From Anaeramoeba flamelloides (taxonomy: Eukaryota > Metamonada > Anaeramoebidae), in NCBI GenBank assembly GCA_027625915.1, contig JANTQA010000042.1:5158001-5222000 (forward strand): 64,000 nucleotides of DNA, in the 5' to 3' direction. Positions within the stretch are counted from its first letter, which is position 1. The number at the start of each line of letters is the position of its first letter. A program made the translations under genes and the position numbers. This document shows positions 1-64,000 of this stretch, piece by piece. Below the pieces are notes generated by a model. That model was not told where the DNA came from. It did no database searches and was given only the letters and a program-made list of their open reading frames with translations.

Positions 1-447
1 TGTTTTTTATATTTCCGAATAATATTTTCTTTTAAAGTCTTTCTATTTGTAAATTGGTAAAGTAGAAAATTAAGAGGAATATTAATATTGTTTAAATCTA
101 CATCTATTGTGTTTGTGTTTCAAACTATATTCATCAAACTATTTCCTAGAAATGAAAAAAAAAATACAATTTTTTTGTATAAAAAACAAAGCACGATCAG
201 AATTCGAATAAAAAATGGACAATATAATAAGGGTAGAAACATTTTTTTTTAATAATAAAATACATTATATGTTTCTCATTCAATTTAAAAATTTATCAAG
301 ATCAAAGCCCTCTTTTCGAAATTAAAATTTTATTTACCAAAAAGAAAAAAATAACCACTAATTTTTACACTCAAAAAATATCAGAAAAAATTGAGATCAA
401 AAACTTTGATATCTTTTATGATGGTAAAGTTTTACAAACAGGGATTT
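1..447. other. AT-rich non-coding sequence
   Basis: Homopolymer-rich A/T sequence with no open frame that looks coding on either strand. It could be an intron of the minus-strand RCC1 gene at 3.5-4.0 kb, whose later exons are not visible, or plain intergenic DNA. Nothing else is recognised. Confidence 0.5.
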
Positions 448-1259
448 GGCATAGCTTGTAAAAAATTAAAAAATGCTCAAAAATGCAAATTTTTCTGAAA
501 ATCATTCTACTCTTTTTTTGTGAAAAGAATTGATATAATGAACGCATGTAGCATTTCTTATCATAGCTGGGTGATATTTAAAAAAAAAGCGAGAAAATGT
601 TATTGCAATTACAATTTTTAATTGTGTAACATTACTAAAAATTTTGATATGACATTTTGTCATTCTAATGACAAATTTATCATCTCTATGCCATTTTATT
701 TTTGAGGCTGATTCATAATGATATTGTTATGTTATGCGAGAGGATAATGTAGGGTTAATATGGAGATATTTAAGGGTTTAATAAGGTTCTTTACATGGTA
801 TTAATTACCTCTTTAGTATATTTGGGGCATGTTAGGTATTATTAGTTAAGGTGTGTTATGTTATGGCCGTGTACGAATGGTAAAACATGTTTGGGTGAGG
901 TAGGGTATGTACATTTAATTCAATAACTTTTAGGATATTAGGGATAAATAAGATCCGATTTGGATTTGATTTGGGTATGTAAGGGTGGATGTACATAGTA
1001 TTGGGCAAATGTCTTTATATTTTTTTTTTGAAATTTCATAATCGTGACAAAATGTCATATCAAAATTTTTAGTAATGTTACACAATTAAAAATTGTAATT
1101 GCAATAACATTTTCTCGCTTTTTTTTTAAATATCACCCAGCTATGATAAGAAATGCTACATGCGTTCATTATATCAATTCTTTTCACAAAAAAAGAGTAG
1201 AATGATTTTCAGAAAAATTTGCATTTTTGAACATTTTGCAATTTTTTAAATTTTGTGCC
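448..1259. mobile_element. Foldback element with ~190-bp inverted arms and a G-rich loop
   Basis: The arm at about 448-660 is repeated inverted at about 1036-1259 with high identity; for example AGCGAGAAAATGTTATTGCA on the left reads back as TGCAATAACATTTTCTCGCT on the right. Both ends can be aligned from a GGCA-like terminus, but no clean target-site duplication was found. The loop (about 690-1020) encodes nothing and is strongly G-rich and C-poor on the plus strand, unlike its surroundings. It is a non-autonomous DNA transposon of the long-TIR foldback kind. The superfamily is not fixed from sequence, although the arms resemble the 9-bp-duplication elements elsewhere in the window. Confidence 0.8.
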
Positions 1260-2831
1260 TACAGCCTTATAAACAAACAAATTGAATTATTATTAAGAAT
1301 CAATTAAATGATGAATAACAATTTTAGATATTTTAAAATATTTTTATTAGAATTGAGTTTAATAAAGATCTTTTAAAAATAAATTTGCCCTGCTTTTCTG
1401 GTAATGGCTTTATTATTATATTTATAAGTAGTTGTTTAATCATACTTTTTTTTTTTTTTATTTCAAGATAATTTTTTGTCTCGATTTCGATTATATAAGA
1501 TTGTAATTTCAAATCTATTGTATCGTTATGGAAAATGTAATTTCTTTATTATTGGATTACAGAAATTCAAATTTTTATCAAGCTATTTCAAGAAAGTGCG
1601 ATCTAAAAAATTGTTTAGTAGAGTACTAAAAATAGGCTAGAAGAGTTTTAGATTTGACAGGAAGATCAACTTCTGAAAGAAAGCATAATAAGTTTGTTTT
1701 ACAGTGCCCGGAAAAAAAAAACCCAACCTTGTATCAGAATAAAAACCCTTGTTTCAAAATAAAACTACCTGCTTTTTTCTATTCTTATTGCTCTGATACA
1801 ACATCTAGTTAAGTATCTAATAGTATACCCGAGGTAAAATAATTTTGAAGGATAATCAATTGATATTTTAAGTAAATTTTAAATTATGAATTGAATTAGT
1901 TCAAAATATTTCATAATATGTAAAATTTTTATTTTTTTGATAGAATTAATTTTCAAAAAAAGTTACTCTATTTTTTGAGATAAATATTGAAATTTGATCC
2001 TTAAATTAAAATTTCTTTTTAAATAGTAGAACTTTAAGAAACCATTATCATTTTTACTTTTTATTTATTGTAAGTTTCTTTGATCGGTTAATGTATCGGT
2101 CTTTAAAGATAAAAAGGAACACAGATTTTCATTTGAAACATGGATTAATCGTTTCAACACAGGGTTATTTTGATGACAGTAGAACTTCCAAAAGTAACTA
2201 TTTTTATATTTTTTTTATTTTCAAAGATTAACTTAATAATCTCAACATAAAAACCCAAAGACTGATTAGTTTTGTTTACTTTTTATAAAGCTAATTGTAA
2301 CATCAATATATTTCCAATATTTCAGAAATAATTTGTCAAAAAAATCTATTTAGTTAATTATTTAATTTTTTAAAAAAAAAATTGATTGTTTTAGCTATTA
2401 ATCCACATTTCGCGACAAATTTAAGAAAGAGATTTTGTAACTTTGGAGTCTTTAGATTGATAATTCAACCTTTAAATTTGTGGCGAAATGCAGATTTTTT
2501 TCTGAAATTGTTGAGTTTTTTACTAATACAAGGATCATTTTTAAATAGATGATGATCAACAAATATTACTATTGAATGACTAATTGATTTTTTAGAAACA
2601 TTTAAACCATGGCTCACTAATGTGGTTTACTCTCAATAAAAGCATACTTTGATCCTAGGCTTCTCCTTTGTTTACGCTAATCCCTTAAAGTGTCATATAT
2701 TTATACAATTGGGGTATACTGTATGGGGGTTGAAAATAAAGTGAAACTCAATTACATATGTGAATTTTAATTTTGGAACCTTTTCAAGGTAAATTTTCGA
2801 CTTTCGAAAAACGAAAACGATTTTTACCAGG
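1260..2831. other. Non-coding region with an old dispersed repeat
   Basis: No credible coding frame. About 1826-1980 is recognisably related to 5725-5875 (both carry TTTTGAAGG, then TTGATATTTTAAG, then GAATTAGTTCAAAAT), so an old dispersed repeat passes through here. 2600-2720 is somewhat less AT-rich but has no open frame. It may be intronic to the RCC1 gene or intergenic. Confidence 0.45.
1826..1980 (+). repeat. Dispersed repeat, copy 1 (partner at 5725-5875)
   Basis: Direct repeat of 5725-5875, diverged by substitutions and short indels but collinear over roughly 150 bp. A weaker match continues near 19450-19600. It is probably a fossil of a larger element whose ends I cannot define. Confidence 0.5.
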
Positions 2832-2835
2832 TTAA

Positions 2836-3006
2836 GGGACTAGTCTATATTATTTTTTTTTTGGCCAATTTCTAAATAAGGATTCCTTATCTAGAAATAA
2901 GTTTAATAATGAAAATAAATAGGGTTTTTCAAATCTCAGTAATTGACTAAATATTTTCTAAATCTCTATTAAATTTAGGTAAAAAAATTTAATAGAGAAT
3001 AGTCCC
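2836..3006 (-). mobile_element. 171-bp TTAA-flanked MITE (GGGACTA termini)
   Basis: TTAA occurs at 2832-2835 and again at 3007-3010. The left terminus reads GGGACTAGTCTATAT and the right terminus, in reverse complement, GGGACTATTCTCTATT. The interior has the palindrome AAGGATTCCTTATCTAGA. Related copies lie at 48830-49003 (degraded) and 62581-62711 (truncated). It has no coding capacity. The TTAA duplication is as in piggyBac-type transposition, but the GGG start differs from the usual CCC, so the superfamily is left open. Confidence 0.75.
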
Positions 3007-3531
3007 TTAATGAAAAATTTTTGAAAAAAAACCTAACTTTTCAATTTTAACATACACGATCTCTTGACGAAACATATTTTAGTAAATAAATATATTTTTA
3101 CACATAAAAAGAGTATATTTTGACCATGAAATATGAATAATCCTGAGAGTTATTATACTCAATTCTGGTATTTGAAAAATAAATGGGAAAAAATTTTCAC
3201 TTCCTTTTCCCTTTCATTAAAGGTTTTTCTTTTTTATATCGAGACACATGAATTATAACCTGCTTGTGTGAAAACTCTATTTGTATAGGGAAAATTAGGA
3301 AAACAAAGTGATAACTTTTTCCCACTTAAAACTCAAACACCATTATTAATTTCAAGAATGATAATATTTTCGTTTAATCCTATTTATTTGTCTTACATTA
3401 TTTCATTAAAAACCTATTTTATTTTTAAAAAAATCAAAAAAAGAAAAGAACAATGATTTTGATTTTTTCTCCTTTCCAAAACAAATTTCCATTCTTCATG
3501 TAAAATTTCAAGAAAAGATCTTTTTTCATAC

Positions 3532-4018
3532 CTTTTTCATTTCCTCCACACGCATACAGTTCTCCGTTTTTACACAAGAAAAAGCTTGTGTACATACTAC
3601 ATGCGACTTGGATCACCTCAACATCCATTTGATAAAAAATCTTCAGCTCTGTAACCTTGGGGAAATATTGTGGAGCTAAGACACCCATTTGACCTTCTGA
3701 ATTTGATCCGTACCCATAGATATTTCCTGAAAACATTAAAAACAAACAGTGCTTTTTGCCATGGCTACAAGACACAATTCGTTCTTCTCCCATATTAAAT
3801 ACCCTTTTACCATTTTTTCCAATTTTAATTATCGATCCTCTCTTGTTGACAAACAAGGTTTTGTTTTCAAGAGGAACGACAAGATCAATTACAAAATCTT
3901 GATTTTGAATGAGCAGAGGTTTATTTATAATGTTTTTTTCTTTTGTTTTTTTAACTTTATGCCCGCACTGTCCGTCAGTATTATCCCCAAAAGAGTAACA
4001 ATAAGAAAGGTTTGTCAT
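3532..4018 (-). CDS. RCC1-repeat protein, first exon
   Basis: The start codon at 4018 opens MTNLSYCYSFGDNTDGQCG, a typical RCC1 blade opening (SFGxNxxGQxG). A second blade reads NIYGYGSNSEGQMG and a third begins LYACGGNEKG. RCC1 repeats form a seven-bladed propeller used for chromatin/Ran binding or as a partner module. With fewer than three blades here the protein cannot be complete. After NEKG (3532) the sequence is GTATGA, a good splice donor, and the frame then runs into low-complexity K/F sequence. So the 194-residue open frame ending at 3434 is probably exon plus intron read-through. I found no convincing later exon between 3530 and 1; it may lie beyond the window or have been lost to the transposon insertions there. 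Which RCC1 subfamily this belongs to cannot be said. Confidence 0.75.
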
Positions 4019-4259
4019 TTTTGAAAAATAAAAAAATGATTAAAATTTCTCTGACAAATTGTTCAAAAGAAAATATAAGATCTGCAATTTTATGATTTTT
4101 CTGAATTCTTCTTATTACAATCTGTTGTAAAATATAGGGAACAAAATTTTCATTAAGCTTTTCAAAAAAAGATTTTTAAAATCATTTAACATTTCAAATT
4201 TTTATTTAAAAATCCACCATAAATTATTAATTTCCGTGTTTAGAATTGGGTATTTGGTA

Positions 4260-4268
4260 GACTGTATT
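4260..4268. repeat. 9-bp target-site duplication, left copy (GACTGTATT)
   Basis: GACTGTATT at 4260-4268 is repeated exactly at 5266-5274, bracketing the foldback element. A 9-bp duplication is characteristic of Mutator-like elements. Confidence 0.75.
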
Positions 4269-5265
4269 GAGAAATATTGAATTTGGCGAAAAACGGCAAC
4301 GGCGAAATTTGGCAAATTGAACTTTTATTTTTAAAGTTAAATTTCAATCAATTTATTGTATTGTTTAGTTGATTATTTGAGATATATCTATCGTTTAAAT
4401 GAAATTCCGATAAAAATCCGAGAAGTAATTGTTGAGAAAATAAATAAAATAAAAACGCCAAAAGTCGGTTTTTACATGTTTTTTGCCAAAGATTTTCTAG
4501 TTGGCGAAAACTAATTTTTCATAATTCCGATTTTTTTTAACAAAATTTTGATATTTATAAGACTTTCTTGATTTCAGTATATTTAAATTCTGAATATTTG
4601 GGAATTATTGTAATAAATAATCAATATTTATACATTATTATGTGAAATTTTGACAAAATAATGCTTGAAAATTGATTTTTGATCAAAATATCACTCAAAT
4701 TATAATAATAATATACAAAATATTGAAATTTACTCACGAAATTTTGACAAATATTAGAAGATTTTGAGTTTTCTAAAATATAAATTATCATTTTGATTAA
4801 AAAAATTTCAAATTGATTAAATTTACTAGTCTTAAATATATGTTAAAAATCAAAATTATCAAATAAATAATCAATATTTATACATTATTATGTGAAATTT
4901 TGACAAAATATTGCTTGTAAATTGATTTTTGATCAAAAGATTTCCAAAATATTCAGAATTTAACTCAATTGAAATCAAGAAAGTCTTATAAATATCAAAA
5001 TTTTGTTAAAAAAAATCGGAATTATGAAAAATTAGTTTTCGCCAACTAGAAAATCTTTGGCAAAAAACATGTAAAAACCGACTTTTGGCGTTTTTATTTT
5101 ATTTATTTTCTCAACAATTACTTCTCGGATTTTTATCGGAATTTCATTTAAACGATAGATATATCTCAAATAATCAACAAAGCAATACAATAAATTGATT
5201 GAAATTTAACTTTAAAAATAAAAGTTCAATTTTCGAAATTTCGCCAATTTATAACTTATCCATCC
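4269..5265. mobile_element. 997-bp Mutator-like foldback element with ~300-bp TIRs
   Basis: Arms at about 4285-4595 and 4940-5245 are inverted copies with only scattered mismatches; both carry GCCAAAAGTCGGTTTTTACA or its reverse complement and the ACGATAGATATATCTCAAAT block. Exact 9-bp duplications (GACTGTATT) flank it. Both termini begin with G, and TTGGCG motifs follow within 25 bp. The loop contains a ~75-bp direct repeat (4613-4690 and 4859-4937). It has no open frame. Flanks 4165-4259 and 5275-5350 together resemble 19243-19435, which lacks the insertion. Long TIRs plus a 9-bp duplication point to a non-autonomous MULE (established family traits; assignment inferred). Highly similar arms suggest fairly recent activity or gene conversion between arms. 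Confidence 0.85.
4613..4937 (+). repeat. Direct repeat inside the foldback loop (two ~75-bp units)
   Basis: 4613-4690 and 4859-4937 share AATCAATATTTATACATTAT and continue for about 75 bp with very few differences. The two units are separated by ~170 bp of unrelated AT-rich loop. This is an internal duplication private to the transposon. Confidence 0.8.
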
Positions 5266-5274
5266 GACTGTATT

Positions 5275-6209
5275 AATTCTTTAGAAGTTTGCGATTTTTA
5301 TGAGAAGCTGAATGAAAATTTTGATCTTTTTATTTTAAAATTAGCAGTATACTAAAGATCTGAAGACTATTTTTTTGAAAGAAGTTTCTTTTTAAATCAA
5401 AATTAGGTTTGTTTTAAAAAATAGTGATTTTTTGTAATTTCTGAGAAACGAAAACTAATTTGCACTGGTTGGAGAAATTTTTTAGTGGAATAACAAAAAA
5501 AAATTTCGATAATTCTCTCTAATTTATCCAATAGTGGGGAAAAAAAGGTTGTTTAACAAAAAAATCTGAAAAAGTAAAGAATAATATTCATTTTTACACC
5601 TTTTCCTTTGGTTTTCAAAAAAATTGTTGATTGAACAAAAACGAGTTACAAAATAAAAGTAAAGTTTATTTTATCTTCGTAATTATGACAAGTTGTACTT
5701 TATTAACCAAGGATTCAATAGAGCCTCTATGGCCAAATCAATTTTGAAGGGTAAACTCCTTGATATTTTAAGAAATTTTTAAATTATAAATCGAATTAGT
5801 TCAAAATTTTTTGTACATTTTCTTATCTTGTTTTTGATATTTTTTGTTTTTTTTGATGAAAAAAATTTTCACTTAAGCGAAGAAGTACATTTTTAAAATT
5901 TTGAGTGCCATCGTTTATGCGAAAATGAAATTTTCAAATCATTTCAATAACCAAATATATCGATATATTAATAAATACTTAGAGTGGAATATATGACTTA
6001 GAATCCAGGGATAATGTACTCTTTGCCCAAATCTTAAAATTGATTCATAATCAAAAAATAGCAATATTTAGTAGAGCTAAGTTGTTTGTTTAAATGATTG
6101 GGAAGATCAAGTTAATAGAACCAGAAAGAAGGTAAAGATAAAAAATATTTTCATTGATCAAGTTTACCACCCACTACAAAAATAAATTTTATTCACCATT
6201 TCTCATTTT
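5275..6209. other. Non-coding dispersed-repeat sequence
   Basis: No coding frame. 5275-5350 continues the repeat interrupted by the 4269-5265 element, and 5725-5875 is the partner of 1826-1980. 6055-6130 also shares the TTTAGTAGAG...GGAAGATCAA pattern with 1605-1670. The whole stretch is probably one old repeat. Confidence 0.45.
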
Positions 6210-7078
6210 ACCATTGTGAAAAAAATTTGGGTCATTAAAAAAAATTGGTTCAGTCAAAAATTTGTTTTCGTTTTTTAAATAGTAAATATTAGCAAAATGG
6301 TTTTTGATCAAAGTAAAATTTTATGAACAAATCTTACATTTAAGAAAAACCAAAGTCATTATCAATAATAATTTTCAAAGACAATATTATCTTGTTGCAT
6401 TTTAACCCTTTGGAATTACTGTGGAACTCCAAAAATACAAAAATTTATTTTTAATTGTAAACTTTACTAAAAATGTTGATTTTTTTTATTAGATTACATT
6501 CCAAGATCAAGTTAATCATTGTTTGGGAAGACTAAAAATTAATAACAGTTTTAAATTAAGGTTTGTCTATGGGGATTTAAAGAATTTAAATGGTTTCTGA
6601 AATCTTGATATTTCGGTATTTTGAAGTTTTGATTGGAAACATTAGTGGAAAACAACCTCTTTCAAAAAAATAGCTTTTTTGGAAGATTTTATTATTCAAT
6701 TTGGTTTAAAAGGATATTTAAGATTAACTGTGATAAATTTGCGTTCTTTAACAATGATAAATATCTTATTAGATTAATAGATTATAAGATTTCCTATTAA
6801 ATAGTTCTCTTATTTTTTGTGAAGTTGACAATTAAAAATTCAATTTTTGTATTTTTGGAGTTCCACAGTAATTCCAAAGGGTTAAAATGCAACAAGATAA
6901 TATTGTCTTTGAAAATTATTATTGATAATGACTTTGGTTTTTCTTAAATGTAAGATTTGTTCATAAAATTTTACTTTGATCAAAAACCATTTTGCTAATA
7001 TTTACTATTTAAAAAACGAAAACAAATTTTTGACTTACACAATTTTTTTTAATGAACCAAATTTTTTTCACAATGGTT
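6210..7078. mobile_element. ~870-bp foldback element with ~260-bp inverted arms
   Basis: The left arm (6210 to about 6470) and right arm (about 6820-7078) are near-perfect inverted copies sharing CCATTGTGAAAAAAATTTGG termini and the block TTTGGAATTACTGTGGAACT with its reverse complement. The ~350-bp loop is non-coding. Flanks show TTA on both sides (TTA|CC...GG|TTA), too short to rely on as a duplication. It is a non-autonomous DNA transposon of uncertain superfamily. Confidence 0.8.
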
Positions 7079-7150
7079 ATTTTTTTTAGACTCTTATTTC
7101 GCTTTAGTACAGAGAGGGTTGCACACACCCAATGATAAACAAAAACGTGG

Positions 7151-7348
7151 GTGCTCTCATCTTTCAAGAACTGTAAATGTAACCTAAAATTTCATAATCC
7201 ATTTTTAGAAAAAGAAAAGTCCTCTAATCAACCCGAAATACATAAAGTATTACAACTTCAAGACTCATTATTTCTTCATTGTCATTTAAAAAGAACCAAT
7301 AGATACCTTTTACTTCTTGAATTGTTTTATTTATTGCTAAAACAATAG
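7151..7348 (+). CDS. Possible short coding relic, unidentified
   Basis: A 65-codon open frame with a TTG or later start contains a leucine-rich segment (QLQDSLFLHCHLKRTNRYLL) in a block slightly richer in G/C than its flanks. There is no ATG, no recognised domain and no clear splice sites, and it sits between two repeats. It could be a transposase fragment or chance. Confidence 0.15.
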   Translation: MLSSFKNCKCNLKFHNPFLEKEKSSNQPEIHKVLQLQDSLFLHCHLKRTNRYLLLLELFYLLLKQ

Positions 7349-7684
7349 CTAATTTTAGTACATTATCACCGGACTAAAATCACATTTTAAAAATTTTTTT
7401 GAAATTTACTTCTTTAATTTTCAAAAATAAGTCCAATTCTATTCATTCCTCATAAAATGATAAAACTTTTGTTTTGAAACTAATCAGCTTGTAATTTTTT
7501 TTTACGAGAAAAAATAAAAAAAATTACATACCGAAAAGTTGGTATTTTTGAAAAAAATATGTTTGAAAAACGTAAAGCACTTGATTTAAAAATTGAAGGA
7601 ATGGTTTATTGAACAAAATACCCAAAAGAAAAAAAAAATAAAATAGTACTGACATTGTAACGTAAGACATATCAAAGTATCATA

Positions 7685-8760
7685 TATTTTCAAAATTACC
7701 AAAAAATGACAATCCAAAAAAATGAAAAGATTGATCAAGAAAAAATAAATAAAAATCATTTATTTCTTGATCTTGTCTATAAAATTTGATACAATTACTT
7801 CTTTATTTGGCTTTATTTTTAATTCTGAATGGAAATACCTTTTTTTGGAAAATTTTTGAGACACAAATTACTTTTTATTTCTAAAGAATTTCGAAAATGA
7901 ATTTTAATTCCTATTTCCATTTAATTCATATAATTCTTGATTGGTTTCAAGAAAATAGGATATTTTTAAAATTCATAATCAGAAATAAGGATTTATTGGA
8001 TTTATTTGTTAGGTTTGATAATTATTGATTTTCTATTAAATTGAGAACTCAGAAAAATAACTCTGAATCTGATTGAAATTTTTTTCTAAATTTTTCTTTT
8101 ATTTTAGGGTTGAATATTTGGTAACTGTTTTTTGATTCTGAGAATTCAACCCGCTTATTTTAATTTTTGAAATAGTATTCTATTTTTTTTGGTTTTGTTT
8201 GATAAAAATAGTTGAAAAAGAATTTTCAAAATAAATTTGCAAAAAAAAATCTTTTGTAAAATAATAATAAATAGTAATGGGGTGAGAAATCCAAGGTTAT
8301 AAATAGTTTGGATTCATACAATATAAGAAATATCTGAAGATGAAAATAGGCTTTTATCAATTTTTTTTTCTTTTTTGATTTCAACAACTTTATTTGGAAA
8401 GGTGATCTTTTGTGTTTGGTCTTCTAAAAGAAAATATTGGTTTCAAAGACACACCCGCTTGGGGTATATTTTATTGGTTTATTATTTGATTAATTTCACT
8501 CATTCATATAAAATTATTTCTTGATCCAAAACCAAATTTTATCTAACCAAAAATTTAATTAAAAAATGTTCAAAAAAAAATCAAAAAATTAAAGATTCTT
8601 CTCTGGATTACTTTGTATTCGCTTTCTTTTCAAAAATAGAGCAGCGAGTGATGTATTGGTTTCAAAGTTTCAATATAGTATGACACTCAAAAAAAAAAAT
8701 TTCAGTAATGTTCACACAATTAAAATTTTTCAAAATGGTAAAATGTACTTACTTCCTTAT
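7685..8760 (+). repeat. Repeat family A, copy 1 (~1.05 kb, three copies in window)
   Basis: Collinear with 30106-31110 and 61195-62220, all in the same orientation. Landmarks in order: an ATAAAATTTGATA start block (copies 1 and 3), TTTTATTTCTAAAGAATT, TCAAGAAAATAGGATATTT, a GGGGTGAGAAAT block, GGAAAGGTGATCTTT and GGTTTCAAAGTT. There is no conserved open frame and no obvious TIR. It is an old non-autonomous repeat of unknown class; divergence between copies suggests substantial age. Confidence 0.75.
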
Positions 8761-10513
8761 ATTATAGTTTCTATTTTTTGTGAATCTTCTTTAAAATTTG
8801 ATCCTTCATTTTTCTATTTTCTTTTTAATAATAGAACTTTGTTGAACAAATGATTTCATGAATAATTCAATATTTTTGATTTGAAATTTAATATATACCT
8901 CCAGAAGAAAATTTAGAATTGCTTTTTATTTTGATACAAGGGGTTTACAAATCTTCAGAGAAGATCTGAACAATATATCACCTTTCATATAATTTCGTGA
9001 TTCTGGAATGGCAATATTAAGATCTTCAAAAGAATGGAGAAAATTTTTTGTATGATTTTAAATAAATAATCAATTTATGAATTTTTAAAAGTTATAATTT
9101 TCTTGAAAGAAATTTGCAAATCAAAACAGAAATTTGTCATTTAGGACTAATTTTCAACATCCCCGAATAATATTGAGTATTAAAAACCAATCTATTGAAC
9201 TAATTTTGTTCAGAACCAGACAAATAAGGGATGAAAAAGTATCTAGACTTTCAAAAAAAAATTTCTAAATTTTGACTTCTTTATAATATGTATTTTTTCA
9301 TTTTTTCTCAAAAATTTCTCAATGTGATTTAACTTTAAGAAACTTTCTTGGTTTATAAATAAAATTAAGAATGAAAAAGAAAATATTTTTTAATCATAAA
9401 AAAAACAAAAAAGTGAAAGGGAAAAATTTGTGAATTATTGATAATTTTACTTTTCCCATTTTTTATAGTACTAAATGAAAACTAACTATTAACCTTTTTC
9501 ATGAAAGGTTCAGAAAAATCAACTTGAAGGTGTTACATATTAACTTTCCAGATACATAATTGTCGGAAGGGAATTGGAAAACTAAAAATCTTTGATAAAC
9601 TTTTTTACTACTATTTGAATAAGAAACTGGAAAAAAATTATTTTCTATTTATTTTCCTTTATTTCAAGCAAATAGAGTTTTAACAGAAATTGATGATAAT
9701 TAATGGACTCTATTTATCCACTAGGTACTTTTTAAACGATACATTGAATATATATTAGTAAACTTATAATAATAAACTAAATTCAGTTTGATCAGGATGG
9801 AAAAATCCATTTATTTGATAATATTTTTTTAGGAAATTTCAAAGATCCGTTTGGCAATTCTCTAATTTTAAACTTTTTTAGAATGAAAAAAGGTAGTAAA
9901 AATGTGACTATCAAAAGACCTGACTTGTTTTTATGATATTTTCAGAAATTTTTTATGGTTTTTAAAAGTTTGATTAGTTTTGCAGGTTTTTGATAATTAT
10001 AAAGTTCATCATATTTTCAAATTTTATAAATTTCATTTATTTTCTTCTATTCAGAACTTTATTGATAAGTCACTGAATTTTCATGAATTTTTTAAATATT
10101 TCAAAGAACCAAGAATCAAATAATTTTATCGAAAAAAAAAAGGATGAAATATGGAATCAATGAAAAGGAATTAATTCCAGCAGCCCATTTTTTTGCTGAG
10201 ATCGATGAAATAAATACCAAATTTAATAATAATAATAAGAGAAGGTCCATTCAGGTCCAAAATTATTCTTTTAAAAAATTAAAAAAAAATTCAAAAAAGA
10301 AATAATCTATCTATCATTTTTTTCTCAAACAAATACCAAGCTAGCAAAAGAATATTAACAAATTAAAGATTAATTTTTATAATAAAAATGGATAACTATA
10401 TTTATGTTAATTAAGAAGGGATCAATTGTTTGTTATTTATTATTTTTACTTTTTGGACTTGTTTATTTCGAATAGATTATTAAATTAGAAACTCTATAAA
10501 GATATTATATTTA

Positions 10514-10515
<2 letters not shown>
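8761..10515. other. AT-rich non-coding sequence
   Basis: No coding frame, recognisable repeat end or RNA gene. The open frame at 8656-8853 is low complexity and overlaps the end of repeat A. Confidence 0.45.

Positions 10516-10546
<31 letters not shown>
10516..10546. repeat. (TA)n microsatellite at left end of nested element
   Basis: Uninterrupted TA dinucleotides immediately abut CACAGGTA, the proposed transposon terminus. A second TA run is at 10624-10664 and a third at 13571-13600, abutting the right terminus. Confidence 0.9.
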
Positions 10547-10549
<3 letters not shown>

Positions 10550-10623
10550 AGGTATGACGATTTTTTTGATGTCATGAAACGCGTTGGCGCATGCGTGAGC
10601 GACGTGTAAAATCCGTTTCTCTG

Positions 10624-10628
10624 ATATA

Positions 10629-10664
<36 letters not shown>
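10624..10664. repeat. Second (TA)n microsatellite
   Basis: A TA run with a single TTAA interruption, closing off the 74-bp CpG-rich segment that starts at 10547 and followed by TTACAGG, which resembles the CACAGG terminus. Confidence 0.9.
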
Positions 10665-10665
<1 letters not shown>

Positions 10666-11206
10666 CAGGAAAAACAAAAAAAGGGCGAATTCAGTGAGTT
10701 TCGAAAAGGTAGTTTAAAGAGGTATTACATCAATTCATGTTTACTCAAGATTAATTTATTTCTTCTAATATATCTAAAAAATACTCCATAATTGAAACCA
10801 AAAAATAAATAAACAAATAAAATGCAAAAATGATTAAAATAATCGAAAGAAAAATTTATTGTATGTATTTATTTTGGCTTGTTATCAAAAAAAAAAAAAT
10901 ATCAAAAATTTTTTATGGAATTTAATATATTATGATGTAAGGTAATAATTTTGTAAAATAAAATTTAAGATTGATCACAAAAAAAAAATAAAAGTATAAA
11001 CAAAAAAAAAATCAATTAAATACTAATGAGTTTGAATCAAAATTACAGGATACTTTAATTTTAGCCTTCTATTCACATGGATTTAGTTTTTGACTTTTCT
11101 TTTTACTTGTTCATCAATTGTCCCTTGTTACGTGAAAGTAAATAAATACTAGAATCACTATGTAAAATTTAAAGAAATAATATTATAATTCTAAAAAGTA
11201 ATTTAA

Positions 11207-12585
11207 GGGAGTAGCCACGGTAAAGAAAAATATTTCACTTTTGTGCAATTCTGAAGAGGATCAGAAAATAACATTTTTTACTCTGGTTGTACCTCATTGG
11301 TTTTTATTATTTAAAGTACTTCATTCATTAGATTTTTGAAATTTTTTTTTCAAAGTCTCAAAGAAATTGCCACAATAGAATGTTGAGTTGAATTACTTAA
11401 AATAGTGTTTTGAATGTTGAATGACTTATCTTTTATTCTTCTCTCAACATTCTATTGTGGCATTTAATTTTTTCATTTTTTATTTTTTCATCATTTTTGA
11501 GATTTTTTTAATCCTGACAAGATAAAGCAATTAGAAATATTTTTTTTATTAGTGGCATTTAGGATTAATGGATTTTGTTTAAAAAAGGACAACAATATTA
11601 CAATTGAGAGGATATAAAAGGAAACATAAATGGGACTTAAATAGCTAGAAGAATTCCAAAATTAGAATAATTAAGTAGAATTATTACTTGTTAGGATTTT
11701 AAATCGTTGGGTTTAGTGGAATATGAGAAGTGAATATGATTATATGTTATCAAAGTTTAAACCACAAAATAGATACACTTTTTATTCTAAGAATCTGAAA
11801 TTATCTTCTCCCAGAAAAAAAAACTAAACCCCATTCCAAAAATTTGGACACATCTAAAATCAAAAATAGTGAAACAAAAACTCAATTTACTATATTCTCC
11901 CAAACCTAATATAAAACCAGATTTAAGTAACATATTATTAATGGTTTTTTAAGTAATCATTTTCATCCAAATATAAGAAAACAATATAAAACAAAAAATC
12001 AAAACAAGTGTGTCCAAAAAAAAAATGAAACGAGCTGAAATGAAAGAGTTTGAACAAAAAATATATTGGTAGATTTGTTAAAATTACACCAACAATGGTT
12101 GATCGATCAAATGATAAGATACCATGTACCGGTTGTATGTGGATTTATCACTTGAAGAAACTCAACTGTAACCATCTAGTAACCATCTATAAAAAAATTT
12201 TCAGATCTAACTAAACCGATTAAGTACCTGAAAAAAAGAAAATGAAAACAAAAACAAAAAAACACAAAAAAATGATATAGTTTGTTGAATTAAAATTAAT
12301 TTCCAAATTGATGTAAATCATGTTTTTTGTTATTCTTCTAACTGCTTAAACTGTGTCCAAATTAATCGAATTATGTTTATTTTAATAATAAAATAATAAT
12401 AATAATAAAACTATTTTATCAATATAATCTCTTTTTTTTTTATTGTTAAACATTACTAAAAAAAAAATATCAAATAATTTTTTAAAAAAATTTTTAGAGA
12501 ATCTACGATCACACGCCACTAAAATAAAATGTTCTTATCTCATCTCTCTCAAATTTTTATCATGTCTTATGGTGTAGCTACTCCC
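11207..12585. mobile_element. 1.38-kb TTAA-flanked element (GGGAGTAGC termini)
   Basis: TTAA at 11203-11206 and 12586-12589. Termini GGGAGTAGCCAC (left) and GGGAGTAGCTACACC (right, reverse complement). Subterminal sequence matches 32960-33080 in the related element at 32953-34925, including TTAAAGTACTT and a hairpin whose arms read TGCCACAATAGAATGTTGAG and its complement (11369-11462). A Tc1-like relic (11841-12363) is inserted inside. There is no coding capacity of its own. Confidence 0.75.
11841..12363 (+). mobile_element. Tc1/mariner-like relic, nested
   Basis: Begins AATTTGGACACA and ends TGTGTCCAAATT. The right subterminal 35 bp (12329-12363) are the reverse complement of 43275-43309, so the terminus is a family feature. 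An ATG at 12025 opens MKRAEMKEFEQKIYW, the style of a transposase helix-turn-helix N terminus, followed at once by a stop and disrupted frames. It looks like a shrunken, inactive copy. An extra TGTGTCCAAA at 12009-12018 may mark an internal deletion junction or a second terminus. Confidence 0.5.
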
Positions 12586-13567
12586 TTAAAGGGTAAAGGT
12601 ATTAATACTCATGTTAACACGTTCTTTGAATGTGTTAACACTATTTAAATAAAGAAATATTTTTTAAAAAGAGTAATAATAATTGTTTACAAAAAAGTAA
12701 CCATAAGAATTGTTCGGAAACCATTTTGTTAAAAAGTAATTTTTAAAAAATGAAATCTTTTTTAAAACATAACATCATTAAGGATTCCTGTGGAAATAAC
12801 TTTTTAGAAATAAGAAATGTGATTATGGGTTATGTAAAAAATAGTGGTAAAACAGGTTTTATATTTAACAAAAAAAAATTATATATCTTTTATTACTCAT
12901 AAGTCGAAGGAGAATTCTCATGATGAAAAATAATTATTGATGACATTTTCGATTTAGTGATTTTGAAAAAAAATTTTTGTTTAATAATTTTTAATATTAT
13001 TTTTTTGTGATCAATAAAAATTTATATTGGGAGGTGTAATCACAAAAAAAAACAAAAATTAGGTGAGCTAATCTAATTTGGAAGGAGTAAAAAAGTGAAA
13101 TTTTAGCCTACTTTTCAACCATAAATAGTATTTTTTAAAAAAAAAATAATTCTTTAACTGAGTGTGTAAAGTTTTTACAATTTTCTCGAGTTATAAAACC
13201 AAATAAAACCTACTTTTTATTGTTTTTTGTATTTTCAAAATAGAATATCAATCTATTTTCAGACTTTAAAACCAAAGCCTCACACTTAAATGAGAAATCG
13301 AAAATATCATTTTTTCCTAAAATCTTTAAGGCGATTATATCATATCTATGTTTTAATTATAATTTTGTTTTCACTCTTTTTAAGTTTTTTTCATAAGCGT
13401 TTTTTCATATCCAAGAAACGAAAAGCATGATTTCAAATTAATTCGAGGACTTTTTCAAAAAATAAAAAACGAAAACAACGAATGAAACGAAAAAAACATG
13501 TAAAAAAGTTGAAAAAACGCGATTTTTTAAATCTTTCGTTGTTTTAAAACGAAAACCCGTACTACCT

Positions 13568-13570
<3 letters not shown>

Positions 13571-13602
<32 letters not shown>

Positions 13603-14000
13603 TATTTTAAACATGAAATTTTTAATTTAGAAAATTTAAATAAATAAATTTGAATAAATAAAGATCTGAAAGTGATTTTCTCTCAAAAAAGTTTTTAAAT
13701 AGCAATATAGTTAATGTGGAAAGATTATGGAAAATCTTTTAGTAATTAGGCAAATTTGGAAAATTTTGTGATCTTCGTTTTTGGAATTGTAATTGGGTTA
13801 AATAAGATGTATTTTACTAATAAATTCCTATCTTGAAAAGTTATTAAAAGTCATTTTAGAACACATTAACTATGTTTTTTGCAAAGTTGTAAATCTCATA
13901 AATTCAAAAAAACTGCCCGTCTCAACTGTTAATCTATTTGAACATTTAATTTGCCCAAGAGCTAAATTATTGGTTCAAATAGAGTTCATAAAAAAAGTCC
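13571..14000. other. TA repeat, then AT-rich non-coding sequence
   Basis: TA dinucleotides run from 13571 to 13600, then featureless AT-rich sequence with no open frame of interest. Confidence 0.5.
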
Positions 14001-14563
14001 TTAATTTAATACCTTCTGTTGATAAAAGGAAAAAATTCCATTTCTTTGATTAAAAAAAATGTCTAAATCCAAACATGGTTTTCTTCTCCAAAAGAAATCA
14101 GTCTCATTTTTAAAAAAAAAATAAATTGTATGTTCTTTTTCTTGTTCGAAAAAAAGAGAGAAGAGACCACTAATAGGTAGAATTTCAAAAGGAGAAAAAG
14201 ACAAATCTTCAAAATTGAAAAAATTAGAAAAAAAAAAAATAAAAACATTTTTTTTACAAGGTAAAGTTAAGAAATTAAAGACGAATAGTTCAAAATCATT
14301 CATTGTTAAGTCTACTAAATGGATGCACACAGGTTTTTGTATTTGAATGTTTTTGGTAATTGGCTGACAAACAGGGGAACAAAAGGAGCAAATAGACTCA
14401 TTGGAAAGTTGGACGATCTAGTTAGATAGTGTGAAAATTTATTAAAAGTTTTGACTCCGATGATGAAAATGTAAAATTTAACTTCAGTGTTTACAGTAAC
14501 TTCATTGGGAGAAAAAGATCCTTTGAAGAGTAAGTTCTTCAAAGTACCATTGCAAAATAACAA
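14001..14563 (-). pseudogene. Unidentified ORF pair, possibly one disrupted gene
   Basis: Two overlapping minus-strand frames, 14563-14315 and 14330-14001, each have non-repetitive, protein-like composition (LFVSQLPKTFKYKN in the first, IHLVDLTMNDFELFVFNFL in the second). They change frame near 14320-14335. Read as one gene this would be about 185 aa with a single frame break; read separately both are short orphan frames. There is no good ATG for the first, no domain recognised and no clear splice pair at the junction. The downstream part (14230-14010) is F/K-rich and less convincing. Confidence 0.3.
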
Positions 14564-15607
14564 ATTGTTTAAAAATGTGTTTCTTTGTTTTTTATTGTGT
14601 AGATTTAGATCCTTTGTTCCAAAAAATAAATAGCATCTGATATTGTTTCATTTGTTCAACAGTCACCTTTTATAATTCCTCATTTTGGATCCTATTCCAG
14701 ACTCAAAATATGATATTGTTCTAGTGCTAAGATGATATTAATCATCGTTCTTGTGGCTCCACAATATCATCTTATATCACTTCGAACAATATCATTTTTT
14801 TTTGGTTCTTCCAGACCAAACTCGTCACATAATAAAGTGATTGTTTCCAAATCAAACCAATAAACACCGTTATTTTTCTTGAGAGAAAAAATATTAGAAA
14901 AAATATAAAAAATAATGCTATATTTTTCAGATCTACATTACTTGATATATTTGATATTATTTTTTGAATATTTTTTTAAAATCTGTTGTTCAAACATGCC
15001 CTTTCAATGATAAACAAATAAAAATTTTCAATTTTTTCTTTTCTTTTAATTATTTTTGAATTTTCGTTGTATGGTAACAAGTTACTACACATGTGGAAAA
15101 ATCCATGTCTTAATATTGTAAGTGTTTTTCCTAAATTTGTCATTTTTCCACTTTAATTTAGTAAAAACACAACAACAAAAAAAAAAAAAAAAGAAAAGAA
15201 AATACAGATACTACATATAATTCCCTCAAAAAGAACAAAACCCAATTCAAGTTTACTTTTTCTTTTTAAAATACGCATTCAAAATAATTTTTGGAAATCA
15301 AAATATTAAAGACGTAAATATTTTATTAAGTAATCAAATTATACAGTTGGTTGTTAATTTTATGAATACTTTTGATCAATTTTTTATAAAAAAATAACAT
15401 TTGATAATTTGTAAAAAGAAGGAATTGTAATTGGTTATTAAAAACTTTAATTTACCGTTTTTTATGAGGCGACAATTAAATAACTATGGGCATATCCAAA
15501 AAGATTATTCAAAATTGTATCATTTTTAACTCTATTATAAACGTTGAAAATTAAATTCGTGTTTAATTATTATTGTTTTATTGGGTGTTTGATGTTTTTT
15601 TTTTATT
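14564..15607. other. Non-coding region with a nested stem-loop at 14712-14793
   Basis: GATATTGTTC (14712-14721) pairs with GAACAATATC (14784-14793), and inside it AAGATGATATT (14729-14739) pairs with AATATCATCTT (14763-14773). The rest is AT-rich without coding signal and probably includes the 3' flank of the gene ending at 15608. Confidence 0.55.
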
Positions 15608-16720
15608 TTATTTGTCCTCTTCTTTTTTATTATTTTCATTCATTTCCTTTTCATTTTTACCACTGGTTTCTTTTTCAATTTCATTTTGATGAACATCCTC
15701 TTTTTCTTTTTCTAATTCTTTTTCTTTTTCTAATTCTTTTTCTTTTTCTAATTCTTTTTCTTTTTCCATTTCTCTTCGTTTTTCCTCATTTTTAACTTGA
15801 TCGTTTTCATTTTTGTCGTTGGGTTGGTTGTTGATCTCTTCGATTGTTTCATCTTTACTTTCGCCTTCTTCATCTTTTTCATTTTGAATTTTTACGTTTG
15901 TTTCATTTGCATTATCCCTTTTGACACTAATCTTTTTTTTCGTTTTCTTTTTGTTTTTCCTTTTCTTTTTCTTTTTCTTTTTTTCACTCTTCTTGAGAGA
16001 ATTATTTCTACTCGATCGAATTGAAGGTTCAGACTGGAGAATAGTTGATGAAGAGTAACCAAAAATCTCAGAATGTGGGAAAGATTTTGCTATTTCATCA
16101 TCTTCGATTAAATATAATTGATCAACTTCTTCCAAATGATCCAAATATATTAATGCCTCTTCTTCGTCTGTTTCTTCAAATTGGTGAAACGGGCCATCGG
16201 ACAATGACGAGATTCTGTGATTTTTTTTTTGTTTCTTTTTTTTATTCTTTTTTTGTTTTTCGAATTCTTCCTTTTCAGCAATTTCCTTATCAATGAATTC
16301 TTTCGATTCCTCATATCCTTCAGATTCTTCATATTCTTCAGATTTATATGATCCTTCAGATCCTCCAGATTCCTCTTCGAGCTGATTTAATAAAATATCC
16401 TTATTTTCTTCATCTAAATCTCCTCCTTCCTTGATAATGTTTTTTTTTCGATTTTTTGTTTTATAGACACCATAATAACGGAATTTGAGATTCACATAAA
16501 TAAACAAGACAAATAAGACTGTTAAATGTACAACTAAAACATAAGTCCTTATTTTGGTTTTTTGTTGTGTGTTTGTGGCATCTTCAGATCCAGCTAATAA
16601 AGATCGTTGTTCAAATTGCGATTTTCCTGATCGATAATTGACAAAATTTCGTTGGCTGTTCTTTGGGATCGAACTAAATTGAATTTGTTTTTCAGAAGAC
16701 TCTGTTGGGTTTCGTTTCAA
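15608..16720 (-). CDS. Single-pass membrane protein with K/E-rich charged tail
   Basis: An intact 370-residue frame from ATG at 16720, apparently single-exon. Residues 1-58 are polar and Ser/Asn/Gln-rich. Residues about 59-80 (YVLVVHLTVLFVLFIYVNL) form one transmembrane helix followed by basic residues, and the rest is highly charged. It contains acidic clusters (YEESEGYEESKEF), poly-lysine runs and about three and a half EKEKEL units near residues 310-335, encoded by an 18-nt tandem repeat at about 15700-15765. There is no signal peptide or catalytic motif. The basic residues after the helix favour a cytosolic tail, but topology is not settled. The low-complexity tail could be a scaffold or tether, which is inference only. 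The unequal A/G usage (long A-rich runs) is normal for such tails here. Confidence 0.75.
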   Translation of the reverse strand: MKRNPTESSEKQIQFSSIPKNSQRNFVNYRSGKSQFEQRSLLAGSEDATNTQQKTKIRTYVLVVHLTVLFVLFIYVNLKFRYYGVYKTKNRKKNIIKEGGDLDEENKDILLNQLEEESGGSEGSYKSEEYEESEGYEESKEFIDKEIAEKEEFEKQKKNKKKKQKKNHRISSLSDGPFHQFEETDEEEALIYLDHLEEVDQLYLIEDDEIAKSFPHSEIFGYSSSTILQSEPSIRSSRNNSLKKSEKKKKKKKRKNKKKTKKKISVKRDNANETNVKIQNEKDEEGESKDETIEEINNQPNDKNENDQVKNEEKRREMEKEKELEKEKELEKEKELEKEKEDVHQNEIEKETSGKNEKEMNENNKKEEDK

Positions 16721-17289
16721 ATCATGAAAAGAAAAATGAGAAAGAGAAAGGTTTTTTTTTTGTGATTTTTATTTTTTTTTTTTTTTTTAAAGTGAGGCAA
16801 TTGTTGGTAAATTCAGTAAAATTAATCAAAGCTTACCTATTGGTTTGGTATAAAAAAAAATCACAATTAAAAAAATCAAGAGAACAAATCCATTTGGGAT
16901 CATAAAAAGAAAAATTGAAAAATAAACAAAATGAATTATAAACTCTCTGAGGATAATGTTTTTTGTAAAACCAATTGTTGATCAAGTTGAGAACCCACAT
17001 TCCAAAGTACCCTCTTTCTAAAAAAAACTAGGATGTGTCAGTGTAATAAATGTAACTTTGATTTTTTTTTTTACTTTTCAATATTCACAATAATCCTTAG
17101 ACTTATTTCATCTGTACTTCAAAATAAAAAGTAGAGTTTCTTTTTACTCAAAGAATTATATTTTAACATACCAAAGAAACCAACAATAAAGAAAAGTTAA
17201 ATTTCGAATTGCTTTTTGTTTTCTTATTGAAATGAAATTCGAAAAATCAACATGAAAATGTTAAAATTTTTTTCAAAAAAAAGTGCCAA
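16721..17289. other. Upstream region of the membrane-protein gene
   Basis: Long T and A runs next to the start codon (for example T-rich 16750-16790), no open frame and no recognisable repeat until the element at 17290. Confidence 0.4.
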
Positions 17290-17835
17290 TTGAAGGTTTA
17301 CAATCCCTGAAATCTGAAAAAAAGATTTTCTGATTTACGATATGGCGACACTTTAATTTAGTTCTTAGCTGATGAATCTGAGACTTGATATGGGTTTTAA
17401 GAGTTGATTCTAAAAGGAGATTTTTTGACAAATTATTTTTTTTGTAAATCCGAATGTGTGAAAAAGGTAATAGTTATTGATTGGAATGTATTTAAGAAAT
17501 TAATAATTGTGATTTATGGATTCTGAATTGAAATAAATTAAAGATTAGGTTTAATTTTATTTTATAATCATCAAAAAAAAATTTTTTATGTAATTGAATA
17601 AGATGGAAATAAAAACTTCAATTGACTACACACTATACGAAATTTATTCTTTAATACACTCCGTTCTATTAGCCTTATACTCTTAAATTTGTATTTTGTA
17701 AAAAAAAATCCATTTTTGTTCCACCATAAAAATTCATTATAACATGAATAATGATCAACTAAGTACCAAAATACTTTTTCCTTACACCTTATACAAAATC
17801 AACTTTTTCCGATTTTGGAGATTTGAAAGATTAAG
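17290..17835. mobile_element. Degraded AAGGTTTACAATCCC-family element
   Basis: The left end AAGGTTTACAATCCCTGAAA is shared with 43027 and 59789, and the next ~170 bp follow the same order (AGCTGATGAATCT, GATATGGGTTTTAA, TTTTTTGACAAATTATTTTT). The right arm (17640-17835) is a more diverged inverted copy. It is non-coding, and much older than the 59789-60349 copy. Confidence 0.6.
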
Positions 17836-19242
17836 AGTCTATTTTTGTTTTTAAAAAAAAACATTAAATTTTTAAATAATCAGAAAAATTAAGAAAAAGT
17901 TTAATAAAAATTTAATTCCTGATTTAAAACTTTTCTAAAAAAAACCCAAAGGGGTTTATTGCCAAAATTGATATGAACTAAGGTATAATACGGTGGAAAT
18001 GGGTTGTCTGTAACATTAGAAAAAGGCGAAAAATAAATATAGATTTTATTTTGAAAACATATATTTTTGATAACTATATTGATTAGATCAATTTTGAGTA
18101 TTTTATTAAAAGAATTCTAATAAAATCCTCTTGTTAGAAACACTCTTGTCAAAAAATACATGTAAAAAACTTTAATCAATGTTTCAAACGAAATAATATA
18201 CTTTACTTTTATAATATACAAGGTCGAATACTAATTCACAAAAGAAACTAATCCAAAGAACAAGTAAATATGATATTTTAGATCTTAAAGTACTCTTATG
18301 TTTAATTAAATTCTAAAAATGATCAATCAAATGTAAAAATTTTTCTCTTCAAAAGTAAGAGGAAATTTTTGATAAAATTGGAAACAACATAAAAATAAAG
18401 AATTTCAAAAAATTAATAACCATTAATAAAAATTTGAAGAAAATTAATTGACAATTTACAATTATCTTACATAATCAAGGATTTTTTTTTGAAAATTATT
18501 CGATCGGTTATAAAATTGGTATCATCTAAATATCAAAGTAGGTGTTGTATTTGAAATACGAAGAAATAAGCACTTTTTGATTTCTCAAGCACAAAGTTTT
18601 TGTCCTAGTGGTGTTTTTAATGAGATCACCGTTTTTTCATAAAAATTTCTTTTTATTTTTGGGTCATTGTTTGATTTTAATGTGGTGAATTTTTTTAAAA
18701 AAATAGAACATTTTTTTTAATAATTTATGTTGATAAAAAACCTTTAAAGTTTTTTATAAAATGCGTAAAGATTGTAATAATAAGTATTTTTCAGGGAATA
18801 AATAATAAATTTCTCAAAAAAAAAAAAAATAAGAGTAACAAAAAAACTTTAATTTATTGTTAATGGGATAGTTTTTAATCCAAGTAACTTTGGAAAAATT
18901 GTTTCATCCGTTTTAAATATATTAAAATCTTGTTTTTAATTTACTAAAAAATGCAATAGAATCCTTTTTTAATAGAGATTTAATTCAAAGTCCATGGCAA
19001 AATAATTTAATTATTGTTTCAAAGTATTTTTCATTGATTGTACTTTACCATTTGAACATTCTGGTGTTAATATTAATCAGTTTCAATTGTAATATACTTT
19101 GTGGTTGGCGAAAATATATGTGTTCAAATAAGAAAAATTCTGTGTCTAAAATAAAAAACCCAATTTGAATTTTTTTTAATGATTACAATACAATACTATT
19201 TGTTGTAAAATAAATGGATCATAATTATCCGTTATCTTTCCA
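17836..19242. other. AT-rich non-coding sequence
   Basis: No coding frame, TIR pair or RNA gene was recognised on either strand. Confidence 0.45.
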
Positions 19243-19435
19243 ATATAGGATTTTTTCAATCATCTAACATTTCGAATTTTTAATTTAAAAAAGAAGCTTA
19301 AAATATTCATTTATCTGTTAGAATTGGTGACGATTGATGATTTATTATGTGCCTTAATAGATGTGATTGTTTTTGGACAATGAATGAAAATTTTGATCTT
19401 CTTATTTTGTCATTAACAGTATATAAATAACTTTA
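19243..19435 (+). repeat. Dispersed repeat, unoccupied relative of the 4.2/5.3-kb locus
   Basis: 19243-19330 parallels 4165-4255 (both: ATCAT[C/T]TAACATTTC, AATTTTTA, AGAATTGG) and 19378-19432 parallels 5307-5352 (AATGAAAATTTTGATCTT, GCAGTATA or ACAGTATA). No foldback element lies between, unlike at 4.3-5.3 kb. This supports the insertion interpretation there. Confidence 0.55.
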
Positions 19436-21894
19436 TAATAGTAGGGCTAAGTTCCAATTCAATTTGAAAGTAAACTCTTTGAAGTAAAAAAAAAAAATTC
19501 ATTTATTGATTTAATTTATTTAAAATTTTTCTTCTTTTTTCAATTATTTCTTTATTGTTATTGTTTTTTTTTTCAAAGCAAAAAAATTTTCTCAAGTGTT
19601 TGAGAATAATTTTCAGATATGACCTTTCAATTTTAGAATTTCTTTTATAATTATAGAATTGTTTAGAAAGCAATCTCACCATTATTTATAGCTTATTGTT
19701 ATTTTTGGAATTTTTCAAAATATTTTACTTATTGTTTGCTGATAAATTCAATAAATGTCAGAAAATATTTATGTACATCTCACTTTTAAAAATATTTTTA
19801 CACAAGTTTTGAGGAAAAGAATTTTATTGATTTCAAAGTAAAGAAACTTGTAAATCATATTTCTCATCAAAATTTTCATGATAAGAGTTATTTTCAAAGT
19901 TTTGTTTATTAATTTCAAAAATTGAAATTGAATTAAAAATTTATTTTTAAACTTTTTTTGAATTTATAAGGTATGTTGGATTATTTAGTCTTTTAACCCA
20001 AACTATTTCAAGAAAAAAGAAATATTCTTTTAATTTTGAATTTGGGTTTTAACCAGTAAGAAAGTTAATTTTTACAACTTTAATTAAAAACAAATCTTTG
20101 GTAATTGTAACCAAATAACAATAAATTTCCTTTATTGAGGATACCCTAGTTCTCAAGAGGGAAATTGGTTTAAAAAGGACAACAAAATTTTTTGTGCAAT
20201 TAAAATTATTAGGAAGTGTTAAAATTTCAACAAAATGTTGTAGAAAAAAGTGTATCCCGATTTTTAATTGGGATCATTACTTAAAACGGATAGAATAATC
20301 AATAAAAAGAAGAAACCAATTAACTTCAAATAATAATACATTATATTATTTTCAATCAAACCAACAAATACAATTTAAATTTACTTTCTTATAGAAATTA
20401 TTTGTGTTGCTTTGGAGATCTCTAAAATAGTTATTTTTTTGAAAAAAATTTTAATTTATTGATCAATCAAAGAAAAATCCAAACTAAAAGGTAGTATTAA
20501 AAAAACTGTTATTGTGTTGAGTCCTTCATTTTGTCTTTATTTATTTATTTATTCATTCTTTTTTTAATTGACCTTACTTTTGGATTTGTAGAAATGTTTC
20601 CAATTAAAAACCTTATTTCACATTTTATGTGGATTTAACTTTTTTTCCATAAATCGTAAGTTGGAATTTTGCAAATTTGAAATAAATCTTTTCATTTTCA
20701 ATTCTTCGTTTACCAAATATACTGTAAAAGGACAGCAAATCAAATCTTCTTATTTGTTAAATTAAATAAAATATTTTTTCAACTTTTCCAAATAATCCCA
20801 AGAAATTCAATAAAAGGCCCTCCTGTGGCCAATTCAAGAACAAAAAATAATAAAACCGATGTAATTTTTTCTTGTAGCAAAGATTTTTAATTATCTTTGA
20901 TCCTTTGGACAACTTTTTTTTAAAAACCTCACCCAAATTTTAATTAATTAATTTTTCAGAGGAAACCAAAAAGAACTCAACATTCACAATATTTTTATTA
21001 CAATAACTCTGTTTTGAAAAAAATAAAATTAAGAAAATGAAGTTTAAATTTTTTCCCTATTTCTTATTAAAAATCATTCGTATTCTAACACTAATGACAA
21101 AAAAAAAAAATCAGCTAAAAAAAAATAAATTTTCAGAGTAACACCAATAAAATTTTAGAGGTGGTTATCAGATTGAAAATTAAAATTGTCCTCAAATCCG
21201 AAGGTTAGTTTACCCCAGTTAAGTTCTTTTTAATTAAGTTTTAATAAATCTTCATAAAAAATCACTCAAAAATATCCAACAAAAGTTAAATCACTGAGTA
21301 AGCATATGTTCATGGCAAACAATGCAAAAGAAACCCTTTGACTTTTCAATGACCCCAAAAACAAATTAACAAAAAAACCTTTTGTATTACCACTCTTTAG
21401 TTTCTAAAGTTTTTAATTATTTCCTTTATCACTTTTCTCAACAGTTGGTTGGGCTTAAGATTTACCATTCTTTAAAAAAAAAATTGACTTTACCTTTGAA
21501 ATTTTGAAAATTTTTCCAAATTGACTCTAAGATTTTGAACTCATTAAATTTTTCTTTCGAATATAGTCAACATTTCTAAATAGAACTCTGTTCTTTGCTA
21601 TTCAGTCAAGAAACTTTTCTTTTATAAAAAACCAAAGTTTGCAAAAAAAAACTAAATTATTAAACACAAATAGTAAAAGAATCCAACAGAAACTTTGAAA
21701 AAAAAACAACACACATAACTCAAACTAGTTTCCCTTTCATAATTTTCAACGGAGATGAAGAAGATTACAAAAAGTTTTTGAATTCATTTTTGTAAATTTA
21801 TTCATCTTTTTACTTTTTTTTTATTTGCTCGTTTTTAACATCCTTTTGTAATATTTTTTAATTCCACATCTTTTTTCTTTTAGACTTTACCCTT
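19436..21894. other. Non-coding region upstream of the 129-aa gene
   Basis: 19450-19680 keeps weak similarity to the dispersed repeat at 1826-2050. The rest is AT-rich with no open frame; C content rises toward 21700-21890 as expected for a promoter/5' UTR of the plus-strand gene starting at 21895. No specific promoter motif can be defended. Confidence 0.4.
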
Positions 21895-22284
21895 ATGAAC
21901 AAAATTATTTCACGAACAAACACAATCTCAGTTAACGAAAAACACTTTCATGTCCAAGAAAACCTCAGCGAATTGAAAAAGTTTGTCAAGTCGATCGATT
22001 CGCATATCAAAATCCTACCAAATACGTCTTCACCAAAAGTATTTGTAAAATCAACGCCTTCAATGTTTTCGATGTGCAGCCTTCCTGTGAACGAACCAAA
22101 GCAATGCTTTTTATTGAAACGAAATACCCAATTTGATCCCAATCTTTACAAACAGCAAAAATCATTTATGCAAACAAAAAACGAGCTCAAGAATGCAGCA
22201 TTCCGACGCAAACGAAGGCAAAAATTCCATTCAAACAACAACACAACCTTTAAAACCGTGGACACCTTTATAGAGGAACTTTAA
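21895..22284 (+). CDS. Hypothetical 129-aa protein
   Basis: A complete frame ATG to TAA with base composition clearly less AT-rich than its flanks and third positions that look selected, so it is probably a real single-exon gene. The protein is hydrophilic: a Ser/Thr-rich N-terminal half, a short central cluster (MFSMCSLPVNEPKQCFLL) and a basic helix-like segment (NAAFRRKRRQKFH) near residues 100-113 that could bind nucleic acid or serve as a nuclear signal. It ends TFIEEL. There is no membrane segment and no family recognised. Convergent or neighbouring exons were not found within 1.5 kb either side. Confidence 0.65.
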   Translation: MNKIISRTNTISVNEKHFHVQENLSELKKFVKSIDSHIKILPNTSSPKVFVKSTPSMFSMCSLPVNEPKQCFLLKRNTQFDPNLYKQQKSFMQTKNELKNAAFRRKRRQKFHSNNNTTFKTVDTFIEEL

Positions 22285-23542
22285 ACGAGATCTTGATTTG
22301 CTTTTTTTTGAAAATTTAATATTTTCGATTTCTTTTTAATTTATTTTTTATTTATTTTTTTTATTTATCATTTTTTATTTGGTTTGAAAAGGTTTTTTAA
22401 CGAATTTAGACTTACAAACAAAAAAAAACACCTTTTCGAGCACAATTAAAAAAAATACAATACTTATTTTGTTGAGGGAATTTATTCGCACAAATAGACA
22501 TAGATTAATTAAAGTTAAAATATTTTGATTTTAATTTTAATTTACAACGAATAAATTGTTCTTAACTTTTATTTTATACAACGAATTATTTTATAAATAA
22601 ACTTTCATTAGACATATACATATATATAGACTAATTTTTTAACCTTTTTATTTTGATTGTTACTTTTATTTTCAAAAAAAGAATTTTTTTTTTTTTTGTA
22701 AGTTGGATAATTGTTTAGAATCAAAAGAAGAGTGATCCGAAAATGTCTCTTCTCTACCATTATGATTTTAGGATTTGAAAATCTTCATTACAACAAAGCT
22801 AAAGACTTTTGAAATTATCAAATACTTTTAAAGGGTAAAAGTAAAAAGTTTTGAAAATGTACTTTGATTTTTGGTAATGTTTCTGTAACTTGATTTTTTC
22901 AGGATTTTATGATCAGTCAATTGTAAGAGATTAGGTTGACCCTTGTTTGTTTGTGTAAAGTTTTGTGTCAATTAGTTTGAATAACAAGCCAAAAAAAAAA
23001 TATCTTGCTTTTGTGAAGAGAAAGTGTGGATTTTTATTTACAAGTTTACCAAATTTAAGGTTGGTGAGACTACAAAGAATTTGTGGCCTACAGTGGAAAT
23101 ACCAGCTATTTAATTGGGCTAAAGTGTCTCTTATCTGTTCTTTAGGAATATAAGTATGTTTTTTTTGTTATTGTTTCAAATCCTAACTGAACCCAAAAAA
23201 AACTTTTTTTAATTCTTCGAGACTAGATCATAATCACTTGAATCAAAACAAATAGCTGGTATTCGTGATGTAAACACCATTTCGCTTCAAGGGGCTAAAG
23301 TCAAAAATGAAAAATTCAATTTTTTTTTAAGAATCAACAAACATACCAGTGCTTAGAAATATACTAATTACTATACTTCTGGTAAGAGTTGTTTATCCTC
23401 AAAAAAAAACTCTAATGTAAACTAAAATTCAAAATTTTCCACACAGCTAAAACGTTCCAAACGATCACAATAATACAATTTCATTGAAATTAGAGATAAT
23501 TTTGATTTTTGAAAAATATGAAAATCATTTTTTCATCTTTGA
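22285..23542. other. Non-coding downstream region
   Basis: T-rich immediate 3' flank of the 129-aa gene, then mixed AT-rich sequence. A 62-codon frame at 22965-23153 lacks an ATG and has no protein-like features. 23040-23290 is slightly less AT-rich, but nothing can be assigned. Confidence 0.4.
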
Positions 23543-23680
23543 GTTTTTCTTTTGATTTCATTGTTTGAATTACGTAATTTGTTTCGTCTCGATCAAAATT
23601 TTTTTGAACAATTGATATTATGTGAAAGCCGAGTCGTTCCAAATAGAAGAACTCAAATAAAATTAGTTTGTAGTATCTAA
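23543..23680 (+). pseudogene. Transposase-like coding relic
   Basis: An open stretch of 45 codons without ATG reads FELRNLFRLDQNFFEQLI followed by VVPNRRTQIKLVCSI. The pattern (aromatic, LFR, FFEQL, then an RT-x-I-x-L segment) is reminiscent of the N-terminal part of PIF/Harbinger-type transposases, but no catalytic residues are present. Codon use is protein-like against non-coding flanks. It could equally be an orphan exon of an unseen gene. Confidence 0.3.
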
Positions 23681-23751
23681 CCTTTGATCGATCAATAATC
23701 CCTAATAGAATTTCAACACATTTACTAATGGATTTTTTTGTTTTGCTCTCT

Positions 23752-23942
23752 CCAAAATTTTTAACACACCTATATTTTATTTGTATTGATAATTATTTAT
23801 TTATTGTTTTGTGAGAATTGTAATTTATAAAAAAGTGTTAAAATTTTAATTAGTGAATGGTTCTAATTTGGTAAATCTTCTTGAATTGATTAAATAAGTT
23901 TTTTTTTTCACAAATGGAATTTTGGTGTGTTAAAAAATTTTG
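23752..23942. mobile_element. ~190-bp MITE with AACACACC terminal repeats
   Basis: CAAAATTTTTAACACACC at the left is matched by GGTGTGTTAAAAAATTTTG at the right. The interior is AT-rich and non-coding. No target duplication could be fixed. Confidence 0.5.
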
Positions 23943-24153
23943 AATTGGGGTTTATATATAATACTTAATCCTTTTGCATGAAACACTGACAAAGGAAAAA
24001 TAGTATTTGTATTGAGGAGCATTTGGATATCAATAATTCCTTCTTCAAAAGATTTCTTAAAGGTAAATTAAAAGCTTGTCTTTAATTAATTTAAAAATGA
24101 AATAAGAATTTAATTTAAAAATTGCTTTTTTTATATTTGTTTTATTTGCTCAA

Positions 24154-27100
24154 TTATTTATATAATTTATTTTTTAAATATTTACTTTTTAAATATTGAC
24201 TTTTTAATATGTGAATATATTTTGGCAAAAAATTGTACAAGAATATTAATCCTAATATTGGATATAGAAGGATGAAAAAATACGTTGATTTTAAAAAAGC
24301 AAATAAAGTATTTGTATTATAAATTGAAAATGTTGTTGAAATTGAATTCGTTAAAGGTATCCCAAAAAAGATTATACATAAAACTTTTCCAGCAAGTTCA
24401 AGTTCAAATGGTAATTCTTGATCTTTTTTAACAAAAATCGATCGAATTTTTTTTCTGCAATATGTATCAAAAAAATTAATAAGAATGGAATAAGCAGCAC
24501 TAAAATAATAACACCATCTTTGGCCATGCCAAATACATGTCATTAAAGCAACAGAAACAGTGGCTAAAAATTTTCTTTTCGGGTTTTTGTTACGGAAGAT
24601 ACGATAATACACATTATATTTTAACCAGTGATGCATTAAACGGTTCCAGTAAGTCATATTTTCTCTAGTACATGTTGAAAATTCAGTTTCACGTAGATGA
24701 ACACAATTAAATCGATCCCTATATATTTTTGTTGTGTGAATTTTTTTTTAAAAATTTCCAAATTATAAAAAAAAAAAATAATAAAAGTAATTTTAAAAAA
24801 ATGTTGTGTTTAAAGATTCAAGATAATAGATGATTTGACGATATCTTTTTCAATTCATGATAAAGTTTCAAAAATAGCTATTATCTCTATAAAATCGTAA
24901 TAAAGTTTAAAAAAATGCGATAATCAAAAAATCGCCATTATACATAAAAACGTGATATTCTAGAAAATATCTATAATTTTCAAAAAATCGTGATTTAAAT
25001 GCCAAAATATTGTGATAAAAAAATTAATCACTATACAATAGTTGATGAATTTTAGGACCAAGTTAACAATATTTCTAAAAAGAAAAATTTTTTTGATCAA
25101 AAAACAGATTTTGTAAAAAAACAATTAATTTTTTAAAAAACAACAAAAAAGAAATAAATTAAATCAATGATCATAAAAAACATTAAAATGGAAAATGAAT
25201 GTCAAGCTCACACTAAACCAATTAAGAAAAAAAAAATTAGGAAGTTCTAAACACTAAGCATTTATGCAAAGGTAACAAATGCCCAGGAAAAATATTCGAA
25301 AGAGAAGAAGTTGAAGAGCAAATAAAGTAGATAAAACATAAATCTGACAAATAATTTGACAAAATTTATCTCTACAAAAAAGATCTGATAAAAAGAGATC
25401 CAAAATAAACCATTTTCCAGTTAAATGTGCCCAGTTATGGTAAGTGAATTAAATGTGCTTAAAGATTTTGAATAGATTTTAGAAGAGAAAATTTATTTTG
25501 GAAATTTCAAAAGGATCTATTAAATATTCCCCAAAATACCCGAAAATCAAAAATACTCATAATTTTTTTAACTACTAAAAACACTTTTTGAATAACTTCT
25601 AAGAAATCCTAGTGTCAGTATACTCACTTTAATGTTAAAATTGTAATTTTTTTGAAGAATATATTTTTTTTGAAAAATACAAAATTTGAAAAATTGCAAA
25701 TTTTGGGGAATAGTAATCAAACCATTTTGTGTAAAAGGAATTGGTATCTTAGATATCTACAACATTTTTTATCATTGCTAAATGGCAGTAACGAATGATG
25801 GAAAATGCCTTTGTAAAGAAAATTTCTAATTATGGACCATTACCCATAATTTTGTAATCATGTTTGTAATCCAAAAATAACCATTTAATATCTAATTGTT
25901 AAAATACACACCCATATCCTACTCAAGGTGACCCAAGCAAAACCTTATTTTAACTTCCCATTCCTTAAAAGAAATTGGTTTAACCAAAACATACAAACAC
26001 ACAATACCCTCACATACACATATATAAATACCAAACGTATCCTAGCATACCACATACACTTTTCCTAACAAGTACTAACATACTCAAAAGGTACCAAAAA
26101 AAAATCTTTCCAGAGGAATTTAAGGAAGATAATTCAAAAAAAAATATTTTCTTTTTAAAGGAAAATTGTTATTTTACCATAAACATTTATCTCTTAATAC
26201 TAAAGTTTTTTAAAATTTCTTCAAAAGATGTTTTTTAGTGGTTAAAAAATTTATGAGTATTTTCAATTTTCGGGTATTTTCGAGAATATTTCAAACACAC
26301 AATTTTTGGAGATAAAATTGAAAAATTATTATTTATGAATCAATAATATTTCAATGTTAACACTAGTTCAGTATTTTAAAATTTTTTCAGAGACAAAAAA
26401 AATAAAATTATTACTAAAAAGTTCAGAATATTATAAGGAAAAAATTAAACACCATTTCAAAATTGAAATCATTTTTTCACATTTTGTTTTTTTTTTTCAT
26501 TTTTTTTTTTAACACTAAAAATGCTTTTTCTATTTTTTTTTTTTATGCAAGATCTCGTCACCAGTAAAAAAGTGTTATTCTAAAGTTACTGATTAAGTGA
26601 AAATGATTGTTGAGAAATGATATTGATTTCTATTGGAATTTTATTTTGATCTTCAATTGAAGATCAAAATGAACATTGTTGTTTTTTTTAATCTGGCAAC
26701 GAAGAATTTTTTTTTTTTCAATTTTTAAGAAAATCTATTGATTTATTAGTTTTACTTTATATATGGATTTCAACTATTCTCATGATATGTATTATTCTAA
26801 TTATTTTTTATTTGTTATTCAAAGTTCAATTATATAAAAATAATTGATATTTTTTAAAAAATGCTGGGCACCACTTTGACAGAAACAAAGTTTATATCAA
26901 GAAAATTACTCAAAATTTACAGAAAAATTACAAAGAGTCTTTTAAAATTGGATCAAAAATCCTAACAAGAACAATTAAAAATTTATTTAAGATAGAGATT
27001 TACTTTTCATTCACAAAAAGGGAGATGAAGGAGTAACAACTAATTTATAGACCAATCTCAATAAACAGCGCCCAGGGTGAGAATTTCCTGAAACTTGATT

Positions 27101-30100
27101 AGAAAAATAAAAAGCAATCATTGAAATATAAAAAACCCGCTCAATTTGGATTCAGAAAAAAATTTTTGATAGAAGAATTGCAGAAAAAAACTTTATGTAT
27201 AAATTCAGCAAAGAAAAAAAAAGAATCACAAATCTGTCAACACATTGCCAGTTACAATTGATTTGAGAAATTGTTTTGCCCTAGTACCACATATACAGAT
27301 AGTCAACACAGCCCCAAAATTCATTAAAGATCCCCGAATCAGGTAATTTCTAAAGTAATATTATGGTGGGGATAGAATAGGAGTATATCAGGGATGCCCT
27401 TTATCCTTTAATAATCTTTACATACATAAATCATTATATATTGCAAAAAAAATAAAACCACACCACATGTACCCATCAATGTAAGTTTGAGGCCTAATCT
27501 TAATCATGAAAGGGGAACCAGAACAAAAAACAAAAAAAAAACTCAAAGCAAACATCTCCACAATTATCACTAATTATGACCCCAAGGTAAATGGCGATAA
27601 AACAGAAAAATCAACAAAATTAAAAAAGATCAAATAATAATAATATTGCACAATAAGAAAAAACATATCAAAAAATATCAAAAAAAAGCAAAAAAAAACT
27701 GTTTTCAGAGATATTTATAAACTCTTTTTCAAACAAAAGAGCACATCTCTCAAATCATCAATACTATTGAATTTGATTGTTCATAAGATAATTACTTTTT
27801 GCTGATTTTCATTTTAATTATTCATTTTTTCATATTTTTATTTATGGATATTGAAAGATATTGAACAGTTGGAAAATGAAAAAAACAAGATAAGAAGAAA
27901 CCAATTTGGAAATAATCTGCCAGTATAAAACTGGAAATAGTTTAAGTTTGATTTCGAATAAGATAGATATAGTAGTTAAGAAATATCATTATTAGGTTGA
28001 TGCATGGAACAAAGAAAAGAGAAAATAACGAAAAAAAAACAAACAATTCCACCAAAATACCCAGTTTAATTACGGCTTTATATTGAAAATGAGACTTTAA
28101 AGAACAAAAGTTGGACGTTACAAGAGTTATTGATTAAATGTAAAGGAAAATTTTCTCAATTAACCTTGTTCAAAGTTTTTTATTGTTTTTATAATTTTTT
28201 TTCTTTACAATTTACAAAATGAGATTTCTCATTTCAAATAAAAGTTGCATCACCAATTTTTAAAATACTAAATTTTAATTTTTATTGTTTTGTTTTAATG
28301 ACTTTTAAATCTTCAGTTGAGTGTTTTTTTATGTTTTTAAAGAATTTATTATATTTTAGAATGATACCAAATTTATTTGATTCAATTATGAATAATTCTT
28401 GAAATTTTGTGTTCCCTTTTATTTGAAAAAGAGTTTATTTTCTAAACTTTTTTCTTATCTATTCTTTAAATTTTTTTATTCTTCACTTTTTTAAAATCTT
28501 TATTTTTTTTATCAGTTTCATTTTTTATTTATTCTTTTGTACAGCCTCTTTCTCTAGATTCTCAATTTTATTTTAGAAAAAATAATATAAAGTTTATAAC
28601 ACTTCTAATTACTGTGTTTATCCACTCTTTGGATTAGAAGTTGTGAATTTGGTAACTTCAAAATTCTCTCATTAATAGATTAAGTGTTTCTTATTACACT
28701 TAACAATAAATCTAAAAAAACCCTATTTTTTAGAGACATCGTGTTTACGCTTGTACTGTCAAAAGTTTTTACCAAAAAAAAAAAAATAAAAATAGAAATT
28801 TTAAAGAAGTAAAAAGCAAAGTTATTTGAAACTTCTGTTTTGTTAGAAAAATTATCATTTACCATCTTTTTGATCCATCGTAATTATATCCGTTAAATCC
28901 AAACCCAGCAATAATGTTATGCCCTTCTGAGAATTTAAACGCACCATAATATCGTCTACGGTAAGTAAACCCAAGAATATAGAGTACCCAGAATCTATAA
29001 AATATTGATCTGCTGTCTAATAAATATCCCGAATAGAGATCGAAATTGTATATACTACTAAACTTAAGAAATGCTACTAAATAAAACAAAGATTGTAATA
29101 AACACCACAACCCTTCAATAATTCCATCCTAAAAGAGAAAAAGAATATTTTTTTTTTTTTTTTATTTTTTTTTTTTGCAATATAATTATTAAATAATAAT
29201 ATTTAAATAAAAGTTTGTAAAAGATTTTTCTTGAAGTAATTCGGCTTTATAAGTAATTTTTAAATTATTTGACAAAGTTATTGATTTGTTATAGAATTTT
29301 TTCGATTAAAAAGGTGTTATTTTTGGATAGTTTAAATTTTTGGATAAAATTTAGAATTTGGAATTTATAATTTTTTGGCAAACAAGAGGAATTAAAAACT
29401 AACCCCTATAAATAATAAATATATTAAATTTTTACAAATTATATTTTATTTTTAATAACAGTTCTGGAAAGTTCAAACAAATCTATATTTATTTTTATAA
29501 CTGCGTTAAATAAATTTATTTTTTCATTTTTCCAATTATTTCTTAAAAATTAAATATTAAAAAATAAAACAAATGATTAAATTATTTTCCAGTTAAAGGG
29601 ACCCAGTTGTTATGAGTGAATTGCAGGTGCTTTAAAGAATTTGAATGAATATTAAGAATAAAAATTTATTTTGGAAATTGCAAAATTGAGATCATTTTTT
29701 CTCATTTTGTTTTTTTTTTGATTTTTTTCAACACCAAATTCATTTTTAAATTTTTTTTTTTTATTGCAAGATCTCAAGTCAATTGGTAAGAATGTGTTAT
29801 TTTAAGGTTACTGAAATAGTGAAAATGATTTAGAGAAATGATATTGATTTCTATTAGAATTTTATTTGGATCTTCAATCGAAGATCAAAATAAACATTGT
29901 TGTTTTTCTCAAAAGATCCCTAAGAATTTGAATTTTTCTATTTTTTAGAAAATCTATTCAAGTGTTAGTTTTACTTTATAAAGGATACCAACAATTCTCC
30001 AAGGTGTATTCTTCTGCTTATTTTTTTTTTTGTACTTAATATGTCATTTATAAAAAAATAATTGGTATTTCAAAAAAATCTTGGGACCATTTAACTGAAA

Positions 30101-33100
30101 AAAAGTTGATTTATTTATCTTATCTGTAACATTTAATCCAATTACTTCTTCTTTACTTGGTTTTATTTTAAATTCTTCATGAAAAAACTTGAGTTTTTTA
30201 ATAATTTTTTGAGGAATAAATTACCTTTTATTTCTAAAGAATTCCCAAAATGAATTTAAAAATCCTATTGTAATTGAATTCATCTTATTCTAGTTTTGGT
30301 TCAAGAAAATAGGATATTTATTGAACCTTTTATCTTCAGAAATAAATATTTATTGGATGTATTCGTTTGATATGATCATTATTTATTTCTCATGTATTTG
30401 TAAAAAGTATCATAATTTGGAATCTTACTAGAAATTTTTCTCAAGATTTTCTTTTTCTTTGAGTTGAATATTTTGTAACTGTTTTTTTTTTTTTTTTGAT
30501 TTCAAACCCCCTTTATTTTATTGTTTGTTATAGTATTCTTTGTTTTGGCTTTGTTTGATAAAAATATTTGACAAAATTGAATTTTTAAAACATATTTGCA
30601 AAAATTTTTTTGTAAAATAATAATAAAAAGTAAGGGGGTGAGAAATTCGAGGTTATAAATTGTTTGGGTTCATCCAAATTAAGAAGATAAAGATAAAAAA
30701 TCTTCGAAAATAGACTTTGGTTAGAAAATTTTTTTTTTCATGCTTGATTTCAACAAATTTATCTGGAAAGGTGATCTTTCGCGTTTTGTCTTCAAAAAGA
30801 AAAGAATTATTTCAAATAAACTCCTTCGATGGTATATTTTTTTGGTTTATTCTAGGATTAATTTCAAACATCGCCATAAAAACACTTTTCTAGATCGAAA
30901 ATAGAATTTAATAAAACCAAAAATTTAATGTTCATAAAAATCGAAAAATTAAACATTCTATTCTGGTTTACGTTGGTTTCGTTTTCTTTTTGTAAAAAGA
31001 GCAGTGAACAGTGTCTTGGTTTCAAAGTTCCCATATCCCCGTTGCATTTTAAAAAATCTTTTTTCAATAAGGTTGTCGCAATTAACATTTTTAAAAATTT
31101 TAAAATGTAATTACTTTTTTAAATAAAAAAATAACATTTTAAAAAAAACAAAAAAAAAAAAAAAAAACCTTGTTTGTTAGTGATTCACCCTCAACTGGAA
31201 CTTCGCCATCGAACATTTTTTTTGTAATAAAATCTTTATAAGGCTTAAAATAAATAATTGGGCACATTGAAATTGCTCAAAAATACTAAACATATGAAAA
31301 ATGTTCTGTTAAAGAAGGCAATTCTCGAATTAATAATTCACTTTCATGAGATAATAAATCATTTTTATTTTTTTTTACCATCATCCAAATTCCACCCAAG
31401 ACTAATAAGTTTTAAGACTTCAAACATTAATGGTCCACTCATATTTAAAACATGGAGGTAACAATATTGTTTAATAATTTTTAAATGGCTTTAATTTTGT
31501 TGTTTATGAAAAGAAAAAAATTTAAAAAAAAAAAAGTAGGAGATAAAATATAAATTTAGAAATGTTTTTCATATGAAATAACTGAAAATAATTCTCAAAA
31601 AAAAAATTAAATTCAACTTGACTAATAAAGAAGAATGTATAGATAACAAAATTATTCCCCAAAACCCATTTTTTTCATTTTTTTTCTTTGTTTTTTTTTT
31701 TTTTTGGAAAGTTTTTGATAAATATAATTATTGTAAACTCTTTTTTCAAACAAAGGGGTACACCTCTCAAATCTACAATATTATTTAATTCGATTGTGAA
31801 TAAGATAATTACTTATTGGTGATTTTCATTTTAATTATTCATTTTTTTATATTTTTAATTTTTTTATTTATGGATATTGAACAGTTGGAAAATGAAAAAA
31901 ACAAGATAAGAAGAAATCAATTTGGATTTAATCTACCAGTGTATAAAAATGAAAACAGTTTAAGTTTGATTTAAAATGAGCTAGATACAGTAATTAAAAA
32001 ATACCATTATTGGATTGATTTATGGAAAAAGAAAAAAGAAAATATTGAAAAAAACAATTTCAACAAAATACCCAGATTAATTGCAGCTTTATATTGAAAA
32101 TGGGAATTTAAAGAACAAAAGTTTGATGTGTAAAGAGTTATCAATAAAATTGTAAAGAACTGTTTCTCAATTCACCTTACTCAACTATTTTTATTGATTT
32201 TATAATTTTTTTTTCCCCAACAATTTACAAAACGAGATTTCTCATTTCAAATGAAAGGGCACATCAATTTTTAAAATATTGAATTTTAATTTTTATTGTT
32301 TTGTTTTAATGGGTTTTAAAGATTCAGCTGAGTGTTTTTTTTTATATTTTAAAGTGTTTTTTGGATTTTAGAATGATACTAAAACTAAATTGATTCAATT
32401 ATGGATAATCTTAAAAATTTTCATTTCCCTTTTATTTGAAAAAGAGTTTACTTATAAGACAAATCATTGATATATTTTGTTAAACTTGATATTGTTATAT
32501 TCAAATAAAATAATAAATGGTTTTTTTTTTTGTTCGCTTTGAAAATAAATAAACGAAAATTCAAGACATTTTGAACATCTTTCATGAGTCCAGTGCTGAT
32601 TCGAGATGTTTTATTTCTTTCTTTTCTTTTCTTTTCTTATTTTTCTGGATGATTTTTTTTAATTTAAAACATGACTGGAATAGAAAATAACATAGAAATT
32701 TTTTCAGTTGAAAATTTAAACACCATTAAATTGCGATTTGAAAATTAAAAGGGATTTCTTTCCTGGTATTCCAATTTTAAATTAGAAAATTTTTTCACAG
32801 GACATTAAATGTGTTTATTTCTAATCAGTTCCCAAGATAAAAATTTATAATTTCGTCCTCTCATTTCTTTTTTGCTTATATTTCAATGATAAATGATGAA
32901 CAATTCTCAGTTCACCTTTCTTTTTTTTTTTTTTTAGAAAATTTTATTTTAAGGTAGTAGGTACCATAAAGTCAAAACTTTCACTTTTTAATATTTTTAA
33001 AGAAGATTAGAAAACAACATTTTTTACTTTGGTGGTGGTTTTGTTTGCTTTTTAGTATTTAAAGTACTTGTTGAGAAACAATTTATTAATTTTAATTTCA

Positions 33101-36100
33101 CAAGTAAAATTAAATGCCACAATAAAATGTTAAGTTGATTTTTTGAATCTATTTTGGGGTATGTTAAATGGTTTAAATTTTATTCTTATCTTAAAATTCT
33201 ATTGTGGTATTTTTATTTTATTTTGGATTAAAAATCTAATAAATTCTTTTGAAACAAAGCACTTTAAATACTCAAAATCAAACAAAACCACAACAAAATA
33301 AACAAGAATATTTTCAGATCCAATTTTAAATAAAAAAAAAAGTGAAATTGTTCACTTCTGGTACAAGACCCTTATTTTAATTGAACTTAACTCTAAAATT
33401 TAAAAGGATGAATATGGACTTTTATCAATAAAAAAAAAAAAAACACGAAATGATAAACAATCTTAAGATCGTTCATATTATATTTAACCCTTTTTGTGAA
33501 CTATTTTAAATTTAAACTGCTGTTTTTTAAAAATGATTCTGTCAAGTGATTTTTTTAACTAAAGAGAATTAAAAATAAAGAATATACTTAATGATTTCTA
33601 TTATTCTGGGTATTTGTATTTTTATGTAAATTTAATATAATAATAATTTGGAATTCAAGGGTTATTCCAAAAATATAAATTATTGTCGATGTAAATGTTC
33701 AATCAACCCACCAACCAGGTATCAAACCACAAGAAAAATATCTTTTGAAATGATAATTGGTTTTATTTCTTTCTTTTTTTGATTTATTTTTCAAAATTGA
33801 TTGTTATTTTGAAGATCTTTGTACGATCAAATTATTATTTTTGTAAATCTAAACAATGCTAAAATTACTTGAAAAGTTGCAAAGTTTGAAATTCGAATTA
33901 ATTATTAACACTAATATGAAGACCAATATCATGATTTGCAATTTAGTCTTATAAAATAGAATCCCAAAATTCCAAATAATTACACATTTTAGTAAAACTG
34001 GTTCGGAATTGAAAAAAAAATACTAAATTAATCTTGTACGTAGAAATGAATAATTATTATGAATACAAATGATTTTTTAAAATGTACAAAATAATGAATT
34101 TTAAAGATTGGAAAGGTAATAAAAATAGTTTTTTTTTTGTTTTTATTGTTCTGATATTTTTTTGCTAAATTGATTTGTTGAAGTTGAGTAAATATTGTAA
34201 AAAAAAGTTTCAATAAATCCTAGTTTAATACTTATAAAATAAGGATATATTTATATTTATAAAATTCAAAAGAATTATCTCGAAAATATTATGCAATTTT
34301 GTTAGATAAAAAAAAAATGTGGTATATTATTATTTTATTAAAAAAAAGTTAATAAAACATTTCAAGTAAGGTAAAAAAAAAAAAAAGAATTTAATTAATT
34401 AACATAAAATTGTGTAATAATATTAAAGGAATATTATCAAATAAAATGAATTGCCTTTTAAAAGCTTGACACTATTAAATAAAAATTTATATTAGAAATA
34501 TCAATCTAACCTGAAATTCTCTTTTCTAAAATAGAATTTTGAAAAAAAATAAAATTATTATTATTATTATTTTTTGAGATCTCTAAAATATTTAGGTTTG
34601 GGAAATATTTGCCGATCTGGTTATAACCAAATAATTACTAACTATTATATAAATATAATAATCTGAAAATACAAAGTGTTAGGGTTAAGTCTTATATCTC
34701 TAAAAATCATTACATAAAAAAATTTAATAAATTTCTCAAAATTTAATTTTTTTATAATTATTTTCTCTGAAATTTTAATAGTTGAAATTAGCAAAATTAA
34801 AGTTTTTGATTTTTTTTTTTTTTTTAAATTTTTTTGGTAAATCTAGAACTTAAGACCACCAATATAATTTTTGATAAACTATCACATATTTCAATTCCAG
34901 TGGTTGTTATGGTGTTGCTACTCCCTTAAGTCACAAATTAAAATTCGTTATATTTTTTTATTTGTTTGGTCTCTTTTTTATGCAATGTATTAGTATTTTT
35001 TGGTTTGAACTGACAATCCTAAATAAGGGAAAAGTTAAAAAAAAAAATAGTTCATGTGTATATTTGAATAATAAAAGAGAGTAAATTTTTTCTTAATTTG
35101 TTTCTTTTATTTTCTAACCAAAAATTTCAAAATAAAACAAATTGAAATTAGGCTATTTTCTCCATTTTCTTTTTATTCTTGGAATTTTCATTTTTTTTGT
35201 TAGTGCTTACATCCTTTGGATATTTTAGACGATTTTAAATGAAAGGAATAATGAAAAATAGAAAAAAAGTTAATGAATACAAAATTTATCTTTGATTAAA
35301 ATTCCAAACCTCAGGATTCAAAGAAAGTTAAAGTTTTTAAATTATACCATTATTTTCTGAGATATAAATGAAAATTTTTCTTTTCAAATTCTCAAATATT
35401 TTTCGGATTAATAGGAGAAAAATCCAAAGATCTTTACAAAGCTCTTAGAAATGAAATTTCTCGAGAAATCTTAATTTATATTTTTTACTTATTGAGCTTT
35501 GAGACAAATTTTGATGTGGTATTTCCGATTTTAACAGTAAAAGCCAAATACAACAAAAATTTCTTCTTTTTTATTTTTTTGAACTTAGAACAGTTCTTGT
35601 AGGTACTGAAATTTTCCACCTTAAAAAATGAGAAAGAATTTATTTTTTCCTATTTAATTAAATTCTTTTTCAATTACAACAGATCGAAAAAAAAGTAAAA
35701 AAAATTTTGATCCTTTTTCATATGTTTTTGTCTTTTTTGTTTCATTTTTTTTACGAAATTTAAAGGGTTGTTTGTGTAATTATTTGTCTTGTTTTTTTAA
35801 CCAAAAAATTCGACCAAATGAAAAAGTTTTGTTCTTGTTTCATTTATTCAGCACAAAACAGAAAATTTTTTCTTTTCATTTTGTTCCTGTATTTAATACC
35901 TTTTAAAAAACTTGTTTTTCTTTGTTTCATTTTGTTTTGTTTCTTCTTCAAATTTTCATTTACTCGTTTTTTGTTTAGTTTTGTTGTGTTTCAATAAAGA
36001 AAAATGTTAGCTACGTACTATATCGTGAGGTACATCATACAAAAAGCAAATACTATTTGTGGAGTAAAATGTGGTCGACTTTCAAAATAATGTAAACAAT

Positions 36101-36319
36101 AAGGGCAACAATAAAAAAGTGGATGCTTTCAAAGCCATACATCATAAAGAGCAAAATTGGGCTAAATACTATTGAAAAGAGATATCGTTGCTTAATCTTT
36201 TGAATGTACTTGAACCAATAAGAAAGAAAATAGACCATTAAACCTGCTGTAAATCTAATTGAGAGGTTTAGTGGCAAGCCAATATTAATTTTTGAAAAGA
36301 GACTTTCAAGAAGTGTCAT
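24154..36319 (-). CDS. MBOAT-family lysophospholipid acyltransferase (4 exons)
   Basis: Exons: 36319-36019, 31488-31169, 29128-28863 and 24718-24154. Membrane-bound O-acyltransferases move acyl chains from acyl-CoA onto lysophospholipids in the ER. Exon 1 has ATG, NIGLPLNLSIRF and hydrophobic helices ending MMYLTI. Exon 2 has NMSGPLMFEVLKLISLGWN, ELPSLTEHFSY and FKPYKDFI. Exon 3 has RRRYYGAFKFSEGHNI and GFGFNGYNYDG. Exon 4 has NRLMHHWLKYNVYYR and the catalytic-His block TCIWHGQRWCYYF, then membrane helices and a basic tail. This order matches the LPLAT branch. Donors are GTACGT, GTTTTT and GTAAAT; acceptors TTAAAG, TTTTAG and ATATAG. Exons 3-4 join in phase (split Trp codon). Exons 1-2 need about four 1-2-nt frame changes (near 36055, the A9 run at 31368-31376, about 31290 and 31265). 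The cause is assembly error or decay; exons 3-4 are intact. Confidence 0.8.
24830..25030. repeat. Degenerate short-period repeat (ATCGTGATA-like)
   Basis: ATCGTAATAAAG, GCGATAATC, ATCGCCATTAT, ACGTGATATTC, ATCGTGATTTA and TTGTGATAAA recur every ~25-35 bp. It lies in MBOAT intron 3 and is non-coding. It may be a decayed minisatellite. Confidence 0.4.
25513..26453. mobile_element. Foldback element inserted in copy A, 9-bp duplication
   Basis: ATTTCAAAA at 25504-25512 recurs at 26454-26462, and copy B reads uninterrupted (GGAAATTGCAAAATTGAGATC near 29680). So 941 bp were gained here or lost there. Inside, 25518-25680 and 26115-26298 are diverged inverted arms sharing AAAATACCCGAAAAT and AATACTCATAA. 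The centre (25880-26090) is C-rich and G-poor, the mirror image of the G-rich loop at 690-1020. 26299-26453 lies outside the arms, so the inner limit may be ATTTCAAAC at 26288-26296 with a second unit following. A 9-bp duplication favours a Mutator-like origin. Confidence 0.7.
26990..27640 (+). mobile_element. Degraded LINE reverse-transcriptase fragment
   Basis: Across several frames the plus strand carries motifs of non-LTR retrotransposon reverse transcriptase in the right order: YRPISINSAQGE (about 27045), QFGFRKKFLIEEL (about 27148), TIDLRNCFALVPH (about 27255) and GVYQGCPLSFNNLY (about 27380). The fingers/palm order and spacing fit, but the catalytic YxDD region, endonuclease and 3' end are absent, and stops and frame changes are frequent. 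It is dead and truncated. It lies antisense within MBOAT intron 3 and is absent from copy B. Confidence 0.65.
29575..32455 (+). repeat. Long direct repeat, copy B
   Basis: Partner of 25415-28440. Blocks 29575-29680, 29690-30100 and 31715-32455 match copy A in order. Where copy A has LINE sequence, copy B has repeat A (30106-31110) and, between 31169 and 31488, exon 2 of the MBOAT gene on the opposite strand. The 31890-32130 block contains NQFGFNLPVYKNENSLSL and LQLYIENGNLKNKS in broken frames, supporting a transposase ancestry for the shared unit. Copies differ at many positions, so the duplication is not recent. Confidence 0.7.
30106..31110 (+). repeat. Repeat family A, copy 2
   Basis: Same landmarks in the same order as 7685-8760, running through GGTTTCAAAGTT at 31019. 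It lies in MBOAT intron 2 immediately downstream, on the gene strand, of exon 2. Short frames here (30864-31110, both strands) are within the repeat and not genes. Confidence 0.75.
32953..34925. mobile_element. 1.97-kb TTAA-flanked element in MBOAT intron 1
   Basis: TTAA at 32949-32952 and 34926-34929. The left end GGTAGTAGGTACC and the right end, in reverse complement GGGAGTAGCAACACC, match the termini of 11207-12585. The left 420 bp form their own foldback: 32975-33125 is inverted at 33200-33360, with a conserved TGCCACAATA hairpin. The right part is AT-rich filler with no coding frame. Confidence 0.7.
34930..36018. other. Remainder of MBOAT intron 1
   Basis: From the TTAA element to the GTACGT donor at 36018. 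T-rich and A-rich tracts, no extra exon recognised. The exon 1-exon 2 reading phase closes without any additional exon. Confidence 0.5.
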
Positions 36320-37163
36320 TTGTGGTAAAAAAATAAAAACTCGAGAATTTTTCTCAAATGATTCTTTATTTTCGTCAATTATTAAAACCAGTGTAAATCA
36401 AACTTTGAACACTTACATTAGAAAAAATTAGTTACAGGTTTTTTGTATTGGTGTATTCATTTTGAATTGTTCTTTTTCTAATTTAAAGGCAAAATCATAG
36501 AGGTGAAGAAAAAAAAGTTCGAAATTTCCCAAAAACTTTTTTACTAATTTTCAAGCTAACTTAATTCCAATTAAAAAATAAGATATAAAGTATGATTGGT
36601 TTTTAATAAGGACCAAAAAAAAAAAGAGGACTTTTATTAGAAATAGAGAAGAGAAGGGATACACCAATTTTTTATTTGAATTTTTTTAAATATTTAATTT
36701 TGAAAATAAGTGTATTTGTTTTGAAGTGCCTCTTTGTAACCTTTGAGATCTCAAAGATTTTTTTTTTCATTTTTTTCTAATTTTAAAATGAGTTATTTTT
36801 TCCTCGGGATGTTAAATAATCCTTAATTTTTCAAATATAGAGATCTATAAGAACATCGATAAATTCAATTAAATTATATTTAGTTGAAGGTGTACTTCAA
36901 TAAAACAATTGTTTTTAAATCGAAGATATTTTAAAAATTGGAAATATCAAAAATGAAAAGTAATTTTTTTTTCTTGAAATATAATTTAATGAATTGTTTT
37001 AATTCTTTTTTTAACTTTTTTTTTTTTTTTGTTTGGATTTTTTGTAAAAGAATACACCCTGAACAATTTTTTTTTTTCATTATTTGGGTTGTTATCTTTA
37101 TATCTGGTTATTTTTATTATTAACCAATTTCTGGGATTTAGAGAATGGGTATTTTTTTTTCAT
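36320..37163. other. Upstream region of the MBOAT gene
   Basis: AT-rich promoter-side sequence. Plus-strand frames at 36938-37305 are phenylalanine-rich low complexity and the antisense of the possible exon at 37164-37418. No motif can be defended. Confidence 0.4.
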
Positions 37164-37418
37164 TCATGCCTTGGTTTTTTGTATTCTTTTGATTATGTTC
37201 TTCAATATTTCAATTTCGTCTTTTTCTTCATTATCATCTTCTTCTTTGTCATTTTTTTTCTTTTTTTTTTTTACTTTTTTTGTTATTTCGATTTTTTTTA
37301 AATAAAAGGGATAAAATTTCACAATCTCATTTTCTTGTGGTAAATCAATACTTGGGTACAAAGTAAATTTAAAGTGGCTTATTACATCATTAAATATGAA
37401 ATTTTGGAATAAAAACAA
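37164..37418 (-). CDS. Possible terminal exon, unidentified protein
   Basis: The frame reads HFKFTLYPSIDLPQENEI then VKFYPFYLKKIEI, followed by a poly-lysine/acidic stretch and ILKNIIKRIQKTKA before a stop. The first part has ordinary protein composition and hydrophobic periodicity. The K/E-rich tail is in the same style as other genes here. There is no good ATG in context; the T-rich run just upstream (37420-37450) could be a splice acceptor region, so this may be the last exon of a minus-strand gene. Earlier exons were not found before the hairpin array. Chance remains possible. Confidence 0.35.
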   Translation of the reverse strand: MFLFQNFIFNDVISHFKFTLYPSIDLPQENEIVKFYPFYLKKIEITKKVKKKKKKNDKEEDDNEEKDEIEILKNIIKRIQKTKA

Positions 37419-37879
37419 AAATAAAAATAAAATAATATATTTAGGAATTATAATCCCTGAAAACGAAAAAAATTATCTTTTCTAAAGTATAAGCTAAATT
37501 TCAAAAAATAGGGGCAGATTGTTAATCATATAAAAGATTATTATTTTTTTTTTTTTGAATAATAATGTTTTTTACTAAAGTGTTTAGAGATAATAACCAA
37601 TATAGATTAATAAATAAAAATATAGTTTAATCATTTTATTTTTTTGAAAGACAAACGAAAAAAGAAATAAATAAGAAAAATTAATTTTGCCCCTAATTTT
37701 GAAATTTTGCTTAAGCTTTGTTATTATGGTTCATCATTGTTTGATTTGAATGTTAAAATGGGCAATATATGTTGTTTAAAAATGAATTTTATTGAAAAAT
37801 ATCTCCACAATTTCAAATTTGAGAAATAAAAAGAAATTTTCAGAAATAATCGTTTAATTTCTAAAATTAAATAAAATCT

Positions 37880-39075
37880 AAGAGCTGTTTTCCCGTATTC
37901 AAAAGATTAGAGTAAAATCTTTAATTTAACACAATTCTTTTAAATTCTGGAAAACATTATGACAATTTTCTTGTGGTTTTCTATTAAATTTCAAACATCC
38001 ATTGATTTTCGTTAGGTTTTTTTGAGTTTTCTATTTGTTTGGAAAATTAATAGATTTTCGTTAGGTTTTTTTTAATTTTTGATTTGAACAGAAAAATTAT
38101 TAAAATTTTCTGTTTATTTCAAAAAGTAAAAAAAACTTAGAACACTTCACAAAGAAAATAGAAAACCTCAAAAAAACTAGAGCACTTCATAAATAAACAG
38201 AAAATACAAGAAAACCTAACGGCTTCACAAATAAAATAGAAAAGTAACGAAAATCTATTGATTTTCCAAAAACAGAAAACCACAATAAAAGCTTGGCAAT
38301 TGACGGACACTTAGCTTTTTTTTTTTTTTAATATTTGAAATTAACCGAAAATTTGTTTAATATACTGTTTAAAAAATTAAGGAAAAAATCGGAAGTGTTA
38401 GCGGGGTACCGTCAACTGTCTAGGTTTTCCCGAATTCGAACGAATAGAGAAAAATCAGAGATTTTAATTAATTCTTTTAAATATTGGAAAAGCTAAAGAT
38501 TGTTTTTTTTTACTTTTTGAAATAAACTGAAAATCTATTGATTTTCCAAATAAACAGAAAACTCTGGAAAACCTAACGAAAAGTGTCCGTATAGTATCAT
38601 AGACTGTCTAGGTTTTCTTGAGGTTTTCTCTTTTGGTTATTAAATCTATCGATTTTACGAATAAATAGAAAATTCAAGAAAACCTAACGGCGCTTTTCCA
38701 AAATTCAAAAGAATTGAGAAAAAGCATAGATTTTACTCAATTCTTTTAAATTCTGGAAAAGATAACGGTGTATTTTTTTTTTTTACTTTTTGAAATAAAT
38801 CAAAAATTTCAAAAATTTTCTGTTCATTTCAAAAATTCAAAAAAACCCAACGGAAGTGTCCATCAAGTCACTAGCTTTTATTGTGGTTTTCTGTTTTATT
38901 AGTAAAATCCATCGACTTTCCTAATAAACAGAAAACTCAAAAAAAAACCTAGAATACTTCACAAATAAATATAAAACCTCAAGAAAACCTAAAGGCAGTT
39001 TTCCAGGATTCAAAAGAATTGAGAAAAATGTTTGATTTAACTCTATTCTTTTAAATTCTAGAAAACCTACCGAAA
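37880..39075. repeat. Modular hairpin array 1
   Basis: An array of self-complementary units in both orientations. Type I units have arms TTTTCCAGAATTCAAAAGAA and their complement (37887-37955, 38425-38500, about 38690-38770, 39000-39065). Type II arms contain TACTTTTTGAAATAAA and its complement. Type III arms contain GGTTTTCTGTTTTATTAGTA and its complement. Units begin near CTAGGTTTT or CTAGCTTTT and end near AAAACCTAACGG. GTCCGTCAAGTG-type linkers occur between some, and reversed at 38296-38315. From 38425 the order is I, II, III, I, II, III, then I. There is no coding potential. Related to 56395-57590. Origin unknown. Confidence 0.8.
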
Positions 39076-39370
39076 ATCAAAAAAAAATTATTTTTTTCCA
39101 ATTTAAAAGAACAAATAATTCTTTAATAGTCAAAATAATTGATTCTCAATTTGAAAGATATTTATTAAATTTAAAATTGCTTGAAAATATATTTCTGACC
39201 TCTTAACTATGAAAAAAAAAAAATTCAAATTTTTTACTATTAAATTTAAAAAAAATCTTAATAGATCCTATAAAATTGGATTTTCCAGCTTAAATGCTAA
39301 ATATCTTGAAAAATAATTTTTTTTAAAAAATCTTTTGTTAAATGATAGTATTTATTTTAAGTGGAGATAA
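39076..39370 (+). repeat. Conserved right flank of hairpin array 1
   Basis: Matches 57600-57865 collinearly: AATAATTCTTTAATAGTCAA, ATAATTG, TTTGAAAG, CTTAACTAT, AATTGGATTTTCCA, AATATCTT. So the array and this non-palindromic flank were duplicated as one unit. Confidence 0.7.
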
Positions 39371-40467
39371 CAAAAAGTTTTCACTTGAAAAATTATTAAA
39401 TATTTAATTATTTTTTCATAAAAATTATTACATAAAAAGGAAACCGAAAGTTAATTTTTCGAAAAGATAAACCAAATAATTTCGATTTGAAAACTCAATC
39501 TTTTGTGGGTTTTCAAATTGTTTACCTATAGATTAAAAGAAACAGGGAATACAAGAGGAATCAAAAGTTAGAAAAAATTGTTAGTTATTTAATTCCAAAA
39601 TTGTTCGATGTTTGCAACTAAAAGATTTGTTTTCTCAACAAAAAATTGAACCAAGGGGTTTATAGGAAGACTGATTTTTTTTTGAACTGTTCAAATGATA
39701 CCAAATATGCTAAGTTAAAATTGATCTAAATCGTATATGTTAAGATATCAAAATATTGTGAATTTTTTTTCAAAACCCTTTTTCGAAAGATCCATAGCAT
39801 TTTTCAAAAGTTGGTGATGCAAAATGATTTTGCAAGAATCAAGAGATTTCAGAAATCAAAATTTAAATCAGAAAGATCTCAAATAGCCCTTAGTGAGGTT
39901 ACAGTAAGCTGACACTTGAACAATTGGATGTTTAAAAAAATTAATTTGGTAATTCCAAGAATTTACTTCACTCGAAAATATAAAGAAATGAACAACAAGA
40001 GTTGTTTTGAACTAAAATTCCAAAACAGAAACCCAGGTAAATCTTTTTTTATTTTCAGAAAAACTTACGGTAGATTTTTAATAATTTTTTGTTTGTCGTA
40101 TGATTTTTTTGGTTGGGGTAAAAGGAAATTTCTTTCTAAAAAAATTTTTGGTACTGTTGTGTTTTAAAAGAAATTATTTCAACTACTAGTGAAAATGAAG
40201 AAATTATTCGATACCAACAAATATTAACAAAAAAAAATTAAAAAAAAGATTCAATGTTTCCATAAAAATCTCAGTATTAAGTGACATAAATTCGAAAATA
40301 AACAAGATAAGAAAAACTACACCACACATAGAGTGAAGAATTGAGATCAAAGAAATACTTAAAGCAACAAAATGCAAAATATTCTCATTTTTTCTAACTT
40401 ACATAAAAAACAAAATATTGCTTTTTAAAAAAAATAATTTACTTTTTTTAAAACAAAAACAAATCCA
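39371..40467. other. Upstream region of the eIF4B-like gene
   Basis: AT-rich, no exon recognised. The 83-codon frame at 39916-40167 is open but has no domain, and its base composition equals that of the flanks. A promoter presumably lies in the last few hundred bases; no motif is defensible. Confidence 0.4.
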
Positions 40468-42624
40468 ATGTCTAAAAAAAGAAAAGGTAAGAAGATTGCA
40501 CTAAACGATTTTCTTGATGAAAGCGAATCCGATCCTGAAGATTATTTGGTTGCCGAAAATTATGGCGAAGAAAAGAGACCAGTGGAAAGACAAAGTCAAA
40601 ACTGGCGTGAAGGATCTCGTAACCAAGGCGGTAATAACAACGAATACTCCGGCCGTGGTGGCGGAAGGGGCAATAGGTATGGGTACAACAATAGGTACGA
40701 CAATAGAAACCGTTTTGAAGGTGGAAGAGGCAGAGGCCGAGGCAGAGAAAGGTATGACGAACAAGATAATAGAGGAAGAGGCCGAGGATGGGGAAGAGGC
40801 AGAGGAAGGTTTAATGATAAGAGCGAAGTTTCTGACAATTGGAGAAATTCTGGCAAGACAGGAGATACAATCTTGACCCGAAAATCAAATCGAAACCAAG
40901 ATTCTTATAACAGAAGAAATTATGACAGAAGACCAAGATATCGAAGGAGAAGTTATTCAAGAAGCAGATCCAGAAGTAGATCCAGAAGTAGATCCGGAAG
41001 CAGAAGCCCAATTAGATCAAGAAGCCCAATTAGAAGAAGAAGAAGAAGCCTAAGTAGAAGTAGATCAAGAAGCCTAAGTAGAAGTAGAAGCAGAAGTAGA
41101 TCAAGAAGTCCTTTAAACAGAAGCAGAAGCCCAATTAGATCAAGAAGCCCAATTAGAAGAAGAAGTTCAATTGGAAGAACAAGAAGTCCAATAAGCAGAA
41201 GTAGAAGCCCAAGTAGAAGTCCATTACGTAGAAGTAGATCAAGAAGTCTAAGTAGAAGTAGAAGCAGAAGTAGATCAAGAACCCCAATTAGAAGTAGAAG
41301 TGGAAGTCCTAAAAAAGCAGATGAAAACGAAACACAAAAAGATGAAAACGAAGAAAATAATGTTAAAAGAAGTCCAAGTAGAAGTAGAAGTAGAAGTAGA
41401 AGTAGAAGTAGAAGTAGAAGTAGAAGTAGAAGCCGAAGCCGAAGCCTAAGCCCAAGCCCAATTAGATCAAGAAGCTATAGTAGAAGTAGAAGCTAAGTAG
41501 AAGTAGAAGTAGAAGTAGAAGTAGAAGTAGAAGTAGAAGTAGAAGTAGAAGTAGATCAAGATCAAGATCACCAAATTATCGAAGAAATGATTCTAGAAAC
41601 AGACGAAAATTTGAAAAAATTGAAATTCCAGACAAAGCACCATGGAAAATTTTGATAACGATTAAAAATACACAAGTTAAACAGCAAGAAATCAAAGAAT
41701 TTATTGAAGATGATAATGACATCAAAATTAAAAATTTCCGTGAAATGAGACCACTTCTCTATTGTGTAGAATTATTTGAAAGGGAAGATATGGTTAAAAT
41801 GGTAGATAAAAACAAAACAAGATTTTATGGTGGAATGATGTATATTAGACCATTTATTGATTATCCTACATATTCACAAGGACGAGGCAGAGGACGAGGT
41901 AGAGGCAGGGGCAGGGGCAGATATGATGAACGAGATAATAGGGGAAGAGGAAGAGGAAGGGGAAGGGGAAGAGGAAGAGGAAGATATGGAAATGATGATT
42001 ACAATAAATATGAAGACAAAAGAAATTTCAGAAAAAATGAAGAAGAAGAAGAAAAAGAAAAGCCAGTTGAACGGAAAAAAATTGTTATCCTAGATAAAAA
42101 AGAAACCACTAATAAAACTGATAATCGCTCAAACATTTTTGGACAAGGAAGGGCAAGAGATCATGCCAAATTACCAAAAAAAAAAATCGTACCAAAAAAA
42201 AAAACAACAAAGAAAAAACAAAATACTAAAAATAAAAAAAAGAAAAAAAAAATGAAAAACCAAAAAACGGAAAAAAAAAAACAACAAAAAAAAATCTGAT
42301 AATGTGTTTGATGTTTTGACAAACAAAAAAAAGAAAAAGAAAACAAAGAAAAAGCCAAAAACAACCACAAAAACAACAAATGTTTGGGAGCAAAGAAAAA
42401 AACAAAAAGAACAAAAAGAAAAGAAAAAAACCCAACAAAAGAAAACCCAACAAAAGAAAACCCAACAAAAGAAAACCCAACAAAAGAAAACCCAACAAAA
42501 GAAAACCCAACAAAAGAAAACCCAACAAAAGAAAACCCAACAAAAGAAAACCCAACAAAAGAAAACCCAACAAAAGAAACCACAACAACAAAAAAAACAA
42601 AATACTAAAAATAAAAAAAAATAA
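40468..42624 (+). CDS. eIF4B-like SR/RGG/RRM RNA-binding protein
   Basis: The N terminus KRKGKKIALNDFLDE matches the eIF4B start (KGKxISLxDFL). Then an RGG-rich stretch (residues ~50-120), a long SR-repeat region (to ~340), an RRM-like fold (PWKILITIKNTQVK to GGMMYIRPFIDYP), a second RGG block and SNIFGQGRARD, like the eIF4B IFG-A-P-D motif. This combination fits a translation-initiation cofactor stimulating eIF4A helicase; the SR expansion is unusual. The frame breaks at 41494: AGAAGCTAAG where sister repeats read AGAAGCCTAAG, so one C seems missing. The SR repeat and RRM then continue in the next frame to 42299. A second 1-nt break in the A-run before 42297 would continue as SDNVFDVLTNK and NVWEQRKK into a 15-bp repeat tract, ending near 42624. 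Both breaks are in homopolymers, so base-calling error is likely; an intron is not apparent. The C terminus is uncertain. Confidence 0.65.
42431..42580 (+). repeat. Ten tandem 15-bp repeats (CCCAACAAAAGAAAA)
   Basis: Ten head-to-tail units, nine identical and the last with one change. Because 15 is a multiple of 3 and no unit frame holds a stop, all three plus-strand frames stay open (KTQQK, NKRKP or PTKEN repeats), as do minus frames (GFSFV or LLLGF). The frames therefore give no evidence for which one is used. Confidence 0.95.
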
Positions 42625-43022
42625 CACTCAAACTAAACAACAACAAAACAAAAAAGGAAAACAAAATAAAAATATAATCAAAATAAATCAAAAAAAATAA
42701 AGCATTTGAATAAGATTACAATAGAATGAAAAGATAAACAAAAATTAAAATTTTTATATTTTCATTTAAATATATTATAAATGTTCATTAGACATTTTTT
42801 CAGATACTTTTTTTTTTTATATGTAATATTATTTTTTAATAATATTACTCTTATTTTTTAAAAAAAAACAAATAATAAATATTAAATTCTTAATATTAAT
42901 CCCGAAGAATAGATAAATTTAATTCTTTGTAACTAAATAATTGATCAAAATAAAATATTTAATAATTTTTAAATAAATAATTATTTTTTTTTCATGTTTT
43001 TATTTCAAGCCTTTACTACCCC
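42625..43022. other. Downstream of the eIF4B-like gene
   Basis: A-rich, then AT-mixed non-coding sequence ending in CTACCCCTTAA, which resembles the right terminus of the GGGAGTAG elements and directly abuts the next element. Confidence 0.4.
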
Positions 43023-43026
43023 TTAA

Positions 43027-44301
43027 GGTTTACAATCCCTGAAACTGGATAAAGGATTATCTTGTATTAGGCATAATGTCATATTATTTTGGTCATTAGA
43101 TGATTAATCTTAGAATTTGATATTGGGGTTTTAAAAGTGGAGTATCAAAATTGAATTTATTGTTTTTTTTTTTTCCAAAACCAAATTGAAGAGTGTAAAG
43201 CTATTGGAGAGGAAGGCATTGAATTATAAATGGAGATTTTTGGGTTGCCAATTGAAAATAAACTAAATTCCAAAAATTTGGATACAGTTTAAACAGCTGA
43301 AAGAATAACAATACTACACCTTTCATTCCTATTGAAAGAATTTTGAATTTAACAAACTATTTTTTCATTTTTTCTCTTTTTTGTTTTGTTTTGATTTCTT
43401 TTTTTTCCAGTTCAGTAATCTGTTTTATTTGACAAGAAAAATTTCCCCAATGATTGTAGAAGGTTAGTGTTGAAGTTGTTTAAATTGAAAAATCACATAC
43501 AATTGGTCGATGGTAGTTTATCATTTGATTGCTCAACAATTGTACAAGAAATTTCAACAAATTTGCGAATACAATTTTGGGATATCACTCATTTCATCAT
43601 TTTGAATGCACACATATTTTGGCTTTTTTCGTTGTATATTTTTTTCATTTATGTGGATAAAAATGATTACATTTAAAAACATTAATACTGGGTTACTTAA
43701 ATGTGGTATAATATTATCTTCACAAATAACCAATTTTTTAGAGCATCTATATAACATTTTTATAACAAAATTTCCTTTTATACGATGATTTTTTCAATAT
43801 TTTTTTTAAAAACTATTCTTGTTGGAGACTTATAACATGCTACAAATTTTATAATTATTTTTTAACAATTTTTTATGTTCTAAAAGTTGATATTATAAAA
43901 TTTTATAACATTTTGAATATTTGTAACGCCTTTACAGCACGGTAAAATCATGTTATAAACTTTTTTTTTATTAGCGTTGAGAAAATATAATAAATTGAGG
44001 GTTTTTTTTACCTATTTAAGATTGAATATATAAAAATTTTTAGAATGGGGTTTATTATTTTGGTTTGCTTTCATTTGGATCTTTCAAAAAAATTATATAA
44101 TTTTTTAGAGCTATATAAGTATAAATGAAATGAAAAATCCAATAAGATACCCCAAGAATCTTCATTTATTTTTCAATACATTCCATTCCATTATCCTAAC
44201 ACTCTTCAAATCACTTTTTGAAAAAAAAAAAAAAAATTGAACAAAAAAAATTATTTTTGAGCAAAGATTAAAATTCATATTAAGTGAAGGGACAATCCTA
44301 A
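43027..44301. mobile_element. AAGGTTTACAATCCC-family element, interrupted
   Basis: TTAA at 43023-43026 precedes GGTTTACAATCCCTGAAAC. The left arm (to about 43260) and right arm (about 44150-44301, CCTAACACTCTTCAAATC ... GGGACAATCCTAAA) match the complete copy at 59789-60349. About 700 bp of other sequence, including a Tc1-like relic, separate the arms. Old and inactive. Confidence 0.5.
43275..43990 (-). mobile_element. Tc1/mariner-like relic with transposase fragment
   Basis: 43275-43309 is the reverse complement of the terminus at 12329-12363, marking one end of this family. On the minus strand 43757-43554 reads KKLVICEDNIIPHLSNPVLM, which has the (D)N-x-x-P-H-x-S spacing around the second catalytic Asp of Tc1/mariner transposases. 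Flanking sequence is disrupted and the other end was not found, so limits are approximate. Confidence 0.4.
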
Positions 44302-44526
44302 ATGTACCATAAGAATTTATATTTAACATGATGCAACATAACACCTTTTTTTAGTTTCCGTGGGTTGTAAAACTTAAGTCTGGGGTATATATTTTTTTGA
44401 TTTTTAATATCTTATTTTTGAAAAAAAATACTATTCTTTCTAAATTATAATTCAAAAATAGTGTGGTAAATATCTTTTAATGTGTTCTTAAATCCAGCAT
44501 GTATAATAATTATCTTTTTCTTCTTA

Positions 44527-44723
44527 CAGTCAGTTTCACTTTTAAGACACAAACTTTCAACCAAATTTAAGGCACAAATAAAATCTCAAATTAAGGCACA
44601 AAATTCAAATTCTAGTAAAATAATTTGTGAAAATTATATTTCCAAAAAATTGTGCTAAAATTTGAGATTTTTTTGTGCCTTAAATTTCGTTGAAAGTTTG
44701 TGCATTAAAAGTGAAACTGGCTG
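44527..44723. mobile_element. 197-bp TA-flanked MITE (CAGTCAGTTTCAC)
   Basis: TA at 44525-44526 and 44724-44725. The termini CAGTCAGTTTCACTTTTAAG and the complement of CTTAAATTTCGTTGAAAGTT lie in arms of ~70 bp. Almost the whole element folds back. Its twin is at 62712-62905. TA duplication plus CAGT ends is the Tc1/mariner (Stowaway-like) signature. Confidence 0.85.
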
Positions 44724-47644
44724 TATATCGAAATTAACATCTTACAATTTAACAAGTAATTTTTCATTTTTTTTTTTTTTTCGAATTTTGGAACATTTTA
44801 TTTATGTTCTGGGGATTTTATTTGTAGAAATATGTGATTCTATTTTTCTCTTTTAACTCTAACAATGTTTTCGTCGACTAAAAAAAAGAATAAAAAAATT
44901 AATATTCCAAAATTTCCAACCAAATAATATATACATATAAGAAGATTATAATAAACGAGAAAAAAAAAACTATTATTGGGGTTTATTATATAAGCTATTT
45001 CCAAGAATGTGGGGCAAATTTATTTTAAAATATATTTATTAAAAAAATTCTTCAAAAAAGGATTAAAATATATAAAATCATTAAAAACCATTTATAGATT
45101 CTTAATAATAATTCAATTTGTTTCTTAGTATTGTATTACAGAAATAAGATATATTAAAATTTATGATCATGATTTTATAGGATATTTTTTTATGGTGAAA
45201 ATTGGTGTTTATTATTTTCTTTTTGTTCGAAAAAAATATTTTCATAACTTGTATAATCTCAACAAAATTTACAATATAATTAAAAACATATAACTGTGTT
45301 TTAGTGTTTAAAAAATCATTTTTTCCCTTTCCATATTTCCTGTTTTTTTATTGAAATTGGTCGTACATTGCTTTAACCAAAAAAAGTGCTATTTTTTTCT
45401 TTCATTTTTTGAGAATATTTCAACTAACATGCTTAGAATTAAATACATAAGTGGTTGATTCAATCGGTATAAATATTAAACTTGATTTGGTATAGTTGAT
45501 TAATGATTACTTTCACGAACTAAGATTATTTTTTATGAAATGTAAAAAAAAATGTTACCACTTTTTTGGAAATACCTTATTGGAAAGAGTGAGTTAATTA
45601 TTACAATTTTTTTTCAATATATTTTAAGCATCTATGTTGTTTTTATTTTTTTAAAAAATGACTAATCTTTTTGTTTAGTCTTTTTTTCAATATTAAGGAA
45701 AGTTCATTTTTTTCTTTTTAAAATTATATTTATTTATTTTGAAAAAAAAAAATGAAATTATGATTTAATAGTTCAATTTTTCTTCTAGAATACATTTTTG
45801 TTATCGAATTTTATTCTTCTTTTTTTCATCAATAAACCAGAAATTTTACAAAACGAAAAATAGAAACTTCAAAATAAAAAATTTCTTTTTTTTTCTATTG
45901 AAAACAATATAATTATTGAATAAATGCTCATAAAAATTTGATAGATATAAATTTGTCAGAATCAAATGGAAAAATATAATAGCAAAAATTTTAGAAAAAA
46001 ACTTAGATAAAAATGTTATATTTAGAAAAATACTCAAAAGCTCCTTAATCTGGTTAATCAAAATTACGAAATTTATTGTTCTTGTCGAGAATTTTTCATA
46101 TCAAAGCTCTTATGGTCAGAAAACTTAAGGTAATAAAGAAAAAATGAAAATAAAAAAATAGAAAATAAAAAATTCCTAAAATAGTAAAAAAATATACAAA
46201 TTCGGGTACATAGTGCCCCACTTTTCGGAGTTGTGGAATACCAATTTATTAATCAAAGTTTGTGGAATCTTAATATTAATAATCTTTCTATCGGTTTTTT
46301 ACTCCTCCTGTTTCAGGACGTGGATAATTTTTAATTTGGTCATGTAAATGATATAATATTTTTTACTTTAATGTTTTAATTATTTTTCTTCTTCTCTTTT
46401 TTATTTAGTAAATTTTCTTTGATTACTCCTTTATCACAATAAATAAATAAATAAATGCTCATAAAAATTTCCAATTATTCTATTTTTTGAGATTTTTCTT
46501 TAATAGTTCGAGTACATATTTCAACATTTGATGAGACAAAATTTGAATCAAAAATTTATTTTCTTATTATAAACTTCTTAAACTCATGATTTATTGTATT
46601 TTTACAAAATTGAAATGATTCTTCATTTTTTCAATTTAATTTTTTTATCAAAAAGAAAATGATTCCAATTGAATCCATAAAATATTTATCAAAAACAAAC
46701 TAAACCATTTTTACTAAAAAACTGAACCTATAATATTCTACAAAGACTTTTCATTCAACAATTTTTTTTTAATTATTTTGACAAGATTTACCTTTCAAAT
46801 CACAACAAAAATATCTTCAACTTCATCAATTATTTTAACTCACTGGTAAATCCAAGTTTAAATTGAAAAATTGCAAATCTTCGTTTTTTTTTGGTAAAGT
46901 GACCTAATTGTAAAAAAAATCTAAGACACAAAATATTATTTTTTAATTTCCTTTAAAAAAACAAATTCCTCAAAAAAAATAATTATTTTAAGGTAGAAAA
47001 ATGAGAATAAAAAAGTTGTTAAAATCTTTTGAACTGTATTACAAATTTTATCAAATTTCTTTTTGAAATCAATATATATCAACTTATTATTTATTCATTA
47101 TTTTTTTTGTAAAATCTTGTAATGTATAAATATATTACTTTCAGTAGTTCTAGATATATCTTTGAAAACAATTTTAAGACAATATTTTCAAATTATCCAC
47201 CAACGAAGGAAGTTTTTTGAATATTATATATGTTTTCATATTTTTTATCCCATGATTACCAGTTTCTTTTTTCAATTCCTTGATAATTTTGAAAAATATT
47301 AATTTTACATACTGAAAATCATTTTTCTTTTTATTGTTTTTTTTTTTTTATAATAGTCTTTAATACAAAATCCCATGTAAAGGTAGTTTTCGTATCTTTT
47401 AAATATTTTAAAGATAAAATAAAATATATCCCCACTTAATTGGTTAAAAATCTCATTAATTACAGTTTTTTCGTTAATTTCTTCTTTGTTGAAAAAATAA
47501 TTTCATATTGAATACAGAATTTTCTGAATTTCTAATCACGAGTGGTTTCAGAAATTACCAAAGATCAATTTCAATAGCTCGAAAAATATAACAAAACAAA
47601 TTAAAACATATTCTTTTTAGAAATCACAAAAACTCAAAATTTAA
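44724..47644. other. AT-rich non-coding sequence
   Basis: No credible gene. 46195-46330 is less AT-rich and partly open on the minus strand (NKLVFHNSEKWGTMYPN), but it is too short to call. No TIR pair or RNA gene was seen. Confidence 0.4.
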
Positions 47645-47845
47645 GTATCTTATCCAAATCCTGTTTATAAATTTGAACTAATTCCAATTTTGAAGGGATT
47701 TCAACATTACCCATTCCGATTCATAAGACCATCCACACAAAGAAATGGTTACACCAACCAAGAAATTTTTGAAATTCTTCGTTTCAAAAAATTCTCTTTT
47801 GCGAATCTTTGGAAATTCGTTAGCGATCGAAATTTTTATAATTGA
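47645..47845 (+). CDS. Unidentified open segment, possible exon
   Basis: A 67-codon stretch without ATG reads VYKFELIPILKGFQHYPFRF, then NGYTNQEIFEILRFKKFSFA and NLWKFVSDRNFYN before TGA. Composition and GC are clearly different from the flanks and it looks protein-like (helix-turn-helix-like spacing around NGYTNQEIFEIL). TTTAAG precedes it and could be an acceptor. No partner exons or family recognised. Confidence 0.3.
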   Translation, partial: VSYPNPVYKFELIPILKGFQHYPFRFIRPSTQRNGYTNQEIFEILRFKKFSFANLWKFVSDRNFYN

Positions 47846-48243
47846 CTGATCTTTGATGAATCAAAAAATATTTAAATTTGTTTCTTGTTGATTAAAAAGA
47901 ATACTTTTATTTCATAAATAGCACACCATACTTGGAAATTTAATACAAGAAAAATAAATGTTCAACAAAATAATCATTTTCACTAATTTTGTATTGGTTG
48001 TTGCTTCATATAGAAAATAATAAAAATAAAAATAAAATAAAGTTTTTGTTCCGAAATTTGATCAAAAATTTCAAGAAACGAATGTTAATATAAAATTTGA
48101 TTATTCCACAAAGCAAACATAAATTAATTTAGATTATTTTTTATAATTTTTTAATATATTCAAATTCATTTGATTATATTTTGAAAAAAATATAGGAAAA
48201 TTCTTAAAAAAAAAAATTGTGAATTAAAAAGCTTTTGAAAAAT

Positions 48244-50322
48244 TTAACAACATCCCTCTGAATTATTTTGCTTTTTTTTTGGTTTTTTACCATTGTTTTT
48301 ACCAGATGCTTTTTTTTTTTTACCATTATTATTGATCTCTTCGTCGCTTTCAGAATCAGATACAATTAAAAAGTTTGTTCTTTTCCCGCCTTTATTAGAT
48401 TTCCCACCTGAAACCGTTTCAACCATCCCTATTGATGAAAATATAGATGTATAATATTATATATATATATATTAATGTTTTAGTTCAATAAGATCTAAAT
48501 TGAATTTGAAGATGTAAAAAGAAAAAGGATCGAAATTAAAAAGTAGATTTCATATCAAAAATTATTTTATTGTTCAAGTTTTCTCATTTCCCTTTAAGAA
48601 ATTTTTTTTTTTTTTTTCTAAAGGTTAAAATTTATCATCCAAAATAATTGTTTTGTTGCTTAACAAATTATTTGGGATTTAGCAATTCCATATAATCCTT
48701 TTGTGAAATAAAAGTGTGTATGTGATCATAATGAGTATATGAGAAAAATTAATTGCGGATTCTAACGAATGAGATATAAGTGTGATACAAAAAAACAATT
48801 TACCCATTTTGCCAAAACTTTACCTTAAGAGATTTTATTATTATTTTTTTTTACCTTAATTTAATAGAGATTGAGAACATTTTTTGTCAATTACTTAGAT
48901 TTGAAAATCCCTGTTTATTTTCAATATTTAACATATTTCTCGATAAGTAATCCTAATTTAAAAATTGGTCAAAAAACAAATAATAGAGACACGTCCCTTT
49001 AGGATTTTTTATTATTTTTTACCTTTATTTTAGATGATAAAAGTGTGATAAGTGATTATATATGATCAGAACTTTTTTCATTGGTTATTTTTATTAGGGG
49101 AGTTGCTGTATTTCTGTCGAAAAAGGAAATTAATAGAACGTAATTTTGTTCTTCACTACAAAAAATCTCATGACTTTTACAAATCTTTTCACCTTTACAA
49201 TACATTTCCCCTTTGAAAGTGTTGGAAAGTGTTTGAAAGGTTTTAGAATTGTTAAGACTTTTAAATTGAAAGTTGTTGATTTTAGATCTTGTAATTCCTT
49301 TGTAAATTGTCTCGAACTATTTGAAAGCTTTGACAAGACTCAAAGCTTTATAAAAGTCATGAAATTTTTTGTAGTGTTCACAACAAGAATAGCACAATCC
49401 ATATAAATAATTTCAAGACTTTTTGGAACTTTCAGCCTGACAATCTAGAAAATTTAAGTTTCTGGTATTCTTTCATAGTTTTTCAAATTTCAAATACTTG
49501 AGAAAAGTTTTTAAAAGACCAAAAAAAGGGGTAAAAAAAAATTGATTTAACAAAATGTAACATTTGGAATTTTATTTAAATTTTGAAAAGTTATCCAAAT
49601 GAAAAATATTCGTTAATTTTCGAATAAACTGAAACTCTTTTTATGTAAATTTAAAAAGCCAAAAAGTTTTTTTTGATTGAATGTTATTAAACCTTTTCAA
49701 TTGTAAAAAATTTTCAATTGAAAGTTATTGGATTTTGATCTTTTAATTACTTTTAAAAATTTCGAATAATTTTCAAAAAAACCAAAAGCGTTGTGAATTA
49801 AAAAAGGATACCAACATTTTTTGTGCAATTCTTGTTGTGTGGAAAAAAATAATGATTCATTTTTTCTATTTTCATAATAGAGTCGGATTTTCTGCAGAAT
49901 CAAATACCTTCTTAAAAAAGTATACGCTTTTACAACGGAAAGAGTTCTCGAATAATTTTCGAGCCTTGACATGAGTTTGTGTATTATTTTACTTTAAAGC
50001 TTTGCTAAATATTAAAAATCACTTAGATCGATGGACACAAGAAAAATTGTACCTCAAAAAAAGAAACCAAAAAAAAAAAAAAAAGAACTGAGCAAAAAAC
50101 ATACTTTCTGTTAAATTTTTCATCATCTCTTCGATCCCTTGACCAGTTTTTGCTGAAGTAAAAAAATGCACTGCACCAACAGATTTTGCAAGTCTAATGA
50201 GAACAACAATTTCAAATAATGAAAAGGAATAAAGAAAGGAATAACAATTTTGGAAATTAGAAAATTAGAATTTACTTATTCTCTTTGGAAATCAAAAAAT
50301 CCAACACATCTCCAGAATCATA

Positions 50323-50358
<36 letters not shown>

Positions 50359-51317
50359 AAATAGTTACTCCAAAGCTTCATTTTCTACTTCTTGTTTTTT
50401 CTTTAGCCGATCAAATTTGTTACCAGCAATAACAAGCGAAACCGAACGCCCTAAAACTTTTCGAAGTTCCTCGATCCAATCACGAACTCGATCTAAGGTT
50501 TGGATATCTGTTGTATCATAAACTAAAACAGCACCTTTTTTTTTAATCAATGATTAAAAGAGTTTTTTGAAAAAGAAAAGATTTTAATTTTGGTTTTTTT
50601 TAAGAGTTAATCATTGTTGTGGATTATTGGTCTGTGAATTTTGGTTCACATAACTTGTGTGAATTTTTTTTAAGATTTATTTTTTTTTATTCAAAAAAAG
50701 TAATTGTGAATTAGACAAAATTTTGTCGACCACAAGAAACAAGAAGAATAATCTTGTCAATTATATTATTTGAAATTATGGTTTTATGAAGTTAAGAGCT
50801 GTAAAAACAGATGCTCTAAAGTTCGCCGATTTTTGTGGTAAAACGTACTCGATGATTAAGGATCTGCTTTCTAAGACGGTGGTCTCAAATGTCAAACAAA
50901 CAAAAATATTATAAAAAGAAATAAGAGAATTTTACCTTGTGCTCCTCGATAATAAATTGGCCCAAGTGCTCTGAATTTTTCTTGGCCAGCGGTGTCCTAG
51001 TGAAACAAACAAAAAATAACGATAATAAAATTGTTACAAAAAAAGGAAATAAAAAAAACAAGCAAACCATACAATTTGGTTCAAATTATTACGATCTTCG
51101 TTCAAAGAAAGAGAAAAAATTAAGATGATAAGGAACAAATTACCCAAACTGCTAAAGTACAGCTTTTTTTTTGTACGGTTAAAGTTTTTTTCAAAAATGA
51201 TGCTTGGATCGTTGAGATTTGCCCAGAATCAAAAGTGTTTTCGACAAATCTTTTGACGATACTTGTTTTTCCAACACGCCCTTCACCAAGCAGAACAATC
51301 TTAAATTTGTGTGACAT
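48244..51317 (-). CDS. Rab21-type small GTPase, complete, five exons
   Basis: Exons 51317-51144, 50996-50936, 50534-50369, 50193-50105 and 48428-48244 join in perfect phase to 224 aa (human Rab21 is ~225). Motifs: P-loop GEGRVGKTS (residues 11-19), switch I STIQASF (Rab21 has TLQASF), WDTAGQEKF (58-66), GPIYYRGAQGAVLVYD, WIEELRKVLG, NKFD (117-120) and TSAK (146-149). The C terminus is a basic, acidic-serine tail ending EGCC, the two cysteines expected to be geranylgeranylated. Rab21 acts on early endosomes and integrin/adhesion traffic in other eukaryotes. Introns are 147, 401, 175 and 1676 nt (donors GTAATT, GTAAAA, GTAACT, GTATGT; acceptors CACTAG, AAAAAG, CATTAG, CAATAG). The last intron holds MITE debris and the second a small antisense ORF. 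The P-loop Ser and Gln of DTAGQ are intact, so it should bind and hydrolyse GTP. Confidence 0.95.
48830..49003 (+). mobile_element. Degraded GGGACTA-family MITE in Rab21 intron 4
   Basis: TTTAATAGAGATTGAGAAC, ATTACTTAGATTTGAAAAT, TATTTTCAATATT and AATAGAGACACGTCCCTTTA follow the order of the MITE at 2836-3006. The TTAA at the right end has become TTTA and the left terminus is eroded. Confidence 0.6.
49140..49400. repeat. Inverted-repeat element, CTACAAAAAAT arms
   Basis: CTACAAAAAATCTCATGACT (about 49157-49176) is mirrored by AGTCATGAAATTTTTTGTAG (about 49357-49376). The interior 49263-49330 (AATTGAAAGTTGTTGATTTT) is related to 49706-49740 and 63694-63730. Open frames on both strands here are by-products of the palindrome. 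It lies in Rab21 intron 4. Confidence 0.55.
49694..49850 (+). repeat. Second copy of the AATTGAAAGTT repeat
   Basis: TCAATTGAAAGTTATTGGAT, AATTACTTTT, TCGAATAATTTTCAA, TTTTTTGTGCAATTCTTGTTG parallels 49263-49395 and 63694-63830. Non-coding, in Rab21 intron 4. Confidence 0.45.
50786..50914 (+). CDS. Small 42-aa ORF antisense in Rab21 intron 2
   Basis: ATG to TAA, encoding a hydrophilic peptide with a helix-turn-helix-like spacing (DALKFADFCGKTYSMIKDLL). The block is markedly richer in G and C than the intron around it. It could be a transposase N-terminal remnant, a true small peptide or chance; no similar copy was found elsewhere in the window. Confidence 0.25.
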   Translation: MKLRAVKTDALKFADFCGKTYSMIKDLLSKTVVSNVKQTKIL

Positions 51318-54300
51318 AATAATTTCAAAAGAATAGATAAGTTTAGTTTTTACTTTTTAGATCAAGTATATCGAAAAATAACAATGATTAAATTTCAATT
51401 TGAATAAAAAAAAGAATAAAACGAAAAAATGATATTTTTTTTGTTTTTGAAAGAGAACAAGTCAATATTATTTCATAATTGTCTAAGATAAACTAAAACA
51501 AGGAATGTGTTGGTTATGTTGGAAAAAAGACTTTCGTTGAATCTGGCTATTAATTATTTCAACTAGAAAGTTTTTCTCAAAAATTTGTATTAATATTTTT
51601 TTTGGAGTAGAAGAACTTTTCACTTTCAAACGTTGTGAGTTTAAAAAATTATAAACCACCCAATATATTTTCCCAAAGTAGATCTAGTCAATTCCTGAAA
51701 TTTAATTAATCCACCTTATTGGAATCATAGACAACTTTTCCTTTGTAAAGATTAATAAATAAGGAAGAGAACTCACTTACTGAATTAAAAAACGATTGGA
51801 GTATTTCAAATTTAAGTACAAATAAAGTTCAAAAACAATTTTTTTGTCTTGTTATTGTTAATGAAAATTTAAAATAATAGTTAATGGAGCAGTAGATTTT
51901 AAATTTCAAATGGAATCTTTTCAAGATCTAGAAAGATTTTTTCATTTGTAAATTGTGTTTAGACTGATGAAATGGATGATTGTACTCATTTAAACAATTT
52001 ATTAATTTGAGCCTCTTTTTTGAAATCCCAAATTCACATGTTACCAACGTACTATTTGCTTCAATTTAAATTGAAGCAAATTTTCATTTAAACTTTCTAA
52101 AAAACAGATTTATAAATCAGATAAAATTTCAAATTTTTAATTCTGATAGAATAGGCTAAAATTGCAATTTCATATTAGAATTAGGATTTGGATAATTTAT
52201 TGTAATTCTTGAGAAGTGATTTTTTGGAAAGATAAAGGAAAATTGTGATATAAATATTTTGAAATTAATAGTAAACCGAAAACGATGTAATCTTTTTTTT
52301 TTATTAATAATTAAGTTAATTGTTTGAAATGGTAAACAATATTTTTCATTTTATGTTAGAAAGTCTTGATTTCGAAAGAAAAGCTTTTATTTTGTAATTA
52401 TTTTTAATAACTGATATTTCAAATGAAATATCAGCCAATAAAAGCATTGTGGTATAGGTGTTCAATAAATGAAAATTTGATAGAAGTTAAACAAATTTTT
52501 ATCAATGAAATTTAAATCTATTAAGTAAAATTTATTTGTTCTTTAAATTTTTAAAAAAGTTGTTTTACTTGCTTTTCAAAAAATGAAAAAATAAGAACAA
52601 AAAAATTTGCAAAATTGATTAATTTTTTTAACAAATTAGTTTGTCTTATTCACAAGAATCGGATAAATATTTAAATCATTTTTGGAATAAAAAATTGATT
52701 TTGTATCGTGAGGATGAAATTAATTTATTCCAAAATATCTTTACGAAAAATTATTTTGAAAAATCTAATTTCATTTTAGAACAAAAACATAATTTCAAGG
52801 TATTATTTGAGATTGACTTGAAAAAGTTAATAGTTACTACTACTTTTCTTAAAGTAATTTAATTTTTTTTCAGTAGGTTGGATAAATCAATTTTTAGTGT
52901 AACCATGAGAATTATCCCAAAAAATAAAACAAAATCTTTATATTAATATCCCTCACAAAAAAAAAACATTTTATTCTTTAATAATGATCAAAATGGTAAT
53001 AAACAAGGTAAAAAATTTTTTATAATTTGATAAATAAAATAAATTTAATAAATGTTTATTTTTCTGAAAAAAATGGAAAAAAAAATTTGATTTCACAAAA
53101 AAATTATTATTTTTTGGGGTTTCTTCGTAGAATTAGAATTTTTGGTACTTTATCTATCTACTAAATTTGTAAGTTTAGAAAATGGTTAATAACATATTTT
53201 AAAATTTTGCCTTGTGGTATTATAGTACTGATCCTTTAAAAGTTTTGTTTTTTCTGAAAAAAAAATAGAAAACAAAATTTGATTTCACTTTTATAAAAAA
53301 TTTACTTTTTTGATCTTCTTATTTGATCATAATTTTTTGAAACTTAAAATTAACAAATTTTGGAAGTGGAAAATATCATAAATAATATAATTTGAAAAAT
53401 TTGCCCTTTTATTGTAAAATAACTGATCCCTTAAAAGAGTTTGGTTAGAGATCTGTTTCTTTAATATTCTTTAATAATGGGTTTTGTGTATGAAAGGTTA
53501 AAAAAAATTTATAAAAATGTTACTTGAGAAAATTTTCATTTAAGTAAAACTTTTTCGAAATTAAGTCAGATTATTAATAAAGAAAAATATTTTAGACATT
53601 ATTTTGACTTTAATAGTATTTTAAAAACATATGTAGTTTAATTTTAGTAAAGTAAAAATTCCACTTCATGATTTGAGGAACTCTTTTGTTGTATACAGTC
53701 TAAAATTAGGTTATATTATTTAAATTCTAGATCAAAATAATAATAAGGAATTTTAGTTTAATTACAAAAAATGCGTCTGAACAATAACACATTAATAAAA
53801 TTTTAAACCAGTATTTCAAAATAAAAATCTTTTTTTTTTCTATAGAAGGCCTATACATTAACACAGATCAAATAAACTGACAATAAACAATAAGAGTATA
53901 GGATATTGATTTCTTGAAGTTCTATTATTAAAAATGAACTTCTCAAAATGTAAGATCAAGTTGACAATTTTTTTCTGAAGAAATAGAGTAAATTTTTAAT
54001 ATATTTTTTCAAAAAAAAATTAGAAAAATTTTTAATAAATTCAAAACATAATTTAAAATATACTTAAAACATCAAGAATTTAACCCAAAAAACATTTTTA
54101 ACTTAATAATATCATTGGGAAGTGAATTAGACAAATTACTGAAAGAATAAAAAATATCATAGTTTATTTTTTTTTTTTTTTAAAATGTGGATTTTATACT
54201 CTCGGTACAAGTTTGGTTGATCACTGTATTCTAAGAAAACCAAATCTACCTATTTTATTTCACCAATGGTGAAATAATATTTTTAATTGGTTCCATAATA

Positions 54301-55217
54301 GAAAATAAAAATGGAAAGTAAAAGACATTTAACAAAGAACCAAATTAATCTTCAGGAATAATTTATAATATTATTTTCACATATAATGAACAATTAAAAT
54401 TTCTATCTTCTTAATTATCAAAATATATTTAGTTGTTGTGGATATCTCAACTATTATGAAATTATTCCACAAAATTTAAAAATAACATACTAAAATTTTT
54501 TTTAGCCTAAAGTACCCAATATTTTTTTTCAATTATCAAGTATTTTTAATAAATCACCTTTGAAAAACAAAGAAGAAATTAGTAAAATAATACATATCAA
54601 AGAAAATAGTTGATATCCTTATGAATAAAACAAATAAAAAAATATATTTTCTTAAAAAATTGAAAAACACATAATTCTTAGTGCCATATTGAGGAAAACA
54701 ACAAGCTTCATCTTGATCGCCATATTGAAGATCCAAAAAAAATTCCAATAGAAATAAATATAATTTCACCATAATCATTTTTACTTTATCAGCAACACTA
54801 GAATAAGACGTTTTTTACCAAGTTACTATCGATCTTGCAATACAAAAAAAATTGTAATGAATTATGTTAACTCATTCATTTCAAAAACTAAAACATAAAT
54901 CTAACATAAAAATTAAATTTCTTATATCTAAAGGTGTACTTTTTTCAAAATTAAGCCCTGTTACCTGAAGCAAAATCGAAAAAAATCCAAAAATAAATGA
55001 AAGGCACAAACAAAAATAAAATATAAAAAAATAAAATCAAGTAATAGAATGATAATATTATTATTCATATCGTTCTTCTAATTATTACTTTAACCATATT
55101 TTTTAAGTAATTTTTTTTTTTTTTTTTAATGATATAAATTGAAAAATTGTTCAATAAAAAAATGATTATTCTCGCTTTTCTTCCAATTATAATTAAGACA
55201 AAAATTATCATAATTGG
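51318..55217. other. Intergenic region between the Rab21 and NAP1 genes
   Basis: Mostly AT-rich with no RNA gene or long TIR. A palindrome ACTGATATTTCAAATGAAATATCAG lies at about 52409-52433. One possible exon is listed separately (52640-52798). Low-complexity frames at 54554-54778 are not convincing. The first ~150 bp are the probable Rab21 promoter side. Confidence 0.4.
52640..52798 (+). CDS. Possible internal exon, unidentified
   Basis: Preceded by AACAAATTAG (acceptor-like) and followed by GTATTA (donor-like), the open stretch reads SYSQESDKYLNHFWNKKLIL, then YREDEINLFQNIFTKNYF and FILEQKHNFK. It has reasonable protein-like composition, no start codon and no recognised domain. Neighbouring exons were not found. 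Confidence 0.25.
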
Positions 55218-58200
55218 TTAATTTTTGTACTCAACATTTGATGGGAGTATATATTCAGAATAAGAATAAGAAGAACTTGATCCAGATTTCGAATCGGATT
55301 CGGAATCCGAATATGAGGAATTAACCGATGATGAGGAATTACTTAAAACGTCTTCAAGAGAAAGAGCCTCTCCGGAGAAATAGAGAACTGCCATTGGGAC
55401 TAAGGTTTCCTTGAATAAATTGCCCAATTGGAAGTCTGCCTCCAACTGTGCTTGTATTTGCAACATTTTTTCTTCGTCTTCATTTTGAGTAATTTTCAGA
55501 CTGGTAAAAAAATGGAAAAAGCTTTTGCACGGGATGTATTTGCGATACGTTTTACACCTTCCCGTCGAAATAATTTTTTTGGTAATTTCTTCGATGTTGA
55601 CAGTCAACGCTTGATCCTTTTTCCATTGTATTTTGGTCCCTTCGGTCTTTTCAAGAAAGAGATTGTTTGTTATTCCAATTTCTTCAGACAGATAATAAGT
55701 TTTTGTTAAAATTGTATTGGTAAAATAAGGGTTTTCATCAAAAATAAAATGAAGATGATAACCAAGATTTTCTTTAAACAATTCAACTTGTATATCTTTC
55801 AAATATTGAATCCCATATTCATCCCTTTCGCTGATCATATTTCGAGTTGATGGATGATGTAATAACACTTTTAACCAAAACAATGGAATCCCTTGCACGC
55901 TTTCTTGGGTTTCTTCGCCTTTGATAATTTTACATCGTTTGTCAAAAAGATATTTCATCTTTTGCGAATATTCATATTGTAATTTTCTTATCTTTTGCTG
56001 TAACACATTTTCAATTAAAGTCGTTTTAAATTGGATTTTTCGAAGCTCTTCGATTCGGTGTAAGACAATAGTTGGTAGGCCAGATAAACATGTATTCGAA
56101 ATTAAATCTTGAACATTGATCTATATTAAAACGTAATAACAAGAATAACAAGAATAATAAGAATAGATAGAGATTGATAGAGACAGATTGAGATTAAGTT
56201 TGATATCAAAAAAATAAATAAATAAAAAAAAGTAATCCGTAAGCAGAATTTATCAATGAATTGAAATCTAGTCTTTTGAAATAATAAAAAATAAAATAAA
56301 AAAAAAAATTGGAAAATTATCTCTAGTGGATAAAAGACACATTTTTGAGCCTTTAAAACAATTCCTAATAATAAAAATTTAGGAAATATAGAAGTGCCAC
56401 CAAGTGCCGCCAAGTGTTGTAGAGTGCCGTCAAGTGCCTAGGTTTTCCAGAATTCAAAAGAATAGAGAAAAATCTTTGATTTTACACAATTCTTTTAAAT
56501 TTTATAAAAACCTAACCGTAATTTTTTTTAATTTTTGAAAAAAAAAAGAAAATTTATTTAATTTTCGTTATATTTCAAAAAGTTAAAAAAAACCTAACGG
56601 AAGTGTCCGTCAAGTGCCTAGCTTCTCTTGAGGTTTTCTATTTTATTTCTGAAGTGTTCTAGGTTTTTTTGAGGTTTTCTATTTTATTTCTGAAGTGTTC
56701 TAGGTTTTTTTGAGGTTTTCTATTTTATTTCGAAAATCTATTGATTTTCTAAATAAATAGAAAACTCAAAAAAACCTAACGAAAATCTATTGATTTTCTA
56801 AATAAAATAGAAAACCCAAGAAAACCCAGGCGATTTTGTAGTATTCAAAAGAATAGAAAATCTCAAAAAAGCCTAGAATACTTCACAAATAAAACAGAAA
56901 ACCTCAAAAAAAAACTAACGAAAACCTATCGATTTTCCAAATAAACAGAAAACTCAAGAAAAGCTAACGGTGGTTTTCCAGAATTCAAAAGAATTGAGAA
57001 AAATCATAGAGATTTTACTCTATTCTTTTAAATTCTGGAAAAGCTAACGGCGTTTTTTTTTGCTTTTTGAAATAAACAGAAAATTTCAAAAATTTTCTGT
57101 TTATTACAAAAATCAAAAAAAACCGAATGAAGTGTCCGTCAAGTGTCCTAGGTTTTCCAGAATTCAAAAGAATAGAGTAAACACATCTAGATTTTACTCG
57201 ATTATTTTAAATTCTGGAAAACCTAACGGAAAGTGTCCTAGGTTTTTTTTTACTTTTTGGAATAAACCGAAAATTTCTTTAAATTTTCTGTTAATTCCAA
57301 AAATTAAAAAAAACCTAACGAAAGTGTCCGTCAAGTGCCTAGCTTTTCTTGAGGTTTTCTGTTTTATTAGTAAAATCTATCGGTTTTCCTAATAAACAGA
57401 AAACTCAAGAAAAGCTAACGGCGGTTTTCCAGAATTTAAAATAATCGAGTAAAATCTAGATGTGTTTACTCTATTCTTTTAAATTCTGGAAAACCTAACG
57501 TTAAGTGTCCTAGGTTTTTTTTACTTTTTGAAATAAACCGAAAATTTATTTAAATTTTCGGTTCATTTCAAAAATTAAAAAAAACCTAATGGAAAAAACA
57601 AAAAAAAAATTAATTTTTCAATTTAAATCAGGAAATAATTCTTTAATAGTCAAAATAATTGGTTCCCCATTTGAAAGCTATTTATCAAATTTAAAATGCT
57701 TTTAAAAGATAATTAAAATAACTTCTTAACTATCAAGCAAAAATTTTTTTGAATTTAAATTTGAAAAAAATCTTTGTGAAAAATTGGATTTTCCAATTTA
57801 AATTGCAAAATATCTTCAAAAATAATTTTTGTTCAAAGATCTCTTATTAACCAGTAATATTTGTTATAAGTCAAGTTATTAAAAAGTGGAAAATTCTCAA
57901 ATGTTAATTTTTTATTGAAAAATTTTTTTCTCCAAACCAAGGTATTTTTAAGGACTTGAAAAGTGGGGTTTTCAGTAGAACAAATAATAAAAATTCCAAC
58001 AAATACCATTTTTTGCAAAATATAATTTATTTTAGTCTGTTGATTAAAGATAGTATTCACTTGAACCAATCTAAAAGGATAGAATTTGTGGTGCATATCC
58101 AGAATTCGTTTGGGGCGTGCATCCTGAAGTTGAAACAATATATCTTGATAAAGCCCTTTTATAATATTGAAAACCGATTGTATGTCTTTGGTTTTAAATT

Positions 58201-59277
58201 AGGGCTGAAAGTGCAAAACTTTTCATAAATCATTCACAAAAAAATTTGAAAATCTGATCTTATTTTAAAATTCAAATGTCAGTAGCTGTTGGGCACTATT
58301 TTTAAGTATAAACTATTTTCAAATTCTTCTGCATTTAAAAACACATTGAAATTAAAGATTAAATTTTGCGTGATTCGCTCCCCAAAATTAAAAAAAATTG
58401 AAAACAAATCCATTCTAAATTCAAAACAAAATTGCTGTTGAGAAAAGTTTTTAATAGTTAGAAAAATTCTTTCTGAATATTTTTCAACAAAGAAAACATA
58501 CCTCACAACTGAAAAAGAATACTCAGTATTTTGACGAGATTTTAATTGTTTTCTGAATTACTTAAATTTGAATCATCTCAATATTCAATTTTTTGGGAAA
58601 AAAAATTTTCCTTTGAAAAAAACTTGAAAAAGAAGGTTTAAAGATTTCGAACCAATTTCTTGTTAATTTTGAAAAGTCCGCTTCAAAATCAGTTCTTCAA
58701 CCTAAAATAACAGAAAGAAACGATTGTGAAATCCTCGAACACAAAAAAACTTTAGAAAAATTTAAAAAGTAAAAAGGAAACCTATCAAGCTGTAAAAATG
58801 ACAAACAAAAAAAAAAAAAAAAAAATAGATTACATCATTTGTGTTTTTCAATTCATATTCATCTCGATCTTGGTCATCTTCAGACTCTTCGTCTGAGTAC
58901 TCTTCTCTTAAAATAATTTGTTTGTTTTCATTTGAAATTTTTCTTGTTTTATTGTTGTTTAAAACATTTTCTTGGTTCTGTTTTTCGATTTTAGTACAGT
59001 TTCCCGTTTCAATGAATTCTTTTTTTTTTTTTTTTATACCCTTAAGTGGTGTTGACAATTTCCTGAGCATTTTCTTCGATTTGCGTTTTCTTAAGGAGTT
59101 TTTAACATTTAAACGTCCTTGTTGATCTAGTTTTGTTGGGGACTTCATTAGTTCGCCACTCGATTGCTTTTTTTTAAGATCTTTGAGTGTTTTTTTAAAT
59201 GTGTTATTTTTGCTCCTGATTTGTTGTTTTGTCTCAGGTTGAAGATTAAAGGTTAGTCGTTTTTTTTTTTGAGACAT
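55218..59277 (-). CDS. NAP1-family histone chaperone (two exons)
   Basis: Exon 1 59277-58834 (148 codons) and exon 2 56120-55218 (300 codons plus stop) join in phase zero via GTAATC and ATATAG to 448 aa. Exon 1 is basic then acidic (EEYSDEESEDDQDRDEYE). Exon 2 carries the NAP fold: SGLPTIVLHRIEELRKIQ (dimerisation helix), YLFDKRCKIIKGEE, GIPLFWLKVLLHH, DEYGIQYLKDIQVEL, HFIFDENPYFTNTILTKTYY, KIQWKKDQALT, SFFHFFTSL and DFQLGNLFKETLVPMAVLYF, then a Ser/Asp-rich tail. NAP1 proteins escort H2A-H2B and assemble nucleosomes. Length fits the family. The long acidic C-terminal tail of yeast NAP1 is replaced by a serine-rich one. Exon 1 assignment rests on phase, acidic character and position. The 2713-nt intron contains hairpin array 2. 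Confidence 0.88.
56395..57590. repeat. Modular hairpin array 2 (in the NAP1 intron)
   Basis: The clearest stretch is 57150-57224 (type I), 57240-57316 (type II), 57341-57416 (type III), about 57423-57496 (type I) and 57512-57587 (type II). Each unit is 75-77 nt and folds on itself, closed by AGG/CCT or AGC/GCT. Linkers are AACGG-like plus AAGTGTCCGTCAAGTGCCT or shorter forms. The beginning (56395-56440) has AGTGCC-x-CCA tandem motifs. The part 56620-56900 repeats GAAGTGTTCTAGGTTTTTTT and GAGGTTTTCTATTTTATTTC, whose complements follow at 56745-56920. No open frame is meaningful here. Confidence 0.85.
57600..57865 (+). repeat. Conserved right flank of hairpin array 2
   Basis: Collinear with 39076-39370 and in the same position and orientation relative to its array. 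Non-coding. Matching ends near 57870 and 39370. Confidence 0.7.
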
Positions 59278-59788
59278 TTTTGTTCCTTGTTGTTTTCGGA
59301 AAAATTAGAAATACTAAACAAAATTGTGTGAAAAAAGAACACAAAAAATGATTACATTTGATATTACTAACTGTAAGGCTGAACAACCAAGAAAAAGGCC
59401 TTTAGTCAAATCGGATAAATAAATAATCTCTTGAAATGTGGAATTTTTGATGGTGAGTGTAAAATAAATTGAGGATTTTATTCATGTCCAAAAGCTCGGA
59501 AACTTTTTATTTTGTGTATTTCTAAAATGAGAAAGCTGGCTTTTGAGGGGGCTTTCAGTATAACTTGACTTTGATTCGTAATCTTTAAACCTTCTTTTTC
59601 ATGTTTGGTCTTTTTTTCTTATATACTTTTTTTGCTTACAATTTGACCTTAATTGTTCCATTTCTTTAACAAATCAGGCCCCAAGGGTGTTTTTCAAATA
59701 TTAATATTATTTTTTGAGGACTATTTTATAAGGTGACTTGATCTTGAAAAAGGTTTTTTGTTTAGCATACCTGATGTATGTTTGTTAA
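59278..59788. other. Upstream region of the NAP1 gene
   Basis: Promoter-side sequence of the minus-strand gene starting at 59277, moderately less AT-rich than average, without coding frames. It ends at the TTAA target of the next element. Confidence 0.4.
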
Positions 59789-60349
59789 GGTTTACAATCC
59801 CTGAAATTTTTCAATAAGATTATCTTGTGTAGGCTGTAGTGAGTTGCTAATTTGGAACTTAGCTGATGAATCTTGTATTTGGTATGGATTTTAATAGTGG
59901 TTCAAAATGGCAATTTTTGACAATTTATTTTTTTTTTTTCTTCCAAAATCCGTATTGAAGAGTATAAGATTAATTGGCTGGAACTTAAGTTATAAAAAAA
60001 TGTGGTTTGTAGGTTTTTGATTGAAATTTTTAATTAAGTTTGGTTTTGTTGGGAGCTTTTTAAAAAAAGTTATTTTTTCATTTAGTTAATTGACACAAAA
60101 GTAAATCAAGATTCTTTTCTACAACCCAAAATTCAAAATTTATTCTTGAGCACCTATCGATCTATCAATCTTACACTCTTCAAATCGGATTTTGGAAGAA
60201 AAAAAAAAAATAAATTGTCAAAAATTGCCATTTTGAACCACTATTAAAATCCATACCAAATACAAGATTCATCAGCTTAGTTCCAAATTAGCAACTCACT
60301 ACACCCTATACAAGATAATCTATTTTTCAAATTTCAGGGATTGTAATCC
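59789..60349. mobile_element. Complete 561-bp TTAA-flanked MITE (GGTTTACAATCCC)
   Basis: TTAA at 59785-59788 and 60350-60353. The termini read GGTTTACAATCCCTGAAA and, in reverse complement, GGATTACAATCCCTGAAA. The inverted arms extend about 200 bp and are nearly identical through AGCTGATGAATCTTGTATTT and TTCAAAATGGCAATTTTTGA, so this is the youngest family member. The ~150-bp loop is non-coding. Older copies are at 17290 and 43027, and a fragment is possible at 37440. Confidence 0.9.
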
Positions 60350-60557
60350 TTAAGTAATTACCAAAAAAAAAAATGAGTTTATTTTTAATCGTCTAAAAAT
60401 CAGATGTAAACTCTGATAAAAAAGAACCTATTTCCAAGATTTTGGTAGTAGTACGTGTACTTAAATAGAATATGTTTAAATCTATTGTGTTTCATTTCTA
60501 GAAAACTATGTGGTAAGGAAAAAGGATTTTTTATTAAAAACATAAGAAAAACCTTAA

Positions 60558-61078
60558 GGGGGTAATATAAGGAGTGAAAAAAATACCGTACATGAAAATA
60601 ATACCAGACAAGATTTTTAATTGTGAATATTAGTAAAATTGTTGTGTAATTTCTTATATTTAAAATCAAATGCTTTTTTTAAGAATCAAACTATGAAAAT
60701 TATACTCACCCAATAATAAGAATGATGATTAATTTATTAAATTACACTTGTTCAAAACACCATTCAATCAATTAAAAAACAAGAAAAAAAATTATAATTT
60801 TCCAAACTTAGTAAACTTCTATAAAACTCTATTGTTTTTCAAAAAAGTTGGTCTACTAAAGCTATCAAACAATTACTTGTTTATTCTATAGGCAACCCGA
60901 CTTTCATAAATTTTAGGTAGGCTTAATATTAGTTTCATAAAAAAATTGGTTATACTACATAAATGATTTGATTGAAAATAAAAGAAATTACACAACAAAT
61001 TTTATTAATATTCACAATTAAACATCTTGTCAGGGATTATTTTGATGTACAGTATTTTTTCCCCTACTATACATTTTT
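60558..61078. mobile_element. ~520-bp foldback element, GGGGGTA terminus
   Basis: TTAA at 60554-60557 precedes GGGGGTAATATAAGG. 60570-60665 is inverted at 60965-61065 (AATTGTGAATATTA, TTGTGTAATTTCTT, ATAAT[A/C]CC[A/T]GACAAGAT). The loop has no coding frame. The right terminus is blurred (CCCCTACTATA), with no visible TTAA. Confidence 0.65.
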
Positions 61079-61194
61079 CTTTTTTTGAGTGCCACCTTTT
61101 ATTCAAAATTGAACCCTTCAAATCCTTTCGTTTACCAAATATATTAATATTTTAATAAATATAGGGAAATGGGATATATCCAGAATATAAGATT

Positions 61195-62220
61195 TTTTCA
61201 TCACAACTAAAAAATGGAAATAAAAAAAAAGAAAAGATTGATCCAAAAAAAATAAATAAAAATCATTATTTTCTCGATCTTATCCATAAAATTTGATATG
61301 ATTACTTATTTTTAATTTGGTTTTATTTTTAATTCTTTATGGAAATACTTTTATTTTGAAAATTGTCCAAGAAACAAAATACTTTTTATTTCTATAGAAT
61401 TCCCAAAATAAATTTAAAAATGAATTTTCATTTAATCCATCTAATTCTAGTTTTGATTCGGAAAATATGATATTTTTTGAAATACGGCTCTCAGAAATAA
61501 ATATTTATTGAATGTGTTGATTTGATTTTATAATTATTTATTGTGTATTAAGATAAGAACTAAAAATAATTCTGAAACCGATTTAAATTTTTTTTCTAAA
61601 TTTTTCTATTATTTGGGTGAATCTTTTGTAATTGTCTTCTGATTCCTAGAATTCGATTCATTTATTGTAATTTTTGAAATAATATTCTTTTTTTTGGTTT
61701 TTTTTGCTAGAAATATTGGAAAAATAAATTTTGAAAACAAATTTGTAAAAAAATGTTTTATAAAATAATATTAAATAGTGATTGGGTAAGAAATCCCAAG
61801 GATATAAATCATTTTTATTCAGATAAATTAAGAAGATATAGCTAAAAAATCTTCAAAAATATGATTTGGTCTATTTTTTTTTCTTTTTGATTTTAAAAAA
61901 TTTATTTGGAAAGGTGATCTTTCGTGTTTGGTATTCGAAAAGAAAATAGTTGTTCCAAAAAAACACCGGTTTCTCATGTCTATTTTTTTTGGTTTACTCT
62001 TTTATTAATTTCGATTATTTGTGTAGACATATTTCTAGATTCAAATAATAATTTAATAAAACTAAAAAATTTAACAAAAAAAAATTTCAAAAAATAATAA
62101 AACTTGAAAGATTCGACTCTGAATTACTTTTTTTTTTTTCAAAAATAAATCAAAAAATAATGTTTGGGTTTCAAAGTTTGAATATTTGCACTTTAAATAA
62201 AAAAAAAAAATTCTTACCAT
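61195..62220 (+). repeat. Repeat family A, copy 3
   Basis: Matches 7685-8760 and 30106-31110 in order and orientation, from AAAAGATTGATC at the left through GGAAAGGTGATCTTTCGTGT and GGTTTCAAAGTTTGAATAT near the right. Non-coding. Confidence 0.75.
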
Positions 62221-62580
62221 AGAACAAGAATTATCCGTATTTATAAAATAAAAAATACATTTAAAAACACTATTCGTCATAAATTTCAAAAATAACAACA
62301 CGAAATTCGTTAAAAATTGATTTTGAATCTTCTAAATATTGATATTTATAAGGATGTAAGTATATTATATCATTTTGAAAAATTTTAATTGTGTAAACCT
62401 TACGAAAAATATTTTTTAACAACTTGAAGGATCTAGTCATTTATAGTGGAATTTCTCCACACGAAAGCGAGTGACATGAAACCTAAAAAGTATATTGGAG
62501 AATTACGTTTCTTTTGTATGAAATAATTCAAATAACAAAAAAAAATCACGAGGATATCATTGGCAGATAATTCAATTTAA

Positions 62581-62711
62581 GGAACTAATCTCTATTAAAT
62601 TTTTTTACCTAAATTTAATAGAGATTGAGAAAAATGTTTGCTAATTACTTAGATTTGAAAAACATCTGTTTATTTTCAATATTAAACTTATTTCTAGATA
62701 AGGAATCCTTA
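62581..62711 (+). mobile_element. Truncated GGGACTA-family MITE
   Basis: TTAA at 62577-62580 is followed by GGAACTAATCTCTATTAAAT and the same interior as 2836-3006, up to ATAAGGAATCCTTA. It stops exactly where the Tc1-like MITE (62712) begins, and its other half does not resume after that MITE. Confidence 0.7.
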
Positions 62712-62905
62712 CAGTCAGTTCCACTTTTAAGGTACAAACTTTCAACCAAATTTAAGGCACAAAAAAATCTCAATTAAAGCACAAAATTTGTAATTTTTTT
62801 TTTACAATTTATTTTACTACAATTTGAATTCTGTGCCTTAATTTGAGATTTTACTTATGCCTTAAATTTCGTTGAAAGTTTATGCCATAAAAGTGAAACT
62901 GACTG
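62712..62905. mobile_element. 194-bp TA-flanked MITE, twin of 44527-44723
   Basis: TA at 62710-62711 and 62906-62907. The arms CAGTCAGTTCCACTTTTAAG and the complement of TTAAATTTCGTTGAAAGTTT match the twin closely. It was inserted into, or at the edge of, the TTAA MITE at a TTA in its palindromic centre. Confidence 0.85.
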
Positions 62906-63069
62906 TATAATAAAAAACCACCAATATTTATTTATCACCCAAAAATATTTAAGTTATCCATCAAGTTCAATACGTTTAAAATTTAGTTCATTTACAAACT
63001 GCTTAAATAGATATTACTATGTTATGAAAATATATTCAAATAAATTTTTTCCTCTATGTTTTTAATATA

Positions 63070-63300
63070 AGCAAAAGGACATTATTGAAAAATTTGATCA
63101 TTTTTTATGGGTATGTCCTTCCTATGAAAAAGAATAGATTAATATTTTATAACAAATTAAAAGAATTAAATTTTAAAGAAATAATTTTAAACTGTGACAG
63201 TTTGAGACTATTTTCATTAATCAATAATTGTAAAATCTATTATTTTACACTTAAATTTCTGAAAGGAAATTTAAGTATAAGGGTATCTAGAGTGTAATTT
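63070..63300 (+). mobile_element. Probable LINE 3'-end coding relic
   Basis: Plus-strand reading near 63080-63130 gives DIIEKFDHFLWVCPSYEKE before a stop. This resembles the C-terminal E-x-x-x-H-x-L-x-x-C-P motif found at the end of many LINE ORF2 proteins. The following 160 bp are open in another frame. No poly-A tail or target duplication could be fixed. It is short and broken, so this is tentative. Confidence 0.35.
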
Positions 63301-63361
63301 ACACTTCTTCCTCAAAAAAAAAAAAATAAAAAAAAAGTTATTTTTTTTGATATTAAGAAAA

Positions 63362-63442
63362 TGCCACTCCAACTTTCTTTTCAAGTATATTTATACTCTC
63401 TCGCTATACTCTAACATACTTGAAAAGAAATTGGAGTGACAT
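63362..63442. repeat. 81-bp near-perfect palindromic hairpin
   Basis: TGCCACTCCAACTTTCTTTT at the left pairs with AAAAGAAATTGGAGTGACA at the right (2 mismatches), with a loop around CTCTCTCGCTATACTC. It may be a tiny MITE or an RNA hairpin. Confidence 0.8.
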
Positions 63443-64000
63443 TTTACTAATGAAATTTTTTTCTTCAAAATTTGTGAGACTAATTTGGATGTGATGAAGA
63501 ATTATTGTTTTTTGCCCAACTCAAAATTTTCCAAAAAAAAACCTAAATTTTTCAAGTTAGCAAGATCCCTAAGATCAAGTTTCTTTTAAGTCTTTAAATA
63601 TGTTACTAGGTGGAAAAATAGTCTTCACTAACCTTAAAATTCTGTTAATCCTTAAATGTACCTAAAAAAATTTAATAGAGACTCATCCCTTAAATTGAAA
63701 GTTGTTGAATTTTGCTAGGGTAATTCCATTTCAAAAATCAAAAACAATTTTCAAAAAAAAAAACAAAAAGTGTTTTGAGGTTTTAAAAAAAGAAAGAAAA
63801 TTTTTGTGTTATTCTTGTTGGGTCTACATTTTTTTTTTTTTTTTTTATCATTTTTTTACCTTTTTTTTCTTCTTTTTACAAAAAAAACCTGAAGAATCAA
63901 ATTATAAAAAAACAACAAAACCTAAAAGTCCATAAAAATTTTCTTTTGAATCACTCAACTGTTTGAAATTATAAATGGACCAGAGGAACCCAAGTAACCA
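63443..64000. other. Non-coding right edge with repeat fragments
   Basis: 63663-63693 carries TTTAATAGAGACTCATCCCT, the right end of a GGGACTA-family MITE. 63694-63830 is the third copy of the AATTGAAAGTTGTTG repeat seen at 49263 and 49706. The K-rich frame at 63702-63935 lies within it and is not considered a gene. Confidence 0.5.

Follow-up and report, generated by a model that had tools for sequence, protein, structure and literature searches.

The window considered here is a stretch of 64,000 nucleotides of the Anaeramoeba flamelloides genome, in which an array of short hairpin-forming modules occupies intron 1 of a NAP1 gene. The gene lies on the minus strand, with coding blocks at 59277-58831 and 56120-55221 that were located by a tblastn search with the annotated A. 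flamelloides protein P0001, and the part at 55218-56006 encodes a NAP protein with 262 amino acids identical to P0001. An earlier note made from the sequence had correctly placed the array in this intron and had given it the limits 56395-57590; the feature extends to 57930, as the arm of a DNA transposon that we term MITE-A. The features of the locus, and a second array in the window, are as follows.

55221-59277, minus strand: NAP1 host gene (tblastn of P0001; Pfam NAP, E 9.8e-56)
56316-56394, plus strand: LINE end (C-terminal end of its coding sequence), flanking the array on the left (match to LINE locus L080)
56395-56438, plus strand: linker of ~10-nt repeats (AGTGCCRCCA / AGTGCCGTCA), by direct reading
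56439-56514, plus strand: module I (83.5% to reference I)
56522-56597, plus strand: module II (~83-85%, either strand)
56618-56824, plus strand: module III within III within III, a three-deep nest (nested-unit analysis)
56847-56966, plus strand: more III-like part-modules, some inverted
56972-57046, plus strand: module I
57052-57127, plus strand: module II
57149-57225, plus strand: module I, reference (folding z -10.6)
57239-57318, plus strand: module II, reference (folding z -7.4)
57339-57417, plus strand: module III, reference (folding z -10.4)
57423-57497, minus strand: module I, inverted (98.7% to the reverse complement of 57149-57225; folding z -9.4)
57511-57589, plus strand: module II (folding z -10.5)
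57594-57930, plus strand: MITE-A right arm (79.2% to MITE-A copy L053, E 1.7e-81; 33-copy alignment)
37825-39433, plus strand: second window array, with a MITE-A right arm at 39073-39433

The observation of an array was confirmed as a whole, since the five units originally named are all present and fold strongly (z -7.4 to -10.6), with none of 200 dinucleotide shuffles equalling the folding of any of them. They are, as had been described, discrete hairpin units with common ends and differing stems. The order I-II-III-I-II and the related linkers were also found at 57149-57589, but the second module I is inverted, matching the first at 98.7% as a reverse complement and at 85.9% in direct orientation. 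Similarly, the simple row of units applies to the five named modules but not to 56618-56824, where copies of III are nested three deep.

Other repeats occur in the window. The region 59785-60353 is a near-palindrome of ~570 bp, 79.7% identical to its own reverse complement and with 84-87% relatives in L019, L020 and L041, and it constitutes a further dispersed palindromic repeat. Another repeat is found at 54493-54867, 26535-26871 and 29753-30107, with relatives in L012, L025 and L031, and the region 40468-42300 encodes an SR-rich protein containing RSRSRS and RGRGRG in long, imperfect repeats.

MITE-A, which provides the right side of the array, is an abundant non-autonomous DNA transposon with the ends CACTAGTATG...CATGATCGTG. 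The left arm of ~355 bp begins with CACTAGTATG, and the right arm of ~340 bp begins directly after the array and terminates in ...CATGATCGTG. Its terminal inverted repeats are imperfect and extend over 17 bp (left, CACTAGTATGAAAAAAT; right, reversed, CACGATCATGAAAAAAT), with agreement at 14 of the 17 positions; a search on the left for the inverted repeat of the right end, allowing up to 5 mismatches, did not recover it as such, and the left end was defined by comparing copies with one another. A 2-bp target duplication borders 19 of 20 copies with exact ends and one of 3 bp borders 1 of the 20, and matching outside dinucleotides were present for 19 of 29 query-selected copies, compared with 20.7% when the pairs were unmatched. 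Longer duplications, of 3-9 bp, were rejected, being at control level or almost absent.

Genome-wide, the right end occurs 169 times exactly and the left end 495 times with at most 1 mismatch, and the reversed patterns not at all; a search with the array region 57150-57590 itself gave 5,348 first-look candidates, 40 of which were scored with 272 matches. Satellite DNA was rejected as a description, the copies being dispersed and bordered by transposon arms. Among 50 array clusters classified by their flanks, 43 are flanked on one or both sides by a MITE-A arm and seven are LINE-class only or unmatched, where the label LINE is a loose one because LINE-class loci also contain other repeats. An autonomous form of MITE-A was sought by eye among 100 of the 169 right ends and 100 of the 495 left ends, and no exact-end pair 2-20 kb apart was seen. 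The PF02992 profile (CACTA transposase) gave no matches and was likewise silent on the controls, with a match in 0 of 14 genomes.

The 20 end-paired copies of MITE-A differ in their module content. Three carry no module (L051, L052 and L053; 709-712 bp), eight a single one (seven II and one I; 799-808 bp), two carry both I and II (887 and 897 bp) and six contain at least three full or partial modules, ranging up to about a dozen. In the remaining copy, L067, a module is accompanied by a right arm that is rearranged, and exact ends and a 2-bp duplication are combined with foreign sequence in that arm. The inserts are located at one exact nucleotide, between ATT and GGAAAATC, and the three module-free copies have perfect ends and duplications. 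In a tree based on the arms of 53 copies, 10 of which have little besides the left arm, module-free L051 and L053 are placed beside a five-module copy with support of 100/98, and L052 falls within a clade supported at 98/98. Since the module-free copies thus occur at two separate places inside array-bearing clades, as the starred branches require, the filled or empty state has changed at least twice, with whole rows coming or going without a scar, and precise loss fits these copies better than primary absence.

The modules are not confined to MITE-A. An 18-mer from the right foot of module I has 1,069 occurrences genome-wide and, of 100 contexts listed and sorted by eye, about 10 were MITE-A arms and about 32 belonged to three further types that recur, termed kinds B, C and D, the others being mostly the next module or a linker. 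Fifteen loci of these three kinds were examined, and several carry pieces of reverse transcriptase. A LINE piece from L082 matches the Pfam reverse transcriptase domain with 38.9 bits, above the cut-off of 29.6, and those from L080 (26.7 bits) and L073 (21.5 bits) fall below it; relatives bear names that include "reverse transcriptase". At the kind C loci no reverse transcriptase piece was found, and their final bases resemble the LINE 3' end. These loci, L074-L077, share ~700 bp of common non-reverse-transcriptase sequence together with a row of modules and the LINE-like 3' end, and they may represent a non-autonomous element dependent on the LINE.

The same modules as in MITE-A interrupt the coding sequence of the LINE at four points.

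LINE site 1 (module inverted): filled in L080 and L082; empty in L081 and L020
LINE site 2: filled in L048, L069 and L080-L083; empty in L073 and L020
LINE site 3: filled in L069, L080 and L082; empty in L081 and L073
LINE site 4, close to the 3' end: filled in L048, L069, L073, L079 and L082; empty in L080 and L081

That coding sequence is interrupted follows from the annotated A. flamelloides proteins P0009-P0011, which continue without a break through site 2 (...NKQQKYLKW...) and likewise through site 3 (...HFLWDCP...). Locus L048, in which sites 2 and 4 are filled, came from a blindly chosen stretch. In the tree for site 2, the clade L048/L069/L073 (100/100) includes both filled and empty loci, as do the rows outside it, and the state of this site has changed at least twice, either by repeated insertion at the same nucleotide or by repeated clean loss. 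A decayed relative of the LINE is present in the window at 62907-63291 and is module-free at the equivalents of sites 2 and 3. LINE-derived sequence was also observed at the start of two annotated proteins, P0013 ("beclin-1") and P0014 (named for a kinase domain), which are either gene models fused to a LINE or real captures.

The array in the NAP1 intron is flanked by both types of host, on the left by LINE sequence up to site 4 and on the right by MITE-A from its canonical junction. The LINE similarity is short, with 56316-56385 matching positions 2137-2204 of L080 at 81.4% (E 1.5e-12), and the translation of 56317-56367, LSLVDKRHIFEPLKQFL against LALVDNKLIFESLIRFL, is weak by itself (E 0.21); arrays at LINE site 4 are preceded by linkers related to that at 56395-56438. 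No recognisable left end of MITE-A was found in the window copy, and the last ~9 bases of its right end, ATGATCGTG in other copies, are unrecognisable. Judged from these flanks, the window copy looks like a recombinant of LINE-borne and MITE-borne rows, and of the cases with mixed flanks it is the only one relied on here. It is also possible that a MITE-A inserted into a LINE-borne row and that its left side was later deleted.

Each module is a unit of ~90 bp consisting of AGTGTCCTAGG, a palindrome of 75-80 nt and CCTAAC, with variants. The palindrome termini, TAGGTTTT...AAAACCTA, are terminal inverted repeats by structure, whereas there is no pairing between AGTGTCC and CCTAAC at the outer ends. 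A general rotation I-II-III, as had been proposed, was not borne out: it accounts for 18 of 45 adjacencies in the 30 end-chosen MITE-A copies, without enrichment (shuffle mean 15.5, maximum 25), and for 11 of 40 adjacencies at the 15 loci of the LINE class (mean 14.6, maximum 24). The value of 103 out of 147 (mean 53.0, maximum 70) was obtained for 27 copies retrieved by array similarity and selected, unlike the end-chosen copies, for their likeness to the window array itself. The picture that the earlier note had set against its own, of order-less fragments of one large element, is right in that the order is not fixed, but the modules are whole and occur in more than one host.

Modules within an array are about as similar as those at different loci (identities of 0.826 versus 0.833 for I, 0.813 versus 0.816 for II and 0.844 versus 0.868 for III). 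By pairwise divergence, the modules evolve out of step with the MITE-A arms; those of L056 and L059 are 0% different where the arms differ by 6.3%, and in L050 and L058 the module differs by 12.5% and the arms by only 2.3%. Module trees, which are based on 75-80 columns and poorly resolved, show MITE and LINE host labels intermixed for module I (19 changes versus a shuffled mean of 20.7) and somewhat clustered for module II (19 versus ~24.5, with 0-1 of 500 shuffles as low).

In 19 rows, some of them overlapping, module III is split by another unit, and all of these rows may trace to a few events. The CCTAAC end of the inner unit lies against GAAAATC, which is also the right junction of MITE-A (GGAAAATC), and the inner unit is found in either arm of III and hence in either orientation. 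Whether in MITE-A, at one of the four LINE sites or in the III loops, the CCTAAC end adjoins GA or GG in most copies, the exceptions being CA at site 3 of L082 and TG at site 4 of L073. The left end is variable (AGTGTCC, AAGTGCC or TCGTGTCGTC) and is preceded by 0 to 3 bases, possibly a duplication. A 2-bp duplication, GG/GG or GA/GA, would account for site 4 of the L082 LINE and for the unit nested in L062; neither form fits LINE site 2 (left ...ACAG, right GAC...), and only a few MITE-A copies agree with one.

The explanation that we consider moderately probable is that the modules are palindromic mini-elements, or hairpin cassettes, lodged in other transposons, which inserted as mobile units and were then altered by slippage, template switching and recombination. 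Separate mobile units would have inserted with the CCTAAC end facing GA or GG, and the host transposons would then have spread them through the genome as hitch-hikers. Once in place, the hairpins and their shared ends could cause polymerase slippage and template switching, by which whole modules would be lost, duplicated, inverted or hybridised, and recombination of LINE-borne with MITE-borne rows would generate chimeras of which the window copy may be an example. The sites that are not homologous to one another number six, namely the III loop, four positions in the LINE and the one in MITE-A, and they imply at least six original insertions. No module was found in low-copy DNA among the loci studied, which were chosen via arrays or MITE ends except for L047 and L048. 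A stronger form, in which nuclear hairpin cassettes parasitise transposons by site-specific insertion (CCTAAC against GR) into DNA and LINE hosts and into each other, their rows serving as hubs for the recombinational swapping of arms from one transposon class to another, is put forward tentatively and as rather less than an even chance. The interpretation in the earlier note is partly supported, its suggestions of a foldback-transposon internal array and a recombination substrate being near to what was found.

Immobile central tandem repeats, which would have arisen once in MITE-A or the LINE and only expanded, contracted or recombined without ever moving alone, are an unlikely alternative. 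Deletion could explain the array differences between near-identical MITE-A copies, as in the one-module clade, a few local duplicates exist (II in L028 at 100%, I in L021 at 97.3%) and TRF reports a 179-bp period at 56972-57348. This leaves unexplained why the same units stand at four LINE places, one MITE-A place and the module loops, and mobile mini-elements are preferred because slippage bound to a host cannot give six sites. Also set against tandem repeats is that modules within arrays are no more alike than those between loci, a pattern that old inherited arrays would likewise give. It is very unlikely that the rows serve a CACTA-type element as subterminal repeats to which its transposase binds, maintained for transposition and with incidental hairpins: the CAC...GTG ends and 2-bp duplications of MITE-A recall CACTA elements, and the ~10-nt motif AGTGCCGTCA is repeated in the linkers, but L051, L052 and L053 show that the row is not needed, and LINEs bear module rows too.

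A multi-hairpin RNA selected for its fold, such as a small-RNA precursor, had been suggested at the outset and we now regard it as highly improbable. The stems are stable, and compensatory double changes exceed column shuffles in module II (173 versus a mean of 66.7, maximum 83) and module III (29 versus 13.3, maximum 20) but not in module I (41 versus 37.2, maximum 54). As proof of selection this excess was rejected, since the shuffles leave the effects of relatedness and subfamilies in the comparison, and the history of subfamilies, or template switching that corrects imperfect palindromes, would be enough to produce it in II and III without selection on RNA. Moreover, module order and number are free, both orientations are present (of 76 same-array pairs with a clear orientation, 20 are inverted relative to each other), and the 44 Rfam matches at E ≤ 0.1 include none above the gathering score. 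It is scarcely credible that the modules are introner-like elements spliced from the LINE message with CCTAAC as branch point. The LINE sites do show CTAAC and then AG (CCTAACGACAAAAG), which resembles metamonad 3' splice signals; however, neither the MITE-A site nor the inverted LINE site 1 could sensibly be read as an intron, the intron of NAP1 terminates in TTTTAATATAG, and copying would strip introns from a spliced retrotransposon.

MITEs with short internal repeats and organelle genomes with mobile hairpins are already known. If palindromic mini-elements are the correct explanation, they would constitute a second level of parasitism, with interchangeable palindromes common to a DNA transposon and a LINE, nested and located at the same nucleotides in diverged copies, and they would provide a concrete nuclear example in which hairpins drive both the chimerism of transposons and changes in the copy number of whole units. 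As two strains of A. flamelloides have been sequenced, module gains and losses could be dated. Searching the literature for Anaeramoeba together with "transposable element" found nothing, and the term-matched passages of PMC11550330 contain nothing on these repeats.

Among known systems, MITE-A resembles non-autonomous EnSpm/CACTA elements in its left CACTA start, CAC...GTG ends, short inverted repeats and 2-bp duplication, which falls within their range of 2-3 bp, and differs in having a right end of CACGATC instead of CACTA. Central tandem repeats of transposons that seed satellites, as in PMC9659126, likewise vary in unit number at one internal point of a MITE. The 20 MITE-A copies show the same pattern; however, the modules extend beyond one host family to the four LINE sites, and they comprise three unrelated palindromes that are free in order, mutually nested and shared with the LINE. 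Short, apparently mobile, non-coding palindromes also include sponge RHE (PMC2800124), a yeast mitochondrial mobile DNA family (PMC4478555) and those of Volvox (PMC2670323). Unlike these organelle hairpins, the modules are nuclear, lie within other transposons and in rows, and have fixed end motifs. The foldback element Galileo reportedly has long, internally repetitive inverted repeats. Foldback elements of this kind (PMC2775673) share internal repeats, inverted units and recombination with the arrays. They differ in that MITE-A has inverted repeats of ~17 bp and bears its hairpins as internal units. Finally, bacterial REP/BIME elements and integron cassettes form rows of hairpins with conserved feet that are added to at a fixed point, and the modules, although eukaryotic, resemble them in this.
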